Positions 1-64,000 of a stretch of DNA of 64,000 bases are shown here, one piece after another. Position 1 is the first letter of the stretch. Each line of letters opens with the position of its first letter. Below the pieces are notes generated by a model that searched no databases, was not told the origin of the DNA, and saw only the letters and a list, made by a program, of their open reading frames with translations. A program made the translations under genes and the position numbers. The DNA comes from Paenibacillus sp. MAEPY2 (lineage in GTDB: Bacteria > Bacillota > Bacilli > Paenibacillales > Paenibacillaceae): assembly GCF_000499205.1 (NCBI RefSeq), contig NZ_AWUK01000009.1:1-64000 (forward strand), written 5' to 3'.

Positions 1-147
1 TTTATGCTTCGAAATCACACGGTCCGAAGACGCGTACCGATTTCTCAGCGTCGATCTTGCAAGCAAGATCGTTACTCACTCGTTGTTCAGTTTTCAAAGA
101 TCAAACTTGTTTCGTTACTAAGTTTCGTTCGTCTCAGCAACTTTTAT
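1..147 (-). other. rRNA operon leader with boxA antitermination site
   Basis: On the minus strand positions 103-89 read TGATCTTTGAAAACT, followed by GAACAACGAG. This is almost the boxA (nut-like) sequence found in Bacillus rrn leaders, where NusB/NusE assemble an antitermination complex. A near-perfect inverted repeat follows (52-60 with 63-71), as expected of leader stems that are processed by RNases. The 16S start is not in the window, so the rRNA genes must lie beyond the left edge. A 16S-23S spacer is the alternative, but the two promoters directly upstream argue for the leader. Confidence 0.75.
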
Positions 148-176
148 ATCTTATCACATCCGAACCAACTTTGCAA
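148..176 (-). promoter_or_regulatory. rRNA operon promoter P2 (proximal)
   Basis: Minus-strand reading gives -35 TTGCAA (171-176), a 17-nt spacer and -10 TAAGAT (148-153). A run of seven A residues in the minus strand just upstream of the -35 could act as an UP element. Transcription would start near position 141 and run left out of the window. Confidence 0.75.
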
Positions 177-257
177 GCTCTTTTTTTAAGTTTCTTTCGA
201 AGCTTATTCGTTTCGCTTGCCGCACCGTGTTTCTCGTGTTTTCTTGGCCGGAATTAG

Positions 258-286
258 AATATACCATGTGGGGAAATTAATTGCAA
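258..286 (-). promoter_or_regulatory. rRNA operon promoter P1 (upstream)
   Basis: Read on the minus strand this is TTGCAA, a 17-nt spacer, then TATATT, a good sigma-A promoter. It lies 110 bp upstream of a second promoter of the same type, and both point at an rRNA leader. Tandem promoters are usual for rrn operons in Bacillus and relatives. The promoter match is seen; its use for rRNA is inferred from the downstream boxA. Confidence 0.7.
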
Positions 287-641
287 CCCTTAATTAATAA
301 TTAATATTTATTTATTTATAACCATAACCCTGTTAAGCACCCCTATCTTAAAGTGGTAGTCGTTACTGTTCATAGTAAACTGAGTGTCTATTCGTTTTAA
401 CAAACACGATCAAGCAGCTTAAGGAATCATTACTTTTGTATCGCATATACTCAATAACCTCTATATACAGAGATAAGAAATCATGTTTCAGGAAATCTAC
501 ATCTATTAGATAATAACTCTCTCTCCGTGAGAGATGGGTAATGTCTCTAGTATTTGTTCTTTCATATAATAGAATCGTTTTTGAAACAATAGACAGGATT
601 GCAGATATCGCTAGCAACTACCCCATCGCCAGTTTCTCACC
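287..641. other. AT-rich intergenic stretch, no convincing gene
   Basis: This stretch separates the GNAT gene from the rRNA promoters. It is markedly AT-rich, especially 287-330, which could serve as upstream DNA for P1. An 84-codon frame on the minus strand (363-617) has a TTG start, no ribosome binding site and no recognisable family, so I do not call it. No clear terminator hairpin for the GNAT gene was found. Confidence 0.5.
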
Positions 642-1187
642 TCAGCCCCTGAATCTTCCCATCATAACTGTATCGTAATACTGACCGTCCGCATGTCGTC
701 GATCCTTTTTCAATGTCCCCTCTATTTCGAAGCCCATTCTCTTATAAAGCTCCATCGCTTTATCGTTCGTTCCTACCACGTTCAAGCTCATCTTCTCAAT
801 TCCATTTGTATCTGCCCACTCTATCGAAAGTTCAAGTAGTTTCCTGCCGATCCCGTAACCCCAGAACTCTTTCGATATGCAAACGCCAAATTCAACCTTA
901 TGAGAAAATCTCTTTAGATCCACGCCCTCACATCGGGAGTATCCTACAATTTGATCCTTTACGAGGGCGACGAGAAACAGGTTTCTCTTTCTTTCCGTGT
1001 CCAACCGGATTATTTCTTCAAATCCTGTCGGGTCAATGAACCCTTCACCTTGTTCGCGATCCATGTTCTCGGTTTCTCCATCCATCTGTACACGGAGTGA
1101 AGACAATGCCTTAGCATCCTGTTCCTCTGCGGACCTAATTGAATAGGTCAATCCTTTTAAGTTAAACTCCTGTTGATCGATGATCAT
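642..1187 (-). CDS. GNAT family N-acetyltransferase
   Basis: A 181-residue GNAT-fold protein that should transfer an acetyl group from acetyl-CoA to an amine; the acceptor is unknown. The acetyl-CoA binding motif A is visible near residues 102-118 (GVCISKEFWGYGIGRKLLEL), including the Q/R-x-x-G-x-G/A-like core GYGIG. The motif-B-like end follows (AMELYKRMGFEIEGTLKKD). The last part resembles RimI/RimL-type and other small-molecule acetyltransferases. The start ATG has only a weak GGTGGAT upstream. It lies 54 bp downstream of the response regulator and on the same strand, with no hairpin between them, so readthrough is possible. Functional relation to the sugar locus is not evident. Confidence 0.85.
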   Translation of the reverse strand: MIIDQQEFNLKGLTYSIRSAEEQDAKALSSLRVQMDGETENMDREQGEGFIDPTGFEEIIRLDTERKRNLFLVALVKDQIVGYSRCEGVDLKRFSHKVEFGVCISKEFWGYGIGRKLLELSIEWADTNGIEKMSLNVVGTNDKAMELYKRMGFEIEGTLKKDRRHADGQYYDTVMMGRFRG

Positions 1188-1241
1188 ACGATATTATCCA
1201 CCCAATCCACTTTATTTTTTTGCCTAATCCTATTCATAGCT

Positions 1242-2846
1242 CTACCCGATTTCAGACGGACTCTTGCCCGTAAGCATCTTGAACACCTGACTGAAATACG
1301 TCGCGTTGCGAAACCCGGTCATCTCACTAACCTCGTAGACCATGTAATGCCCTGACTGTAACAGTTCCATCGCTCGTTGAATCCGGTACCCGTTCACATA
1401 ACTTACAAAGTTCTCTCCAGTTACTCTTTTGAATAGCTGGCTCAAATATTTGGGGTGTACAAACAGGCCCTTGGCAATGCCTTCAAAACTGATCTCTTCA
1501 GCATAATGAACTTCAACGTACTGTTTCACCTGCTCCACCAGTTTATTGCTTTTTTTCTCGCCCATCTCTTTCCGTGTCTGTTCCATCCAGTTATGAATAA
1601 TGCCATCCATCCAGCATATCAGATCCTGCAGCCCATATTTCGATTGAATTTCCCGCAAAAAACTACTCATCGCTACAGGCGGTGCCAGTGTGGGATAATG
1701 TCGGTTCCAGCTATGAATCAGCGTGTTGAACAGGCTCACCGCCACAACCTGCACATCCTGAATATTGGTACCACTCCCTTCATTCAGCAGTTTGCGAATC
1801 TGAATCCATATTTCCTCTGCCAGATCGGTCCTCATATCCGCCCAGAACTCATTCCAATGACGTAGCAATAGCGAATAATCCGTCACACTCGACGTAGAGG
1901 AATCTGTTGAATCATAACGATATACGCGGCTCCCACCCTGAAACTCTGCTTTTTCCAGCGCATCCCTGCTCTCCAGATAGGAGTCCATCACTTCACATAA
2001 GTGACCTTTGGACGTCCCAATACCTGCACTCATTTCGATCTTGAGATACGTAAAAATCTGATCAATCATCCGTTCAACAATCGACTCCATATGTTCTAGC
2101 AGATCCTTCTCACTAAATAGAAGCAGTACAAACACCTGATCCGAATAGTCCACGATCTCCACCTGGCATTCATTTAGTTGCGAAGTCTGCTCCCTGACGG
2201 TCTCCTGAATAATATCTGCTGCCCCATACCTTAATAGCTGCCAGTCCCGCTCTTTCATCCGTGTCAGAAATGCAGGCCGATACAACTGCAAACTGATGGC
2301 GCGTACCTGAGCAGGCATACGAATACCCACATAATCCATACGCTCTGCAGGCAATTCCTCTTCCTTATAGCGAGTAGTTAACAGTTCATGGAGAAACAAT
2401 TTGCGCAGATAGGGAACCACCCGCCCAATCTCCTGTTTGTACGTCCGCTCCAGCTGCTCATGCCGCTCACGCACATCCTGTTCCAGTAATACCTCACGCA
2501 AAACAGACTCAATCTCCTCCACTTCAGCGGGTTTCAGCAAAAAATGATTTACACCCCAGCGCATAGCCGCCCGGGCATTCTCGAATTCATCATATCCGCT
2601 AAGGATGATGATCGGCAGATGAGGATGGTCCCGCCTCAATGTTTGCGTGACCTCAAGCCCTGTCATGCCTGGCATATAGACATCCGTCATCACCAGATCC
2701 GGACGCAGCCGATGGAACAGCTCCAGTGCATCCATGCCATTGGAAGCCGTTCCTGCGATGCTAAGGCCAAGAGAGGGCCAATTAATATGATCGGTTAATG
2801 CTTTTACAATATGCGGATCATCGTCTACAAGCATAATGGTTTTCAT
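1242..2846 (-). CDS. YesN-like response regulator, REC + AraC HTH
   Basis: A 534-residue cytoplasmic response regulator. The receiver domain (1-120) shows the acidic pocket DDD at 8-10, phosphoacceptor D55 in MTDVYMPG, S83 and K105 (LLKPAEVEE). A long linker (about 120-430) follows, and the last 100 residues form a double AraC-type helix-turn-helix with the YLSQLFKRVTGENF and YFSQVFKMLTGKSPSE signatures. Its start overlaps the stop of the kinase gene by 4 bp, so the two are translationally coupled. By analogy with YesMN it should activate the ABC transporter and hydrolase genes of this locus on sensing an oligosaccharide. Confidence 0.93.
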   Translation of the reverse strand: MKTIMLVDDDPHIVKALTDHINWPSLGLSIAGTASNGMDALELFHRLRPDLVMTDVYMPGMTGLEVTQTLRRDHPHLPIIILSGYDEFENARAAMRWGVNHFLLKPAEVEEIESVLREVLLEQDVRERHEQLERTYKQEIGRVVPYLRKLFLHELLTTRYKEEELPAERMDYVGIRMPAQVRAISLQLYRPAFLTRMKERDWQLLRYGAADIIQETVREQTSQLNECQVEIVDYSDQVFVLLLFSEKDLLEHMESIVERMIDQIFTYLKIEMSAGIGTSKGHLCEVMDSYLESRDALEKAEFQGGSRVYRYDSTDSSTSSVTDYSLLLRHWNEFWADMRTDLAEEIWIQIRKLLNEGSGTNIQDVQVVAVSLFNTLIHSWNRHYPTLAPPVAMSSFLREIQSKYGLQDLICWMDGIIHNWMEQTRKEMGEKKSNKLVEQVKQYVEVHYAEEISFEGIAKGLFVHPKYLSQLFKRVTGENFVSYVNGYRIQRAMELLQSGHYMVYEVSEMTGFRNATYFSQVFKMLTGKSPSEIG

Positions 2847-4834
2847 TCATTTTCACCGTCCAGCCAAAAGTTTAATTGCTCCTCCGTCTCAATGCGCGGC
2901 AGTGTAATGGTCACCTCTACCCCGCCTGATTCACCTGCACGTATATCAACACCATTCCCGGCGCCACAATACAGCTGAATGCGCTGATGTACATTTCGTA
3001 TACCAATCCCAGACGTCTCTTCCAGCTTCCAATCTTCAGGCAGGCCCTGTCCGTTATCCATAATGCGAATGATGATTTTGGGTGCGTGCGCAGACTTTCT
3101 GGGCGGACGATAGCCCATGGATTGAATGCCCCGTTCCGTTAACTCTGGTGACTCGATGATAAGGCTGGTTGGCGAATCCTTCGCCTCAGGTAAATTGCTG
3201 CTCTCCGATTCCTGCATATCCACCTGTATGCGAAGTTTCCCTTCCTTCGGATGCCCATGCATGACCGCATTCTCGATAAAGGGCTGCAAAATGATTTTGG
3301 GAATGTAGCACCCGCGCACTAGCGGATCGATATGTTCCTGATAATCAATGGAGAACGGCAGCCGCTCGGACTGAATGCTAACGTAACAACGGGCATGCTC
3401 CAGCTCATCACGCACCCGGATAAATAGTTTGCCTCCGCTCAATCCAATACGTAAAAGTTTGCTGAGTTGCACAATCATACGGCTGATATCCTTGGCTTCA
3501 TAATCGAGAGCACGCCAGTGAATCATGTCGAGTGTGTTGTAGAGAAAATGCGGTTTGATTTGCGCCTCCAGCAAACCGGTCTGGGCTTCACGCTTCGCGC
3601 GGCTCTCTTCCTTGACCTGGTCCATTAGCTCTGTCAGCTGTGAAGCCATATGGTTAAAACCATACGCCAAATGGGCATATTCCTCGGTGAACGAAAGCTG
3701 AACCCGGGTATTGAAGTCCCCTTTTTCCAGTTGCCTCATCCGTTTGATCAGCTGACGCAAGGGGCGAACAATCCGCCGCACGAACAAATACGCGAGTATC
3801 GCCGAGCATAATAACCCCAGTACGGCTATTCCAAGGACCTGCCATCCTGCCTGCCTCACAGGAGATAACAGTGTGTGCACAGGGATAGTCTGTACCAGAC
3901 GCCACTGAAGCATGGCAGGTCTTGAATATAGAACAAGCTGCGCCCCACCGGGCTTGCCGGAAACCACTTCAAATCCGTCCTCTCCATGTTCAACATGCTC
4001 CTGAATCCATGCACGATCTACAACAGGTTCACTTTCTCTAGCAGCAGATGCATTAATAGAAGAAAAAAGTTTGGAGGCTTCATTGGTTGAGCTCAACTCC
4101 CTACCAGACGCTACCTCTAAATTGTTATCGCCCATCTGCATGACGACGTTGCCTGCGGTATCCACCAACAGTACCTGTCCATCCAGCACCATGGGCAGAT
4201 CCGCAAATCGGCGAACAATATCCTCGCGACTCAGGCGGATGAGCACGTAGGCCACCGTCCCGCCCCGGCTATCAAAGATTCGCTGGGCGTATCCGATTAG
4301 CGATTGGCCAGACTCATTTTCCCGTAGAGGTACCCAGGCCGCGTCCGCCTGCTGTAGTGCAGCAAACCATGAATCACCGGCAATCGTATCCACTGGATAG
4401 ATGCGATCAGCCATTGTGACGGTGACACCGTTGAAGGCATCCGTATACAACTCTATTGATGTAATGCCTTCACTAACTACCAACGTGTGCTCCAGTATTT
4501 TGGATACCTCGCGCCGTTGGTGAATCTGTGTCAGCCTTCCCGTCCCCTTTGTTTCCAGCAGATTGGACAGCTCACGGTTGCTCGCCAGAGCATAGGCCGT
4601 CCCTGTCACACCTGTAATAAAATCAAACCCCCGGCGCGTACTCTCATTCAGGAGAGCCAGCCTCGCTTTACTAATCTCGGTAAACGTGACGGCAGAGAAT
4701 GACTGATATGCCAGCCAGACAATAACAGAGACGAGCAGCAGGTTAAACGCAATAAAGCAAGTCACCATCAACGTGGAGAGCTTGCTTTGTTGCAGCTTTC
4801 GATTTAGGAATAACGACAATCTTCGTTTCCGCAT
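2843..4834 (-). CDS. YesM-like sensor histidine kinase
   Basis: A 663-residue membrane kinase. TM1 is about 22-45, followed by an extracellular Cache-like sensor (46-330), TM2 (about 331-352), HAMP (353-405), a His_kinase domain with H429 in QIKPHFLYNTLD, and an HATPase domain with N522 (PFIENAVMHG), DNGQGLP and GIGIRNVHQR boxes. This is the LytS/YesM class used with AraC-type regulators beside carbohydrate ABC systems. It starts 27 bp after the permease stop and no clear ribosome binding site precedes the ATG, so low-level translation by reinitiation is likely. The signal is inferred to be a pectin-derived oligosaccharide or the loaded binding protein. Confidence 0.93.
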   Translation of the reverse strand: MRKRRLSLFLNRKLQQSKLSTLMVTCFIAFNLLLVSVIVWLAYQSFSAVTFTEISKARLALLNESTRRGFDFITGVTGTAYALASNRELSNLLETKGTGRLTQIHQRREVSKILEHTLVVSEGITSIELYTDAFNGVTVTMADRIYPVDTIAGDSWFAALQQADAAWVPLRENESGQSLIGYAQRIFDSRGGTVAYVLIRLSREDIVRRFADLPMVLDGQVLLVDTAGNVVMQMGDNNLEVASGRELSSTNEASKLFSSINASAARESEPVVDRAWIQEHVEHGEDGFEVVSGKPGGAQLVLYSRPAMLQWRLVQTIPVHTLLSPVRQAGWQVLGIAVLGLLCSAILAYLFVRRIVRPLRQLIKRMRQLEKGDFNTRVQLSFTEEYAHLAYGFNHMASQLTELMDQVKEESRAKREAQTGLLEAQIKPHFLYNTLDMIHWRALDYEAKDISRMIVQLSKLLRIGLSGGKLFIRVRDELEHARCYVSIQSERLPFSIDYQEHIDPLVRGCYIPKIILQPFIENAVMHGHPKEGKLRIQVDMQESESSNLPEAKDSPTSLIIESPELTERGIQSMGYRPPRKSAHAPKIIIRIMDNGQGLPEDWKLEETSGIGIRNVHQRIQLYCGAGNGVDIRAGESGGVEVTITLPRIETEEQLNFWLDGENE

Positions 4835-4861
4835 GTGGAATCAACTCGTTTCGTCTTGGAA

Positions 4862-5710
4862 TTACCCTTTGAGCCCGGAGGTCGCGATTCCTTCCACGAA
4901 GTACTTTTGACACACGATAAATACGATAAAGCAAGGCACCAGCGACAGCACTGACATTGCAAACATTGGACCCCAATCGGACTGGGAGCTGGAATCGAGG
5001 AACAGGCGAAGGCCCAGCGGCACCGTGTATTTGCTGACATCACTCAGATAGATCAACTGGCTGAAGAAATCGTCCCATGTCCACAAAAAAGTAAAGATCA
5101 TCGTCGTTACCAGCGCCGGAAAGGCCAGCGGAATGATAATTTTGGTGTAAATTCGTACAGGACCACATCCATCAATCGTAGCCGCTTCATCCAGCTCTTT
5201 GGGCAATCCCCGGAAGAACTGGACCATTAGGAAAATGAAGAACGCATCGGTGGCCAGCCATTTCGGCACTACCAAAGGCAGATACGTATTCACCCATTCC
5301 AGATGGTTAAACAGAATATATTGGGGGATTAACGTCACATGATGTGGCAACATGATCGTCATGAGCATCAAGCCAAAGCAAATCGCTTTGAACCGAAAAT
5401 TCAATCGGGCAAAGGCGTATGCCGCCATCGAGCAAGAGATGACATTGCCAAGCACAGCGCCCAGCGACAGGACAACCGAGTTGGTTAGAAAACGGGAAAA
5501 AGGATTGCCCTGAATTCCCGTCCAGCCATTGATGTAATTTTGCCAATTCCATTCTTGGGGCCAGAACCAGGTTTCGGTGAAGATCATATGTCCCGGTTTG
5601 AAAGAACTGCCCAGCATCCAGAGCACCGGATAAAGCATGACAAAGGCAATGCCCGAGATCAGTACATGTTTGGCGACTACCCACGCAGCAGAGTTTCGTT
5701 GTCCAATCAT
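4862..5710 (-). CDS. carbohydrate ABC transporter permease (MalG/UgpE type)
   Basis: A 282-residue inner-membrane permease of the CUT1 family with about six transmembrane helices. The EAA loop that contacts the ATPase is visible at about 174-200 (DEAATIDGCGPVRIYTKIII). It starts in a 4-bp ATGA overlap with the other permease, so the pair is co-translated. No ATPase gene is present in the locus; CUT1 systems of Firmicutes commonly share one MsmX-type ATPase encoded elsewhere. Confidence 0.93.
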   Translation of the reverse strand: MIGQRNSAAWVVAKHVLISGIAFVMLYPVLWMLGSSFKPGHMIFTETWFWPQEWNWQNYINGWTGIQGNPFSRFLTNSVVLSLGAVLGNVISCSMAAYAFARLNFRFKAICFGLMLMTIMLPHHVTLIPQYILFNHLEWVNTYLPLVVPKWLATDAFFIFLMVQFFRGLPKELDEAATIDGCGPVRIYTKIIIPLAFPALVTTMIFTFLWTWDDFFSQLIYLSDVSKYTVPLGLRLFLDSSSQSDWGPMFAMSVLSLVPCFIVFIVCQKYFVEGIATSGLKG

Positions 5711-6657
5711 GATTTTCCACCATCCTCATAGTGCACCCACAGCTTGCTGCTGCGGAATACCAGCAATGTAAAGATACCGATCAGGATCACCAGCACCCAG
5801 GCCATCGCAGATGCATAACCCATCTGGAAGAACGAAAAGCCCTTTTTGTACAGATATAGAGAGTACATTAATGTGGAATTGACAGGCCCCCCGCTACCAT
5901 TACTGATGACAAAAGCCTGAGTAAAGGACTGGAAGGACGTGATCAGCTGCATCACGAGATTGAAAAAGATCACCGGTGACAGAATCGGCAGTGTGATATA
6001 AAAGAATCGCCGGAGTGGTCCGGCACCGTCAACCGCAGAAGCTTCGTCATATTCAGGTGGAATCTGCTTCAAACCTGCCAGGAAAATAATCATCGACGAT
6101 CCGAACTGCCATACCGACAGCAGCACGATTGAATACAGGGCATACTTCGGGTTGGCGACCCAATCAGGTGCTTTAATGCCGATCATGGCGAGCAAACCAT
6201 TAAGAAGTCCATCCCCGCCCAGCATTTTGCGCCACAGCATCGCAATGGCTACACTGCCCCCAAGCAGAGTTGGGATGTAATACACCGTACGGTAGATGCC
6301 AAGCCCCCGAATGCCCTTGTTCAACAGCATTGCCACCAGCAGGGCAAAGATTAGCTTGATGGGTACAGATACGGCGACATACGTAAATGTGACTTTGAGT
6401 GATTGAATGAATAACTTATCCGATGTAAACATCGTGGTGTAGTTATCCAGACCGACCCAGGAAGGGGCGGCCAGGATACTATAGTCGGTGAACGAAATGT
6501 ATAAGGAAACGAGCATCGGGCCAAGTGTCAGAAACAATAAACCAACCAGCCATGGTGCAAGAAACAGAAGGGCCGCTCCATTATGGGCATATCTCCGTTT
6601 CACCCGCCGGGATGCCACACGCTCGGTTCGGGCTTGAGTGACCTGTGTTGTACTCAT
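5707..6657 (-). CDS. carbohydrate ABC transporter permease (MalF/UgpA type)
   Basis: A 316-residue permease that pairs with the following one to form the channel. It has a positively charged cytoplasmic N terminus (1-28), six predicted membrane spans and an EAA loop at about 201-228 (YDEASAVDGAGPLRRFFYIT). The ATG is preceded by GGGGAGG at a good distance. It lies 46 bp after the binding-protein gene on the same transcript. Confidence 0.93.
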   Translation of the reverse strand: MSTTQVTQARTERVASRRVKRRYAHNGAALLFLAPWLVGLLFLTLGPMLVSLYISFTDYSILAAPSWVGLDNYTTMFTSDKLFIQSLKVTFTYVAVSVPIKLIFALLVAMLLNKGIRGLGIYRTVYYIPTLLGGSVAIAMLWRKMLGGDGLLNGLLAMIGIKAPDWVANPKYALYSIVLLSVWQFGSSMIIFLAGLKQIPPEYDEASAVDGAGPLRRFFYITLPILSPVIFFNLVMQLITSFQSFTQAFVISNGSGGPVNSTLMYSLYLYKKGFSFFQMGYASAMAWVLVILIGIFTLLVFRSSKLWVHYEDGGKS

Positions 6658-6703
6658 CTTCGCAACCTCCCCGCGGAATATGAAGTATGGAACCGTTCAA
6701 GTG

Positions 6704-8041
6704 TCATTGACTCGACGCAAGTGTCGCTTTGGCACCTTCAATAAACTGCGCAATTACATCCGGTGTGTTGCTTTGACCAAAGGCGATCTGCTCGCTTGCA
6801 CTTTTGAAGCTGGTATCCACTTCGGAAAAACCTTGCGGGTAGGGTGGATCAATCTCACTGGAGTTTTTCGAAACGACATCGATAAATTGGAAGATCGCCT
6901 GCTCCGCTTCGGGCAGCGTAGGCTGCATCTTCTCACGGATGCTGGAATTGACGGGTACTCCGCGCTCCGAACCGAGAATAGCAGTAGCTTCGGGATCATT
7001 CACCATGAAGTCGATAAACATCGCCACTTCCTTCGGATGTTTCGTTTTGCCATAACCGGACAGGAACTGGCCCGCTTTCAGGTATTCACCGATTTGCTTT
7101 TCATCCACACCATGCGGAAGCACTTGTATCCCGAGCTTATGATCCTGATTTTTGTTCACCTGCTGGAACGTCAGCAATTGATTAGACCAGGCAAAATCCA
7201 TGGCTGCTGTACCAAGCGAAATCGGGCGTGTTTCCAGTGCATTTGTCGTGGATGCCGTCACTTCTGCAGAGGTCGCTCCCCCGTTCTCACGAAGTGCCCC
7301 CCACATGTCAAACCATTGCTGAAGCTCTTCACTGGTAGCTGTCAGTGTCCCGCCATCAAATAGGCCTTTGCCTGTTTGCCGGATAAATACTTCAAACATG
7401 TTGGTGGTTCCCGAAACATCTGCCGAACCGTAGAAACCATCACCCTTCTCTGCTGCAATCTTGGCAGCGACATCGCTAAAATCCTTCCACGTCCAGCTTT
7501 CCTGCGGCTCCTCGATCCCGAGCTCCTTGAATACGGTCGCGTCGTAGATGACACCTGGTGCGTTTACACCTAATGTAATCGCGTATAATTTATCGTCAAT
7601 TGATCCGGCTTTGAGCATGCTTTTGTCATGATCGTCTGTACGCAGCTCTTTGCTCTCTGCATATGGGGTCAGGTCAAGTAAAGCACCACGCCTGGCAAAA
7701 TCGGTAAGAAAGGCATAATCCATCTGTATGATATCTGGCGCATTGGAACCGGCTACCTGTGTGGTCAGCTTGTCAAAGTATCCGTCCCAACCGGAATATT
7801 CTGGTTTGATGGTAATGCCAGGGTGTTTCTCCTCAAACAGCTTGATCACTTTGGTCGTAAGATCGTGTCGAGTCTGCGATCCCCACCAGGTCATACGAAG
7901 TTCAATTTTGCCGGAAGCCTCACCATCATCCCCTCCTTCATTGGAAGAAGCAGTTTGTCCTGAAGATCCTCCGGAACAGGCTGTAGCGAACATTAATAGG
8001 GATAGGCAGAGCAGGGTTACCCACTTTTTGGTATTCAGCAT
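6704..8041 (-). CDS. extracellular sugar-binding lipoprotein (CUT1)
   Basis: A 445-residue solute-binding protein. It carries a lipoprotein signal peptide with lipobox ending at C22 (LLMFATAC), a Gly/Ser-rich tether and then a typical family-1 extracellular binding fold (MTWWGSQTRHDLTTKVIKLF; DIIQMDYAFL). It should sit on the outer face of the membrane and deliver oligosaccharides to the two permeases. It is the first gene of the five-gene operon and has the strongest ribosome binding site (GGGGAGG). The adjacent glycuronyl hydrolase suggests rhamnogalacturonan or pectin fragments, but the ligand is not proven by sequence. Confidence 0.93.
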   Translation of the reverse strand: MLNTKKWVTLLCLSLLMFATACSGGSSGQTASSNEGGDDGEASGKIELRMTWWGSQTRHDLTTKVIKLFEEKHPGITIKPEYSGWDGYFDKLTTQVAGSNAPDIIQMDYAFLTDFARRGALLDLTPYAESKELRTDDHDKSMLKAGSIDDKLYAITLGVNAPGVIYDATVFKELGIEEPQESWTWKDFSDVAAKIAAEKGDGFYGSADVSGTTNMFEVFIRQTGKGLFDGGTLTATSEELQQWFDMWGALRENGGATSAEVTASTTNALETRPISLGTAAMDFAWSNQLLTFQQVNKNQDHKLGIQVLPHGVDEKQIGEYLKAGQFLSGYGKTKHPKEVAMFIDFMVNDPEATAILGSERGVPVNSSIREKMQPTLPEAEQAIFQFIDVVSKNSSEIDPPYPQGFSEVDTSFKSASEQIAFGQSNTPDVIAQFIEGAKATLASSQ

Positions 8042-8069
8042 GAATGAATTTCCTCCCCTTTTGCTATTT

Positions 8070-8084
8070 TGGAATCGCTTACAA
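8070..8084 (-). promoter_or_regulatory. cre site (CcpA catabolite repression)
   Basis: Minus-strand TTGTAAGCGATTCCA fits the degenerate cre consensus WTGNAANCGNWNNCW at every fixed position. It lies between the inferred promoter (8115-8143) and the start of the binding-protein gene, where CcpA would block elongation. The operon is therefore probably repressed by glucose. Confidence 0.8.
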
Positions 8085-8114
8085 AACTATTGTAACGGCC
8101 TATGGCTGCTCATG

Positions 8115-8143
8115 ACATAAACAAAAGTAAGCTTTCCTGTCAA
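8115..8143 (-). promoter_or_regulatory. candidate promoter of the sugar ABC / YesMN operon
   Basis: The minus strand reads TTGACA (8138-8143), a 17-nt spacer and TTATGT (8115-8120). The -35 is perfect and the -10 weak, as is common for promoters needing an AraC-type activator. The cre site lies about 30 bp downstream. Confidence 0.5.
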
Positions 8144-8247
8144 AAAAGTAAGGGGTTGGGACAAAGGTCCATTCAATCGAGCATTTGCATAGATCCAAAG
8201 GTCGCCTTTCATTCAGCAAGATATAGATCGATATTCATAGTGATTAA

Positions 8248-8279
8248 ATAACCACCAGGAATGATGCCCCGGTGGTTAT
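8248..8279 (-). terminator. terminator-like hairpin after the glycuronyl hydrolase
   Basis: Nine-base arms ATAACCACC and GGTGGTTAT pair across a 14-nt loop about 80 bp beyond the hydrolase stop. The T-run on the minus strand is short (TTATTTAAT), so termination may be incomplete. The rest of 8144-8360 shows nothing else I can name. Confidence 0.5.
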
Positions 8280-8360
8280 CATATATACTACAATCTTTAT
8301 ACAGCGGGCCGTGCCTCGCTACATCTCAACGGTGGTCCTTTACTGATTTTACTACCCCTT

Positions 8361-10703
8361 TCAGGATTGAGTCACAGCAGTTGATGACACCTTATGCTGA
8401 GCCAGATGTTTCTTCATCTTCGCTACCTCGGTTCCTGCCAGCATCATAATGCCAATTCCGTGATTGTCATTCGTCACCGTGAGCAGGTCTTTATTGTAGT
8501 ACTCTGCGGTAAAGGCATATCTTGATCCACTGCACACACCATGTACATTTCCCTGACGGTCAATTGCTTTACAGGTCAATCCGTTCCAAGCCCGCTCAGC
8601 CGCTTCAATGTAACGCGCGGGTTTATCTAACCAGCCAAAACGCACTCCCCGTGCAAAACCATAGGCAAACATCGCGGTACAGGAGGCTTCCTGGTATGTT
8701 TCCGAATCATTCAATACCTGATGCCATAATCCACCCTCTCCTTGCAGAGCTGCATATCCTTCACATAATTCATTGAAGAACGCAATTAAAGCCGGACGCT
8801 CCGGGTGCTCTGTCGGCAAAGCTTCCAATACCTCAGACAACGAAAAGAGTGTCCATCCGTTTCCCCGTCCCCACGGAATCTGTGTCGCCTGTCCATATTT
8901 GAAATCGTATACGTGAGACATGATCTTGAAATCAGGCATGAACAAATACTTCCGATACAGTAAAAATTGTCTGGCCGCTTCATCCAATGGCGACATATCC
9001 CCTGTCAGTCGGGCATACCGCACGAGAAACGGTGTGCTCATATAAAGGTCGTCTGCCCACATTGTGTTCTCGGCAAATTCTCCGATACACTCACGGTAAA
9101 ATGCACCATCTGACTGTCGTTCCAACCGGGTCAGCATAAAATCCGCAATCCGATCCGCAATAGGCAAGAACGTCGGCTCCTGACATTCTGAATAAGCCTC
9201 CAGCATCGCGGAGCCAAACGAGCCACAGTTATCTAGCATTTTCAGCATAACCAACTGCTGGTTAACCGCCGGGAAACCGTACTGCTCCCGATCCCACAAT
9301 GAGTACTCATCCATTCGAGTGCACGCCTGCACATGATCTGCGGCATAACGCGTAATATCAGGTCGCTGCAAATAACGTCCGGTCTGCAACAGACCATACA
9401 CGGTGACACCCAATGGGTAGTCCCAGCGACCATAGTTGGTCACACTGCCTACTGTCCATTTGTTACTGAGCATTGCATTTTCATAATAGGGACGTATCCA
9501 CGCATCCGGCCTGTCCAGCTGCCAATATACGCGTCCATTTTGTGCCCGATAGCTACCCGATTCTTCTGGGTTATCCTGCATTATACTTCCTTTATACACC
9601 CGATCTGTACGCATCAGATCCTGCAAATCAGGTTCGATTTCCTCCGATTTAAAAGGGCCGAGATATAACCACGACTCTCCGGAAGCTCCGTGCACACGCT
9701 GAGGAAGCTCCAGCTCCAGTTGCTCTCCATTCAGCGTTGCGTTTATAACAAAATCCCATAGCTCAGCCGTATCACTACATTCACTGCGAACCAACAGATC
9801 GTTCCGTCCAAAAGCTGCGGGTATTTCCACGTCGAATGGAGCCGCTTCCTTTAATTGCAACGCTAATTCGCTGTTCAACCATATATTCAGTGGCCCGGAA
9901 GATTGACCAGTCAAACGGATGGCGCAATCACTTGAATCCCTGTTGATTAACCGTGTCCACGCATAAATTCGCTGACCAGGAAGATGTCCGTACATTCGCT
10001 CAAGTGTCGGTTGCGTCGGCTTTTCCGCTGACCATTGCGGTTCTGGCAGCCACTCTAGTCTGTGATTCTCTTCTTTTCCGAGTAAGTTCCATTCCGGTTG
10101 ACTGTCCTCCGCTATTTCGGATGTATGGTCCAGGTTAAACGAGAACGTCTCTTCCGAATTTACAGGTTTGGAATACACCCATCCAGCCTGCCCCTGTCTC
10201 TCCTGGAAAGGAGCGAGCACATTCAGAATGCGCACTTTTCCCTCGTCCGAGCCAAACTGGCATCCAAAGCCCGCAGGTGTAGACTTCATCTCCAGCAACA
10301 ACGTATTCCAGCCTGGCTTAATGTCGATTCCCAACTTCACGGTCGCGTCCAGGCTGATCTCATCCATTACCGTGGAGCGATATACCAATTGCTCGTTAAA
10401 ATAGAAGCGAACCGGTCCATAACAGCGGACTAGCACATCCAGATTTCGATCTTCATCCCCCCAAACCAGCGCTGCAGCGTAGGAAACCTGACCTTTTGAG
10501 GCATCAGGGAAGCGATTATTCAAATTCAGATCATACAGACCTTTTTCGTTTTGTAAAATACCAGACTTCTGGAATACCCGATATACAAAATCAGCCTGCG
10601 CATTGGCCCCAATATACCTCTCAGCCAGTACCTTCAGCACCTGATCCTGATCTTCCCCGAATCGATAATACATGCTCTGCGGTTCACTAAAATACGTTGT
10701 CAT
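8361..10703 (-). CDS. GH88/GH105-type unsaturated glycuronyl hydrolase with large N-terminal region
   Basis: A protein of about 780 residues. Its last 400 residues are an (alpha/alpha)6-barrel of the YteR/YesR kind that removes 4,5-unsaturated uronic acids from lyase products of pectin or rhamnogalacturonan. Visible landmarks are the MWADDLYMSTPFLVRYARLTG-like catalytic Asp region and the GRGNGWTLFSLSEVLEAL segment. The first 400 residues are beta-rich and not a standard part of the family. No signal peptide is seen, so it should act on imported oligosaccharides. The frame stays open to a TTG at 10823, but that has no ribosome binding site; ATG at 10703 with AGAGAGGG upstream is preferred. 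It is transcribed separately from the ABC operon, with its own cre site. Confidence 0.85.
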   Translation of the reverse strand: MTTYFSEPQSMYYRFGEDQDQVLKVLAERYIGANAQADFVYRVFQKSGILQNEKGLYDLNLNNRFPDASKGQVSYAAALVWGDEDRNLDVLVRCYGPVRFYFNEQLVYRSTVMDEISLDATVKLGIDIKPGWNTLLLEMKSTPAGFGCQFGSDEGKVRILNVLAPFQERQGQAGWVYSKPVNSEETFSFNLDHTSEIAEDSQPEWNLLGKEENHRLEWLPEPQWSAEKPTQPTLERMYGHLPGQRIYAWTRLINRDSSDCAIRLTGQSSGPLNIWLNSELALQLKEAAPFDVEIPAAFGRNDLLVRSECSDTAELWDFVINATLNGEQLELELPQRVHGASGESWLYLGPFKSEEIEPDLQDLMRTDRVYKGSIMQDNPEESGSYRAQNGRVYWQLDRPDAWIRPYYENAMLSNKWTVGSVTNYGRWDYPLGVTVYGLLQTGRYLQRPDITRYAADHVQACTRMDEYSLWDREQYGFPAVNQQLVMLKMLDNCGSFGSAMLEAYSECQEPTFLPIADRIADFMLTRLERQSDGAFYRECIGEFAENTMWADDLYMSTPFLVRYARLTGDMSPLDEAARQFLLYRKYLFMPDFKIMSHVYDFKYGQATQIPWGRGNGWTLFSLSEVLEALPTEHPERPALIAFFNELCEGYAALQGEGGLWHQVLNDSETYQEASCTAMFAYGFARGVRFGWLDKPARYIEAAERAWNGLTCKAIDRQGNVHGVCSGSRYAFTAEYYNKDLLTVTNDNHGIGIMMLAGTEVAKMKKHLAQHKVSSTAVTQS

Positions 10704-10859
10704 TGAATGCCCACATCCCTCTCTGTTATCATACAGGGTATAGCGCTTAACCTTTGTGAGAATTTCCCTTGTTGAAGGGTCACGATGGCTTGTTACCTTC
10801 AGAACAGGCGAATAATAATCCAAGTATAACTGACATGCTCTATAGTGGCTACAGATTTT

Positions 10860-10874
10860 TGATTGCGCTTACAA
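10860..10874 (-). promoter_or_regulatory. cre site upstream of the glycuronyl hydrolase
   Basis: Minus-strand TTGTAAGCGCAATCA matches the cre consensus WTGNAANCGNWNNCW at all fixed positions and sits about 157 bp upstream of the chosen start. With the identical core (TTGTAAGCG) upstream of the binding-protein gene it indicates common carbon catabolite control of both transcripts. Confidence 0.75.
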
Positions 10875-10914
10875 ATAAATAATTGTGTTTTCAGTCTGAC
10901 GGTAAAACAATACA

Positions 10915-10938
10915 ACGGACTACATCGTTGTAGTCCGT
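10915..10938. repeat. perfect 10-bp inverted repeat upstream of the hydrolase cre
   Basis: ACGGACTACA and TGTAGTCCGT pair exactly around a 4-base loop. It could be a terminator of a minus-strand transcript (followed there by TGTATTGTTTT) or a regulator site for the hydrolase promoter. The upstream gene already has a good terminator at 11042-11098, which slightly favours a regulatory role. The rest of 10939-11041 is featureless. Confidence 0.5.
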
Positions 10939-11041
10939 CTCATTTAAATTGCACTTATCCGAAAATGTCAAAGTTATAGAGGGGCTCTGAACCGATTCTG
11001 AACAAACATGAGTCTTTTGCATACCAGTCTGCCAAAGGCTG

Positions 11042-11098
11042 AAAAAAAAACCTCCGACTGCACTTTCCTTTAAGGTAGTGAGCGGAGGCTTTCGTTTT
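11042..11098 (-). terminator. intrinsic terminator of the phosphatase-fold gene
   Basis: On the minus strand a GCCTCCGCTCACT arm pairs imperfectly with AGTGCAGTCGGAGG and is followed directly by nine T residues. It lies about 40-95 bp beyond the stop of the 11136-11954 gene. Confidence 0.8.
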
Positions 11099-11135
11099 CA
11101 TTTTGATAAAAATCGTGTACAAGAGTGTCTTCGTG

Positions 11136-11954
11136 TTATATTTCCACTGCTACGCCGTAATGGTCAGAGACCACAGGGCCGTTCTTTCCATTGAGAACCA
11201 CAGTCGACGACTTCGCCTGTACAGGTCGGTTGGAGAAAATATAATCTATACGCAGATCGCGTTTATGATCCGCCCAGCCAGCAATGGCTTTGACCACAGT
11301 TGCACCGTCATCCTTTTGCAAAGCTGTTGTGTACAGGTCATTCCAGCCTTTGCCAATCATGTAGTCGTATCCTTCCCCGCGGACTTCTGCCACATTATTA
11401 AAGTCACCCATAATATACAACGGCTGGTCCATGTATGGAGCGAGCTTGCTCTCGGTCAGTTCCCACTGGCCCTTAAAAGGTTCCTGATCATCATTCCACC
11501 AGTTATAATGGCCATTCACAAACCAAGTCGCTTCACCTTCAACCACTGTCTGTATTCCGACAATTTTGCGTGTCCGGTAGTTGTCATAATCCCTCATGTG
11601 GGATACATATTCACCAAAAGCCTGTGAGATCGGTGTCCGGCTCAGGATCGCCAAACCTTCATCGTATATGCTAAATCCTACATGGGTCGGAATCCATGTC
11701 CAGTAATATTGCTCAGATAGCTGCCGGAGCAGAACGTAGGCATAATTATCTTTTTTAATAACAGCTTCGGAATCCGCGGCAAAATAATGTTTCAGTTCCT
11801 CGGCGGAAAGCATCTCCTCCTGCATGGATTGATTGACCTCCTGCAGAGATATCACATCGAATTGATGTGTATTGATAAAATCAGCCAGCTGACTAATCTT
11901 GTTCAATTGATCCTCTTCCACCCAAGCATGTGTATTTAACGTAAGTATTTTCAT
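11136..11954 (-). CDS. endonuclease/exonuclease/phosphatase-fold hydrolase
   Basis: A 272-residue metal-dependent hydrolase of the EEP superfamily. Visible signature positions are LTLNTHAW at the N terminus, the metal-binding ISLQEVNQ, GHYNWW, MGDFNN, DYIF and the C-terminal SDHYGVAVEI. The family includes DNases, sphingomyelinases and sugar phosphatases such as the enterococcal maltose-6'-phosphate phosphatase; the absence of a signal peptide and the sugar-rich surroundings make a small phosphate ester as plausible as DNA. An in-frame start 22 codons upstream is rejected because ATG 11954 has AGGAGAG 5 bp before it. Single-gene unit with its own terminator. Confidence 0.85.
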   Translation of the reverse strand: MKILTLNTHAWVEEDQLNKISQLADFINTHQFDVISLQEVNQSMQEEMLSAEELKHYFAADSEAVIKKDNYAYVLLRQLSEQYYWTWIPTHVGFSIYDEGLAILSRTPISQAFGEYVSHMRDYDNYRTRKIVGIQTVVEGEATWFVNGHYNWWNDDQEPFKGQWELTESKLAPYMDQPLYIMGDFNNVAEVRGEGYDYMIGKGWNDLYTTALQKDDGATVVKAIAGWADHKRDLRIDYIFSNRPVQAKSSTVVLNGKNGPVVSDHYGVAVEI

Positions 11955-12233
11955 ATGCTCTCTCCTGTTGATTGAAATTTGGTCGGCGTCCCGCCTGCAT
12001 TGTTCCTGAAAGGAATACATACCCTAAGCATACACAATACGAGGCTTTTTCGCATGGTTTCTGGTAGAAAGTAGAGAACAGTACTCTTGGATTTGCCTTG
12101 TCAAAAAGTCTCTTCCAAGTTCTCAGAACCGATGCACGGAGCACACGATAACTGATATGATGGATATATGAAATGTACACCATTACGTCAAGACGTGGTG
12201 ATAACTGAACCTATGATTTCCCCAGGAGATGGA

Positions 12234-14003
12234 ATGATGAACATACCTAATGACATGAAAATGGATGATGCGCAGTGGCAACAGCTGATCAGGCAGGTCG
12301 CGGAACATTTTAACAACCTGACGATTATGCGCGGATTTCAATATTATAAGCAGAAACGCGTCGGACCATTAGCCTACACCGAACAAAATGGGATTTTGGC
12401 TGAAGTGCAAGGCTCAAATGACTATCAGGTAACCCTGAGCTTGCCATCGCTGAACACCAGTCACTGTACCTGTCCAGTTGGTTCTCGTTGCAAACATATG
12501 ATAGCCGTTCTAATGGGTTACGCGGAGCAACTGGGGCGACCGGTACACGGCATTGTGAACGCCCACTCCAGTACGGCACTGAAACAGGCTCCAAAGCCTG
12601 TTGCTATAGCAACTCCGGGACGTTCCGATTACACTTCACACGAAGAGGATCTTACCATCCCTGATAATCAGTATAGCCAGATCAAGGAACGGGCAACAGA
12701 CCTTGCCGAACTTGAGATTGCGGAATGGCATGAACTGTTTCGGGCATGCCTCAAACGATTAGGAACGGGCACGCCAAGTACATCGTATGTGCAGGCCGCA
12801 GCGGACGAGCTCTATTCGGTCAAACCTAAGCTGTCCGCTGGCATGGACCAGTTATTTGAGCTGCATGTTCAGTTATACCTAATTCGTTTCTGTGTGCCTG
12901 GCCGCAATTCAATCACACATACCCCTGTGTATCTGAGCTATCCTGCACAACTTGCTGTGGATGCGCTCCAGAAAGGGTTGGAACAGATCCTTAGCCGTCC
13001 GCTGGATCTCTCCGGTCTGAATGGTACGAAGCTTGAACAGCACTGGAATCGGCTTGAGGAAACCTCTGCGTACCTGCGTACGCAGATGATATCCGAGACA
13101 TCCAGCATGATGTTCTTTACGCCAATCTATCGACAGCTTTGGTTAAACTGGATCGTACCTCACCTTCAGGAAAACCGGAAAACGCTGGAGTCAGAGTTGG
13201 AGTTTCTACACGAAATGGAGAACGGCCTGACTGCTGCTTCCAAACCGGATAAACCTGGTGAGAGCGTGCTGAGCGTAGCAAATCTGACCGCAAACGGGAG
13301 CGGTGCGCCGATTAAGTCGATCACCCTGCCCTTGCCATTGGTGTTGGCACAGAGCTGGATGTATTTCCATTTGGGACAAGATGAACAGGCTTGGCAGCGA
13401 TTAATTAGCGGAAGCTCGGCATATGGCATCCCGCCGGAGCACCTGCTGCATTTTCTTCACGTACTTGCAGATTCCTCCGACTGGAAACGGCTGGGCGAGT
13501 GGTTAGTGCAGCTCGGACCTCTGCTCGCGAACCGTCGAAACTCCCCTCTGAATGATTACATGCAGTTGTGGGACACAGCCATTCATCATCTGCCTGATGT
13601 AGAGCACCGCATGTGGGACACACTGGTCAGCATGCTCCCTCATTCCCGTCCGGCTTATGAAGAAGCGATGCATTCCCGGGGACAGTGGCGGCGATGGATG
13701 GATTTTCAACTGAGCACGGAGACAGAGCCACTTGAATTCCGTGTCGCTGTGCTACAGCCGATTGAGAAGGAAGCACCCGAATTACTGCTTCCTTTCTACC
13801 ATCAGGCAGTGGATCGTTATATTGGGCACAAAAACAGGGACGGTTACAAAGCAGCAGTGAAGCTGTTGAAGCGGCTGTCCAAAATTTATAAAAAATTGAA
13901 GCAGGAAGAGCACTGGGAGCAGTTTATCACCACATTGGCCGTTCGCAATAGCCGACTGCGCGCCCTGCAGGAAGAGCTTCGGAAAGGTAAGTTGATCTCA
14001 TGA
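12234..14003 (+). CDS. ywqB: SWIM zinc-finger protein, YwqB-like
   Basis: A protein of 589 residues. Near the N terminus is a SWIM zinc motif C-x-C-x5-C-x-H (C78, C80, C86, H88 counted from ATG 12234, in CTCPVGSRCKHM). The rest is helical and without a known catalytic motif. In B. subtilis a SWIM protein (YwqB) is encoded next to a SNF2 ATPase (YwqA), and the same pairing is seen here with a 4-bp ATGA overlap, which suggests the two form a DNA-acting complex. The frame is open from 12168, but AGGAG lies 5 bp before ATG 12234, so that start is preferred; ATG 12237 is equally possible. Confidence 0.88.
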   Translation: MMNIPNDMKMDDAQWQQLIRQVAEHFNNLTIMRGFQYYKQKRVGPLAYTEQNGILAEVQGSNDYQVTLSLPSLNTSHCTCPVGSRCKHMIAVLMGYAEQLGRPVHGIVNAHSSTALKQAPKPVAIATPGRSDYTSHEEDLTIPDNQYSQIKERATDLAELEIAEWHELFRACLKRLGTGTPSTSYVQAAADELYSVKPKLSAGMDQLFELHVQLYLIRFCVPGRNSITHTPVYLSYPAQLAVDALQKGLEQILSRPLDLSGLNGTKLEQHWNRLEETSAYLRTQMISETSSMMFFTPIYRQLWLNWIVPHLQENRKTLESELEFLHEMENGLTAASKPDKPGESVLSVANLTANGSGAPIKSITLPLPLVLAQSWMYFHLGQDEQAWQRLISGSSAYGIPPEHLLHFLHVLADSSDWKRLGEWLVQLGPLLANRRNSPLNDYMQLWDTAIHHLPDVEHRMWDTLVSMLPHSRPAYEEAMHSRGQWRRWMDFQLSTETEPLEFRVAVLQPIEKEAPELLLPFYHQAVDRYIGHKNRDGYKAAVKLLKRLSKIYKKLKQEEHWEQFITTLAVRNSRLRALQEELRKGKLIS

Positions 14004-17000
14004 GCCTAATGCACCCTTACACCGAAACGATTGAGGTCCATGTTGCATTGACCGGATACGGGGATGCCCTGTTCTATGGAGCGCTGAACACCCATCATTT
14101 TGTAACAGGACAATCGCTTAAGCAGCGATTATTTGCTTGGCATGCCCCTTCCTTCTACGGAACAGAACTGGAAACGAGACAGCTTGAAGAGATTGAACTG
14201 GTTGTACTGCCTGCGGAAGAAGTCATTCCTTTCTTCAGCGAAATGCACACCCTGCTTCATATTGAATGGAACTGGGATGAGCAGGCAGATCATTTGATCC
14301 GGTTGGCCCCGGTACTTGCAGCGTCGATTGAAAATCGTAAATACATCCCCAGCTTCACCGCATTTCGTTCAGGACAACTGCAATGGACCTGGGACCCGGA
14401 CAGCCTGAAAAAGCAGGATCGAACCGCTCTTGGCAAAGCCCTGGAACAGTCGGATGAGAGCTACGCTGAAGGGCTGAGCGCTGCTTATTCGGCCTCCGTA
14501 TTCCAACGATGGTACAGCACGGAGGAAGCCGCTACCGATCTGCGACGCGAATTCCCGCAGTTGTTTCCACAAAGCGGAACGACTCCGCAAACAGCCGGCA
14601 TGGATGCACAATCCTGGCTGGTGTCCATCGGCTGGAAAGCAGACGCAGCCCCATTCCGTCCGCTCCTGCAATTGCTGGAACCGGAGGAGGATGAACCGGC
14701 ATGGCGGCTGCGGCTGGTATTGCAGAATAAACTGGATGCAGCCGTATTGGTTCCCGTGCGGCTGGATTCACGCGGTCGGTTGGAAGGTGAATGGCCAGAT
14801 GTGTGGACGCCGTTCATCCTTGATCGTTCGGCAGGATGGCTGGAGCAATTGCGAGCACATCTGCCCCGAATTCGCCGCTCCATCAGCGGCAGCCGGGATG
14901 TACTCAGTGATCCATTGGGAGATCAGGATGCCTGGCAGTTCCTGACGCAAGACAGCGGACGACTGCTCGAAGCCGGCTGGCAAGTGCTGCTTCCGGGTTG
15001 GTGGGAAGCTGCACGCAAGAAGAAACCCAAGCTGCGCGCCAAAGTGAAACCGGAGGAAGGCAGTGATCGGGGACAGTCGTTCTTCGGACTGGACTCAATC
15101 ATTCATTTTGACTGGCGGATTGCGATCGGGGATACGGATCTTAGCGAGGAAGAATTCGCTGACCTCGTTGCACGTAATGAACGGCTGGTCCGTTTCCGAG
15201 GGGAATGGGTTCCCCTCGACCCTGCCTTGCTTGAGCAGATTCGTCGGGCCATGGGCGGTGTAGATCAGGAACAGGGCCTGTCGTTTCAGGATATTTTGCA
15301 CCTGCACCTGCTGCACAACGAGCAGCGCGAATATCGTAACCAGAAGCGCAAGGAAGGACAGGAAGATCAGGAAGAGGAACAGCCTCAATCCAGCGAGAAC
15401 ATTCGACTTGAGGTGGAACTGAACGAACACCTGAACCGGGTCATCGCACAGCTTGGCGGCGGGCAAGGCGGCGCTCCTTCCCTGCCGGTTCCGGCAGGAT
15501 TGCATGCTGAGCTGCGTTCTTATCAGAAGGAAGGCTTCGCCTGGCTTGGATTCCTGCGCAGATTCGGTCTCGGAGCTTGTCTTGCGGACGACATGGGACT
15601 CGGAAAAACGATTCAGTTCATTACGTATTTGCTGCATCTCAAAGAGCATGAGCAGCGCTTACCTGGACAGGCCCCAGCCCTTCTCGTCTGCCCGACTTCC
15701 GTGCTCGGAAACTGGCAAAAAGAGATTAGCCGCTTTGCTCCCTCTATTAATGTCAGTCTGCATTATGGAGCTCGCAGACTGAGCGGAGAGGAATTCCAGG
15801 CACAGACTGAAGAGGTGGATATCATCATTACCTCCTATGCAACAGCTACGCTGGATCAGGAAATGTTGCAGTCGTATACGTGGGCATCGATCTGTCTGGA
15901 TGAAGCGCAGAATATTAAAAATGCTCAAACGAAGCAATCCATGGCGGTGCGCAGCTTCCCTGCAAAACACCGTATTGCACTGACAGGTACACCGATTGAA
16001 AATCGACTGTCCGAGCTGTGGTCCATCTATGATTTTATTAATCCAGGCTATCTGGGTAGCGCTAGGGCATTCCAAACTCGGTTTATCAGTGCGATCGAGA
16101 AGGATAAGGACGAGCAGCGCATGCAGGATTTGCAGCAGCTGGTAAAACCATTTATGCTTCGCCGCAAGAAAAAAGATCCGAATATTCAACTCGATCTGCC
16201 GGATAAAAACGAAATGAAAACTTATATTCACCTTACGGGTGAACAAAGTGCCCTGTATGACCAGTCCGTTCAAGAACTGATGGACAAAATGAAAGAGCTG
16301 GAAGGCATTAAGCGCAAAGGCGCCATTCTCTCTGCCTTAACCCAGCTTAAACAGTTATGTGACCATCCTTTGCTGCTGACCAAAGAAGCCTTACCCGAGA
16401 CGATCTCCTCGGAAGGCTCTGTAACAACATACGACCTGTACAGTCCTCAGGACATGGCCATGCTGATCAGCCGCTCTGCGAAGCTGGAACGACTGATGGA
16501 ACTGGTCCGCGAACTGCGGGACGAGGGCGAGCGCTGTCTGATTTTCACCCAATACATCGGCATGGGACAGATGCTGCAGCAGGTATTGAGACAAGAGTTG
16601 CAGGAGCCTGTGCTGTATCTGCATGGGGGTACGTCCAAGACAGCAAGGGATCGCATGATTGAGGAGTTTCAGTCCCGGACGTTGCCTGCGACAGAGCAGC
16701 CATCGGTCTTTATTCTGTCCATCAAGGCAGGCGGCGTGGGCTTGAACCTGACCGCAGCGAATCATGTATTCCATTTTGACCGCTGGTGGAACCCTGCCGT
16801 GGAAAATCAGGCTACGGACCGCGCCTATCGGATGGGACAGACGAAGGATGTGCAGGTACACAAGTTCATCTCACTGGGCACACTCGAAGAACGCATTGAC
16901 GAGATGCTGGAGAGTAAGCAGCAGCTCAGTGACAATATTATCACCAGCTCCGAAAACTGGATTACGGAGCTATCGACGGATGAGCTGCAGGATCTGTTCA

Positions 17001-17026
17001 CCCGGCGCCGCGACTGGTCGGGTTAA
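14000..17026 (+). CDS. ywqA: SNF2/SWI2-family ATPase (helicase-like), YwqA-like
   Basis: A 1008-residue ATPase. The first half (1-500) is a bacterial SNF2-associated region. The motor follows: Walker A in DDMGLGKTIQF (about 530-540), DEAQ box near 634 in LDEAQNIKN, motif III LTGTPIENRLSELWSIYDF, and the second RecA lobe with LIFTQYIGMGQML, GGVGLNLTAANHV and the arginine-finger region QATDRAYRMGQ. It lacks an obvious nuclease domain. Such proteins translocate on double-stranded DNA and remodel protein-DNA or transcription complexes. Start ATG overlaps the stop of the SWIM gene (ATGA), so stoichiometric synthesis is expected. Confidence 0.93.
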   Translation: MSLMHPYTETIEVHVALTGYGDALFYGALNTHHFVTGQSLKQRLFAWHAPSFYGTELETRQLEEIELVVLPAEEVIPFFSEMHTLLHIEWNWDEQADHLIRLAPVLAASIENRKYIPSFTAFRSGQLQWTWDPDSLKKQDRTALGKALEQSDESYAEGLSAAYSASVFQRWYSTEEAATDLRREFPQLFPQSGTTPQTAGMDAQSWLVSIGWKADAAPFRPLLQLLEPEEDEPAWRLRLVLQNKLDAAVLVPVRLDSRGRLEGEWPDVWTPFILDRSAGWLEQLRAHLPRIRRSISGSRDVLSDPLGDQDAWQFLTQDSGRLLEAGWQVLLPGWWEAARKKKPKLRAKVKPEEGSDRGQSFFGLDSIIHFDWRIAIGDTDLSEEEFADLVARNERLVRFRGEWVPLDPALLEQIRRAMGGVDQEQGLSFQDILHLHLLHNEQREYRNQKRKEGQEDQEEEQPQSSENIRLEVELNEHLNRVIAQLGGGQGGAPSLPVPAGLHAELRSYQKEGFAWLGFLRRFGLGACLADDMGLGKTIQFITYLLHLKEHEQRLPGQAPALLVCPTSVLGNWQKEISRFAPSINVSLHYGARRLSGEEFQAQTEEVDIIITSYATATLDQEMLQSYTWASICLDEAQNIKNAQTKQSMAVRSFPAKHRIALTGTPIENRLSELWSIYDFINPGYLGSARAFQTRFISAIEKDKDEQRMQDLQQLVKPFMLRRKKKDPNIQLDLPDKNEMKTYIHLTGEQSALYDQSVQELMDKMKELEGIKRKGAILSALTQLKQLCDHPLLLTKEALPETISSEGSVTTYDLYSPQDMAMLISRSAKLERLMELVRELRDEGERCLIFTQYIGMGQMLQQVLRQELQEPVLYLHGGTSKTARDRMIEEFQSRTLPATEQPSVFILSIKAGGVGLNLTAANHVFHFDRWWNPAVENQATDRAYRMGQTKDVQVHKFISLGTLEERIDEMLESKQQLSDNIITSSENWITELSTDELQDLFTRRRDWSG

Positions 17027-17076
17027 CTCCAGATTAGATTGATGCAACATTCGTAACCCTGTAAATCGTAAAATAC

Positions 17077-17121
17077 AAAAAGAGCGAAGTGTCGGAAATG
17101 AATTCCGCCTTCGCTCTTTTT
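17077..17121. terminator. bidirectional terminator between ywqA and the secreted protein gene
   Basis: Perfect 13-base arms AAAAAGAGCGAAG and CTTCGCTCTTTTT flank a 19-nt loop that itself contains GGAA/TTCC. A/T tails on both sides let it serve the plus-strand ywqA and the converging minus-strand gene. Confidence 0.85.
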
Positions 17122-17192
17122 GTACCTTAACCCTTGACCTTTCACTTGCAGGCCTTCAATGGTTAGGGTTGCTTTAGTAAGATGATTCCATT

Positions 17193-17663
17193 CTAGCGCA
17201 TATTTCCGATGATGGATGATCTTGAATCTTGCATTTTTTTGATGAAGTTAGTCATCACATCAAAAGCTTCATTGCGTTTGTTGGACAAAGACTGCAGACG
17301 CAGCATATCCATTTGTTGAGAACTGCTCAACGCATCGATTTTGCTCTTCAAGGTTTGCACTTGGGAAGCATCCCCGCTCTGAATGGCCGCTTGCAATTGT
17401 GCGTTCAGCTCTGCGATCGTTTGATTGCGATTTTGAACTTCTTGAATTTGCGACTGCAATTGGCTATCCAGCAATTTGGCGCGTTCTTGCTGAACCATCA
17501 TCAAAGCTGTTTCGATGTCCATACTGCTCAGATCAATGCTTGCAATGGAAGACACCACCGGGCTTGCCACAGGTGCACTTGCTGCAGAAGCAGAAGTTAC
17601 AACTGATACAGCTGCGATGGCAGCAACAACCGTGGAAGAAATCAATTTGCCTGATTTGTTCAT
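17193..17663 (-). CDS. secreted coiled-coil protein of unknown function
   Basis: A 156-residue exported protein. Residues 1-29 form a Sec signal peptide (KSGKLI, then a hydrophobic AAIAAV core, ending near ASA-AS). After an Ala/Pro/Val-rich stretch, residues about 45-150 are Gln/Leu-rich with heptad spacing (LLDSQLQSQIQEVQNRNQ; LNAQLQAAIQSGD), typical of a coiled coil. I recognise no family. GTG 17672 is also in frame, but AGGAGGT is correctly placed only for ATG 17663. It is transcribed divergently from the ECF sigma operon and may be a target of it, though no matching promoter was identified. Confidence 0.75.
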   Translation of the reverse strand: MNKSGKLISSTVVAAIAAVSVVTSASAASAPVASPVVSSIASIDLSSMDIETALMMVQQERAKLLDSQLQSQIQEVQNRNQTIAELNAQLQAAIQSGDASQVQTLKSKIDALSSSQQMDMLRLQSLSNKRNEAFDVMTNFIKKMQDSRSSIIGNMR

Positions 17664-18063
17664 AACGTACACCTCCTTTAATGTTTATAGACACCATCCA
17701 TTAACTGGCATCTTTCGACATCATATATCCAAGGTCCTAGATCCTACAACCCAAATTTGCCAAGTTGAGACTAAATTGATACACATCAAGTCCCGAATAT
17801 TCAAAGTCCTAGTCATACTCATCGGTATATCAATCTTTTTTAGGCCGATCCCCAAAAAGTCAGTCAATTGACCAATATAAGAATCCGCCCTTCTTACGAC
17901 CTGAAGGGAAGAGTTCCATTCTACTCGTCATATATACTGAACCTTTTTTCAATATGAAAAGTAATTGTGACCATATACAGCATTCGAAAGTCTAATCTAT
18001 GTAAAACCAACCAAGGGCTGTCGTCTTGATACTCCCCTAATGAAATGAAAGGAGCTGTTATCC
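17664..18063. other. 400-bp divergent intergenic region
   Basis: This region holds promoters for the secreted coiled-coil gene (minus) and the sigma operon (plus). On the plus strand the ECF-type promoter at 18000-18025 is the only match I trust. A minus-strand TTGAAT, 17 nt, TATCAA lies in the 17765-17805 area but is weak. No open frame or stable hairpin of note. Confidence 0.4.
18000..18025 (+). promoter_or_regulatory. candidate autoregulated ECF sigma promoter
   Basis: TGTAAA, a 16-nt spacer and CGTC (18022-18025) resemble ECF promoters of the SigX/SigV/SigW type (TGtAAC/TGAAAC, N16-17, CGTC/CGTA). It lies 39 bp upstream of the sigma gene, where ECF factors usually drive their own operon. 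The -35 is imperfect. Confidence 0.45.
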
Positions 18064-18600
18064 ATGGATTCAACCGATCTCATAAACCAAGCCATACAGG
18101 GAGATCGCGATGCCTTTATCAGGCTCATAAGAGAGATTGAAAATTCCCTATACAATACCGCAAAATCCATGCTGCGAAAAGAGGAGGATGTGGCTGATGC
18201 CATTCAGGAGACTATCCTGAAAGCTTATAAATCAATGCACACCCTTCGTGAACCCCAGTATTTCAGAACCTGGATGTTCCGCATCCTTATTAATGAATGT
18301 AATACCATGTTATCCCGCCGTTCCCTCTCCACCTCCTATGCGGAGGTGCCCGCACAGCAAAAGGAACATTCCAGTCCCTACGATGAGGTAGATATGAGAG
18401 AAGCAGTTGACCGGCTCGAAGAATCGAAACGAATCGTCATTGTGCTGCACTATTTTGAGGACTTGTCCCTGCGTCAAGTTGCAGATGCACTGGGCATATC
18501 CGAAAGTGCCGTGAAAATGAGACTCACCCGGGCAAGGCAGGAACTGTACCATAAATTCAAAAACTTTCGGGAGGTAAAATTGTATGTCAAACCCGTTTAA
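18064..18600 (+). CDS. ECF RNA polymerase sigma factor
   Basis: A 178-residue group-4 sigma factor. Region 2 spans about 10-80 (DAFIRLIREIENSLYNTAKSML; DAIQETILKAYKSMHTLREP; FRTWMFRILINECN) and region 4 about 110-165 (EESKRIVIVLHYFEDLSL, then the HTH RQVADALGISESAVKMRLTRAR). GAAAGGAG precedes the ATG. The next gene overlaps its 3' end by 17 bp and encodes a membrane anti-sigma factor, the normal arrangement for envelope-stress sigma factors such as SigV, SigX or SigI-like proteins. Confidence 0.93.
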   Translation: MDSTDLINQAIQGDRDAFIRLIREIENSLYNTAKSMLRKEEDVADAIQETILKAYKSMHTLREPQYFRTWMFRILINECNTMLSRRSLSTSYAEVPAQQKEHSSPYDEVDMREAVDRLEESKRIVIVLHYFEDLSLRQVADALGISESAVKMRLTRARQELYHKFKNFREVKLYVKPV

Positions 18601-19708
18601 TATGGATCAGAAATTAAAGGAACAAGCGAAGGAGCGTCCTGTCATGTCTGAACTCGTACGTAATCGAATCGATGCTACACTGGAGTCACTGCCAGAGACA
18701 TCTCACACCATGAAAACAAAACATGCTAAGCATCCCAGTCGACTTCAAAAGGGATTGCGTCGTACCGCAGCTGCTACTATCGCAGCCGGGGTATTGGGCG
18801 TGACTGTATTCGCATCCGGCTTTGTATCACCAGCCATGGCGGACTCCTTACGCAATATTCCACTGGTGGGCAGCCTCTTCAGTTCGATTGAAGCCGATAT
18901 GGGACTGAAAACCGCAGGCAACGAAGGTCTGACGACTATGGTAAATAGCAAGGTCGCCTACCAGGATGTGAAACTTGAAGTGCTGGAAACGGTATATGAC
19001 GGTACACGAGCAGCGTTTTTGGTTCAATTCACTGCGCCCAATCTGAATCAAGGCAAATATGACAACGGTAAAGATATTGTGAAGTTAAGCAATGGGATTG
19101 ATAACGTCTTTTTCAATGTAAACGGGTCACGTCAGGACACGGGTCTGTTCTACAGTTCCATAGGAGAAACGCAGCCAAACATGCTGCTCTTTGAACAAGT
19201 CATCCCCTCCGAGCAGAATTCGGCCTTCCCGGATCAATTTGATGCCGAAATTAAGTTGACGCTGCAAGGAATTGATCATGAGTTCAAGCTAAATATTCCT
19301 TTTACTAAATCAACGGACGATATCCAGCATGTTCTGCCTGACACTACAATCTCGAACGGTCTGTATACTGCTGCCGTTACGGAAGCCAATGTTACACCTA
19401 TTACAACACGCATATCTACAACCATTTCGTTAAACAACAAAAGCACACTTACAGCGCAAGATGAAGAGCAGTTGCGCCATATCGGATTCGCCATTTTCGA
19501 TGATCAGGGCCGGCAATTGACAGCCCTTAGCGGTGAGGGCTTGTATGAGGGCAACCTGTTGAGATCCGAACGAATTTATGCCACAACATCCAAGCATCTG
19601 AAGTACTTAATCGTGAAACCTTTTGAGATTAAGGATGATTTTACGGAAGAAATCAAAGACCATCAATTCATCAAGGGAATGGACATTAAGGTCAACTTGA
19701 ATCAGTAA
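18584..19708 (+). CDS. membrane anti-sigma factor, DUF4179-like
   Basis: A 374-residue protein with a cytoplasmic N terminus (1-58) able to bind the sigma factor, a single membrane span at about 60-82 (TIAAGVLGVTVFASGF) and a large extracellular part. The extracellular start MADSLRNIPLVGSLFSSIE is typical of DUF4179 proteins encoded beside ECF sigma genes in Bacillales. It overlaps the sigma gene by 17 bp with GGGAGG before the ATG, giving coupled synthesis. Function as anti-sigma factor is inferred from topology and neighbourhood. Confidence 0.85.
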   Translation: MSNPFNMDQKLKEQAKERPVMSELVRNRIDATLESLPETSHTMKTKHAKHPSRLQKGLRRTAAATIAAGVLGVTVFASGFVSPAMADSLRNIPLVGSLFSSIEADMGLKTAGNEGLTTMVNSKVAYQDVKLEVLETVYDGTRAAFLVQFTAPNLNQGKYDNGKDIVKLSNGIDNVFFNVNGSRQDTGLFYSSIGETQPNMLLFEQVIPSEQNSAFPDQFDAEIKLTLQGIDHEFKLNIPFTKSTDDIQHVLPDTTISNGLYTAAVTEANVTPITTRISTTISLNNKSTLTAQDEEQLRHIGFAIFDDQGRQLTALSGEGLYEGNLLRSERIYATTSKHLKYLIVKPFEIKDDFTEEIKDHQFIKGMDIKVNLNQ

Positions 19709-19738
19709 TAAATCATATCCTTTTGAAGGAGTCATTAC

Positions 19739-19849
19739 ATGTCCGTTCAATATACGATTACATCTCTAAGCATACTCGGTCCATTATTCTTTCTGGTCCT
19801 GATTGCCCTGGTGTTCTACACCAGGGTATACAAAATCAGGTACACTTGA
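19739..19849 (+). CDS. 36-residue single-span membrane protein
   Basis: An ATG with GAAGGAG 8 bp upstream starts a 36-codon frame 30 bp after the anti-sigma stop. The product has a polar start (MSVQYTITS), a hydrophobic stretch of about 18 residues (LGPLFFLVLIALVFY) and a basic tail (TRVYKIRYT), so it should sit in the membrane with the tail in the cytoplasm. No family recognised. Position at the end of the sigma operon suggests a role in that stress response. Downstream, 19850-20043 has no feature I can name. Confidence 0.6.
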   Translation: MSVQYTITSLSILGPLFFLVLIALVFYTRVYKIRYT

Positions 19850-20043
19850 TGCATCAAGCGCACACCTCCCCTGGTAGGCAAAACATGGTCAATTCAATAT
19901 GATGAAAAAAGCGGTCTGCTATGATACAATGAAGGAATTGTGTATTCACAGACAGACATGTGGATAAAGCCCATGAATGAATGATTTCTCGTACGCTTTA
20001 TCCATGATCATGCTGCCACTCTAGGGAGGTTTATGGAACAACC

Positions 20044-20676
20044 ATGCTCATTATTGGTATCGCCGGAGGAACCGGCTCCGGTAAAACGACGGTAGCTCGT
20101 TCCGTCATTGACCGTCTTGGATCGGGCAAAGTAACTTTTATATCCCAGGACAACTATTACAAAGACCAGTCGCAGCTCACCCCTGAGCAACGTCGACTCA
20201 CCAATTACGATCATCCGTTTGCATTCGATAATGATCTGTTGATTGAGCATCTCACCCTGTTAAAACAAGGCCTAACGGCATATGCTCCCGTATATGACTT
20301 CACCATAGATAATCGTGCCGCGGATGAAACGGTTGAACTGGCACCAAACCATATCATTATTGTGGAAGGACTGCATGTTCTAATCGATGAGCATCTCCGC
20401 GCCCTTCTGGATATTAAGGTATTTGTCGATACGGATTCTGATGTACGTATTCTGCGCAGAGTTCTGCGGGATATGGAAGAACGTGGCCGTACGATTCAAT
20501 CCGTATATAAACAATATCTCGAAACCGTCAAACCGATGCACGATGCTTTTATCGAGCCTTCCAAAAAGTATGCAGACATCATCATTCCCGAAGGTGGACA
20601 TAATGAGGTCGGTATTCAAATGTTATCCATTCTGACTGAGAAATATCTGACCGGTGAAAAGTGGAATGGCGCTTAA
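20044..20676 (+). CDS. udk: uridine kinase
   Basis: A 210-residue enzyme that phosphorylates uridine and cytidine with ATP or GTP in pyrimidine salvage. The P-loop is at the N terminus (GIAGGTGSGKTT), followed by ISQDNYYKDQSQL, the YDHPFAFDNDLL substrate segment, DSDVRILRRVLRDMEERGR and the DIIIPEGGHNEVGI C terminus, all as in Udk. Length agrees with the family. GGGAGG lies 14 nt before ATG 20044, which is long; a closer ATG (20034) opens a different frame, so the exact N terminus is slightly uncertain. It is followed by its own terminator. Confidence 0.93.
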   Translation: MLIIGIAGGTGSGKTTVARSVIDRLGSGKVTFISQDNYYKDQSQLTPEQRRLTNYDHPFAFDNDLLIEHLTLLKQGLTAYAPVYDFTIDNRAADETVELAPNHIIIVEGLHVLIDEHLRALLDIKVFVDTDSDVRILRRVLRDMEERGRTIQSVYKQYLETVKPMHDAFIEPSKKYADIIIPEGGHNEVGIQMLSILTEKYLTGEKWNGA

Positions 20677-20756
20677 TTAAACATGCTGATGCCTTATTTG
20701 CCCTGCATTCATCACTTTTGAGTGAATGGCAGAGAGTTCCTACAGCATGACCACTA

Positions 20757-20793
20757 AAATCCAGATTGCGATTTAGCGCAATCTGGATTTTTT
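20757..20793 (+). terminator. intrinsic terminator after udk
   Basis: AAATCCAGATTGCG pairs perfectly with CGCAATCTGGATTT across a 6-nt loop and is followed by TTTT. Confidence 0.85.
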
Positions 20794-20844
20794 GGGTATT
20801 TCTATTTAATAATGGACTCTATAGCTGAAAGGAGACATCACAAC

Positions 20845-21174
20845 ATGGCTACTTTTGAAGAGTTTATACAGCATGATATCCGCGTTGGTACAGTGGTGGA
20901 AGCCGAACCTTTTCCTAAGGCTCGAATCCCTGCCATCAAAATGACTATCGACTTTGGCCCACTCGGCCTCAAACGTTCAAGCGCCCAAATTACAAAACAT
21001 TATACCCCCGATATGATGATTGGCAAGCAGGTTATTGCCGTAGTCAATTTTCCGCCGCGCCGAATTGCTGGTTTTGTATCGGAAGTGCTGGTGCTTGGCG
21101 GTGTGCCTGGTGAAGGTGACGTTGTTTTGTTAACGCCAGACCAGACATTACCCAACGGCACTCCGATTGCCTAA
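20845..21174 (+). CDS. csaA: CsaA tRNA-binding-domain chaperone
   Basis: A 109-residue protein with the EMAP-II/tRNA-binding OB fold ([50 protein letters not shown]). CsaA of B. subtilis binds unfolded preproteins and SecA and is thought to support export. The frame opens at 20812, but AAAGGAG lies 12 bp before ATG 20845 and family members begin with the MATFEEF-like sequence. It is a single-gene unit between two terminators. Confidence 0.93.
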
Positions 21175-21310
21175 TTTTTTCATGATAATGCGATTCTGTC
21201 TTTTCACCTTAAAGCATAATGCTATGAATCTTCGGATTCGTGGTCTTTTACCATGCAGATCAGTCCGGCCGGAACGACTTCCAATCCCAAGTGCCACATT
21301 AATCATCAAC

Positions 21311-21359
21311 AAAAGGATTGCTTCATAAGTCATGAACATGACTTTGCAGCAATCCTTTT
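21311..21359. terminator. bidirectional terminator, csaA / AraC gene
   Basis: AAAAGGATTGCT and AGCAATCCTTTT form a 12-bp stem; an inner AAGTCATG/CATGACTT stem extends it. The flanks are T-rich in both directions, serving csaA (plus) and the converging AraC gene (minus). Confidence 0.85.
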
Positions 21360-21403
21360 GAATTTAACTCCCCACTCTTTCCAATACATACAACAGAATG
21401 AAG

Positions 21404-22243
21404 CTATTCTCCCTGCTCCATGCTTCTCGATTCTTTCGGAGACACACCGTTCACTCGCTTGAACATCTTGGAAAACAGCAATGGATCTGTATACCCCACC
21501 GAGTGGGCCACTTCGCTAACCGACAACGACGAATGCTGCAGCAGTTCAGCTGCACGGTTCATACGGTATTCGAGAAAGAAAGCCTGTAATGATTTGCCAT
21601 ACCTCTCCTTGAAAAGTCCTGACAGATATGTACGGTCCAGACCTACAGCTCGGGCAATATCAAGGATTGAAGTTCTCTGACTATACCTGATCTCCATAAA
21701 CTGAACCGCCTGCCTGATGTATTCCTCCTTGGTAGACAGAGGCCGCTGCACCTGCTCTCCTGCTGGAGAAGATGCGATCAGCTCTGCAATCAAGCGGTAT
21801 AACAAGCTATGGTTGAACACATCTCCCCCGGTACGTGTGGATGCCTGAACCATCTCCGCATACAACCGATCAAATATGTCTAAATCCCTGGCATCGAATA
21901 TAGGACGTTCGGAACTTAACTGTGCCCGCTGCATGAATGTCTTGGCGTGCACCCCTCTGAAGCCAAACCAGGAATATGTCCAAGGTTCCTTCTCATCTGC
22001 CTCATAATGGATAAGGGTATCCGGAAATATGACGAAACCCTGACCCTGCGTCAACTCGTATTGCAGATCCGCCATAAACACAGTGCCCTTGCCTTCGTGA
22101 ATGTAATGAACAATGTAGGAATCCCGGACACCAGGCCCCCAATAATGCGACGGATCACATGCCTGCCAACCGAAAAATAATAATACCAATTCCATCTGCG
22201 TCAAATCCATAGGAACCACGTTCGTTTCAATCAGTTCCAACAT
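21404..22243 (-). CDS. AraC family regulator of alpha-galactoside use
   Basis: A 279-residue one-component regulator. The first 160 residues are a cupin-like sugar-binding domain (YIVHYIHEGKGTVFMADLQYELTQGQGF split over two strands) and the last 100 an AraC double HTH (ILDIARAVGLDRTYLSGLFKERYG; VSEVAHSVGYTDPLLFSKMFKRVNGVSPKE). AGAGGAG precedes the ATG. It is divergent from the GH4 alpha-galactosidase gene with a shared 192-bp control region containing a cre site, so it most likely activates that gene on binding melibiose or raffinose-type sugars, as MsmR and MelR do. Confidence 0.9.
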   Translation of the reverse strand: MLELIETNVVPMDLTQMELVLLFFGWQACDPSHYWGPGVRDSYIVHYIHEGKGTVFMADLQYELTQGQGFVIFPDTLIHYEADEKEPWTYSWFGFRGVHAKTFMQRAQLSSERPIFDARDLDIFDRLYAEMVQASTRTGGDVFNHSLLYRLIAELIASSPAGEQVQRPLSTKEEYIRQAVQFMEIRYSQRTSILDIARAVGLDRTYLSGLFKERYGKSLQAFFLEYRMNRAAELLQHSSLSVSEVAHSVGYTDPLLFSKMFKRVNGVSPKESRSMEQGE

Positions 22244-22317
22244 TTCTCACTCCTCTGTTCACCACAACGGGCAATCTCCTCACTAAAATTATAACAGCTA
22301 AATATGTAAATTATCAG

Positions 22318-22332
22318 CTGTAAACGAATCCA
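22318..22332 (+). promoter_or_regulatory. cre site between the AraC gene and melA
   Basis: CTGTAAACGAATCCA matches WTGNAANCGNWNNCW except for the first W. It lies 104 bp upstream of melA. With the same T-G-T-A-A-N-C-G core as the other sites it suggests CcpA control of alpha-galactoside use. Confidence 0.6.
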
Positions 22333-22435
22333 AAAATGGGATTATGCCATGTTTCAGAGAGGTTGAGCCATAGTTATACAGGCCTGATTCTCCTATATTG
22401 GAGGTACACCATTTATTCAGGAGGCTGAACTTGAG

Positions 22436-23737
22436 ATGAACAAAATTACGTTTCTCGGTGCGGGAAGCACCGTTTTTGTCAAGAATGTATTAGGTGACGT
22501 CATGATGACTGAAGCACTGCAAGATTTTGAACTGGCGTTGTTTGATATTGATGCCGAGCGCCTAAATGATTCGGAGCGATTGCTTACCAGCATGGCACGT
22601 TCCCTCGGAAGCGGCTGTGCCATCAAAGCCTATACCGACCGCAAGGAAGCGCTGCGCGGAGCCAAATATGTAATCAATGCTATTCAGGTGGGTGGATATG
22701 ATCCATGTACAATTACGGACTTTGAAATTCCGAAGAAGTATGGATTGCGTCAGACCATTGCCGACACGCTGGGGATTGGCGGCATTTTCCGGAATCTGCG
22801 AACGATTCCTGTAATGCTCGATTTTGCCCGGGATATGCAGGAAGTATGCCCTGATGCGTGGTTCCTGAACTATACCAACCCAATGGCGGTACTGACCAAT
22901 GTCATGAATGTGCACGGCGGAATCAAAACCGTAGGTCTGTGTCACAGCGTCCAGGTGTGCGTACCGCATCTGTTTGATGCACTGGGGATCGATCAGACGG
23001 GTGTAGTCGCAAAAGTTGCGGGTATCAATCATATGGCCTGGCTGCTGGAAGTCACTCGGGATGGTCAGGATCTGTATCCAGAGATTAAACGTCTGGCGAA
23101 GGAAAAGCAGAAAGAGCAGCATGATGACATGGTACGTTTTGAGTTGATGCAGCGCTTTGGATACTATGTTACCGAGTCTTCCGAACATAATGCCGAGTAC
23201 CATCCTTATTTTATCAAACGGAACTACCCTGAGCTGATCGAACGCTACAACATTCCGCTGGATGAGTATCCGCGCCGCTGCGTGAATCAGATTGAAGGCT
23301 GGAAGGAAATGCGTGAGAAGCTGTTATCCAGCGAAAATATTGAACATACGCGCAGCCGGGAGTACGCTTCGCATATTATGGAAGCCATGGAGACAGATCG
23401 CCCTTACAAAATCGGCGGTAATGTCATGAATAACGGACTAATCACCAACCTGCCTCGTGAAGCATGTGTAGAGGTGCCTTGTCTGGTTGACGGTGCCGGT
23501 ATCAGTCCAACGTATATCGGCGACCTGCCTCCACAACTGGCTGCCCTGAACCGGACCAATATCAATACCCAATTGCTGACGATTGAAGCTGCCATCACGG
23601 GTAAAAAGGAACATATTTATCATGCCGCCATGCTCGATCCGCATACTGCTGCCGAACTGTCTATGGATGATATCGTCGCGCTGTGCGATGAACTGATCGA
23701 AGCTCACGGAGACTGGCTGCCGAAGTACACATCATAA
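22436..23737 (+). CDS. melA: GH4 alpha-galactosidase
   Basis: A 433-residue NAD- and Mn-dependent glycosidase that opens alpha-galactosides such as melibiose by a redox-elimination route. The Rossmann motif is at the N terminus (ITFLGAGSTVF); YTNPMAVLT, the CHSVQ motif (C169-Q173) and NHMAW (H199, the second metal ligand) follow. CHSVQ is the form seen in GH4 alpha-galactosidases, whereas alpha-glucosidases and phospho-glucosidases differ there. AGGAGG precedes the ATG. No transporter is adjacent, so the substrate must arrive through a system encoded elsewhere. Confidence 0.92.
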   Translation: MNKITFLGAGSTVFVKNVLGDVMMTEALQDFELALFDIDAERLNDSERLLTSMARSLGSGCAIKAYTDRKEALRGAKYVINAIQVGGYDPCTITDFEIPKKYGLRQTIADTLGIGGIFRNLRTIPVMLDFARDMQEVCPDAWFLNYTNPMAVLTNVMNVHGGIKTVGLCHSVQVCVPHLFDALGIDQTGVVAKVAGINHMAWLLEVTRDGQDLYPEIKRLAKEKQKEQHDDMVRFELMQRFGYYVTESSEHNAEYHPYFIKRNYPELIERYNIPLDEYPRRCVNQIEGWKEMREKLLSSENIEHTRSREYASHIMEAMETDRPYKIGGNVMNNGLITNLPREACVEVPCLVDGAGISPTYIGDLPPQLAALNRTNINTQLLTIEAAITGKKEHIYHAAMLDPHTAAELSMDDIVALCDELIEAHGDWLPKYTS

Positions 23738-23758
23738 GAAATTCATTGTTTCGCACTT

Positions 23759-23802
23759 AAAAAGCGCCGGTTTCCTCTCATTAGAGAGGGAGTCGGCGCT
23801 TT
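23759..23802. terminator. bidirectional terminator, melA / kdpE
   Basis: AAAGCGCCG and CGGCGCTTT form the outer stem and CCTCTC/GAGAGG the inner stem. It ends melA and the converging kdp transcript, whose last gene stops at 23817. Confidence 0.85.
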
Positions 23803-23816
23803 CAGGAGTTTTCATT

Positions 23817-24527
23817 TTATTTCCCAACCTCATCCTGAAGCAGGAAACGATAGCCGATTCCCGGCTCAGTCTGGATAAATCGAGGCCGCGTGGGATCTTC
23901 CTGCAATTTTTTACGCAGATGACCGACGTACACCCGTAAGTAATGGCTGTCTGATTCATGGTGATGCCCACCCCACACTTGTTGCAGCAGCTGCCGTTGG
24001 GTAATAATTTTACCTGCGTTGGAAGCGAGTACTTTCAGCATTTCATACTCGGTTGGAGTTAACCTGACGAGTGATCCCTCCAGATCCACCTGCCTCTGAG
24101 CCAAGTCAATCGTGAGCGGACCAAAGCGCAGTACAGGCTCATCCGTTGTTTTCGCCACATGGCGAAGAGCAACCCGAATCCGGGCAACCAGCTCGCCCAT
24201 GCCGAACGGTTTGGTAACATAATCATCTGCCCCGCCGTCCAGTGCAGCGATTTTATCCTCTTCGCGTTCTTTCGCTGTCAGCACAATGACCGGTACCTGA
24301 GACCACTCCCGAATACGCTGAAGTACGTCCATTCCGGACATGCCGGGCAAGCCCAGATCAAGCACGATCAGATCGGGATGCACAATGCTCGCCTGGACAA
24401 CCGCCTCTTCTCCGTCTGCACATTCATGAATCTCAAAGTTGTGCGCCTGAAGCGTAACCTTCAGCAGTTTGCGGATCTGTGGTTCATCATCCACAATCAA
24501 TATGCGTGCGCCTTGTGGTGCCGTCAT
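23817..24527 (-). CDS. kdpE: KdpE response regulator
   Basis: A 236-residue OmpR/PhoB-class regulator. The receiver domain holds DDE at 13-15, phosphoacceptor D57 (IVLDLGLPGMSG) and K in DDYVTKPFG; the C-terminal winged helix ends RFIQTEPGIGYRFLL, as in KdpE. It should activate the kdp structural genes when potassium is limiting. The frame runs on to 24659, but AGGAAG is placed for ATG 24527, which lies 1 bp after the KdpD kinase stop, so the two are translated together. Confidence 0.95.
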   Translation of the reverse strand: MTAPQGARILIVDDEPQIRKLLKVTLQAHNFEIHECADGEEAVVQASIVHPDLIVLDLGLPGMSGMDVLQRIREWSQVPVIVLTAKEREEDKIAALDGGADDYVTKPFGMGELVARIRVALRHVAKTTDEPVLRFGPLTIDLAQRQVDLEGSLVRLTPTEYEMLKVLASNAGKIITQRQLLQQVWGGHHHESDSHYLRVYVGHLRKKLQEDPTRPRFIQTEPGIGYRFLLQDEVGK

Positions 24528-24528
24528 G

Positions 24529-26121
24529 TCATTCTTCCTCTCCTTGTCCCATATACGGGAATGATGCCTCGGGTTCTTCGGTAGGCAAACAAATGCACAC
24601 CCGTGTCCCGCCTCCCGGATTCGGCTCTGCGGTAATCGTACCTCCATGAACCTCAACAATTCCTCTGCAGATGGCCAGTCCCAGTCCTGTACCTGTCACA
24701 TGCCGTGACGATTCGGAACGATAAAACTTCTCAAACACCCGCTCTCGATCTGCTTCCGGGATCCCGACGCCCGCATCAGCCACCTCAATGGTCATTCGTC
24801 CAAGCGACTCATCTACCTTTACCGTAATGACGATTTCACTGTCGACCGGAGAATATTTAATGGCATTGCTGATGACGTTAACCAGGACCTGCTCCAGCAA
24901 TACCTCGTCTCCAGATATAAAGGGCGGTTGATCCGGCAAATCCACACGGATGCTGCGGTGCTGAATAAATTGCTGAACCTGCCCCAGCACAATACCGATC
25001 ATGTCACCCACATCACACCATTTCCTGCGCAGCTGCAGCATGCCACTTTCCAGCTTCACCATGCCAAGCAGGTTGGTCACCAGCCTGTTCATCCGCAGCG
25101 CTCCATCCCGAATATTGGCTGTAAGTTCCTTTCGGTCCTCCGCGGTAAAAAGGGAATCATTCTCCAACAGGCCTGTGGCTGAACCAATGATGGCGGTAAG
25201 TGGTGTACGCAGTTCATGGGATACTGAATCCAGCAAAGCGGTACGAATTCGCTCCGATTCAGCGGTCATTTGCGCCAGCCTCGCTTCCTCCGCCAGCTTA
25301 ACACGAGCAATGGCGCTCGCCGCCAGCCCGCCACAGGCTTCCAGCAAACGCAGTTCCTCCCGCTGCTCATAAAGATCACTGGATTCCAGATTCACGGCAA
25401 GCACCCCGTGAATCTGGTCTTCTGTACGCAGCGGCACATACAGCCCGGACGATTCCCGCAGACTGGACGATCCGCGTCCAGCTACTTCTCCATGGATGTA
25501 TACCCACTTGGCAATGGCAGCCTCAGACTCACTTTTGCCCCAGCCTGCGAAATCCGGTTCGCCCGAAGATGAGGTAACCGCGAGCTCCCCGTCAGAATTA
25601 GGAAGATATAGTGCCGCCGGAGCCCCAAGTGTTAGAGAGACTTGGCTCGCAATATTGTTCAGCAGTGTATCCAAATCTGTAACAGCCGTCATCTGACGGC
25701 TCAAAGCATACAGCGAATTTGTCGTATTCTCACGTTGTTTCACCATCTCCAGTTGCTGCCGCAGTCGTCCTGCCAAACTTGCGGTTAATACCGCAACCGC
25801 CAAATACACGGCAAAAGAGAAAATATATCGTAAGTCTTCGACCGTAAAGCTGAGATACGGGGGGACAAAAAAGAAGTCAAAGGCAACAACGCTAAGACTT
25901 GCTGCGTATATGGCCGGTCCCAATCCCCAGTAAACGGCACTGACCAATACGGGGAAAAGATAAATCAGCCCCACGTTAACCAGATCCTCGCTCATACCGA
26001 TCGTATGAAGCAACATAGTTAACAAGGCGATGCCGAGGGTTACCCATATATATTTGGGGACACGCTTCAGCTTCAACCAAACCGCTTCCCCTTTGGTTCG
26101 TTCAGACACAGTACATCTCAC
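24529..26121 (-). CDS. KdpD C-terminal half: membrane, GAF and histidine kinase domains as a separate protein
   Basis: A 530-residue kinase that corresponds only to the second half of classical KdpD. It has a four-helix DUF4118 membrane domain (about 25-120; DFFFVPPYLSFTV), a GAF domain (about 140-275), HisKA with H302 in DSVSHELRTPLTA, and an HATPase domain (NVISNAIKYSP; GVGIPEADRERVFEKFYR; GTGLGLAICRGIV). The N-terminal KdpD/Usp module is encoded in the preceding gene. The start is GTG, overlapping the preceding stop by 4 bp (GTGA). The split means signal input must come through a protein-protein contact. Confidence 0.92.
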   Translation of the reverse strand: MRCTVSERTKGEAVWLKLKRVPKYIWVTLGIALLTMLLHTIGMSEDLVNVGLIYLFPVLVSAVYWGLGPAIYAASLSVVAFDFFFVPPYLSFTVEDLRYIFSFAVYLAVAVLTASLAGRLRQQLEMVKQRENTTNSLYALSRQMTAVTDLDTLLNNIASQVSLTLGAPAALYLPNSDGELAVTSSSGEPDFAGWGKSESEAAIAKWVYIHGEVAGRGSSSLRESSGLYVPLRTEDQIHGVLAVNLESSDLYEQREELRLLEACGGLAASAIARVKLAEEARLAQMTAESERIRTALLDSVSHELRTPLTAIIGSATGLLENDSLFTAEDRKELTANIRDGALRMNRLVTNLLGMVKLESGMLQLRRKWCDVGDMIGIVLGQVQQFIQHRSIRVDLPDQPPFISGDEVLLEQVLVNVISNAIKYSPVDSEIVITVKVDESLGRMTIEVADAGVGIPEADRERVFEKFYRSESSRHVTGTGLGLAICRGIVEVHGGTITAEPNPGGGTRVCICLPTEEPEASFPYMGQGEEE

Positions 26122-28457
26122 ATCCCGCTCTGATCATAATCGTAATCTGCAACAATCAATACATCTATATGCCTCGATAGCCGCACCAACCTGCTGACAA
26201 CCGATCCTTTCCCACGGTAGCCATTCAGCCACCAGACACGTTTTGCCTGACCCACTACAAGTTGCGTTGCTTTTTCTTCAGAAGCTTTACCTGCCAAAAT
26301 ACCAGGCACATCTCTCAGTCTCAGACAGTGATGAATGTAAAATTTCCCGCCCAATCGGACCGTGAGCTGTTCCAGCTCCTCCAATTGACACCTTGCCTCG
26401 TCACTCATAACCTTGCCTACATAAACATGGTGCACATGCCAGACCGCCTTCAGTCGATAGGCGGTACGAAATCCACGCCGGATCAGCCGATCGGCATGTT
26501 CATCACAGCTTACGCAGACAAAGACCGCTTCCTGTCTGCGCCAGGGACCACGCAGCGCGCTTTTGGGCTCCTGAGATTCCAGGCGTTCATCCACATCATC
26601 CGCCAATTCCCGCAGGGCAAGTTCCCGCAAGGCAATCAGATTGCCAATGCGAAAGAAATGCTCCAGTGCTTGATTCACCTTGGCTGCTGCATAGATTTTA
26701 CCCTCCCGCATGCGTTGCCGCAAGGCCTGCGGAGCTACATCAATGAGCTGAACCTCATCCGCCATTTGCAAAATCTGATCCGGCACCGTCTCTCGGACCC
26801 GAATCCCCGTAATATGTTCCACTGCATCGTTCAAACTTTCCAGATGCTGCACATTAACTGTGGTGATGACGGAAATACCTGCCTCCAACAGAAGAAGCAC
26901 ATCTTCGTACCGTTTTTGCCGCATGCTTCCTGGAATATTGGTATGTGCAAGTTCATCCACCAGGACCACTTCGGGACACAGACGAAGAATCGCCTCGGTA
27001 TCCATCTCCTCCAATTGGACCTCCTGATACGTCCGCTGCTCCCGTGGAATTACAGACAACTGACCAATCTGCTCCACCGTCTCCGCCCGATTATGCGTCT
27101 CCAACAGACCAATCTGCACGTCGATGCCTTTACGAAGCAGATCATTGCCTTCCCGGAGCATCATATAGGTTTTCCCTACGCCTGGGGCAGCACCGATATA
27201 TACTTTGAACTTACCACGCCGAATCTGGCCGATCTGTTCTTTCATTTCCTGCTCGCTTAACCTGCGATAGGTTGGTGCCTCCATTTCGGGCAAACGGGCA
27301 GGGAGCACACGCTCTCCCTCCTGCTGTGCTCGATCCGCCAATAGGAAAAGATCGACGCCCCGCATCCTGCGCAGCAGGGAGTTAACGAATGATCCTTGCC
27401 ACAGCTCCTGCCAGCGGGTGTGTCGTGAATGTCCCATTACGATTCGGGTAATCTGATGCTGCACCGCATATTGTGCCAGCGTTGATGGCATTTTCCGGCG
27501 ATGTACGACAGGTAATTCCTCGAATCGACCACCAAACTTCTCTACCAGTTTGATCATGCTGCGACGGAAAACAATAGCCTCCTTGGTTAACGGCTGCTTC
27601 ATATTGCGGAAGGTCACGGCTTGCAAATCCCCGTTCAGCCTCTTCGCAATCTGTTGTCCGCGCCGAATGTAGATCGATCCGTTCCAGTGATATTGGGTGG
27701 ATACCAGAATACGTTCCATGATGCCAGTCGTAACAGTAATGCCCATCTCTTCCCGGTGCTCACGCAGCGATTCGTTAACCCCTTCCGCGACAAGCCGGAG
27801 AGCCAGCTCACGTAAAATACCCAGATTCCCCTGTCGAAACACCGCTTCTCCTTCATGTCCCCTAAGATGCCCCTCAGCAAGTCGGCTCAATACCGTTTCC
27901 GGCGTTACGTCGATCAGCTTCACCTCATCGGCCAGTTCAAGGGTATCCGCAGGCACGGTATGTTCCGCGGCGATACCTGTAAGCTGACGTGCAAGCTCCG
28001 TATATCCCTCCAGCTCATATACGTTCACCGTTGTAATGACGCTGATGTTATGCCGCAGCAAATACTGTATATCCTCCAGCCGTGTTGCGTGACGTGCTCC
28101 TTTCCGGTTTCGATGGGCCAACCCGTCAACGAGCACCACTTCCGGATTACGCGCGAGCAGGGCATCCAGATTCAGGTCTTTCATCTCCATGCCGTCTTTC
28201 CCACGAGACCAGTGAATGCTTGGAATCCGTTCCAACTCACCCAGCTGCTCCACCGTCTCCGGTCTGCGCATGGTCGATACGGCGCAAATGACGACATCAA
28301 TGCCCTGCTGGCGCAATGTGTTTCCTTCCCTCAGCATATGATATGTTTTGCCTGAGCCACTTACTGGACCAATGTAAATTTTCAAGGTGCCCTGCTGCAG
28401 CTTCGTAATCATCTTCAAAATGTCTTCCGGAGACTTGCGCTTGAAGCTGTCCTCCAT
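26118..28457 (-). CDS. stand-alone KdpD sensor protein with tandem duplicated KdpD/Usp modules
   Basis: A 779-residue protein made of two consecutive copies of the cytosolic KdpD N-terminal module plus universal-stress-like domain, about 8-380 and 400-779. Both have a P-loop (GPVSGSGKT near 30-38; GAAPGVGKT near 422-430). Copy 2 keeps the family hallmarks VVLVDELAHTNIPG and TVNVQHLES. Copy 1 reads VVLVDGLAHRNRKG and TVNVYELEG, so it has lost the acidic residue after the Walker B Asp. Classical KdpD has one copy fused to the kinase. The start ATG follows GGGGGAG; GTG 28466 is also in frame. The Usp domain binds c-di-AMP in some Firmicutes, but I cannot confirm that motif here. Confidence 0.9.
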   Translation of the reverse strand: MEDSFKRKSPEDILKMITKLQQGTLKIYIGPVSGSGKTYHMLREGNTLRQQGIDVVICAVSTMRRPETVEQLGELERIPSIHWSRGKDGMEMKDLNLDALLARNPEVVLVDGLAHRNRKGARHATRLEDIQYLLRHNISVITTVNVYELEGYTELARQLTGIAAEHTVPADTLELADEVKLIDVTPETVLSRLAEGHLRGHEGEAVFRQGNLGILRELALRLVAEGVNESLREHREEMGITVTTGIMERILVSTQYHWNGSIYIRRGQQIAKRLNGDLQAVTFRNMKQPLTKEAIVFRRSMIKLVEKFGGRFEELPVVHRRKMPSTLAQYAVQHQITRIVMGHSRHTRWQELWQGSFVNSLLRRMRGVDLFLLADRAQQEGERVLPARLPEMEAPTYRRLSEQEMKEQIGQIRRGKFKVYIGAAPGVGKTYMMLREGNDLLRKGIDVQIGLLETHNRAETVEQIGQLSVIPREQRTYQEVQLEEMDTEAILRLCPEVVLVDELAHTNIPGSMRQKRYEDVLLLLEAGISVITTVNVQHLESLNDAVEHITGIRVRETVPDQILQMADEVQLIDVAPQALRQRMREGKIYAAAKVNQALEHFFRIGNLIALRELALRELADDVDERLESQEPKSALRGPWRRQEAVFVCVSCDEHADRLIRRGFRTAYRLKAVWHVHHVYVGKVMSDEARCQLEELEQLTVRLGGKFYIHHCLRLRDVPGILAGKASEEKATQLVVGQAKRVWWLNGYRGKGSVVSRLVRLSRHIDVLIVADYDYDQSGM

Positions 28458-28502
28458 CCCGCCCACTCCCCCTATCCATAACTGTTACACAACATGGAGA
28501 AA

Positions 28503-28528
28503 GCCCCTTCCGAAACTCGGAAGAAGGC
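28503..28528 (-). terminator. hairpin between kdpC and the sensor gene
   Basis: CTTCCGA and TCGGAAG pair exactly around a 3-nt loop, with further GCC/GGC pairing. On the minus strand it is followed only by TTTCT, so it is probably an attenuator or mRNA stabiliser that lowers kdpDE expression relative to kdpFABC rather than a full terminator. The surrounding 28458-28671 has no other feature I trust. Confidence 0.5.
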
Positions 28529-28671
28529 CAGATATGGTTTTTTCATACAACATACATCGCAGACTATATCTTATATGTGATTAACACACTTCCAAGCAAA
28601 TAGAGCCCGAACAACGTATCCCTTCTGCTGACGGACCGTAAAATATGATCTCTTTCAAACACCCCGCTCCC

Positions 28672-29232
28672 TTACTTCAGCTCTGCCTTCAATACCAGAT
28701 TCAGTGCAGTCACATTCACACGTGGCTCACCGAAGATGCCCAGCTGTCGCCCTTGTGTATGTTCCTCCACGATCTGGGCAAGCTGCTGCTCGCTAAGGCC
28801 TGTTGCCTGACTAATTCGAGGAATCTGTGCTTTTGCCGCTTCAGGTGACAGATCCGGGTCCAGACCCGAACCCGAACTCGTCACGAGATCCGCAGGGATG
28901 TGCTGCAAGCCCGGGTTCTCCTGTTGGACCAGAGCCACCTTTTCCTTCATCTCAAGGATATACGCCTCAGACGCTACGGCGCGATTGGAGCCTGCTGAAG
29001 CTGCTCCATCATAACTGGCGCTCGAAGCCCGGGGCTGGAACAGCCCCGGCGATTTTACTTCCTGCGCCAGCAGCGACGAACCGATGGTTTTTCCGTCCGC
29101 TGTGATCAGACTGCCGTTGGCATGATTGGGGAAAAGCAGTTGTGCCACTCCGGTTGTAACCAGCGGGTACATGATACCGCAAATCAGCATAAGCACGACA
29201 GACAACCGGATGGCGGGCAGTACCTGTTTCAT
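28672..29232 (-). CDS. kdpC: KdpC subunit of the K+-transporting ATPase
   Basis: A 186-residue subunit with one N-terminal membrane span (LSVVLMLICGIMYPLVTTGV) and an external domain. The family motifs GSSLLAQ, PGLFQPRASS, DLVTSSGSGLDPDLSPEAA and GEPRVNVTALN are present. It assists high-affinity ATP and K+ binding in the KdpFABC complex. ATG 29232 is preferred to the upstream in-frame GTG. It lies 37 bp downstream of kdpB. Confidence 0.95.
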   Translation of the reverse strand: MKQVLPAIRLSVVLMLICGIMYPLVTTGVAQLLFPNHANGSLITADGKTIGSSLLAQEVKSPGLFQPRASSASYDGAASAGSNRAVASEAYILEMKEKVALVQQENPGLQHIPADLVTSSGSGLDPDLSPEAAKAQIPRISQATGLSEQQLAQIVEEHTQGRQLGIFGEPRVNVTALNLVLKAELK

Positions 29233-29269
29233 ATGAATCACATCCTGATTTCATTATTAGTTGTACTAT

Positions 29270-31414
29270 TTACACCAGATGAAGTCCCGACAGCACCAGA
29301 TCGATCAGCTTGATTCCGATGAACGGCACGATCACGCCGCCTACGCCATAGATGAATACATTCCGTCCTAGCAGCCGCTCCGCGGACATGGCTCGATATT
29401 TCACACCCCGCATAGCGATAGGAATGAGCAGTGGGATAATGATGGCGTTGAAGATCAATGCAGACAGAATTGCGGACTGTGGTGAAGCGAGATTCATAAT
29501 ATTCAATGCCTGGAGCTGCGGCATAGCCAAAATAAACATGGCCGGAATGATGGCAAAATACTTGGCAATATCATTCGATATCGAAAAAGTTGTCAGCGCG
29601 CCGCGGGTAATAAGCAGCTGCTTGCCAATGGAGACGACCGACAGCAGCTTGGTCGGATCGGAATCCAGATCAATCATGTTGGCCGCTTCCTTGGCTGCCA
29701 TGGTGCCTGAATTCATCGCCAGGCCTACATCGGCCTGTGCCAGGGCAGGAGCATCATTGGTCCCGTCGCCCGTCATGGCGACGAGCTTGCCTTCCTGCTG
29801 CTCTTTTTTGATCGCAGTAATCTTGTCTTCCGGCTTCGCTTCGGCAATAAAATCATCCACGCCCGCTTCCAGCGCAATGGTTGCTGCCGTCAGTGGGTTA
29901 TCGCCCGTACACATAATCGTCTTGATACCCATGGCTCGCATCTCGGCGAATTTCTCCTTCAGACCTGGCTTCACCGTATCTTTCAGATAGATTACACCAT
30001 AAATCTGGTCGTCCATTGCAACAGCAAGCGGTGTACCCCCAGCCTTCGCAATTCGGTTGGCTATATCATCCAAATCGCCAGGTATCCGTCCTCCACGGGA
30101 GGAAATATGGCGTTTGATCGCATCTACCGCGCCTTTACGAATCTGCTTCCCACCGCTTAGATTCAGACCCGACATACGGGTCTCTGCGGTGAAGCTCACA
30201 TGCTCTGCATCTGCATATTCCGTCTCCGCCCAGTTCTCGCCCTGCTTGCCAGCCAACTCAACGACCGAGCGCCCCTCTGGTGTCTCATCCACTACGGAAG
30301 CTTGCAGCGCAGCCCGGGTCATCTCCTGTGCTGACACCCCCTGAACAGGGATAAACTCAGCCGCCATGCGGTTTCCGTACGTGATCGTTCCGGTTTTGTC
30401 CAGAATTAGCGTATCAATATCGCCTGCCGCTTCCACCGCTTTCCCCGACATGGCGAGTACGTTGAACTGTGTTACGCGGTCCATGCCTGCGATCCCAATG
30501 GCGGATAACAGCCCGCCGATCGTTGTCGGAATCAGACAGACAAGCAACGCGATTAGTGTCACCAGATCAAGCCGGATGCCCAGGTAGCTTGCCATCGGAA
30601 CCATCGTCATGATGACAATCAGGAAAATCAGGGTCAACACGGCAAGCAGTGTAGTCAGCGCAATTTCATTCGGTGTTTTCTGGCGCTGTGCACCTTCAAC
30701 AAGTGAGATCATCCGGTCGAGGAACGACTCCCCCGGATCGGTCTGTACACGCATGACAATATAGTCGGAAGTGACTCGTGTACCTCCCGTAACGGAGGAG
30801 AAGTCACCACCTGCCTCCTTGATCACAGGGGCAGATTCCCCGGTAATGGCGGACTCGTCGATGGAGGCCAGCCCTTCAATGATCTCGCCGTCCGTGGGAA
30901 TCAGCTCTCCCGCTTCTACACGGACGAGATCTCCTTTTTTCAACTGGGTCGAAGACACTTGCTTGAGGGTTCCGTCTTTCTGTACCAGATTCGCCGTTGT
31001 GTCCGATTTCGTCTTGCGCAGTGTGTCTGCCTGAGCTTTGCCCCGCCCCTCTGCCAGTGCTTCAGCAAAGTTGGCAAACAGCAACGTGAATAACAGGATG
31101 AGAAACACTGCGATGTTGTACCCTCGCCCTGCCTCGGATGCAACAAACAGGTCCGGATTAATACACAACAACAACGTGATGAGTGTGCCTACTTCAACGA
31201 TAAACATCACCGGATTTTTGATCATGACGACCGGGTTCAGCTTTTTGAAAGCATCCAGGGATGCCTGAAGCAGAATCTCACGACTTAAAGTTTTAGTTCT
31301 TTTGGGAGTACCTTGATCTGTACCTGTACCTCGCGTTCCCTTACCATGTGGGCTAATCATGCCCATGCCTGTTCCTTCCACCGACTGCTCCTTCTTTCGT
31401 TCTATAGCATTCAT
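29270..31414 (-). CDS. kdpB: KdpB catalytic P-type ATPase subunit
   Basis: A 714-residue P-type ATPase. The phosphorylated Asp is D339 in [15 protein letters not shown]; the actuator loop ITGESAPVI and the hinge [21 protein letters not shown] are intact. The N terminus is about 30-40 residues longer than usual and rich in Gly, Thr and Lys ([14 protein letters not shown]), probably a cytoplasmic tail. GTG 31435 is in frame, but GGAGGT is placed for ATG 31414. It hydrolyses ATP to drive K+ import through KdpA. Confidence 0.95.
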
Positions 31415-31481
31415 TGCGTTAATCCACCTCCACACTCTACGTCCTCACTCATATCCCCATAACGGATTGCCGTACTCTCCA

Positions 31482-33161
31482 TCAACGGATCATCGCCAAA
31501 TGCTCTGCAATCGGTCCAAGTGCCAGTGATGGGAAGAACGTCAACGCACCGACCACCACAATCATCATCACCAGAATGCCTGCAAAAAGAGGCGTATGTG
31601 TGCGTAGTGTACCCGTTGTTACGGGAACCACTCGTTTGGTGGCCAGTGATCCGGCAATAGCAAGCATCGCGATCATGGAAATGTATCTTCCGAGCAGCAT
31701 CACCACACCAATGGCGATGTTGTAAAAGTCTGTGTTGGCATTCAGTCCGGCAAACGCCGATCCATTATTGGCAGCCCCGGATGCAAAAGCATAAAGCACC
31801 TCGGTCAGGCCATGCATACCTGAGTTCGAAATCGAAGCTACAGCTTCCGGGCGCATGAGCGCCAGCGCAGTTGGACCGAGAATAATCAAAGGGTGAATGA
31901 GCAGCGCAATGGACGCGAGTTTCACTTCTTTGCCCTCGATTTTTTTGCCCATAAATTCAGGGGTTCGCCCAACCATCAGCCCACAGATAAATACAGCCAG
32001 AATGACATAGAGCAATCCGTTGAGCAAACCTACGCCTTTGCCGCCGAATACGTTGTTGAGCATCATTTCAGCCAATGCCACCATCCCGCCGAGTGGAGTA
32101 AGCGACTCATGCATATTGTTCACCGACCCTGTTGTAGCTGCTGTTGTGACTGCCGTGAAGAGCGCCGATTCGGATATTCCGAACCTGACCTCTTTACCTT
32201 CCATATTGCCTTGAATTCCCACCGCCTCCAGCGCAGGCACACCGCGATATTCCGATACGAATACCGTAGTCAGCATGATGAGGAAAAGAAAACTCATGGC
32301 CGCAAACAGAGCCCAGCCCTGCTTCCGGTTGTTCACCATGATGCCGAAGGCATACACCAGCGAGGTTGGCAGCAGCATCATGCAGACGATATGCACCAGG
32401 TTTGACAACGACGTTGGATTCTCAAATGGATGCGCTGCATTCGTTCCGAACCAGCCTCCACCATTGGTTCCTAGGTGCTTGATCGACTCCAGCGAAGCGA
32501 CTAGCCCGCGGCTAATCGTTTGCTGCGCCCCCTCTAGCGTGGTTGCGTTCACCGCTCCCGCCAGTGTCTGCGGCACACCCTGGAATACCAGGAACAACGC
32601 CACAATGAAGCTCAGCGGCAAAAAGATTCTCGTGATTGACCGTACCATGTCGACGTAAAAGTTACCCAGTCCATCCCGGCGGCCGACCAGCCCGCGAATG
32701 AATGCAATTGCCACCGCGAAGCCGGTCGCCGCCGAGGTGAACATCGGAAACGTCACTGCCAGCATCTGTGACAGATACGACAGGGCATTCTCGCCGGTGT
32801 ACGACTGCCAGTTCGTGTTGGTCATGAACGAAGCAGCCGTGTTGAATGCCTGCGCCGCAGGCATATTGGCGATGCCATCCGGGTTGAGTGGCAAATATTG
32901 TTGCAGCCGCAGCACCAGAAACATCAACAACAGCATGACGAAGTTGGAGAGGAGCACGGCCGACAGGTACTTTTTCCAATCCATCGACTCGTTCTCCTTC
33001 ACCCCCATCAATCGATACAACAATCGCTCAGGTCCGCCAAATATCCGATCCAGCCCTGTTCGCTTGCCGTCAAACACCTTCACCAGATAACTCCCCACTG
33101 GTTTCACCAGCAGTATGATGATCAGCAGCGTCACCGCTACTTGTAATAAACCACTACTCAT
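31482..33161 (-). CDS. kdpA: KdpA potassium-translocating subunit
   Basis: A 559-residue membrane protein of the SKT superfamily with four repeated pore-loop units. Selectivity-filter regions are visible (NTAASFMTNTNWQSYTGE; GTNGGGWFGTNAAHPFENPT; ATTGSVNNMHESLTPLGG; GAANNGSAFAGLNANTDF). It binds and conducts K+ from outside. GGGAGG precedes the ATG. It is preceded by two tiny membrane-protein genes on the same transcript. Confidence 0.95.
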   Translation of the reverse strand: MSSGLLQVAVTLLIIILLVKPVGSYLVKVFDGKRTGLDRIFGGPERLLYRLMGVKENESMDWKKYLSAVLLSNFVMLLLMFLVLRLQQYLPLNPDGIANMPAAQAFNTAASFMTNTNWQSYTGENALSYLSQMLAVTFPMFTSAATGFAVAIAFIRGLVGRRDGLGNFYVDMVRSITRIFLPLSFIVALFLVFQGVPQTLAGAVNATTLEGAQQTISRGLVASLESIKHLGTNGGGWFGTNAAHPFENPTSLSNLVHIVCMMLLPTSLVYAFGIMVNNRKQGWALFAAMSFLFLIMLTTVFVSEYRGVPALEAVGIQGNMEGKEVRFGISESALFTAVTTAATTGSVNNMHESLTPLGGMVALAEMMLNNVFGGKGVGLLNGLLYVILAVFICGLMVGRTPEFMGKKIEGKEVKLASIALLIHPLIILGPTALALMRPEAVASISNSGMHGLTEVLYAFASGAANNGSAFAGLNANTDFYNIAIGVVMLLGRYISMIAMLAIAGSLATKRVVPVTTGTLRTHTPLFAGILVMMIVVVGALTFFPSLALGPIAEHLAMIR

Positions 33162-33225
33162 ATCCGCATTTCCTCCCTATAAATCGACGATCCGAGTGCT
33201 TCTGGATTCGTGCATAAGGCGACCA

Positions 33226-33303
33226 TCAGAATTTCTCCGGCCTCACCAGCACGTAACCGAGATAGATCACCAGCGCGAGCACAATCATCCCGATGACGAT
33301 CAT
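33226..33303 (-). CDS. kdpF: KdpF small subunit
   Basis: A 25-residue single-span peptide with the family pattern of a hydrophobic helix followed by YLGYVLVRPEKF. GGGGAGG precedes the ATG. KdpF stabilises the KdpABC complex in the membrane. It starts 64 bp upstream of kdpA's stop-proximal neighbour boundary and is too short for most gene callers. Confidence 0.85.
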   Translation of the reverse strand: MIVIGMIVLALVIYLGYVLVRPEKF

Positions 33304-33325
33304 ATGGCTCCTCCCCTTTCTTGCC

Positions 33326-33412
33326 CTAAGCTTTCTCACAAAACTTCACAAATCCCCAGAACACCACAAACAACAGCACAACCAGCCCGATTATCATGGC
33401 ATCATTCACCAT
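33326..33412 (-). CDS. 28-residue membrane peptide leading the kdp operon
   Basis: ATG 33412 with GGGAGGAG upstream opens a 28-codon frame ending in TAG at 33326, 22 bp before kdpF. The product is MVNDAMIIG followed by an uninterrupted hydrophobic run of about 14 residues ending FVVFWGF, then VKFCEKA. Size, position and topology are like KdpF, but the KdpF ending (Y-L-x-x-L-x-x-P-E) is missing. It is the first gene after the KdpE-like box. Either a second small Kdp subunit or a regulatory microprotein; no family recognised. Confidence 0.7.
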   Translation of the reverse strand: MVNDAMIIGLVVLLFVVFWGFVKFCEKA

Positions 33413-33477
33413 GTGTTCTCCTCCCTCTCTCTACCGTTCTTGCAACCTTCTACATATGAAATCGTAATACGAAACGC

Positions 33478-33529
33478 TGTAAAAAGGGGGTAAAGAAATA
33501 CCCGCAGGGTGTAAAAAAAGCGTAAAAAA
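33478..33529 (-). promoter_or_regulatory. KdpE-like operator upstream of the kdp operon
   Basis: The minus strand reads TTTTTTACGC, then CTTTTTTTACACCC and TGCGGG (33529-33501), followed by TTTCTTTACCCCC and TTTTTACAG (33499-33478). As I recall it, the E. coli KdpE site has the same order of elements, including CTTTTTTTACACCCCGCC. Four T-run-plus-AC repeats in 52 bp suit cooperative binding of a KdpE dimer. The site overlaps the T-run of the upstream gene's terminator. Confidence 0.65.
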
Positions 33530-33568
33530 GACCCGCCCCCTCAGCTAATAGCTGAAGGGAACAGGTCT
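33524..33568 (-). terminator. terminator of the ytxJ-like gene
   Basis: On the minus strand AGACC...CCCTTCAGC pairs with GCTGAGGG...GGGTCT across a TATTA loop and ends in six T residues. It separates the ytxJ-like gene from kdp, and its T-run is also the first repeat of the KdpE-like box. Confidence 0.85.
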
Positions 33569-33599
33569 ATGGATGCCAAAGTGTATATTGGAGCCCCCT

Positions 33600-34139
33600 T
33601 CATCCAAACGGCTTCTGGGCCCATTGCAGCAATCTTTTTCGGGTAATTTTCCCGTGTGATGTATGTTGGATCACCTGGCCGCTGTCCAGCAGCAGAACTT
33701 GAGGCGATTCATGGTGAACCTCGGTATCTTCTGCGATGCGGCGGGAAAGCGTGCGGCTTTCAATGACTTTGACGATCCAGTATTCCATTTTTTGTGCGGG
33801 ATCGGATGCATTCGAACCCACAAACGCCATAAACTCCCTGTATGCTCTTGCACTGATTGGACAGGTTGTACTGTGTTTCAGCAGCAGCACCGGATGATCC
33901 TGCGACCGCACAAGCACTTCTTCCCATTCCTCTTGCTTATGCAACTCCTTGACATGTTCACTCAGCATATCATCCAGCCCCGAGCCAGCACGTTTGCTAA
34001 CGACAGATCCAACCACGACGCCCAATGCCACACCAAAGGTAATACCCAGAGCGACCTGATTTGCAGCCACACCAATACTCGTTCCAATGGCGATACCCAC
34101 CCCAAGCCAAAGCGTTTGAGAATTCACTTTTTTATCCAT
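33600..34139 (-). CDS. ytxJ: YtxJ-type monothiol bacilliredoxin with membrane-anchoring N terminus
   Basis: A 179-residue protein. The C-terminal 105 residues are a YtxJ thioredoxin-like domain with the single active-site cysteine C93 in LLLKHSTTCPISARAY and the cis-Pro region HESPQVLLLDSGQVI. Residues 8-48 form a Gly-rich double hydrophobic segment (LWLGVGIAIGTSIGVAANQ; ALGITFGVALGVVVGSVV) like a glycine-zipper anchor. B. subtilis YtxJ is soluble and only about 108 residues long, so this is a fusion that should place the bacillithiol-linked redox domain at the membrane. ATG 34139 is chosen because the in-frame ATG at 34148 overlaps the GGAGG. Confidence 0.85.
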   Translation of the reverse strand: MDKKVNSQTLWLGVGIAIGTSIGVAANQVALGITFGVALGVVVGSVVSKRAGSGLDDMLSEHVKELHKQEEWEEVLVRSQDHPVLLLKHSTTCPISARAYREFMAFVGSNASDPAQKMEYWIVKVIESRTLSRRIAEDTEVHHESPQVLLLDSGQVIQHTSHGKITRKRLLQWAQKPFG

Positions 34140-34513
34140 GGAGATCATCCTCCCTAAAGATATTCATAAAAAATATTAATTTTAATATAGAAGCAATCAC
34201 TCATTTGCCTGTATAAAATGGCTATGGTAACCTAAGAATAGTCAACAAGGCGAGGTAAGATAAAACCCTCTTACTGCGCACGTCTGTTACGATGCAAAAC
34301 CAATCCCACCGCAGGAGTCAACCTGTTTAACGGTGGTTTTTTGTTTATCACTTTCTTTAGAGCATTCCCACCAGTTGTCTACCGGAAATTATATCATAGG
34401 CGCCCATTCAGGCGCTTTTATATTCTTCATCTAAGGGTACGCTTTTGTGATACACTGATTGTAATTTGGCAACGATGAACATGAAGAAATGATTGGAAAG
34501 GCGGAAATTCGTT
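34140..34513. other. 374-bp intergenic region with an orphan plus-strand terminator
   Basis: The left half is AT-rich and must hold the ytxJ promoter. The right half has GTAAGA/TCTTAC pairing near 34254-34272 and a strong terminator at 34305-34343, although no open frame precedes it on the plus strand. A small RNA or a leader transcript ending here is possible. A weak TTGCCT, 17 nt, TAACCT lies at 34205-34233. Confidence 0.4.
34305..34343 (+). terminator. orphan intrinsic terminator
   Basis: CCACCG (34306-34311) and CGGTGG (34331-34336) pair, with inner CAGG/CCTG, followed by TTTTTT. It faces the plus strand, where no gene lies upstream, so it must end a non-coding transcript or attenuate the 34514 gene. 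Confidence 0.6.
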
Positions 34514-35386
34514 ATGGCATATGCTTTTATGATCGAACCGCAGTATTATAACGCTTTGGAGAACGAGGACGAGCTGATTGAGAAGTGCCAGGAGTGGGGT
34601 TTGCTTTCGGAGAAAGCAACCAAGGTCAAAACGTTCTATTATAAAGGAAATGGACTGAATATGCCTTGTACCATCGTTGGCTTTGTCGATCATATGGCAG
34701 CCGTCATCCAACTGGACAATGAGCAGAAACACTGCATTCATCCGTCGTACCTGAAAGAAATGCAGGCATCCAGCTATAATGTGAAAAGTTCAATTGGAGC
34801 GGGAACAGTCAAGCCCGGGGAACCGGTCGCTGCAACCCATTCAGATCATATCTCCAGCTCTGATACCATTCAAGAGCCAGATGCTGCGTCTAATCTGGAT
34901 GAGATTCCATCCGGTATGAATGCAATGGATTTCGATTCGAATGTGGACACGGATGACGAAGATAGCTCTTCTCCTCTAAAAGGAGACCCTGAGGGTCTGG
35001 TGGAAGAGTACGTTGGACCTGCAAATGCAACCAGCAGTGCAGCCAAACCTAAGGCCAGAACCGCAGGCAAAGCCAAATCAGTCAAGATTGAGCTGCCGGA
35101 GGGTAAAGTGAAAATGTCCGCCGTTGTGAAGGAATTTACGACCGTGCCGAACCACTTCTCCGACAATGATGACGAAATCATCATCTATGAAGCCGTAACA
35201 ATCACGGAGCCTGAAGTCGTTGACATTGGCGAAGCCTGGTCCAGCCACAGTGCTACCATGAAGAAACAGGAGCTTGAGGTTGGTGATGTGCTTACGTTTG
35301 AAGCCAAAATTATCAAGAAAAAGCTGACCAGGAATCCTGTTCCTTATAAAATCAACAACCCCTCAAAGCTTCAGAAAGAGGTCTAG
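34514..35386 (+). CDS. protein of unknown function with charged linker
   Basis: A 290-residue protein I do not recognise. Residues 1-80 are compact (MAYAFMIEPQYYNALENEDE; a KVKTFYYKGNGL and MAAVIQLDNEQKHCIHPSYL segment). Residues about 85-200 are acidic, Ser/Ala/Asp-rich and probably disordered, with a basic patch (KPKARTAGKAKSVKIELPEGKV split). Residues about 200-290 are again folded (NHFSDNDDEIIIYEAVTITE; GEAWSSHSATMKKQELEVGD) and end with a Lys/Asn-rich tail. No signal peptide or membrane span. Two small folded domains on a linker suggest a binding or scaffold protein. GGAAAGGCGG precedes ATG 34514. Single gene with its own terminator. Confidence 0.7.
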   Translation: MAYAFMIEPQYYNALENEDELIEKCQEWGLLSEKATKVKTFYYKGNGLNMPCTIVGFVDHMAAVIQLDNEQKHCIHPSYLKEMQASSYNVKSSIGAGTVKPGEPVAATHSDHISSSDTIQEPDAASNLDEIPSGMNAMDFDSNVDTDDEDSSSPLKGDPEGLVEEYVGPANATSSAAKPKARTAGKAKSVKIELPEGKVKMSAVVKEFTTVPNHFSDNDDEIIIYEAVTITEPEVVDIGEAWSSHSATMKKQELEVGDVLTFEAKIIKKKLTRNPVPYKINNPSKLQKEV

Positions 35387-35434
35387 TTTTCAAGTAGAAC
35401 ACGGTAAATACACTCCTTGCAGGAGTCAAAAAAC

Positions 35435-35474
35435 AAAAATTCCAGGCCATGTAACTCATGTCCTGGAATTTTTT
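35435..35474. terminator. bidirectional terminator
   Basis: AAAAATTCCAGG and CCTGGAATTTTTT form a 12-bp stem with a 15-nt loop; T/A tails face both ways, ending the unknown gene (plus) and the converging VOC gene (minus). Confidence 0.85.
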
Positions 35475-35505
35475 GTTCTATATTAGAGAAACGCTAAATC
35501 GCAAT

Positions 35506-35937
35506 TTACTGATGGTTGGCTGCAACACAGCTGATCTGGAAATGGACTCCGAATTTGTCGGTTACCATACCGTAGGCCGGACTCCAGAACGTTTCCTGAA
35601 TCGGCATTGTCACTTCGCCGCCATCTTGCAGCTGATTAAAGATTTCTTTGGCTTCCTCCGCGGTATCCGTATTCACTGTAACATTAACATGGTTACCCAC
35701 TACATACGGCATGCCAGGAAATGTATCAGACAGCATCAGCACAGAGCTGCCAATTTGCAAAGAAGCATGCATGATACGGTCTTTGGCTTCTGGTGGTACG
35801 GGGTGATCCGGATTGGATGGACCGTCGCCAAATGTCTGGAGAGCTAACACTTCGGCTCCAAATGCTTTTTTATAAAAATCTACTGCTTCACGTCCATTGC
35901 CATCCGTTACAAGATACACATTCAAGCTGATCGCCAT
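35506..35937 (-). CDS. PhnB-like VOC-fold protein
   Basis: A 143-residue glyoxalase/bleomycin-resistance-fold protein of the PhnB/YjdN type. Landmarks are REAVDFYKKAFGAEVLALQTFGD, AKDRIMHASLQIGSSVLMLSD and the C-terminal FWSPAYGMVTDKFGVHFQIS. Members bind a metal and a small substrate, but the reaction is unknown. GAGGAG precedes the ATG. Single-gene unit; 35938-36077 shows no feature. Confidence 0.88.
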   Translation of the reverse strand: MAISLNVYLVTDGNGREAVDFYKKAFGAEVLALQTFGDGPSNPDHPVPPEAKDRIMHASLQIGSSVLMLSDTFPGMPYVVGNHVNVTVNTDTAEEAKEIFNQLQDGGEVTMPIQETFWSPAYGMVTDKFGVHFQISCVAANHQ

Positions 35938-36077
35938 GCGTTCTTCATCTCCTCGATATCATGTAATTAAACCACTAATGCCGCTTGCGACATGAGTATA
36001 TACGAACAGGCTGTCCGTTGACAAGAGTACGGGTAACAAGCTCATAGGTAGGATTATCCGAAAGCCTTATTTTATCC

Positions 36078-36125
36078 AAAAAAAAGACCACTCTCCCGAT
36101 TCCTGTCGGTCAAATGGCTGTGGTC
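36078..36125 (-). terminator. terminator of the small HTH gene
   Basis: On the minus strand GACCAC pairs with GTGGTC around an inner CCGA/TCGG stem and is followed by eight T residues. Confidence 0.75.
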
Positions 36126-36137
36126 GATCCTATGAGG

Positions 36138-36365
36138 TTAGCGCGTTTTTACGATGCTATCTATTTCACTTTTCAACAAGAGGTATCGGTGAACACTTCT
36201 CATGATCGGGACCTTAGTTAGTTTATTCTTGTCTACATAAAGTTTCATCTGATCTTTGGTCAGACCCAACAAACTCCCTGCTTCAGATACCGTCAATACA
36301 ACCTCGGGATTCGTAGCATTAAACGTTCTCTTCACTTTCTGGTTCCAGTCCTCGAATACCTGCAT
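36138..36365 (-). CDS. small helix-turn-helix (excisionase/MerR-like) protein
   Basis: A 75-residue protein. Residues 23-55 (LTVSEAGSLLGLTKDQMKLY, then VDKNKLTKV) fit a winged-helix DNA-binding fold of the excisionase/HTH_17 kind, and the tail (HRYLLLKSEIDSIVKTR) matches the second strand and helix of that fold. AGGAGAG lies 11 bp before the ATG. No integrase or phage gene is nearby, so it is more likely a small chromosomal regulator than an excisionase. Confidence 0.65.
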   Translation of the reverse strand: MQVFEDWNQKVKRTFNATNPEVVLTVSEAGSLLGLTKDQMKLYVDKNKLTKVPIMRSVHRYLLLKSEIDSIVKTR

Positions 36366-36527
36366 AGATCAGTGATCTCTCCTATCCATAGCCAGTCGTT
36401 CTCCAGGCTGAATAGATCCATTATACCATACTTGTGATGATCGTAACTGAATCCTTATGGAGAACCAATTTATGTTAGTGCAGAATTCCTTTCTTGGACC
36501 CCTTTGAAAGCCTTTTGGTCAAATCTG

Positions 36528-37400
36528 CTAAGCCTCTTCCCAGAATCGGCGCAGGTTGTTCATGGCGATTTTGGATGCTGACTTGCACTCCTCCATGCCT
36601 TCGAACTCCACCGTGATGTTGCCGTCATAGCCGGAGTCTTTGATCAGCTTCACAATTTTGCGAATGGGGATGTCCCCATGCCCAACGATGGCTCCACGCA
36701 GGAAATTACCATTGGCAGTGGTAAACCACTCCCCTTCGCCCGGATGCTCATCATAAGAACGGAAATAGAAGTCTTTGAAGTGGACCAGAGAAGCGTACGG
36801 CAGATTTTTCATGACCCCAATAATCGGGTTTTCATCCACACACATGAAATTGCCAATGTCGAGTGTTGTTTTGAAGTTCGGACGATCCACGGCATGCAGC
36901 ACACGTTGCACACGATCGCTCGCCTGCACGCTGAAGCCGTGATTTTCGATGGTTGTCGTAATGCCAAACTGCGCAGCATAATCCGCAATGATCTGGCTTC
37001 CCTTCACCATGAGCGGGAGATTTTCTTCGAACCAGGCAATGGTCATTTTCTCCTTTGGCAACGTAAACGCCGTGACGTCATGACGCATATGCTTCACACC
37101 CATCCGGTGAACAACATCGACATGTCTTTTGACCCGAGCCATTTCTTCCTCAAAAGCCTCTTCCGTCTCCTGCACAAAATTCGCAGGCATCGAATAGTTG
37201 GACAACTCGATGCCTGCAGAAGCAGCTCGCTCCCGGATGGCATCAGCCAGCTCATAATTATCTTCCACGGTGTAGCCATACGGAACCATCTCCATATGCT
37301 CACCACCATTTGCTGCAATCCAGTCGATCATATCCAGAACCGTCATTTCACCCGAATTCAAATCATTCAACAAGCTATACGTACTCAGGCCCACTTTCAT
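36528..37400 (-). CDS. sugar phosphate isomerase/epimerase-like TIM barrel (1)
   Basis: A 290-residue xylose-isomerase-like TIM barrel (AP_endonuc_2 class). Metal-site regions are visible as TTIENHGF, TLDIGNF, HFKDFYF and TVEFEGMEE. It should isomerise or epimerise a sugar or polyol released by the glycosidases upstream. It closely resembles the 53200-54066 protein from the MKVGLSTYSL start to the RRFWEEA end, so the two are paralogues. It begins 12 bp after the other isomerase and is the last gene of the block. Confidence 0.88.
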   Translation of the reverse strand: MKVGLSTYSLLNDLNSGEMTVLDMIDWIAANGGEHMEMVPYGYTVEDNYELADAIRERAASAGIELSNYSMPANFVQETEEAFEEEMARVKRHVDVVHRMGVKHMRHDVTAFTLPKEKMTIAWFEENLPLMVKGSQIIADYAAQFGITTTIENHGFSVQASDRVQRVLHAVDRPNFKTTLDIGNFMCVDENPIIGVMKNLPYASLVHFKDFYFRSYDEHPGEGEWFTTANGNFLRGAIVGHGDIPIRKIVKLIKDSGYDGNITVEFEGMEECKSASKIAMNNLRRFWEEA

Positions 37401-37412
37401 CTGCTCAGCTCC

Positions 37413-38288
37413 CTACCGGTATTGTTTGATGAATTCAACTGCTTTGCGAATGTCCAGCTCCGGCTGATCGCCTACCTCACGTTCAATCGTCAGATACCCT
37501 GTGTAACCAATCTCCTGAAGGGCGGCAAAGTATCCGTTAAAATCCACACCGCCCTCGCCCAGCGGCACTTCACGGAAGAACGTCCCGGAAGAAACCATTT
37601 CGGCAATCTTCTCATGATCCATGGGCGCGTAACCTACTGCACCATATACATCTCTCGGATCGACTTCCTTCAGACGTACCCCATCTTTCACATGGGTGTG
37701 GACAATATAATCCTTCAACAGATGGACACCGCGAGCCGGATCATCCCCCGTAACCATAACCATATTTGCTGGGTCAAAATTCACCGATACCCCATTGGTC
37801 GACAATGTATCCAGGAATCCTTTCAAATCTGCGGCTGTTTCCGGCCCTGTCTCAATAGCAAAGTACGCACCTGCACTTTTCGCATATTGACCCAGCTCTT
37901 CGCAAGCCGCATGCAGCGTGGCATACACTTCGGAGGAAGGATCATGCGGAACAATACCGATATGTGTTGTGACGATATTCGTACCCAGATCAAGGGCCAG
38001 ATCCACGATTCGCTTAGACTTCTCCACTTTCCACGGATTATCTTCCTTGACCTGAAACCCATGACCACCCAAATCGCCAACCAGCGCAGAAATTTCAAGC
38101 CCAAGAGAATCGATATAACTTCTTAACTCTTTGCGAGCCGCAGGCGACAGATTTTCGGGGTCCATCTCTCCCTTGACCGCATAGATCTGTACACCCTCCG
38201 CTCCAACGTCTTTCGCTTTGTTCAGCCCTTCTCTTACGCCTACGTTAAAGCTGTCCACGATGACGCCGATCTTGTTCGTTAATTTCAT
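37413..38288 (-). CDS. sugar phosphate isomerase/epimerase-like TIM barrel (2)
   Basis: A 291-residue protein of the same superfamily as its neighbour but a different branch. Typical segments are EGVQIYAVKGEMDPENLSP, FAIETGPE, VNFDPANMVMVTGDDP, HTHVKDGVR and LTIEREVGD, which supply the metal and substrate side chains. AGGAGGG precedes the ATG. A 128-bp gap separates it from the GH38 gene, and a weak TTCATG, 17 nt, TAAAAT could give it a secondary promoter. Confidence 0.88.
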   Translation of the reverse strand: MKLTNKIGVIVDSFNVGVREGLNKAKDVGAEGVQIYAVKGEMDPENLSPAARKELRSYIDSLGLEISALVGDLGGHGFQVKEDNPWKVEKSKRIVDLALDLGTNIVTTHIGIVPHDPSSEVYATLHAACEELGQYAKSAGAYFAIETGPETAADLKGFLDTLSTNGVSVNFDPANMVMVTGDDPARGVHLLKDYIVHTHVKDGVRLKEVDPRDVYGAVGYAPMDHEKIAEMVSSGTFFREVPLGEGGVDFNGYFAALQEIGYTGYLTIEREVGDQPELDIRKAVEFIKQYR

Positions 38289-38416
38289 GTTATACCCTCC
38301 TGCTGAATTGGTATTTTATCGTCCTGATGTGAATTCATGAAGAATGCTCTACTACACTTTCGCCCTATTCACGGTCCACTCCTCTTCTTGTAAAAGATTC
38401 TTATCTGCACCTTACG

Positions 38417-41400
38417 TTATTCCGGTGAACCGATTTTTACGGATTGAATCTCATAAGGCTTGAACGTCAGCTCAAACGTCCCCTCACGACAAGCCAATGG
38501 CCGGATTTCGTCCTCCAGCAGATTGACTACAGATGCTTTTATCCGCGTTTCCACCCATTGAATCTCGACTGTTTCTCTTCCTCCAGATGATTCATAGAAA
38601 CGCAGTATCGTCCCCGTGCCGTCTTCTGAAGCTTTGACAGTATCCAGAATGACGTGCTCGCTCCGAAAGTGAACCCAGGAATGCTCTGCCGTTAATGTGC
38701 CTTTATGTCTGCCTGCTGCCACAGCCTGGGCTGGATGGTTCAGCTCCATTGCACGGCGTACCACACCCGCTTCCCGCCAATCACCTTGATGGGGCAGGAG
38801 CGAGTAGGTGAATTCATGCTCCCCCTGATCGGCATATTCATCCGGCCATTTCGGAGCACGGAGCAGGGACAGACGAATCGTCTGATCCTTGATGTCGTAC
38901 CCGTACTTGCAATCGTTCAGCAGGCTTACACCACTATTGCCTTCGGAGACGTCCGCCCAACGGTGCCCACACACTTCAAACTGTGCCTGCTCCCAGCTTG
39001 TATTGTTATGGGTTGGCCGCTCCAGCGCACCAAACGGAATTTCGTAGGTTGCTTTGGCTGACACCAGATCGATCGGAAATGCGACTTTGAGTAACTTATG
39101 GTTCTCAACCCAGTTTACCTTTGTCTTGAAATCCACACGTCGCTGATGACGATACAGGATCATATCCTGGTGAATTTCCGAGTTGTTCAGCTTCCAGTGG
39201 AAACGAAGGACATCCCTTGTTGCCCCGCGCTGCACGATCTGTCCGGAGATCAGCTGTACCGCCCCTGCCCGCTGAGATTCGAACCTTGGGTCAATATCCC
39301 ACGCATCCCAATACGTAGGTTTGTCATGGAAAAACTGCAGCTCATTCGCTTTATCTCCCGGCTTCAGCCACTCCCGCTGAATGGACTTGTCATACCATCT
39401 TGTGATTTCTCCAACATCGTTAAATTCAAGCGTGTAGAAATCTGTTTCCCAGACGGAAGGGAAAGATTCCTCCTGTTCCCATACAGAAAGATCGGCATCC
39501 GGTGCCTGGCGCAGCCATATCGTGGTATACCCAAAGGCCGGAATGGATGGAACATAAACGGACAGGGTCAGCACATCTCCATTTTGCTCTAGGTCACCTG
39601 CCAGATGATTACCCTGATGATCAAAAGCAGCGAGACCAGTCAGACTCACGTCGCCTGTAATGGCCACCACTTCTCCGCGCTCCCAGCCCAGACTATTAAA
39701 AATAACGTAAGGCAGGCCATCCAAACTATCTGTAGCAATACGTTCCACAAGGGTACCGAGGGCGCTCTCCATCGCCGATGTTCCCAGAGCAAATACCTTC
39801 GTATACTCCTCCGCGGAGGTGACATATGCTTCGGGGATAGATGTACCCGGGATAATATCATGGAACTGATTGAGCATGATCAGCTTCCAGCCTTCATCGA
39901 GCTTATTCTTCACCTGTGCTGCTTCAGAAGATCCGGCAAACTGCTCCCAGATCTCCGCTTCACGGTACAGTACTTCGGCCTTCCGATTGCTCCGTTTATT
40001 CCGCGCATGGGTAGTATACGTTCCCCGGTGAAGTTCCAGATACAGGTCTCCATGCCATTTCGGCAAAGGGGGATTATGGTTGGATATTTCTTCGAAAAAT
40101 GCTCCCGCTGTACTGAACTTGCTGATGGGCTGCCCAACCATGAGATGGGATCGCGCTCCGAACTCCACCATTTCATTCGTGACCCCGCCCCCACCATCAC
40201 CATGACCGTAAAGCAGCATTTGCTCAGGATGTACATCCTTCTGCTTATACGATTGCCAATGCTCATCGATATCTTTGGGCCGGGTATGTTCATTCACTCC
40301 ATGATTCAAGTACGCAAGCACCGAGGTTCCATCAATACCCACCCAATCAAATAGATCATATGGAAAAGCATTGGTATCATTCCAATTAAGCTTGGTGGTC
40401 ATAAAATAGGGAATACCCGCCAACTTCAGCAACTGCGGCAACGAAGCACAGTACCCGAAGGTATCAGGGAGCCACTCAATGCTTGAACGCTTGCCAAACT
40501 CCTCCTGATAGAAGTTCTGCCCGTACAACATCTGTCTTACCAAGGACTCACCGCTCGGAATGTTCAGGTCCGGCTCCACCCACATGCCGCCAACCAGCTC
40601 CCAGCGACCTTCGGCAACCCGGACTTTGACCTGCTCATACAATTCCGGGTAATGCTCTTTCACAAACGCATACAGCTGCGGCTGGCTCTGCGAATATACA
40701 AACTCCGGGTATTCATCCATCAAGGTACACATCGTGGAGAAAGTACGACTGGATTTACGGACTGTCTCACGTACAGGCCACAGCCAGGCAATATCGATAT
40801 GTGACTGCCCAACCAGATGCATGAACCCATTCCGGTATTCTTCCGGGTCCTCCTCCTGTACCGACTGTGCGAGCGAATTTTCGAAATTCTGCACCCATGC
40901 CGCCTCCCCCCAGCGATTCGGATCGTTGTACATCTCATCCATCACCTGATGAATTACTCGGACAAGATGGGTCCGCTTCAAGTCTTTCTCAGGCAATGCC
41001 TTCAGCGACTCCGCAAGTACAGTAATGCTGTACATCAAGCTCTGGAGCGGTTGATTCACATATACCAAAGCAGTTCGGATACCACGGATCGGCCGCTGAA
41101 TCACCGCTTGTCGGTTTAGCGGGTCATGCGGTTCCGGTATAGGATCATACAGCTCAATCTCCAATAAAGGCGTAGTTCCCACCCGGCTCCTGGGTAACGG
41201 CACATACCAATGATTTCGGTCCAGTCCGTGATAAGGCATGCCATTCACCTTCAGCAGCCCCTCACCCCCAGCTTCAAAAATCAATCCAATCGCATGATCC
41301 TCCCAATTGCCTGGAATCTCTATGGTTTTGCTTAGAAAATAAGTCGTTCCATGGTTGCTATCGAGCGGATTCAGACTTTGGACAGCCCCATTCTCCTGTT

Positions 41401-41521
41401 CATACTCGTATTCTCCGGGCCGTATATACCTGGCCTTCTGCATCTTCCACTGCGGAAGCTCTATGGTATCCATCCATTGCTGCTGAGCCAGATCCTGAAT
41501 GAATCTCTGAATTCGAATCAT
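38417..41521 (-). CDS. GH38 alpha-mannosidase
   Basis: A 1034-residue GH38 enzyme. Zinc ligands lie in the N-terminal HIDIAWLWP (H241, D243) and the nucleophile is probably D318 in GGMWVEPDLNIPSGE; the long C terminus is the usual beta-sandwich region. No signal peptide, so it trims alpha-mannosyl or related residues from imported oligosaccharides in the cytoplasm. A second possibility is mannosylglycerate hydrolase activity, which shares the fold. The ATG overlaps the GH3 stop (ATGA), so the two glycosidases are co-translated; an upstream in-frame start at 41557 is less likely. Confidence 0.9.
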   Translation of the reverse strand: MIRIQRFIQDLAQQQWMDTIELPQWKMQKARYIRPGEYEYEQENGAVQSLNPLDSNHGTTYFLSKTIEIPGNWEDHAIGLIFEAGGEGLLKVNGMPYHGLDRNHWYVPLPRSRVGTTPLLEIELYDPIPEPHDPLNRQAVIQRPIRGIRTALVYVNQPLQSLMYSITVLAESLKALPEKDLKRTHLVRVIHQVMDEMYNDPNRWGEAAWVQNFENSLAQSVQEEDPEEYRNGFMHLVGQSHIDIAWLWPVRETVRKSSRTFSTMCTLMDEYPEFVYSQSQPQLYAFVKEHYPELYEQVKVRVAEGRWELVGGMWVEPDLNIPSGESLVRQMLYGQNFYQEEFGKRSSIEWLPDTFGYCASLPQLLKLAGIPYFMTTKLNWNDTNAFPYDLFDWVGIDGTSVLAYLNHGVNEHTRPKDIDEHWQSYKQKDVHPEQMLLYGHGDGGGGVTNEMVEFGARSHLMVGQPISKFSTAGAFFEEISNHNPPLPKWHGDLYLELHRGTYTTHARNKRSNRKAEVLYREAEIWEQFAGSSEAAQVKNKLDEGWKLIMLNQFHDIIPGTSIPEAYVTSAEEYTKVFALGTSAMESALGTLVERIATDSLDGLPYVIFNSLGWERGEVVAITGDVSLTGLAAFDHQGNHLAGDLEQNGDVLTLSVYVPSIPAFGYTTIWLRQAPDADLSVWEQEESFPSVWETDFYTLEFNDVGEITRWYDKSIQREWLKPGDKANELQFFHDKPTYWDAWDIDPRFESQRAGAVQLISGQIVQRGATRDVLRFHWKLNNSEIHQDMILYRHQRRVDFKTKVNWVENHKLLKVAFPIDLVSAKATYEIPFGALERPTHNNTSWEQAQFEVCGHRWADVSEGNSGVSLLNDCKYGYDIKDQTIRLSLLRAPKWPDEYADQGEHEFTYSLLPHQGDWREAGVVRRAMELNHPAQAVAAGRHKGTLTAEHSWVHFRSEHVILDTVKASEDGTGTILRFYESSGGRETVEIQWVETRIKASVVNLLEDEIRPLACREGTFELTFKPYEIQSVKIGSPE

Positions 41522-43830
41522 ACCTCCACCCCCACCTTCTGAATGTGTAAGCTGCAAGCAGTCCAGTCTCTGGAGCTGCTGCCCACCATCAGTCTGAATT
41601 CACCTGGTTCCACAACAGGCTGAAGACGAGAGTCGATCAGCGCCAGATGTTCTTTTTGTACAGGAAAAGTAACCGTTCGAGTCTGTCCCGGCTCCAGACG
41701 AATTTTGTGAAACCCCTTCAGCGAAATTTCAGCTCGGGTGACCGAAGCCGATACATCCGTAATATACAGCTGAACTACCTCATTACCCGCAACCGGTCCC
41801 GTATTCGTAACCTCCACCTGTACCTCTGCTTCATCGTCTGGTCCGATCACTTCCGGCACAACCCGTACATTCTCGTATTTAAATTCCGTATAGCTCAGCC
41901 CAAAGCCGAACGGATACTGCGGTGCAAGATCGGTCTCCAGATATCGCTTGCCTCGGGTGCGTTTGGCATTGTAATAGATCGGAAGCTGCCCCACATGTTT
42001 GGGAATAGAGACGGTAAGACGACCGGATGGATTCACATCACCGAACAAAATATCTGCTATTGCGTTTCCCCCCTCCTGCCCCGGGTACCACGCTTCCAGG
42101 ATAGCATGGGCATGCTCATCAATCCAGGGTTCAGCAATGGGTCGGCCATTGATATATACGACAATAATCGGTTTCCCCAGCTTATGTACTTCCTGCACCA
42201 GCTCCAGTTGAACACCCATTAAGCTCAGAGACGATCGGTCTATGCCCTCACCGCACTCCATATCGTTCCATGGATCATCCGTGACAACGGATGCACCCGT
42301 CCGCAGATCAATGGTGCCTTCGCCAAAATCACGACTACTTGACCCACCCATCACCATAATGATGATGTCAGCTTGTTCAGCACAGGCGCGCGCTTGCGCA
42401 AAGCCCTCTCTGGAATCGCCTTTGATGCGGCATCCGGGCGCGTATAACACTTGCTCCGTATCCGTCCCAAGCTTACGGCGAATCCCATCCAACACCGTAA
42501 CAATATGTTCTCTCGGCTGTGGCGAGGTGTAATCACCCAGCTGGTTGTAGACATGGTTTGCATTCGGTCCAATAACGGCCAGCTTCGTACCTGTTTTGCT
42601 GAGCGGAAGGGTGTTTTCTTCATTTTTGAGTAAAATGATCCCCTCTAGCGCCACTTGCCTCGCCAGCTGAATATGTTCCTCACATCCGATTACCTGCTCT
42701 GCAAAGTCAGGATCAACGAAGGGTTGTTCGAATAAGCCTAGTCTAAACTTCATCTCCAGCACCCGTCTTACCGCTGTATCCAGCTCCTGCTCTCCAATTA
42801 ATCTTTGGTCCAGGGCTTGCCCGAGATGCTTACGGTACATGTACCCGGACATCTCCATGTCCACACCTGCCTTAAGCGACTGCGCGACGGCCTGCTCCCC
42901 GCTCTCCGCCGTGTTGTGTCCACTGACCAGCATCTGAATCGCACCAAAATCGGTGATGACGAATCCGTCAAATCCCCATTGCACGCGCAGGAGATCATTT
43001 AACAGATACGAGCTCGATGTACAGGGTACACCGTCAATTTCGTTGTATGCCGTCATGACGGAGCATGCACCCGCTTCCACGGCTTTCTTGAAGGGCAATA
43101 GGTCCACTTCATGCAACTCACGTAATCCCATATGAACAGGGGCCGCATTGCATCCACCCTCTGAACTGCCATAAGCTGCAAAATGTTTGAGTGTCGCCAC
43201 AATTGTCCGGTTGGTATCCAGTCTATCACCCTGCAGGCCTTTCATCGCTTCTACCGCCAATTCACCGATCAGGTATGGATCTTCGGCAAAACATTCCTCT
43301 GTCCGTCCCCATCTCGGGTCCCGCACCACATCCAGCACAGGGGAATACGTTGCTGCTCCCCCCTGGCTTCGAGTCTCCACAGCAATCGCTTCGCACATCT
43401 TGCGGTACAATTCCACGTTCCAGGCACTTCCTACAGCAATCGGCACCGGGAATACGGTCGCTCCAATCGCCATATGACCGTGAGAACACTCCTCCCCGAA
43501 CAAAATGGGGATCCCCAGCCGGGAGTTCTCCAAGGCATACCGCTGAATTTCATTGGTGGCAACAGCTCCCTGCCTAGGGGTCAGGCCTGTCTCCAGCGTC
43601 ACTTCCGTCCAGGGATCAGCACGAAGGACGCCATACAACGACCCAATCCCGCCCTCTGCGATTTCCTTTTTAAACTCATCCGTAACCCGAACCGTACCAT
43701 CTGCTTCCTTAACATAAGTCTTCCACCCCATGGGCTGAATCAGCTGTCCTATCTTCTCCTCCGTTGTCATCCGACCGAGAAGATCTTGTACCCGTTCCTG
43801 AACGGGAAGCGAAGCATCTTTATAGTTCAT
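41518..43830 (-). CDS. GH3 beta-glycosidase
   Basis: A 770-residue GH3 enzyme in the normal order: TIM barrel (1-330), alpha/beta sandwich (about 370-580) and FnIII-like domain (about 640-760). The nucleophile is D294 in FVITDFGAI; KHFAAYG, RDPRWGRTEECFAEDPYL and LEAWYPGQEGGNAIADILFG are typical. No signal peptide. Beta-glucosidase or beta-xylosidase activity is likely. AAGGAG is placed for ATG 43830, not for the upstream start at 43878. It follows the AraC gene by 44 bp. Confidence 0.9.
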   Translation of the reverse strand: MNYKDASLPVQERVQDLLGRMTTEEKIGQLIQPMGWKTYVKEADGTVRVTDEFKKEIAEGGIGSLYGVLRADPWTEVTLETGLTPRQGAVATNEIQRYALENSRLGIPILFGEECSHGHMAIGATVFPVPIAVGSAWNVELYRKMCEAIAVETRSQGGAATYSPVLDVVRDPRWGRTEECFAEDPYLIGELAVEAMKGLQGDRLDTNRTIVATLKHFAAYGSSEGGCNAAPVHMGLRELHEVDLLPFKKAVEAGACSVMTAYNEIDGVPCTSSSYLLNDLLRVQWGFDGFVITDFGAIQMLVSGHNTAESGEQAVAQSLKAGVDMEMSGYMYRKHLGQALDQRLIGEQELDTAVRRVLEMKFRLGLFEQPFVDPDFAEQVIGCEEHIQLARQVALEGIILLKNEENTLPLSKTGTKLAVIGPNANHVYNQLGDYTSPQPREHIVTVLDGIRRKLGTDTEQVLYAPGCRIKGDSREGFAQARACAEQADIIIMVMGGSSSRDFGEGTIDLRTGASVVTDDPWNDMECGEGIDRSSLSLMGVQLELVQEVHKLGKPIIVVYINGRPIAEPWIDEHAHAILEAWYPGQEGGNAIADILFGDVNPSGRLTVSIPKHVGQLPIYYNAKRTRGKRYLETDLAPQYPFGFGLSYTEFKYENVRVVPEVIGPDDEAEVQVEVTNTGPVAGNEVVQLYITDVSASVTRAEISLKGFHKIRLEPGQTRTVTFPVQKEHLALIDSRLQPVVEPGEFRLMVGSSSRDWTACSLHIQKVGVEV

Positions 43831-43874
43831 ATGCACATTCTCCTTATGAGTTCGGCTTGTTTTGGAACATGAGC

Positions 43875-46097
43875 TCACATGGCTTTTCGGTAGTCGCTAG
43901 GTGCTACACCCACCACATTCTTGAACGCCCGATTGAAGGAATTATAGTTCGTGTACCCGACTTCCTCACTGATCTCCTGGATGGCCTTGTCGGTCTCCAG
44001 CATAAGCTGTTTGGCCTTCTCTATGCGGTGACTAATCAGAAGATCCACGAACTTCTCACCAATTTCGTCCTTGAACAGCTTGCTTAAATATTTCGGATTG
44101 ATATCAAATAAATCACTTAGATAATTCAGCGACAGCTCGGGATTGTTATAGTTCTGTTCAATATATTTGCGAATTTCAAGAATATGAGATCGGTGTTTTC
44201 TGGAACATTGAAGTGTCTGCATCTGCTCCGACAGATCTCGGAAGCCTTCCCAGCACAGCGTTCGCAAATCATCTATCGTCTCCCATCCTTCCAATCTGGG
44301 GAGGAGCGGTGTAAATACGGATGCCCATTGCTCCTGATATTCCCGCGGAAGTTCCGCGAACTCCCGATTATAATGCTGGAACAGCAGCTGGACCGTATTC
44401 ATAATCTCCTGGCGGGAGAGCACGGATTCACGGATTTGTTCGAACAAGCGGTCAAAATGCTTCTCCCAGACATTGTCCGACAATCGCATCGCCTGCACCA
44501 GCAAAGAGATTGTCTTCAGGAACTCATATACATCATTAGTCGAGTTCGGTACCTCCCCGCATGGAATGATCCGGTTCATGCCGAGCACAGCCTTGTACTC
44601 CAGGGCATGCACAGCCTCCTTCAACGAAGCTCTCAGGCCACGAACATCGACTGCCACTCTACCAATCCCGATAGTTACGGTGAAGTTCAAATACTGCCCA
44701 ACCCTGTCCAGATAACCGGAGAGCAGTCTCTGCTCGGTTTCCTCACCCTTTTCCATCTCGGGCAACCAGAGTATTGCATACAGCCGCTGATCCGATATCC
44801 ACTCTGCCCACACTTCGGTCCCTTCTTGCCTTGCACTCTCCTGCAGAATGCTGGATAACACAAACTTGAGAAGGGATTGATCCTGATTGTGATACTCCTC
44901 CATAAATCGGGAATACTGATCAATCTCCACCACAATTACAGCCCATCGATCCTCCAACTGCGGGAGCTTGAACCTGTTCATCTCCGCTGTAAGCTCATTG
45001 CCGGTGAAGTCTCGCGTACCCTCCAGCAGCTCCTGAAAGAAATATTTCTTCTGCAAAATCAGATTTTCTTCATGCTCCTCCTGATATTGCTTGGTTTGAT
45101 TAATCATTTGCTCCAGCGTGGTCTGGATAAAACGGAACTCGTTATCTTTTGGTTGACTCATCCCCGGCTGTTTCTGTGAAGCCACCGTCTCAATTAACGT
45201 GACGATTTGCTGGATGGGCTTGTAATTTCTCCGTGTCACATAGATCACCCACACCACACCAATCAGGACAACAGCAACGGCAAAAACAAACCAGATATTG
45301 TAAAATTTCAGGGCGAATTTGACGATCTTGCCATTATTCAGTCCGGTCTGTACCTTCCAGCCGCTGTAGCTGGATGTAAATTCGGAGAAGACTTCACCTG
45401 ACGCCATTTGGGGAGATGCTGCCCTAGCGCCATCCTGCTTCCCACCATCCCACAGATTGCCGCCCGAGCGATTGAAGATATTCACGAAAGTGAACTCAGG
45501 GTCATACATCTGCATGATAGACTTCTGCAAGGCTGGCAGATTGACGTTAACAACTACAAGACCCGTGCCGTTTCCGACGCCGCGAATGAGTGTAATGACC
45601 TGTTTGCCTTCCTCGGTCGGGAATGCCTTAAAAGATCTCGCCCCCACCCACTTTTGCGTTGCCGCAGCACGGCTGTCCTTAATAAATGGCGCGTCCGGGA
45701 ATTCCTCAATGGGTACCGCCTTGCCGTTGCTGAATACTGTATCATCGTTGTATCTCACCAGATATATGGAATCAATCAGCGGATACTCTATTTTCAATTC
45801 ATCAATAACCTGGACCGCTTGAATTCCGGCATACACATCTTCGCTTCCGGTTATCGAATAATAATTTTTCAGGTTGGGGTTGGTCAAAATATCACGCAGC
45901 ACCTTGAAGTCGATGGAGCGTAGTGAATTGTCCAAATATTGCGTTACCTGTGATGCCAGAAATTCATTGGCCTTGAGTGCTTCTCTTCGGTTCTGCTCAT
46001 TAAATACCTGGAAGAAGATAATAAACAGGATTGTGGTTACGATAAAAAAAACAGGCAAGTACGATAGCAGCAAACGTCTAAACCAACTGTTGTTCAT
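43875..46097 (-). CDS. membrane-anchored AraC-type regulator with Cache sensor
   Basis: A 740-residue one-component regulator. It has TM1 near 8-32, an extracellular Cache-like domain to about 265, TM2 near 268-290 (WFVFAVAVVLIGVVWVIY), a cytoplasmic linker with coiled-coil, and a C-terminal AraC HTH (LNYLSDLFDINPKYLSKLFK; IQEISEEVGYTNYNSFNRAF). Such proteins sense a ligand outside and bind DNA while membrane-bound. It lies between the binding protein and the glycosidases and should control the whole block. ATG 46097 is preferred to an upstream GTG. Confidence 0.9.
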   Translation of the reverse strand: MNNSWFRRLLLSYLPVFFIVTTILFIIFFQVFNEQNRREALKANEFLASQVTQYLDNSLRSIDFKVLRDILTNPNLKNYYSITGSEDVYAGIQAVQVIDELKIEYPLIDSIYLVRYNDDTVFSNGKAVPIEEFPDAPFIKDSRAAATQKWVGARSFKAFPTEEGKQVITLIRGVGNGTGLVVVNVNLPALQKSIMQMYDPEFTFVNIFNRSGGNLWDGGKQDGARAASPQMASGEVFSEFTSSYSGWKVQTGLNNGKIVKFALKFYNIWFVFAVAVVLIGVVWVIYVTRRNYKPIQQIVTLIETVASQKQPGMSQPKDNEFRFIQTTLEQMINQTKQYQEEHEENLILQKKYFFQELLEGTRDFTGNELTAEMNRFKLPQLEDRWAVIVVEIDQYSRFMEEYHNQDQSLLKFVLSSILQESARQEGTEVWAEWISDQRLYAILWLPEMEKGEETEQRLLSGYLDRVGQYLNFTVTIGIGRVAVDVRGLRASLKEAVHALEYKAVLGMNRIIPCGEVPNSTNDVYEFLKTISLLVQAMRLSDNVWEKHFDRLFEQIRESVLSRQEIMNTVQLLFQHYNREFAELPREYQEQWASVFTPLLPRLEGWETIDDLRTLCWEGFRDLSEQMQTLQCSRKHRSHILEIRKYIEQNYNNPELSLNYLSDLFDINPKYLSKLFKDEIGEKFVDLLISHRIEKAKQLMLETDKAIQEISEEVGYTNYNSFNRAFKNVVGVAPSDYRKAM

Positions 46098-46206
46098 CTC
46101 CGAGGCCCCCCACACTGTTTATGTGCATGATGACAACCACGCCAATCTTCCATAAATATTCAGTAAATTATATCGGATGAAGTGGGGTTGTCAAAAGGAG
46201 AAGACC

Positions 46207-46234
46207 GCCCCGATTCCTGTGGTGACATCGGGAC
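46207..46234 (-). terminator. hairpin after the binding-protein gene
   Basis: CCCGAT and ATCGGG pair across a 12-nt loop, with GGC/GTC-type outer contacts. On the minus strand it is followed by TCTTCTCCTTTT. It probably reduces downstream expression so that the binding protein is made in excess over the AraC regulator; full termination is uncertain. Confidence 0.45.
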
Positions 46235-46260
46235 AGCCTCATTCATGAATCCATCAACCT

Positions 46261-47898
46261 TTATTGATTCTTCTCAATCGCACGCTGGTAAATCTCAAGG
46301 TAATTGCTGAGTCCCAGACCATCAAAGCCTTTCACGTACGCGTCCCATTCCTTATCAATGCTCTTGCTGCCGATAATAAATTGAGCCATATTGGTCATCA
46401 CGTAATCCTTGACGGCCGTCGTGAGCTGCGCAGCGGTTTCTGTATCTTCAGGACGGATAAATACGTTCGCAGGATAGACTTCTTTGGGCGCATAAGGTTC
46501 ATATACATTGGTTGCTTGTGCCAGGCGTGTACCGTAACCCTCCGCTTCCAACGGGTTCTGACCTTCTGCAAACAGATTGCGGAACGTATTGGACAAGTCA
46601 TGTGCTCCGATCTGTGACCAACTCTCGTTGACTACCACGTTCGGGTCACGCTCAGGCAGGTTATAGTAGCTGTATTTGGCTGGCTCGCCATTGATGTTTT
46701 TCTCATCTGCATCCGCCTTCTTCCAGCCTTTCCCCTCTGTTGGACCGTACTCTGCGTACAGGGCACCTTCTTCACTGAACATGTAATCTACAATCTTGAT
46801 GGCAGCAATCTGCTGCGCTTCGGTCGCTTTGTTGGTGATGGCAAACTCAAACTCACCCACGCTCTGTGTAGCGCCTGTCGTCTGAACGCCATCCGGCCCT
46901 TTTAGCGGAGGTACGATGTCCCAGTGCTGGTGGCGGGTGATATCCTTGTCATACGTGTTCACGAGGTAGCTGACCAGCGCTGTCGTTATAGAGCCGACCA
47001 CCTCATCGCCTTCCTTGTTTCCCAGCTGCCCGATCGCCTGATCGTTCTGCGTGAAGGAGGCCGGATCAATCAGGCCCTCTGCGTACAGCTTGTGCATGTA
47101 CTCCAGCCCTTTTTTCCACTCTTCCTTGTTCGCTGCAAAATCAACCTTCCCATCCTTCACGATCAGATATTTATCGTTGTCATTATAGATAAAACTGTTC
47201 ATGAGATAGGCGTCGATATTGCCATTCCATACATATTTGTTCGGTGCACCCGTGAGCGGAATCTCATCGGCTTTGCCATTGCCATTCGGGTCCTGCTCTT
47301 TGAATGCCTTCAGTACCGTGTAGAGTTCATCGGTCGTGGTCGGCATTTTCAGACCCAGATTGTCGAGCCACTCGGTGTTAATCCAATATTTCTGAGCATA
47401 CGTACAGTGATAACATTCATTGAAAATCGGCAGAGCGTAGATGTTCCCGTCAGGTGCAGTAATCGCTTCTTTAAAGTACGGCTTCTCCTCCATAATCTTG
47501 GTGAGATTCGGACCGTACTCCTTGATCAGATCCTGCAGCGGGAGGAACACGCCCTGTTTTCCGTAGGTTTGCAGGTCTGAGGTGGTGAACTTGCCATGGA
47601 GGAACACTTCGGGATAATCTCCACTCGCCAGCAGTAACTGTCTGCGGTCTTGCAAGGCGTCCGTCGGGGCCAAATCCCATTTCAGAGTTACATCGAACTT
47701 GTCTTCGATAAATTGGGTGAACTCATTTTCTTCCATGGATGCTTTACCTTGTGGGGCAAAGAAGGTCATCGTGACCGGGCCAACGCTCTCCCCGCTACCG
47801 TCGCTCCCTGTACCTGTCTCCGCGGATGAACCGCATGCGGACAACAAAGCCATCGAAGCAAAGACCAGAAACAACATCGAAATCCAAGATTTTTTCAA
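46261..47898 (-). CDS. oligosaccharide-binding lipoprotein, LplA-like
   Basis: A 545-residue binding protein with a lipobox ending at C22 (SMALLSAC) and a Gly/Ser tether. Its length and motifs (DKFDVTLKWDLAP; NEWLDNLG-like substrate cleft; PERDPNVV) fit the LplA/YtcQ group that binds complex oligosaccharides. The start codon is TTG at 47898; AAGGAGGAG is well placed and no ATG nearby fits. It follows the permeases and is their partner. Confidence 0.92.
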   Translation of the reverse strand: MKKSWISMLFLVFASMALLSACGSSAETGTGSDGSGESVGPVTMTFFAPQGKASMEENEFTQFIEDKFDVTLKWDLAPTDALQDRRQLLLASGDYPEVFLHGKFTTSDLQTYGKQGVFLPLQDLIKEYGPNLTKIMEEKPYFKEAITAPDGNIYALPIFNECYHCTYAQKYWINTEWLDNLGLKMPTTTDELYTVLKAFKEQDPNGNGKADEIPLTGAPNKYVWNGNIDAYLMNSFIYNDNDKYLIVKDGKVDFAANKEEWKKGLEYMHKLYAEGLIDPASFTQNDQAIGQLGNKEGDEVVGSITTALVSYLVNTYDKDITRHQHWDIVPPLKGPDGVQTTGATQSVGEFEFAITNKATEAQQIAAIKIVDYMFSEEGALYAEYGPTEGKGWKKADADEKNINGEPAKYSYYNLPERDPNVVVNESWSQIGAHDLSNTFRNLFAEGQNPLEAEGYGTRLAQATNVYEPYAPKEVYPANVFIRPEDTETAAQLTTAVKDYVMTNMAQFIIGSKSIDKEWDAYVKGFDGLGLSNYLEIYQRAIEKNQ

Positions 47899-48026
47899 TC
47901 TGACTCCTCCTTTTTGTTGAAAACGGCATAACCATCTGTTTACGCACTCGTGTTAAACCCGATCCCGGAAGCCGGAGTGTTCCCCCACCTCCTTTCAAAC
48001 GGCTTAGCGGGAGTAAATTGCAGAAA

Positions 48027-48935
48027 TCATCCTTTGAGCGAGCCCACCATGACCCCTTTGACAAAGTGCTTCTGCACAAACGGATACATGATGAGAATCG
48101 GAATACTGGCGACTACGATTAGTGCGTATTTGAGTACCTGCTCGAACCCCTGATCCCGCAGCTGCTGGCTCGTATTGGCCAACATCGCCGGGTCGGCGGC
48201 GTTCAGAATCAGCAGATTGCGGAGCACATATTGCAGTGGGAACAACTTTTCGGAACGCAGATAGATCAGGGCATCAAAGTACGCATTCCAGTGGCCCACC
48301 GCATACATCAGGGTCATGACCGCCAGAATCGGCTTTGATAACGGAAGAACGACGCTGATCAAATACCGAATATCTCGGCATCCGTCCATTTCTGCCGCCT
48401 CCCCCAGCTCTTCCGGAATGGAAGACTGGAAGAAGGTTCTCGCCACGATGACCTGGAACACTGCGAGCGCCCCTGGCAGCCACATCGCCCAGCGTGTATC
48501 CAGCAGATGGAGGTCTTTCATCAAGAGATAGGTTGGAATCAGACCGCCGTCAAAGAACATCGTGATCATCATGAAAATAATGATGGCCCCCCGTCCATAA
48601 AACGACTTTCGTGACAACGGATAAGCGAGCATGACGGTCAGCGCCACGTTGATAAACGTACCTACAACGGTATAGATAATCGTATTGTAGAACCCGAGCA
48701 TGAGCTGCTGGCTTTTGAAAATGGAGATATAGGCCTTGATGTTAAAGTCTACCGGGAACAGCCACACCTGACCGGATGTAACGGCAGGGGAGGAGCTGAA
48801 CGAAGAACTGATGATGTACAAGAGCGGGTAAAACACCGTTAGCAGTATGGCGAACAGAAAGATATAGTTGAATGTCATGAAGACGCGGTCACCAAGCGGG
48901 TCCTTGATCCGGTTACGATTAATCAGGTTGAACAT
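48027..48935 (-). CDS. ABC transporter permease, LplC/YtcP-like
   Basis: A 302-residue CUT1 permease with six predicted spans and an EAA loop (LGEAAEMDGCRDIRYLISVV). AAAGGAGG precedes the ATG. It starts 15 bp after the other permease. The C terminus ends KHFVKGVMVGSLKG as in LplC. Confidence 0.93.
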   Translation of the reverse strand: MFNLINRNRIKDPLGDRVFMTFNYIFLFAILLTVFYPLLYIISSSFSSSPAVTSGQVWLFPVDFNIKAYISIFKSQQLMLGFYNTIIYTVVGTFINVALTVMLAYPLSRKSFYGRGAIIIFMMITMFFDGGLIPTYLLMKDLHLLDTRWAMWLPGALAVFQVIVARTFFQSSIPEELGEAAEMDGCRDIRYLISVVLPLSKPILAVMTLMYAVGHWNAYFDALIYLRSEKLFPLQYVLRNLLILNAADPAMLANTSQQLRDQGFEQVLKYALIVVASIPILIMYPFVQKHFVKGVMVGSLKG

Positions 48936-48950
48936 GAATGAGCTCCTCCT

Positions 48951-49931
48951 TTACCACAAGCTGTTCTGGGATACTTTGCGGGAAATGCCGTTGACAATAA
49001 CGAGCAGGATTAGGTTGATAACAGAGTTGAACAATCCTACCGCCGAGGAGAAGCTAAAGTTGGCCCCGATCAGACCAACCTTGTACACATACGTGGAAAT
49101 GACTTCCGAAGCGCTCGTGTTGAGCGGATTCTGCATCAGATATATTTTTTCAAAGCCCACGCCCATAATGCTGCCCAAACTCAGAATCAGCATGATGACG
49201 GTGACTGGTACGAGCGTTGGAAGATCGATATGCCAAATTTTCCGAAGCCTTGAAGCACCGTCCATCTTTGCTGCCTCATAGAGGGATGGATCAACGCCAG
49301 CGAGTGCCGCGATATAAATAATCGATGAATAGCCCATGCCCTGCCACACGCCCGACCAGACATAGATGGATTTGAAGTATTCGGGAATGCCCATAAAGTT
49401 GGTCATCGGGAAGCCCAGGAAAGTAAATAGCTTGTCTACAACACCCACATGGGGTGACAGCATCAGAATGATAATGGATACCATGACAACTGTGGAGATA
49501 AAATGTGGAGCGTACGTGACCATCTGGACGGTCTTTTTAAAGTAACCCGTTCGGATTTCATTCAGTGCCAGCGCAAGCAGGATCGGAATGGGAAACCCGG
49601 CGAGTAACGAGTAGAAGCTGATGCCAATCGTATTTTTGATCAGCAGCCAGAAATTTGGGGATTCGAAAAAGGCTTCAAAGTGTTTCAGCCCAACCCATGG
49701 GCTGCCCCAGATTCCTTTGACGACACTGAAGTCTTTGAAGGCGATCTGTACACCAACCATCGGAATGTACTTGAAGATCAACAGATACAATACGGGAGGC
49801 AGCACCAGGAGATAGAGCTCCCAATGCTTCTTGAGGCTTCTGATAAATGGATGCTGTCGCTTGGGTTCTGCGTAATTCCTTCCTTGCTGGAGCTCCACCG
49901 GTGCAGGTATGCTTTCCGTAGCTCGACTCAT
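48951..49931 (-). CDS. ABC transporter permease, LplB/YteP-like
   Basis: A 326-residue CUT1 permease with a charged N terminus (1-35), six spans, and an EAA loop (SLYEAAKMDGASRLRKIW). AAGGAG precedes ATG 49931; GTG 49940 is in frame but too close to it. First gene of the block, preceded by a promoter and a cre-like site. No ATPase is encoded, so a shared MsmX-type ATPase is expected. Confidence 0.93.
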   Translation of the reverse strand: MSRATESIPAPVELQQGRNYAEPKRQHPFIRSLKKHWELYLLVLPPVLYLLIFKYIPMVGVQIAFKDFSVVKGIWGSPWVGLKHFEAFFESPNFWLLIKNTIGISFYSLLAGFPIPILLALALNEIRTGYFKKTVQMVTYAPHFISTVVMVSIIILMLSPHVGVVDKLFTFLGFPMTNFMGIPEYFKSIYVWSGVWQGMGYSSIIYIAALAGVDPSLYEAAKMDGASRLRKIWHIDLPTLVPVTVIMLILSLGSIMGVGFEKIYLMQNPLNTSASEVISTYVYKVGLIGANFSFSSAVGLFNSVINLILLVIVNGISRKVSQNSLW

Positions 49932-50047
49932 TCGCGTCACTCCTTCTACACCTTAAGTGTAATAATACATTACATTTACATCCCTTAAACATCCTTTTGT
50001 TTGGTTCTTTTTTCTGTATTGGAGCCATCTGTGTGAAGAATAATGCC

Positions 50048-50062
50048 AGGTAACGCTTTCTT
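50048..50062 (-). promoter_or_regulatory. cre-like site of the glycan ABC operon
   Basis: Minus-strand AAGAAAGCGTTACCT fits WTGNAANCGNWNNCW with one mismatch (A for T at the second position). It begins just downstream of the -10 of the promoter at 50069-50098, a position where CcpA would block transcription. Confidence 0.55.
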
Positions 50063-50068
50063 GAATTG

Positions 50069-50098
50069 ATAGTACCTTGAGCGGCGTTCTTTTATCAA
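50069..50098 (-). promoter_or_regulatory. candidate promoter of the glycan ABC operon
   Basis: TTGATA (50093-50098), an 18-nt spacer and TACTAT (50069-50074) on the minus strand. Transcription would start about 130 bp before the first permease gene. No other feature is seen in 49932-50047. Confidence 0.5.
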
Positions 50099-50194
50099 TT
50101 TGCAATTTTCCCCCACCTCTCCTTATTCCTAAAACCCTTGTCGTACAAGGGGAAATCGCTCTTTATCATATGTATATTGCAAAAATCCCTAAAC

Positions 50195-50232
50195 AAAAAA
50201 GCCCGAAGGACTGTAAAAGTCCCTCGGGCTTT
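50195..50232 (-). terminator. terminator after GH29 (1)
   Basis: AAAGCCCGA...GGACT pairs with AGTCC...TCGGGCTTT across a short loop; six A residues on the plus strand give the T-run on the minus strand. It isolates the fucosidase from the ABC operon. Confidence 0.85.
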
Positions 50233-50243
50233 GAGTTGTAGAT

Positions 50244-51656
50244 TTATTCGTTTGTGAACAATCTGAACGTCAGCGTGATAGGTGCTGCTTCCGTAACTGC
50301 TGCCTGCGGCAGCTCTACAACAAGTCCATCTTCTGTCGGTTGGAATGACAGCACATCATCTGTGCCAACGAGTTCAATTCGCTCCACCTTTTCCCCATAT
50401 GGAATGATCACTTGTGATTCAACTGCCTCGTTTTCGTTTCTGTACAGACGGAAGGCATACGATACGTTCAGATCTTCCTTACGTGTGAAGGCCCACTCTC
50501 CTGTGAAGTATGGTCCGCAAATCCGCGTGCCATAGATGCCCTCCCCATGCGTACCGATCCACTCTCCGAGGGCTTTAATGCTTCGGACTGCGCCTTTCGG
50601 GAGACGTCCGTCCGGTTGCGGTCCCACATTCAGTGCCAGGTTACCACCCTTGGATACTACCTCAAGCAGAATATGCGCCAGTTGTCTTGCTGATTTATAC
50701 TGATCATCATATCCAAACGCAAAGGAATTGCCCACCGTGATACAGCTCTCCCAAGGAATATTCATTGGGAGCTCTGGAATGGTTTGTTCCGGAGTTACGA
50801 TATTCTCGTATGGTCCACCTACCGTGCGATCTGCTGCCAACAGCCACGGCTGGGTTGTCCGACGTGCCCGCTCCACCACCTCGCCCAGACGGATATCCTG
50901 ACCGTGGCGTCCTTCGCGCACCCAACCTGCATCCAGCCACAGACATTCAATTCGTCCGTAGTTGGTCAGCAGCTCCATGATTTGCTCATGCGTGAACTCC
51001 ACGAACTTTTCCCAGAGCCATGGATACGCTTTCGGATCATAGGATGGCCCACGCCACATATGGCTTCCCCGCTCCATGCCAGGTGTCCAGTAATACGGCG
51101 TATGCCAGTCCGCTTTGGAGAAATAAGCCGAGATGCCGAGCCCCTTGGCACGAAAAGCATCAAAAAGCGCCCGGCAAATATCCGCATACTTATGGGTGTG
51201 AAAAGGGGTGTCCTTACCCGTGATGCGATAATCGGTTGTATGTGTATCCCACATGCAAAAACCATCATGATGTTTGGTTGTGAACAGGAAATATTTGAAC
51301 CCGTTATCAGCAGCCATCTGTGCCCATTCCTCAGGCTGAAAGCGAATTGGATTGAAGGTTTTGTTGAGATCAAAGTATTCCTGCTTGAAATGCTCCATGT
51401 CGTTAGTCCAGTCGATGTCATTGCGCGACCAATCGCCATCTTCGTCACTGAGCGCCCAGGACTCCACGAGTCCAAGCTGGGAATAAGGACCCCAATGCAT
51501 CATCAGCCCCAGCTTCTGATCCTTAAACCACTCCAGCCGTTCATTCAGCAATGGGTCTTCCGGCTTCACCCATTCCTCTTCCTTGCTAAAGTTGTGCACC
51601 CCGGCTTCGACAACCTGTTCTTCCTGTTCCAGCACCGTATCTTTGGTTTCGCTCAT
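50244..51656 (-). CDS. GH29 alpha-L-fucosidase (1)
   Basis: A 470-residue retaining fucosidase. The nucleophile is D242 in ECLWLDAGWVREG, and LGLMMHWGPYS, FTTKHHDGFCMWDT and SKGGNLALNVGPQPDGRLP are family signatures. No signal peptide, so it acts in the cytoplasm on imported glycans. AAGGAG fits ATG 51656; ATG 51665 abuts it. Single gene with its own terminator; a palindromic repeat lies in its 5' region. Confidence 0.92.
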   Translation of the reverse strand: MSETKDTVLEQEEQVVEAGVHNFSKEEEWVKPEDPLLNERLEWFKDQKLGLMMHWGPYSQLGLVESWALSDEDGDWSRNDIDWTNDMEHFKQEYFDLNKTFNPIRFQPEEWAQMAADNGFKYFLFTTKHHDGFCMWDTHTTDYRITGKDTPFHTHKYADICRALFDAFRAKGLGISAYFSKADWHTPYYWTPGMERGSHMWRGPSYDPKAYPWLWEKFVEFTHEQIMELLTNYGRIECLWLDAGWVREGRHGQDIRLGEVVERARRTTQPWLLAADRTVGGPYENIVTPEQTIPELPMNIPWESCITVGNSFAFGYDDQYKSARQLAHILLEVVSKGGNLALNVGPQPDGRLPKGAVRSIKALGEWIGTHGEGIYGTRICGPYFTGEWAFTRKEDLNVSYAFRLYRNENEAVESQVIIPYGEKVERIELVGTDDVLSFQPTEDGLVVELPQAAVTEAAPITLTFRLFTNE

Positions 51657-51710
51657 CCCGTTCATCTCCTTCGGATTGGATATAAGATAAACTCCACAGG
51701 TTAAGCCCCT

Positions 51711-51848
51711 GTCACTCCGATTGCAGTACCATCTTCCGATCGCTGTTATCCCCGGATTTCTTTGATTTCACTTTATAAATGGTCGGAAATCCGGGGATAA
51801 AGGCGAGCGCTTCGCTTCTTCAGATTGGTTCTGCACTCTCCGTTTTGG
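51711..51848. repeat. intergenic palindromic repeat, copy A
   Basis: Perfect 15-base arms TTATCCCCGGATTTC (51746-51760) and GAAATCCGGGGATAA (51786-51800) flank a 25-nt loop; a second small stem GCGA/TCGC (51803-51815) follows, then CTTCTTCAG. Begins with GTCACTCCGAT and ends near CTCTCCGTT, both shared with copy C. Copies B and C lie in other gaps of this region, all in the same orientation. Confidence 0.85.
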
Positions 51849-51878
51849 CTTAAACGCTCAGTTTCAACTTATAAAGAT

Positions 51879-52937
51879 CTATAGTGAAATTTCGCGTCCT
51901 TCACGTGCTGACTCGTAGATGGCGCAGAGAATTTTCATAATTTCAACGCCATCCTCAACGGGGCTAAGCGTCTCTATGCGTCCTTGGGTACTGTCGATAA
52001 AATGATTGACTTCATTACGGAAAGAACCTGCGAAGTCAAGGGATTTGAAATCCACCTGTGGCGTCATATTCAAAATGGTATCGAATTTCTCGCCAATCAG
52101 TGAAATTTCCGGTTCCAGTTCAGCCCCACCTTTATCGCCATAGAGTCTGACCGAAGTTTCATCCTGTTTCGCGTGCAATGTGAAGCTTACATCCACCAGC
52201 AGGCTTGCCCCGTTCTCGAAACGAATCAACGCATTAGCCATATCCTCTACAGTGTTTTTGTTCGCATCATAGTCCGCCGCCTGGTAGAACGACAGATTAC
52301 GGATATTGGCACGGTTACCCAATCGATTGGAGACATTCGCGGAGACGGTTTTCACCTTCGGTTTACCCATCAAGTACCAGGAGATATCAATAATGTGTAC
52401 ACCAATATCGATCAACGGGCCGCCGCCAGAACGATCAACATCTGCAAACCAGCCTCCTGGATTGCCCAGACGCCGCAGACAGGATGCCTTGGCATAATAG
52501 ATCTCTCCCAGCTCGCCTTCATCAATGAACTTCTTCAGGATCTGCGCATTGTCGCTATAACGGCGTACAAAGCCGACCTGAAGCAGTTTTCCACTGCGGT
52601 GAACGGCCCTCTCTACCTCTAACGCATCTTCTACCGTCTGACAGAGCGGCTTTTCGCAAAGTACATTTTTACCCGCATCCAGAGCAGCAATGCTGATCTC
52701 GGCATGTGTATCATTCCAGGTACAGATGCTTACTGAATGAATTTCGGGCAATGCCAGGAGTTCCTTATAGTCCGTGAATACATGAGTAGCGTTATATTTT
52801 TTCGCGGCTTCCTGGGCACGCGCTTCATTCAGATCACATATGGCGTATATTTCAACTTCGGGATTACTGTCATACGCTTGCAAATGAAAATCGGATATTG
52901 ATCCTGCACCGATAACGGCAATTTTAAGTCTGGACAT
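51879..52937 (-). CDS. Gfo/Idh/MocA-type NAD(P)-dependent sugar dehydrogenase
   Basis: A 352-residue oxidoreductase. Rossmann fold with KIAVIGAGSISDFHLQAY at the start, the NVLCEKPLCQ segment near residues 90-99 and the GGPLIDIGVHIIDISWYLMG catalytic region. It probably oxidises or isomerises a sugar from the imported glycan, perhaps in series with the isomerase encoded upstream. GGAGGG precedes the ATG. Exact substrate unknown. Confidence 0.9.
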   Translation of the reverse strand: MSRLKIAVIGAGSISDFHLQAYDSNPEVEIYAICDLNEARAQEAAKKYNATHVFTDYKELLALPEIHSVSICTWNDTHAEISIAALDAGKNVLCEKPLCQTVEDALEVERAVHRSGKLLQVGFVRRYSDNAQILKKFIDEGELGEIYYAKASCLRRLGNPGGWFADVDRSGGGPLIDIGVHIIDISWYLMGKPKVKTVSANVSNRLGNRANIRNLSFYQAADYDANKNTVEDMANALIRFENGASLLVDVSFTLHAKQDETSVRLYGDKGGAELEPEISLIGEKFDTILNMTPQVDFKSLDFAGSFRNEVNHFIDSTQGRIETLSPVEDGVEIMKILCAIYESAREGREISL

Positions 52938-53029
52938 GGATTTTTCCCTCCATAATCTGTTGAATGATGGTCATATCAGTTGATTCAAAACATATGATAA
53001 TCGGCTTAACGTAACTACGGTGAATGTTT

Positions 53030-53140
53030 GGACTTTCGGCCGCTGTTGTCTTCAGATTTCTTGTATCAACCGCTCTCAGCGGTTGAAATCCGCAGACAAA
53101 GGCGGGCGCTACCGCTCCTACAGTTCCAAACTTCCCCTAT
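53030..53140. repeat. intergenic palindromic repeat, copy B
   Basis: Arms TTGTCTTCAGATTTC (53046-53060) and GAAATCCGCAGACAA (53085-53099) pair at 13 of 15 positions, with an inner CAACCGCT/AGCGGTTG stem. GCGG/CCGC (53102-53115) forms the second stem. Relative to copy A two base pairs of stem 1 and one of stem 2 have changed on both sides, so pairing is kept. Confidence 0.8.
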
Positions 53141-53199
53141 GTTCTTTCAGCCCCTACATATAAAAATTGATTCCACTTATATAGTAGTGCAGTCGCTGC

Positions 53200-54066
53200 T
53201 TATGCTTCCTCCCAGAAACGGCGGACGTTATCCATCGCGATGCGGGATGCTGTTTTGCAATTTTCCATGCCTTCAAATTCAACAGAGATGTATCCGTCAT
53301 AACCGGATTGCTTCAACACACGGAATACTTCCGGCATGTCGATGTCCCCGTTGCCCACAATCGCTCCGCGCAGGTAATTGCCGTGTGCGGTCTGGAACCA
53401 ACCCTCTCCGGGATTACGGTATGAGGGTCTCCGATAGAAATCTTTGGCGTGCACCATGGATGCATAAGGAATGTTGTTTTTCACAGCGCTAACCGGGTCT
53501 TCATCCACACACAGGAAGTTGCCGATATCCAGCGTTGTCTTAAAGTTTTCTCTCGCCGTCTCATGCACCAGCCGCCGGACTCGCTCACTGGACTGCACAT
53601 AGTAACCGTGATTCTCCACACTTGTCGTAATACCGTGACTCGCTGCGTAGTCGGCAATTCGCTGACAGGCCTTTACCAGAACAGGCAGGTCCGCCTCAAA
53701 CTGGGCGACCGTTCCTTCCTGTGCAGGACGAAATGCAACATCATGGCGCATTCTCGTAACGCCAAGTGCGGCAGCGACATCCACATGCTTCAGGACAGCA
53801 GCGATCTCATTTTCAAGTGCATCCGGGCCCTCTCCTGTAACGAAATTGGCACCTATTGCGTAATTGGAAATATCGATTCCCACTTCTCGTGCAGTCACTC
53901 GAATCTGGTCAATTAATTCCGGCTGGTCGATCAGGCTGTACCCTATCGGAACAATCTCCACATGTTCTCCGCCCTGATCAGCGATGTAACGGATGGCGTC
54001 GGGGACAGTCAGTTCTTTTGCATCCAGTGCCTGTTGCAGACTGTATGTGCTGAGTCCTACTTTCAT
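53200..54066 (-). CDS. sugar phosphate isomerase/epimerase-like TIM barrel (3)
   Basis: A 288-residue paralogue of the 36528-37400 protein; the two share MKVGLSTYSL, RMRHDV, TTLDIGNF-CVDE, LRGAIVG-GDI and RRFWEEA. Metal-site segments SVENHGY, HAKDFYRR and SVEFEGMEN are intact. The pair may serve two related sugars or the same step at two points of induction. AGGAGAGG precedes the ATG, and a promoter at 54107-54135 makes it a separate unit from the second fucosidase. Confidence 0.88.
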   Translation of the reverse strand: MKVGLSTYSLQQALDAKELTVPDAIRYIADQGGEHVEIVPIGYSLIDQPELIDQIRVTAREVGIDISNYAIGANFVTGEGPDALENEIAAVLKHVDVAAALGVTRMRHDVAFRPAQEGTVAQFEADLPVLVKACQRIADYAASHGITTSVENHGYYVQSSERVRRLVHETARENFKTTLDIGNFLCVDEDPVSAVKNNIPYASMVHAKDFYRRPSYRNPGEGWFQTAHGNYLRGAIVGNGDIDMPEVFRVLKQSGYDGYISVEFEGMENCKTASRIAMDNVRRFWEEA

Positions 54067-54106
54067 ATCTTCTCATCCTCTCCTGCTGGTGTGTGGCTCT
54101 ACCTTA

Positions 54107-54135
54107 CCTATACCTTTTTCCATAAGATCATACAA
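54107..54135 (-). promoter_or_regulatory. candidate promoter of isomerase (3)
   Basis: TTGTAT (54130-54135), 17 nt, TATAGG (54107-54112) on the minus strand, 41 bp upstream of the start codon. Confidence 0.5.
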
Positions 54136-54234
54136 TTCCCAATAATCGTTTGCTACTCTATTTTCCATGGGATGAATCCAAAATCGGCTAATCTACAAAT
54201 GTTACGGCTTGGATCTTAGAAAAAGGGGAATTCT

Positions 54235-55704
54235 TCATGTGTGAGAACTGCCTTTGAGCCCAACCTCCTGTTTGTTCAGATATACACCCAGTGAGGACAA
54301 CGTTGGGTACCATCTGGATTCATGAACGGTCAGGCGAATGGTTTTGGCGGTGAAGGAATCGAAATGACAGATTCGTTTGTGACCAACAACCGTGCCGGAA
54401 TAAAGCGCCTGCCAATCACCACGCTCTCCCTTTGCCTCCAGCGTGAAACGCTCAATTCGCTGACCCGAACGGTTATGTTCCATGAGAACGACACGGTTGA
54501 ACAATCTTTCTTCCGGCAGCTCCACTTCCAGCCAAGCCTGCTCTGTCCCTTCAGGTGGACACCAGAACGTATCCGGTTCCTCACACAATACTTGAGAAGC
54601 CGCATGTTCTTCATCCATCGTCTCCGATGCCCGCATTTGCGCGCCTACAGCCAGACTTTGCCCATAAGTGCCTCGTAAAGTGTCTCCGAGCTGCTGCAGC
54701 CGCTCAGCATCCAGTTCGTGAATCAGGCCGCGTCGATCTGGCGGAAGATTAAGTAGAAAATTGGCGTTACCGCCAACCGCTCCATCATAGATGCCGAGCA
54801 GTTCCTCCAGCGATTTGACCTGATCATCCTCGCTTGCATGATAGAACCAACCCGGGCGGATGGACGTATTCACTTCTGCTGGATACCAGATGAGCTTGCC
54901 CTCATGCTGCCGGATCACATTCCGACTCCCCAAATCCGCATCCTGTGTATTAATTCTGCTGGCAAACTCGCCATCATCCACCTGCTGGGATTGCTCCTGA
55001 ATCTTCTCGTTATCCTGCACGTAGGCAGGTACAACGCTCCATTCCGAAGCTCGAGTATGACCTGCCTCATTACCGCACCAGCGAACATCCGGCCCACATA
55101 CCGATATTACAGCCTCTGGCTGCAGCTCCCGAATCAGTGCATAATAGGAATCCCAATCGTAGACCTGCCTTTTCCCATTCGGCCCCTCTCCGCATGCGCC
55201 GTCGAACCACACGCAGAAAATTTCACCATATTGGGTTAACAGCTCACGCAACTGATTTTTGAAAAATTCATTGTATCGCTCCGAATCTCCGTAGGATGCT
55301 TCGTGACGATCCCAGGGAGACAGATAGATGCCGAACTTCAACCCAGCTTCCCGGCAGGCATCGGCAACCTCTTTCACCAGATCACCCGCACCATTTCGCC
55401 AAGGGCTGGCGGCTACCGTATGATCCGTGTACTGGCTTGGCCATAAACAAAACCCATCGTGGTGCTTGCATGTGAGAATTAATCCTGTCATACCGGCGGA
55501 CTTGCACGCCTGAACCCATTGCCGGGCACTCAGATGAGAAGGGTTAAAGATAGCGGGATCTTCATTCCCCGTTCCCCACTCCTGATCTGTAAACGTATTC
55601 ACAGTAAAATGAATAAATGCATAGAACTCCATCTCCTGCCATTTCAGCTGGCGTTCTGATGGCACGACCTGCGCTGCCGCCTTCACCCAATCGGTGGTAT
55701 TCAC
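54235..55704 (-). CDS. GH29 alpha-L-fucosidase (2)
   Basis: A 489-residue fucosidase of a different subgroup from the first. The nucleophile is D168 in FCVWFDGACGEG; LTCKHHDGFCLWPSQYT, YLSPWDRHE and NANFLLNLPPDRRGLIHE match GH29 members with alpha-1,3/1,4 preference. A beta-sandwich C terminus (about 370-480) may bind carbohydrate. No signal peptide. The start is GTG with AGGAGAAG upstream. It follows a 56-residue protein on the same transcript. Confidence 0.9.
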   Translation of the reverse strand: MNTTDWVKAAAQVVPSERQLKWQEMEFYAFIHFTVNTFTDQEWGTGNEDPAIFNPSHLSARQWVQACKSAGMTGLILTCKHHDGFCLWPSQYTDHTVAASPWRNGAGDLVKEVADACREAGLKFGIYLSPWDRHEASYGDSERYNEFFKNQLRELLTQYGEIFCVWFDGACGEGPNGKRQVYDWDSYYALIRELQPEAVISVCGPDVRWCGNEAGHTRASEWSVVPAYVQDNEKIQEQSQQVDDGEFASRINTQDADLGSRNVIRQHEGKLIWYPAEVNTSIRPGWFYHASEDDQVKSLEELLGIYDGAVGGNANFLLNLPPDRRGLIHELDAERLQQLGDTLRGTYGQSLAVGAQMRASETMDEEHAASQVLCEEPDTFWCPPEGTEQAWLEVELPEERLFNRVVLMEHNRSGQRIERFTLEAKGERGDWQALYSGTVVGHKRICHFDSFTAKTIRLTVHESRWYPTLSSLGVYLNKQEVGLKGSSHT

Positions 55705-55801
55705 TGGATGCTTCTCCTCTCATGCCGGTTCTCTGCCCGCTCTCCGCCAAATGCCATAAAGGACCGGCAGAGCAAAGTATCTCCAGCGGTCCTTAATATG
55801 T

Positions 55802-55972
55802 TCATCTGTCGTTGAAAGTCAGCTTCCTGAATGCAATTCGATCCCTATTCCATGAATACTCTCCCCATCTCAGCGGTACGGTCCACGACCCTTGCCGCCG
55901 TCCCAACACCCTGCTCGCCACATCCATTGCCTTTTCATGCTTGCCTGCAAACCATGCCGCCATAATCTTCAT
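55802..55972 (-). CDS. 56-residue protein of unknown function, first gene of the fucosidase unit
   Basis: AAAGGAG lies 8 bp before ATG 55972. The 56-residue product is basic (MKIMAAWFAGKHEKAMDV; SRVLGRRQGSWTVPLRWGEY split; SWNRDRIAFRKLTFNDR) with many Trp and Arg and no membrane span or Cys motif. The frame stays open 23 codons further up, but that start has no ribosome binding site. No family recognised. Good translation signals and a promoter of its own support it as a real gene. Confidence 0.6.
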   Translation of the reverse strand: MKIMAAWFAGKHEKAMDVASRVLGRRQGSWTVPLRWGEYSWNRDRIAFRKLTFNDR

Positions 55973-56068
55973 GAATGGGTCTCCTTTCGGAAAATGATGG
56001 GTGAGCCATTGGAATTGATCACTTGTTATTTTTGTTATCATAATAATGTTATTGTTTTATTCATAAAC

Positions 56069-56097
56069 AGTCTAAGACGTTATGAATGAAACGTCAA
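56069..56097 (-). promoter_or_regulatory. candidate promoter of the small protein / GH29 (2) unit
   Basis: TTGACG (56092-56097), 17 nt, TAGACT (56069-56074) on the minus strand, directly after the preceding terminator and about 95 bp before the small gene. Confidence 0.5.
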
Positions 56098-56102
56098 TAC
56101 AC

Positions 56103-56126
56103 AAAAAAGACACCCCTACGGGTGCC
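56103..56126 (-). terminator. terminator of the small membrane-protein gene
   Basis: GGCACCC and GGGTGTC-type arms pair with a 3-4 nt loop and are followed on the minus strand by TTTTTT. Confidence 0.8.
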
Positions 56127-56160
56127 TCTCTCTTGATCCATATCGTCGAATATTATATGT

Positions 56161-56349
56161 TCATTTTCGCTTTGCCTTTGTCATTCGGTTAAACATAATC
56201 AGTGCAGCAATCAACATGGCAACAATTGCGATATTACTTGCTGCATCATGCGACATGCCGAACAGAACGCCCAGGTTGGTAACCAGGCCTCTGACAATTA
56301 GCGCAACCGCAATCAGCAGAATGGGGCTCCAAAAATTATATCTTCTCAT
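56161..56349 (-). CDS. small two-span membrane protein
   Basis: A 62-residue protein with two hydrophobic stretches (FWSPILLIAVALIVRGLV near 6-23; ASNIAIVAMLIAALIMF near 37-53) and basic ends (MRRYN; NRMTKAKRK). AGGAG lies 11 bp before ATG 56349. No family recognised beyond small Bacillales membrane proteins. It sits 101 bp after the GH3 gene and has its own terminator. Confidence 0.65.
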   Translation of the reverse strand: MRRYNFWSPILLIAVALIVRGLVTNLGVLFGMSHDAASNIAIVAMLIAALIMFNRMTKAKRK

Positions 56350-56450
56350 CCTTCGCAACACTCCTGACCAGATTGTTCAGAAATTCTGGATCTCATAACA
56401 CAATCATAACAGTCGTCATGTTCAGTTACAACAGATCAGACGATCCTGCG

Positions 56451-59237
56451 TTACACTTGTTTGAATTCGATCCAGTCGATCTGCAGACCCGGTTTGGTGA
56501 AGTCCAGCTTCAATTCGTACACCCCTGCTTCCAGCTCCACTTTGACAAGTTTCTGTCTGATCCATTTACCTTCGGTACCATTGGTTTGAATGGTCGTCAT
56601 TAATTGATCATTGAGAATGACATTACATGCACTTTGAGCCAGTTCCGGTTCAGGAGACATGATCTGTACAATAATCCGGTATTGACCTGCTTCATCCACT
56701 TTCATGTAGACAGGTCCGCCCACAGCTGGTTTGACCTGTGCATTGTCTACCAGTACTTGCGCCTGTTCTGAGGAAAGTGAAGCTTTCGCTTGGAATGAAG
56801 CCACATTCTCTACAATCTCATGTTTTCTGGAGAAGACAGGCGCATTCATGATAAATTCACAAATATTCATGGCGGAGCGCTGAAGCTCTCCGCGTGTCAA
56901 CGTCCCATTTTCCAGAGATTCGATTGTGTTGTCATCCCAGCCGTTAATTTCCGCACCATAGTTAGGTACAACCATGTACAGATCGTTTTGAGCGCGAACC
57001 ATCCAATTGGTGTTTTTCCGATCCGCTGGTCCACCATCAACACCGTCGTTCATAATAGCCCACCAGTCAGTCATCACGATACCTTGGAAGCCCCACTCTC
57101 CACGAAGAATGGTCGTGTTCAGATCGTAGTTGGAGGCCGCCCAATGTCCATTAATCGGATTGTAGGAAGTCATGATCGAATTCGCACCGCCTTCTTTGAC
57201 GGCAATTTCGAACCCTTTCAGATAGATCTCACGCAAGGCGCGCTCGGATACTACGGCATCCACTTTACTGCGATGCTTCTCTTGGTTGTTGCAGGCGAAA
57301 TGTTTCAGCGTAGCATTAGAGCCACCCTTCATGATTCCTTTCGTGCAAGCAGCAGCAAATACGCCAGAAATTAGTGGATCTTCTGAAAAATATTCAAAGT
57401 TACGTCCATTCATCGGACTCCGGCGAATATTCAATCCAGGCCCGAGCAGTGCATCCACCTGATTTCTCAGCAATTCCTGGCCTTCCATCACATACAGCTC
57501 TTCGACGAGTTCTGCATTCCATGTTGCTGCCAGCAAAGTTCCAATAGAAACCTGTGTAGCTTTCTCCCCGCTATCCATACGAATACCGGATGGGCCATCT
57601 GCAGTACATGCAACAGGGATTCCGTAATTAAACAGACTGTCGCTCACGCCGCCAAATGCGGAAGCCGTGCCCGATGTAACGAGTGGGCTGCTCATACCTT
57701 CGCCTCGCACGATGGCTGCCAGATCCTGATCACTCAGTTGGGCAATAAAAGCTTCCAGGCTGATTTTGCCATCCTTCACATCTCTCAGCTTGTAGCCCTG
57801 ATTGCCGGTTTGCTCCAGCGTTTGCGGCAGGCTTTGTTCAATCCGTTCAGCAATGGATATCTGGCGCGTTGGTACATCTGCAAAGATCAGCTCGTAAGAC
57901 CCATCTTCTTTGCGAGTTCCCGGCTTCATTCTCGTAAAGCTTTCAGTCGGTGCCATGGCCTCCTGAAGCTGTTCTACGAGTTGAATCGTTTCTACGACGT
58001 ACCCATCTTGGCCATCAATGCTGACGTGTTCCACATTTTTGACACTGGTTCCCACGTACAAACGATATGTTCCTGCCTCAAGTACATATGCCGATGCATG
58101 TCCTGTTACGCCAGCATCATCATAGGAAGCCATGGAATCTACAGGGAAGCTCACAGTCAGGCGCTGAGACTCACCCGGCTGAAGCAGATTGGTTTTGCCG
58201 AATGCTACCAGGGCTTTCGCAGGTTTCCCCAATTGACCTTGTGGGGCTTCATAATAGATCTGCACCACTTCTTTACCGGCATAGGTTGTGCCCGTATTGG
58301 TTACGGTTACATTCACCTTAATGCTGTTTTCTCCATCTTGGGAGATCCATTTTGCGTCTTCAGCCTTGGTTGTGAACGTGGTATAGGACAAGCCATATCC
58401 GAATTCAAATTGTACTTTTTCAGGTCGAAACGTTTCGAAATAACGGTAGCCTACGTAGATATCTTCCTGATAAAGGTTCTTGAACTCGTTGCCGTAATTG
58501 CTTGTTGATGGATAATCTTCGATAGAATATGCGATCGTATCCGTTAATTTCCCGCTTGGTGTAACGTCCCCTGCCAGTACATCAGCTATCGCATTGCCAC
58601 CCTCCATACCGCCATGCCACGAGTAAATGACACTTTGGATCGGATGAACGTAACTTTCATCATTCAACCAGCTCATGTCCATGATGTTCGATACATTCAG
58701 TACCACAATCGTTTGTTCAAAATGATTCGTGACCTGCTTCAGCATCGCTTTCTCATCTTCCGTCAACCGATAGCTGCCTGGTGCATCCACGTTATCCTGA
58801 TCTTCGCCTGCTGTACGTCCAATGACCACAATTGCTTTGCTGGATTTACTTCTGGCTTGGGATACCAATTCATCGGTTAAAGGCATTTCCTGCTGATTCC
58901 AAGGCTCTGCCGCCCACACTTTTCCACCATCATCGAACGGGTTTTCCTCAATCCATTTTTCATAGACAGCTGCCAATTCTTCATTGACCGTAAGACCTTT
59001 TTTGCTACGCAGACCGTCGAGCAAATTGGTTGTATACGCCACATGAACGCTGCCGCCCGACCCTGTTCCACTGCGATAATAGTTGACTTGAATCCGTCCA
59101 AACACTGAAACGTTTTCGTCTTTTTGAATCGGAAGAGCTTGTCCTTCGTTTTTCAAAAGCACTGCGCCTTCCGCGGCAACCGTGCGGCTAAACTCTGCAA
59201 ACCCTTCCAATGGAACTCCGATTTGATGTGTGCTCAA
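56451..59237 (-). CDS. GH3 beta-glycosidase with inverted domain order and C-terminal binding module
   Basis: A 928-residue GH3 protein in which the alpha/beta sandwich (about 20-260) and FnIII-like domain (about 300-410) precede the TIM barrel (about 480-790). The nucleophile is D724 in GIVMTDWWAIMND; KHFACNNQE, GRNFEYFSEDPLISG and NSIMTSYNPINGHWAA are present. This swapped order is known from a few GH3 enzymes such as Ruminococcus albus and Butyrivibrio fibrisolvens beta-glucosidases. Residues about 825-928 look like a CBM6/CBM35-type beta-sandwich (GQYRIIVQIMSPEP; LDFTKPGLQIDWIEF). The start is TTG with AGGAGG 7 bp upstream. No signal peptide. Confidence 0.88.
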   Translation of the reverse strand: MSTHQIGVPLEGFAEFSRTVAAEGAVLLKNEGQALPIQKDENVSVFGRIQVNYYRSGTGSGGSVHVAYTTNLLDGLRSKKGLTVNEELAAVYEKWIEENPFDDGGKVWAAEPWNQQEMPLTDELVSQARSKSSKAIVVIGRTAGEDQDNVDAPGSYRLTEDEKAMLKQVTNHFEQTIVVLNVSNIMDMSWLNDESYVHPIQSVIYSWHGGMEGGNAIADVLAGDVTPSGKLTDTIAYSIEDYPSTSNYGNEFKNLYQEDIYVGYRYFETFRPEKVQFEFGYGLSYTTFTTKAEDAKWISQDGENSIKVNVTVTNTGTTYAGKEVVQIYYEAPQGQLGKPAKALVAFGKTNLLQPGESQRLTVSFPVDSMASYDDAGVTGHASAYVLEAGTYRLYVGTSVKNVEHVSIDGQDGYVVETIQLVEQLQEAMAPTESFTRMKPGTRKEDGSYELIFADVPTRQISIAERIEQSLPQTLEQTGNQGYKLRDVKDGKISLEAFIAQLSDQDLAAIVRGEGMSSPLVTSGTASAFGGVSDSLFNYGIPVACTADGPSGIRMDSGEKATQVSIGTLLAATWNAELVEELYVMEGQELLRNQVDALLGPGLNIRRSPMNGRNFEYFSEDPLISGVFAAACTKGIMKGGSNATLKHFACNNQEKHRSKVDAVVSERALREIYLKGFEIAVKEGGANSIMTSYNPINGHWAASNYDLNTTILRGEWGFQGIVMTDWWAIMNDGVDGGPADRKNTNWMVRAQNDLYMVVPNYGAEINGWDDNTIESLENGTLTRGELQRSAMNICEFIMNAPVFSRKHEIVENVASFQAKASLSSEQAQVLVDNAQVKPAVGGPVYMKVDEAGQYRIIVQIMSPEPELAQSACNVILNDQLMTTIQTNGTEGKWIRQKLVKVELEAGVYELKLDFTKPGLQIDWIEFKQV

Positions 59238-59313
59238 TGATTTCCCTCCTGTTTGTCATCTCCATCCCCACGAATCGCTATGTATAAAATGAATTTATGA
59301 AACTCACACTTGG

Positions 59314-59446
59314 GTCACTCCGATGACAGAACAACCTTCCGATCACTGTTATCCCCAGATTTCCTTAATACCTTTTTAAAAGGTTGAAATCCGGTGATAA
59401 AGGTGAACGCTTCGCTTCTTCAGGTTATTTCCGTCCTCTCCGTTAT
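59314..59446. repeat. intergenic palindromic repeat, copy C
   Basis: Arms TTATCCCCAGATTTC (59349-59363) and GAAATCCGGTGATAA (59386-59400) pair at 13 of 15 positions; ACCTTTT/AAAAGGT gives an inner stem and GTGA/TCGC (59403-59415, one G-T pair) the second stem. The flanks GTCACTCCGAT and CTCTCCGTTAT match copy A. It lies upstream of the GH3 gene. Confidence 0.82.
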
Positions 59447-59605
59447 CGTGTAACTCTTCTTTGGTTCATTTTATAAAAAGAAAGATATCGTTAATCTGGT
59501 AGATTCACTTGTATCTAGTCTCATATTAACAGATTCTATAGTAGAAAATAAATCAGGTTAAACGTTTTTTCTCACAGTAGGCCTGATTTTGTAATTATCC
59601 AACTT

Positions 59606-59639
59606 AAAAAGCCACGAACGTAACCGTTCGTGACTTTTC
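59606..59639 (-). terminator. terminator of the LtrA-like gene
   Basis: AAAAAGCCACGAACG and CGTTCGTGACTTTTC pair around a 4-nt loop with one mismatch. On the minus strand a T-run follows. Confidence 0.82.
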
Positions 59640-59659
59640 TTTCTGGCTCGACCCATGCA

Positions 59660-60748
59660 TCAGGTCGTTAATTTGGCATAGACAAGGAAGAACACCATGT
59701 TCTCTCCCACAATTGCATAGTTAGGTACCCGATAGACCAGATCTACAACGATAAATGCGGCCATGATTCCCAGCATAAGCACCAAGTGACGCGGACGGAG
59801 CCGCAGATGAGCATGTCTGTATCGGTGGAACACCAGGGAAGTGGACAGAAAATACAGCAGAACGGAGCCAAACACAAAGGCTAACATGAATCCATAATGA
59901 AGTTCGTTCAGATATAAAAGTTGAATGGAAGCGGCAATCATGCTCATGGATATGTAGATGAACAGATGGCCGTAGATAATGGCTTGCCCGGCGGTCTGAA
60001 TCTCCTTACTGACTTTCTTCTCAACGTTATCAAAATACTGCCACCACATCGCAATCACGAATATGGATGTAAACGCGGCGAACAAAACAGATTGTACATC
60101 CCAGTGATCCATTTGCAGCACGGCAATGATACTGACGACCGATTCACCGAGCAGGATGAGTGTAAACAGAGCGAAACGTTCCAATAAATGATGGGTGTGT
60201 ATCGGCACCTTCACCAGATTTTTGCGTCCAATCAGTGGAAGGATGATATCCACAGCAATTCCCACGTACAAAATCGCATATCGCAGCCATGAATCGAAGA
60301 ACAGGGAACTTGTTGAGATCAATATGCCGATGATGAAGCATAAGCCCAGATAACGGGCAGCCTTTTGCTGATGTTCGCTTTTGGAATTATGAATCAACAA
60401 ATATTGAATGGCTGTCAGTGCCCTCGAACCAATATAACCCGCAAAGAAGGGCAGATAGTATTGGTCAAAATCAACCGAAAGGCTCGCCGTCATCACCAGA
60501 ACGGAAAGGAGCTGAAGGATGAGAAATACGCGATGGATGAAGATATCCTGACCGTATCGGTTAATAAATAGAGTCTGACCGACCCATGCCCACCAGACAG
60601 GAATGAAAATCAATACAAATTTCATCAAATATTCAAACGAAATTACGCCGTGTTCGGCATGCAGCAGGACATGACCCGCTTTGGAGACCGCTGCTACAAA
60701 GAGCAAATCATAGAACAGCTCCAGCCAGGTAACCTTTTTCTCCATCAT
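59660..60748 (-). CDS. LtrA-family (low temperature requirement) membrane protein
   Basis: A 362-residue protein with about ten membrane spans. The N-terminal signature KKVTWLELFYDLLFVAAVSK, VWWAWVGQTLFINRYGQD and the mid HHLLERFALFTLILLGESVV motif define the LtrA family, whose biochemical role is unknown; the Listeria gene is needed for growth in the cold. AAGGAG precedes two adjacent ATG codons. It lies 112 bp downstream of the dioxygenase with no terminator between. Confidence 0.9.
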   Translation of the reverse strand: MMEKKVTWLELFYDLLFVAAVSKAGHVLLHAEHGVISFEYLMKFVLIFIPVWWAWVGQTLFINRYGQDIFIHRVFLILQLLSVLVMTASLSVDFDQYYLPFFAGYIGSRALTAIQYLLIHNSKSEHQQKAARYLGLCFIIGILISTSSLFFDSWLRYAILYVGIAVDIILPLIGRKNLVKVPIHTHHLLERFALFTLILLGESVVSIIAVLQMDHWDVQSVLFAAFTSIFVIAMWWQYFDNVEKKVSKEIQTAGQAIIYGHLFIYISMSMIAASIQLLYLNELHYGFMLAFVFGSVLLYFLSTSLVFHRYRHAHLRLRPRHLVLMLGIMAAFIVVDLVYRVPNYAIVGENMVFFLVYAKLTT

Positions 60749-60860
60749 CCTTCAATGCTCCTTTAGTTGAACTTATATCAAAGTAATTAATTCTCTACAG
60801 CTCGATCAATTGATTTACGTAGGTTACTTCGCAGTCAGGACTACTTAATGCTCAATGGGA

Positions 60861-61823
60861 TCAACGCTCCACTACAGATGGGACAGGTTCCAGGTTTCTT
60901 ACTTGGATGGGCTGCAAATTGCCTTCGATTTGGGCACGGTATGGCTCAAACCATTCGGGCAGCATGAGTTTCTGTCCAAGCGACTCCGCAGGCTCATCTT
61001 TCGCGAATCCAGGAGGATCGGTAGCAATTTCGAACAGGATTCCGCCAGCTTCTCTGAAATAGATTGCGTTAAAATATTGGCGGTCCCGAACCGGGGTTGG
61101 TTGATAGCCATACTGCTGCACAGCTTCTCTCCATTGTTCATGCTCTGCAAAATCTTTGGCACGCCACGCGATATGATGGACCGTACCTGCTCCACCCATA
61201 CCCAGAGGCATCCGAGTGACAGGAACATCAACGACATTACCGATATCACCGTTGGATCGGAAACGTACATATTCCTCGTCCTCATCCACTTTGGTGAATC
61301 CCAGTATTTTAGCCAGCGCATCCATCGTTCTCTGCGGATTGACGCTGAACAGTACTGCACCTCCAAATCCTTTGATGGCTTTATCCGCTGGAATACCTTC
61401 ATGCACCCAGGTGCTGGCTGCACCCTCCTCACGTTCAACAAGCTCAAGACGCAAGCCTTCGCTGTCTTCGAATTGCAGCAGCTCTTCGTTAAAACGATTT
61501 GTTTTGGTTACCTCAATGTTATACTGCTCCAGCCGATTCTGCCAGAAGCCAATAGTCCCAGGCGGAATCACATATGATGTAATACCAACCTGGCCGCCAC
61601 CAATTTTGCCTCGGGGTGATCCCGCTGATGGAAAGAATGTAATGATAGTGCCCGGACTGCCGTTCTCATCCCCAAAGTACAGATGGTACACGTCTGGTGC
61701 ATCGAAGTTGATCGTTTTTTTCACAAGACGAAGACCCAGAACTCCAGCATAAAAGTCGACATTAGCCTGCGGATCGCCCGCGAAAGCTGTAATATGGTGA
61801 ATACCTGCTGTTTGAATTGTCAT
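60861..61823 (-). CDS. ring-cleaving dioxygenase, MhqO-like
   Basis: A 320-residue protein with two VOC domains in tandem (1-145 and 150-285). HHITAFAGDPQANVDFYAGV starts the first, HHIAWRAKD the second, and EIATDPPGF supplies the C-terminal metal ligand. The closest known proteins are B. subtilis MhqO/MhqA-type hydroquinone and quinone-detoxifying dioxygenases. AAGGAGG is placed for ATG 61823 rather than 61829. An 18-bp palindrome that looks like a MarR-type (MhqR-like) operator lies upstream, so induction by quinones or diamide-like stress is likely. Confidence 0.88.
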   Translation of the reverse strand: MTIQTAGIHHITAFAGDPQANVDFYAGVLGLRLVKKTINFDAPDVYHLYFGDENGSPGTIITFFPSAGSPRGKIGGGQVGITSYVIPPGTIGFWQNRLEQYNIEVTKTNRFNEELLQFEDSEGLRLELVEREEGAASTWVHEGIPADKAIKGFGGAVLFSVNPQRTMDALAKILGFTKVDEDEEYVRFRSNGDIGNVVDVPVTRMPLGMGGAGTVHHIAWRAKDFAEHEQWREAVQQYGYQPTPVRDRQYFNAIYFREAGGILFEIATDPPGFAKDEPAESLGQKLMLPEWFEPYRAQIEGNLQPIQVRNLEPVPSVVER

Positions 61824-61920
61824 TATCATTTCCTCCTTGGTTTAACGAACATTTTGAATGGGTATGGTTATTTGATGATAGTCTGATAGGCGCATTATTT
61901 ATATTTATGGTCATTTATAT

Positions 61921-61938
61921 TATCTTTAAATTAAGATA
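61921..61938. promoter_or_regulatory. operator O1, MarR/MhqR-like palindrome
   Basis: TATCTTTAAATTAAGATA, with TATCTT and AAGATA as inverted half-sites. It lies 97 bp upstream of the dioxygenase start. It is the exact reverse complement of the 62262-62279 site. In layout it resembles the B. subtilis MhqR operator (ATCTcga-like arms around an AT centre). Confidence 0.72.
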
Positions 61939-61953
61939 TCAGATCGAACTGAG

Positions 61954-62184
61954 TCAGTTATTATTTTGTTGGGTTTGTTTCTGTTTCAGTTTATCCGGAG
62001 TAACGTCGTCGCCGTTCGGATCATAGATGGTTGCATTCAGCAGAATCTCATTGATCGAACCACGAAAGGTTTGCAGATACTCCTGACGCAGACGAGTTTG
62101 TTCCACTTTCTCCATTTCCGTTAATCCTGCACCTTTGGCTCTTCTTGAAAGTTCATTAATTCTGGTCAATGTTGGGATCATCAT
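61954..62184 (-). CDS. DUF896 / YnzC-like small protein
   Basis: A 76-residue UPF0291 protein: a short helical pair (LTRINELSRRAKGAGLTEME; QTRLRQEYLQTFRGSI) and a disordered Gln/Asn-rich tail. Family members are small cytoplasmic proteins of unknown role, one of them linked to the SOS response in B. subtilis. GGAGGAG precedes ATG. It is flanked by the two copies of the 18-bp operator, so here it seems tied to the dioxygenase regulon. Confidence 0.88.
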   Translation of the reverse strand: MMIPTLTRINELSRRAKGAGLTEMEKVEQTRLRQEYLQTFRGSINEILLNATIYDPNGDDVTPDKLKQKQTQQNNN

Positions 62185-62261
62185 CTGGATCTCTCCTCCT
62201 AAAGTGAATTTAAGATATTTGTAATCGGTTAGTCTTGGATGTAATTTATATTCAAATTAAA

Positions 62262-62279
62262 TATCTTAATTTAAAGATA
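62262..62279. promoter_or_regulatory. operator O2, identical to O1
   Basis: TATCTTAATTTAAAGATA, the reverse complement of O1 over all 18 bases, located 78 bp upstream of the DUF896 start. A half-site-like ATATCTTAAATTC (minus) lies between at about 62210-62222. Confidence 0.72.
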
Positions 62280-62329
62280 AATGATTTGCGATGAATTGTC
62301 AACTGTTTTATCCCGTTTAAAATAGAATG

Positions 62330-62381
62330 AAAAAAAGGGCCTACTCCACAGTATGCACCTTGCATCTTTGAGTAAGCCCTT
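62330..62381 (-). terminator. terminator of the YdjI-like gene
   Basis: On the minus strand AAGGGC-T-TACTC pairs with GAGTA-G-GCCCTT, enclosing an ATGCA/TGCAT stem, and seven T residues follow. Confidence 0.85.
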
Positions 62382-62397
62382 CTTATATTTAGATGTA

Positions 62398-63429
62398 TTA
62401 ACCCAACTTCTGACCACAGTTTGGACAGAAATTGGCTCCTTCATTCTTTGCGCCACAGTTCGGACAGAAGTTCGGCTTTTTGTTATCCCCGGACGAAGAT
62501 GGTGCACCTGCATCGCTATTTTGATTTGCCGTAGACTTTTGATCCGAATTCTGATTCTGAGATGGGTTAGCATTATTGTTTTGATTTTGATTCATGTTCT
62601 TCATCATTTCATTCGCCATGTTCATGCCCATCATCATGCCCGCCATATCCGAAGCAGCGCCGCCGCCCTTAACTTTACCGGATGAGATGCCGTCAGTCAT
62701 GCTAACCTGCTGATACTTTTGCAAATTACCGATCATTTCATGTGAAGCCGTCTTCGTAATCATATCTTGGATTTCCTGCGGATAATTGAAGCTCATCACT
62801 TGGAAGCCTGTGATTCCGATCCCGATATCCATCATTTGCATATCCAGATCTTCCTGAATACCTTTGGCAATATCCGAGGCGTTCGCTTGAAGATTGAACA
62901 TGTCCTTGCCCTCACGGCTAATCCACTTCATCAGCAGCTGATCCAGCACAGACGTTATCCGGATTTTGACATCCTCGACCAGATAACTTTGCTTAATTCC
63001 CGCGATTTTATCGATCAATGTGACATAGTCACTCACTTTAAAATTAAACGTACCATTCGCACGAATCGGCATCCCGCCTGGAAGTTGAGGAGTCGGAATC
63101 AATACCGGACTTTGTGTACCCCACCGAACCGTAAACTCCTTCGTATTTACAAACAGCACTTCGACCCGCATGCCACTGTTGAATCCGAACTTGAATCCTT
63201 TTAAGGTAGACAGAAACGGAATGATCTCGGAATCGATATTAAACGACCCTTCGTCCTCGAAAATCCCTTCTACTTTGCCGTTATTCAGGAAAATCGCATC
63301 CTGCCCCGAACGAATAATCAGTTTACTTCCCTTCTTGATCTCCCGGTTACTCCACTTCCAGAAAATCATATCATCTCTAAACTCTTCCCATTCCACCACA
63401 TTCGAAAATTGATTTTTGAAAAATCCCAT
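62398..63429 (-). CDS. ydjI: SPFH-domain protein with zinc ribbons, YdjI-like
   Basis: A 343-residue protein. It has an SPFH/virion-core-like domain (about 1-210; FFKNQFSNVVEWEEFRDDMI, NREIKKGSKLIIRSGQDAIF, FKFGFNSGMRVEVLFVNTKE), a Met/Asn/Gln-rich linker (about 235-305) and two short zinc ribbons (CPNCGAKNEG; CPNCGQKLG). YdjI of B. subtilis is a membrane-stress protein related to PspA/flotillin systems. ATG 63429 matches the family start; the in-frame upstream codons abut AGAAGGG. It follows the TPM gene, as ydjI follows ydjH. Confidence 0.9.
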   Translation of the reverse strand: MGFFKNQFSNVVEWEEFRDDMIFWKWSNREIKKGSKLIIRSGQDAIFLNNGKVEGIFEDEGSFNIDSEIIPFLSTLKGFKFGFNSGMRVEVLFVNTKEFTVRWGTQSPVLIPTPQLPGGMPIRANGTFNFKVSDYVTLIDKIAGIKQSYLVEDVKIRITSVLDQLLMKWISREGKDMFNLQANASDIAKGIQEDLDMQMMDIGIGITGFQVMSFNYPQEIQDMITKTASHEMIGNLQKYQQVSMTDGISSGKVKGGGAASDMAGMMMGMNMANEMMKNMNQNQNNNANPSQNQNSDQKSTANQNSDAGAPSSSGDNKKPNFCPNCGAKNEGANFCPNCGQKLG

Positions 63430-63499
63430 ACACGTTCCCATCCCTTCTATAGTAAGCATTTTGCATCATCATGATATAATCTAAATTGTTGTTTTTCCG

Positions 63500-64000
63500 C
63501 TAGAAAGATCCTCTACTACCACTGTGCGAATGACCGCCTCGGCTAGTACCTCCGCCGCCTCCGCCGCCACCATTATTGTTGTTCTTCTCAATTTTGCGTT
63601 TGGTTACGGTAGTACGAATATACCGATCCTGACGATCGATTACGCTTGAAGTACTTGAATCCTCGTAGGTCGCTCGGTTCACTGTCACACGTCCGCCAGA
63701 ACGGTAAGTCATAATCCCAACAACAACGCCTCCGATCACTACAGATACTCCTAATTGAAACCAGCCGTTAAATAAAATATTGTTCGGATTCACACCAGGT
63801 TCATACCCCATATATTCGTAGGAAAGTTTAATATACTTCTCAAAAGCGAGCTTGTAATCCCCATTCGATAATTCTGGGGTAATCTTGCTTCGTATTGATT
63901 GCAGCCGACCATTGTCCAAATAATCTTCGGCTTTATAGAATCCTGCTAAATATACTTCCCGATTATTCATGTCCATCGTCAGAATGACCGCGTTCCCGTG
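63500..64000 (-). CDS. ydjH: TPM-domain membrane protein, YdjH-like (5' end cut by window)
   Basis: The 3' 166 codons of a gene that runs off the right edge; codons at 63977-64000 encode HGNAVILT, in frame with the MDMNN that follows, so that Met is not the start. The TPM domain (NREVYLAGFYKAEDYLDNGR), one membrane span (FQLGVSVVIGGVVVGIMTY) and a basic, Gly-rich tail (GGGGGGGGTSRGGHSHSGSR) are seen. B. subtilis YdjH has this layout and pairs with YdjI in membrane-stress response. Confidence 0.85.
   Translation of the reverse strand, partial: HGNAVILTMDMNNREVYLAGFYKAEDYLDNGRLQSIRSKITPELSNGDYKLAFEKYIKLSYEYMGYEPGVNPNNILFNGWFQLGVSVVIGGVVVGIMTYRSGGRVTVNRATYEDSSTSSVIDRQDRYIRTTVTKRKIEKNNNNGGGGGGGGTSRGGHSHSGSRGSF

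Follow-up and report, generated by a model that had tools for sequence, protein, structure and literature searches.

In published work the KdpD/Usp module phosphorylates the pump subunit KdpB on serine, so that according to this 2024 study the module is itself a kinase, despite its "non-kinase" annotation (PMC11018627). In E. coli KdpD, a tandem serine-histidine kinase, KdpB phosphorylation was abolished by E110A and D109A and almost completely abolished without Walker A or by W39A/R190A, and the short KdpD of Deinococcus geothermalis was described as phosphorylating KdpB on serine under stimulation by c-di-AMP (PMC11018627). Division of KdpD into a KdpD/Usp chain and a histidine kinase (HK) chain has also been described (PMC11018627; PMC5716572). 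In the D. radiodurans kdpBAC-kdpD-N locus, KdpD is likewise split and the N-terminal chain lies downstream of the pump genes, with a separate HK and response regulator (RR) located upstream in opposite orientation (PMC5716572). Unlike the protein described below, KdpD-N is a single module of 365 aa with an intact DELAHTN motif. Short KdpD/Usp chains of the NF038185 family (Deinococcus, cyanobacteria, Bacillota) carry the same HK-less module, typically beside kdpABC. A split KdpD is thus already known, and the new part of the present locus is a tandem of two such modules; no published description of a tandem KdpD or a KdpD pseudokinase was found among the matches listed for open-licence PMC articles.

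The window (the whole 64,000-nucleotide stretch of Paenibacillus DNA analysed) contains a kdp cluster in the order kdpABC-tandem-HK-RR, with the following features:

31482..33161, minus strand: kdpA, named by position and similarity of relatives
29270..31435, minus strand: kdpB, longest ORF, start uncertain
30833-30835, minus strand: Ser equivalent to E. coli KdpB S162 (TGES), within kdpB
28672..29241, minus strand: kdpC, named by position and similarity of relatives
26118..28457, minus strand: tandem KdpD-Usp-KdpD-Usp protein, 779 aa, ATG at 28457, alternative GTG at 28466
28344..28370, minus strand: copy 1 P-loop, residues 30-38, GPVSGSGKT
28122..28127, minus strand: copy 1 Walker B D111 and G112 (G at the E. 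coli KdpD E110 site)
27777..28394, minus strand: KdpD domain copy 1, Gly replacing the catalytic Glu (PF02702, E 4.5e-67)
27324..27725, minus strand: Usp domain 1, about residues 245-378, conserved loop QYHWNGS (255-261)
26952..26957, minus strand: copy 2 Walker B D501 and E502
26592..27221, minus strand: KdpD domain copy 2 (PF02702, E 4.8e-93; 2r8r_A, Z 30.1)
26139..26537, minus strand: Usp domain 2, about residues 641-773
24529..26121, minus strand: separate HK, DUF4118-GAF-HisKA-HATPase_c, 530 aa from GTG
23817..24527, minus strand: KdpE-like RR (best NCBIfam model KdpE, 270.8 bits, below the cut-off of 325)

The preliminary description of this DNA held that the sensor gene carries two consecutive KdpD/Usp copies. 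Indeed, Pfam KdpD (PF02702) matched twice within the single open frame, which encodes 779 aa from an ATG preceded by a purine-rich AGGGGGA (782 aa, 26118-28466(-), from the GTG). The motifs it had read are also present: copy 1 has VVLVDGLAHRN, TVNVYELEG and an intact P-loop, and copy 2 has VVLVDELAHTN and TVNVQHLES, together with counterparts of Walker A, of the Asp and Glu of Walker B, and of Arg190. Copy 1 is a KdpD module and not a member of a different family. The kinase half was correctly recognised as a separate gene (530 aa) overlapping the tandem stop by 4 bp. Residues 31-517 of this HK align with positions 409-885 when it is compared with the E. coli-type KdpD model, which makes it the counterpart of a KdpD C-terminal half. 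Compared with E. coli KdpD, the serine-kinase and histidine-kinase halves are separate genes here, and the serine-kinase half is doubled. A classical fused chain (KdpD/Usp, membrane, GAF and HK parts in one protein) is not what the locus encodes, and across the 129 contigs of the assembly PF02702 has no match beyond the two in the tandem gene. NF038185 (KdpD_non_kinase) scored 722.8 bits over the whole tandem protein in two stretches, exceeding its curated cut-off of 550 bits; however, that model covers a single module (length 373), whereas the tandem has two modules per chain, of which the first lacks the catalytic Glu.

A separate HK also follows the tandem in 19 relatives (L004-L022, 79-94% identity) and in the named Paenibacillus loci L033-L051, among which L049 is frameshifted. 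An intact fused KdpD in close relatives, which would have pointed to a sequencing or assembly error, is thus not what these genomes show. The arrangement is no assembly error, as full-length tandems occurred in 36 of 59 genomes, and a class-wide search recovered the architecture in 60 of 398 (own genome included in both counts). For the same 33 of 171 pairs, dN/dS was 0.033 for KdpD1, 0.046 for Usp1, 0.055 for KdpD2 and 0.061 for Usp2; copy 1 thus does not exceed copy 2, and purifying selection acts on copy 1, judging from these substitution ratios. It is hardly credible that copy 1 is a functionless, decaying duplicate, or that faulty assembly produced the split and the duplication. Catalytic motifs are indeed missing from copy 1, and overall conservation of its KdpD domain is lower (mean majority identity across 42 representatives, 70% versus 81% for copy 2), but such explanations are already contradicted by the dN/dS values and by the presence of the architecture in many genomes, which ruled out assembly error and pseudogene status.

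Motif counts were based on 98 rows, comprising 88 unique copy 1 and 87 unique copy 2 sequences; L001-L003 (the window again) and L049 (two unjoined pieces) fall outside them, and L100 is included in the counts and the tree but not among the 42 representatives. At the position of E. coli E110, the 88 unique copy 1 sequences carry G (65), H (12), D (6), E (3), N (1) or Q (1), so that the catalytic Glu is gone from 85 and kept in 3. The ATP-site residues are retained: K37 in 87, T38 in 88, D109 in 88 and R190 in 87. In copy 2, the E110, K37, D109 and R190 equivalents are present in all 87 unique sequences. Further residues, each invariant in copy 2, have also been lost from copy 1 (Q537, H538, S541, L542, H455, R555, E556, D560, Y589, Q596, F601 and F602). 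Glu was found in 30 of 30 short KdpD modules outside the tandem lineage, a set that includes six modules encoded in adjacent gene pairs. Taken at face value, these residues make copy 1 look like a nucleotide-binding pseudokinase in the window and most relatives. The earlier idea of copy 1 as a pseudo-module is supported in the form of a mostly non-catalytic but conserved domain, one that appears not to be decaying.

Copy 2 looks like a KdpB-directed atypical serine kinase, apart from the Trp39 contact. At the W39 site, 95 of the 98 copy 2 rows have Y and the other three F, while other groups have Y, F, V or C. As Y or F occupies this site in nearly all Bacillota sequences, the adenine contact differs from that in E. 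coli.

Could copy 1 still have kinase activity, whether generally or only in certain species, using another catalytic residue or substrate? The intact ATP site, E in 3 and D in 6 of the 88 unique sequences, and E in four of ten later loci agree with this. These ten (L191-L198, L221 and L222), a non-random sample outside the 98 rows, carry E (L194, L195, L221 and L222), D (two) or G (four); two of the later Glu-keeping copies come from the window's genus. Moreover, an E-to-D change need not kill activity, since 4 of 14 full-length KdpDs have D there. Nevertheless, position 110 varies among G, H, D, N, Q and E, with seven changes on the tree within 24 copy 1 rows versus none in copy 2, and residues invariant in copy 2 are lost as well. 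We consider an active copy 1 quite improbable.

Copy 1 forms one clade in the tree (SH-aLRT 94). A second tandem lineage (L102-L121), likewise with two KdpD/Usp modules per chain downstream of kdp genes, forms a separate clade and has Glu in 19 of 19 first and 19 of 19 second copies; some members of this second type are encoded as two adjacent genes (L107, L138 and L159).

The Usp1 loop is highly conserved among the 42 representatives (Q255 98%, Y256 100%, N259 98%, S261 93%, S356 100%), whereas in Usp2 four of the five aligned positions reach only 21-55%. The Usp1 domain alone gave no significant match to PDB sequences (best E 0.52). In the AlphaFold2 (AF2) model of the tandem (pLDDT 79.8, pTM 0.75), the two Usp domains are predicted to pack together, although the AF2 domain placement could be wrong. 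Residues 245-775 of the model aligned with the tandem Usp 3loq_A (VIA) at Z 21.3 and rmsd 3.0 over 248 residues, although Foldseek gave a poorer alignment to 3loq_A (TM 0.69 by target, rmsd 10.0). The predicted Usp1-Usp2 arrangement aligned with the tandem-type Usps UspE, Rv2623 and TTHA0350 at Z 17.5 to 20.9. Unlike in those proteins, each Usp is joined here to a P-loop kinase domain.

The predicted pairing also suits an account in which copy 1 is structural filler: the fusion would have fixed a Usp dimer, while the copy 1 kinase domain would only stabilise the complex or anchor it to KdpB, with no ligand. As the Usp domains of the second lineage are also predicted to pair (in a model that is poor overall, pLDDT 65.6, pTM 0.42), Usp pairing may be the feature under selection. 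However, the P-loop K and T, D109 and R190 persist in 87 or 88 of the 88 copy 1 sequences and the Usp1 loop is kept, which argues for a nucleotide-binding role and makes a purely structural copy 1 unlikely.

The putative substrate accompanies the tandem. KdpB was present in all 17 genomes tested (own genome included), and the window KdpB has the putative substrate Ser in TGES. Among KdpB ORFs no shorter than 600 aa that scored more than 600 bits (fetched loci of all groups, duplicates included), DESxxTGES was found in 97 of 97; at a looser cut it was absent from 28 of 129 KdpB-like ORFs, which were taken as partial or paralogous. Loci L023-L028, L030 and L032 have no kdp genes within 1.5 kb of the tandem; in this group KdpB lies 8.2 to 11.1 kb upstream, or on another contig (G188). 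As none of the 17 genomes lacks KdpB, an orphan tandem with a new target was dropped as a candidate. In L166, the one annotated locus of this group, a zinc/manganese-type ABC transporter lies between KdpB and the tandem. Within the window, promoter and terminator scans of 28400-28720 found nothing, and two terminator-like sites were seen upstream of kdpA (33488-33560).

An HK on the same strand directly downstream of the tandem was found in 22 of 79 loci; another 3 have the HK in opposite orientation, and the remaining 54 have none. Among 43 representatives below 85% identity the numbers were 4, 1 and 38. HKs were detected with phmmer, using the window HK and RR as queries on ORFs no shorter than 120 aa (gap of at most 900 bp, least downstream stretch 1008 bp). 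The 79 loci are those besides the window and L033-L051, many of which repeat genomes of L004-L022, and L096 and L098, with HK/RR divergent upstream, were counted as none. The adjacent HK is, by these gene-order counts, not part of the conserved tandem unit. Furthermore, the region upstream of kdpA contained a same-strand c-di-AMP riboswitch in 20 of 22 HK-less loci examined; this table covers loci whose upstream stretch was retrieved, so that the other HK-less loci (e.g., L084, L087, L089, L090, L093, L094 and L096-L098) and the three opposite-HK loci lie outside it. In the window's clade, no c-di-AMP riboswitch was found and an HK/RR pair lies downstream, whereas the reverse pattern is usual in the HK-less loci examined. 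Among the 20, L208 has riboswitches that may act on a permease-like ORF lying after them; at L207 (L180), one of the two misses, an RR-like ORF lies upstream of kdpA.

These counts bear on the earlier suggestion that the tandem is a detached HK sensor, binding K+ or c-di-AMP signals and controlling the HK in trans. It would suit the window's clade, where the HK, itself corresponding to the C-terminal half of KdpD, directly follows the tandem (with the 4-bp overlap in the window) and precedes the RR. As a general account it is not supported: most tandem loci lack a downstream HK even after clustering, and since HK-less loci are common and 20 of 22 examined have the riboswitch, the tandem is retained without this HK partner. 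In addition, deletion of a truncated kdpD in Bacillus thuringiensis left kdp transcription unchanged (PMC6488665). Control of the HK in trans is therefore improbable as the tandem's function, but tandem-HK crosstalk may occur in the window's own clade because the HK lies directly downstream there.

The S. aureus c-di-AMP motif SXS-X20-FTAXY was found in none of 98 copy 1 and none of 98 copy 2 rows, nor in any other group tested, in a set that held no positive control. The Deinococcus KdpD-N sequences compared, a set not including D. geothermalis KdpD itself, have loops unlike those of either copy. Neither comparison thus allows a ligand to be assigned by sequence. Sensing of c-di-AMP by the tandem is plausible.

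We favour, with moderate confidence, a doubled KdpD/Usp chain in which copy 2 is a KdpB-directed serine kinase regulated by a mostly catalytically dead, nucleotide-binding copy 1. The tandem protein would control the Kdp potassium pump post-translationally: by analogy with E. coli and Deinococcus, copy 2 would be a working atypical serine kinase that phosphorylates the TGES Ser of KdpB and shuts the pump. Copy 1, in the window and most relatives a putative pseudokinase that kept its ATP site but lost the catalytic Glu and further copy-2-invariant residues, may have been retained in a regulatory role, as one half of a dimer formed within the chain, with the two Usp domains packed together. The conserved Usp1 loop sits at the expected pocket, and we infer that copy 2 is gated allosterically by sensing of a ligand there, which may be c-di-AMP or some other adenine nucleotide. 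More tentatively, at just short of an even chance, this pseudokinase-kinase tandem would be widespread and stem from one duplication, after which copy 1 kept the Usp loop and ATP binding but mostly lost catalysis, and copy 2 kept catalysis while its Usp loop drifted; the second lineage would have doubled independently with both active sites kept. If so, doubling, with its built-in Usp dimer, may be a general route to an allosteric pump switch.

Pseudokinase-kinase logic is familiar from eukaryotic kinases, e.g., JAKs, and the proposal, if true, would extend it to a bacterial P-loop kinase family. It would also give a function to a gene annotated only as "KdpD-like non-kinase potassium sensor" (NF038185). 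As sensing and catalysis seemingly reside in two non-equivalent copies, each step could be mutated separately, which bears on how short, membrane-free KdpD chains may turn K+ or c-di-AMP sensing into serine phosphorylation of the pump.

The kdp locus of the window has the layout listed below, and the coordinates, lengths, and motifs given in the preliminary description all proved correct on rechecking.

Gene layout at the kdp locus of the window
33603-34148, minus strand: BrxC-like protein gene (182 aa), upstream of kdpA and on the same strand
31482-33161, minus strand: kdpA
29270-31435, minus strand: kdpB
28672-29241, minus strand: kdpC
26118-28457, minus strand: tandem gene (779 aa)
24529-26121, minus strand: histidine kinase (HK) gene, overlapping the tandem gene by 4 bp
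23817-24527, minus strand: response regulator gene

A single frame of the tandem gene encodes two PF02702 KdpD domains, each followed by a Usp-like domain (copy 1, KdpD1 and Usp1; copy 2, KdpD2 and Usp2). The assembly contains no other PF02702 match, and it also has three diadenylate cyclase matches. The HK contains DUF4118, GAF, HisKA, and HATPase_c domains and matches the C-terminal half of KdpD. Split KdpDs and short KdpD/Usp chains are already known. Among the open-licence PMC papers listed for a tandem or duplicated KdpD, or for KdpD and a pseudokinase, none described this protein in its title or abstract, and neither "duplicat" nor "pseudokinase" is present in the main text of PMC11018627.

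The tandem architecture is real. An assembly error had been considered as its possible source, but this reading was rejected, as the full-length tandem was found in 36 of 59 genomes and, in a class-wide search, in 60 of 398 genomes across six coded families (own genome included in both counts). Two of the 36 genomes were stop-flagged, yet their frame is intact at 769 aa. Nineteen named Paenibacillus loci carry the tandem, one of which (L049) is frameshifted. In an order-wide search, 222 of 296 genomes had a PF02702 match above the cutoff, and part of these 222 were fetched for analysis. The window-type copies of L191 (3724-6068) and L192 (3754-6095) are distributed over two overlapping ORFs and represent either frameshifts or a natural two-gene form. 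In L163-L167, one group within the genus of the window, the tandem gene is located away from kdpABC; its immediate upstream neighbor in L166 is a zinc/manganese-type ABC transporter.

The alignment compared modules of 98 window-type tandems, which contribute 88 unique sequences of copy 1 and 87 of copy 2, with 19 second-type tandems, 14 full-length KdpDs, and 30 short modules, among them six taken from adjacent gene pairs. E. coli KdpD served as reference, and W39, D109, E110, and R190 are recovered in its numbering. K37, D109, the catalytic E110, and R190 were present in all 87 unique copy 2 sequences. Copy 1 retains the ATP-site residues (K37 in 87/88, T38 in 88/88, D109 in 88/88, and R190 in 87/88), and its position 110 is occupied by G in 65 of the 88 unique sequences, H in 12, D in 6, E in 3, and N and Q in 1 each. 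Glu was found at this position in 30/30 short modules, 38/38 second-type copies, and 10/14 full-length KdpDs, with Asp in the remaining 4/14. In full-length KdpDs of related genomes (L149-L151 and L153), Asp at the catalytic Glu position occurs together with Cys at position 39. According to PMC11018627, E. coli KdpD mutants at these ATP-site and catalytic residues lose most or all KdpB S162 phosphorylation. Position 110 changed seven times within 24 copy 1 rows of the tree, while it stayed constant in copy 2, among the second-type copies, and among the short modules. Copy 1 looks like a pseudokinase. Against this reading, among ten further, nonrandomly picked loci copy 1 keeps E in L194, L195, L221, and L222; of the other six, four have G and two D. 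Loss of the Glu in copy 1 is therefore usual but not universal. The Glu-keeping copies 1 of L221, L222, L194, L195, L091, L092, and L095 may be natural comparisons or reversions.

Among 42 representatives (<85% identity), Q537, H538, S541, L542, H455, R555, E556, D560, Y589, Q596, F601, and F602 were 100% conserved in copy 2, while the corresponding positions drift or have switched in copy 1. Conversely, Usp1 Q255, Y256, N259, S261, and S356 were 93 to 100% conserved, whereas conservation at the aligned Usp2 positions is 21 to 55% in four cases; the fifth position, E656, reaches 93% but with another residue. Mean majority identity was 0.70 for KdpD1, 0.67 for Usp1, 0.81 for KdpD2, and 0.60 for Usp2. 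At the sequence level, conservation of the two copies is reciprocal. Because Y256 and N259 occur jointly in 86/88 copy 1 sequences and 12/30 short modules (0/87 in copy 2), copy 1 may retain an ancestral Usp feature. The dN/dS within the window's clade, computed for all four domains on one common set of 33 out of 171 pairs, was 0.033 for KdpD1, 0.046 for Usp1, 0.055 for KdpD2, and 0.061 for Usp2; the two copy 1 values indicate that this copy is not decaying.

In a tree of 102 rows (quick method, SH-aLRT support), copy 1 formed a single clade (94), as did copy 2 (99) except for the very divergent L100. The order of splits broadly matches between the two clades, as expected from one old duplication. 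Constraining copies 1 and 2 (without L100) to one clade was not rejected (p-AU 0.42), although the branch leading to copy 1 is long. Second-type tandems form a separate clade (SH-aLRT 97) that includes the adjacent two-gene pairs L107, L138, and L159, so doubling seems to have occurred at least twice. This second type comprises L102-L121 (19 fused, L107 as two genes), L138, and L159, from other Bacillota families; the catalytic Glu is present in both copies, and the two modules of some members are encoded by adjacent genes rather than by a fused one. In L100 (4929-7187), from a distant family, copy 1 lacks the P-loop Lys and Arg190 and the end branch measures 2.5; it may represent a further independent pseudo-copy.

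The predicted model of the tandem (pLDDT 79.8, pTM 0.75) matched the solved KdpD N-domain 2r8r_A on copy 2 (Z 30.1) and the c-di-AMP-bound KdpD Usp 7ji4 on Usp2 (Z 14.7). Residues 245-775 matched the tandem Usp proteins 7mq5 (Z 21.6), UspE 5cb0_A (Z 20.3), and 3loq_A (Z 21.3, rmsd 3.0, 248 aligned; by Foldseek, TM 0.69 by target and rmsd 10.0), and an intrachain pair of Usp1 and Usp2 is therefore predicted. The isolated S. aureus Usp is mostly a monomer in solution, according to PMC8214093. Another match of the Usp pair (residues 240-774) is to eukaryotic K-Cl cotransporters, in their C-terminal domains (7aio_A, Z 15.7, rmsd 4.8).

The preliminary description suggested that the sensor signals in trans to the kinase. 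An HK gene lies directly 3' of the tandem on the same strand in 22 of 79 loci and on the opposite strand in 3, with none in 54; the corresponding numbers for 43 representatives are 4, 1, and 38. The HK is thus outside the conserved unit. A same-strand c-di-AMP riboswitch (RF00379) was detected in 20 of the 22 HK-less loci whose kdpA upstream region was examined (L173, L174, L181, L182, L201-L205, and L208-L218) and was absent upstream of kdpA in L206 and L207. In these 20 loci, 310 to 1367 bp separate the closest riboswitch from the kdpA frame downstream of it, and eight (L173, L174, L181, L201, L205, L208, L210, and L217) have two in tandem array. As a small conserved gene intervenes before kdpA in 11 of the 20, and a permease-like ORF in L208, the riboswitch in those loci may serve these genes first. 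Among seven loci with an HK, only L220 has the riboswitch (1350 bp upstream); L219 has one on the other strand only, and none was found in the window or within ~1.3 kb upstream of kdpA in L033, L038, L044, and L047. The difference (Fisher p 0.0004) reflects few independent events, since the loci are related to one another and a single clade accounts for five of the seven HK loci. The tandem is found under both kinds of transcriptional control.

According to PMC11018627, the KdpD N-domain is a serine kinase acting on KdpB, and a short KdpD/Usp chain is stimulated by c-di-AMP. All 97 KdpB ORFs with a length of 600 aa or more retain the Ser target. The S. aureus c-di-AMP motif was absent from the tandem sequences, and Deinococcus loops did not match the tandem loops. 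Most likely, copy 2 is the KdpB kinase and copy 1 its regulatory, mostly dead twin: copy 2 would phosphorylate KdpB, and copy 1, nucleotide-binding and with a conserved Usp loop, would regulate copy 2 through the paired Usp domains.
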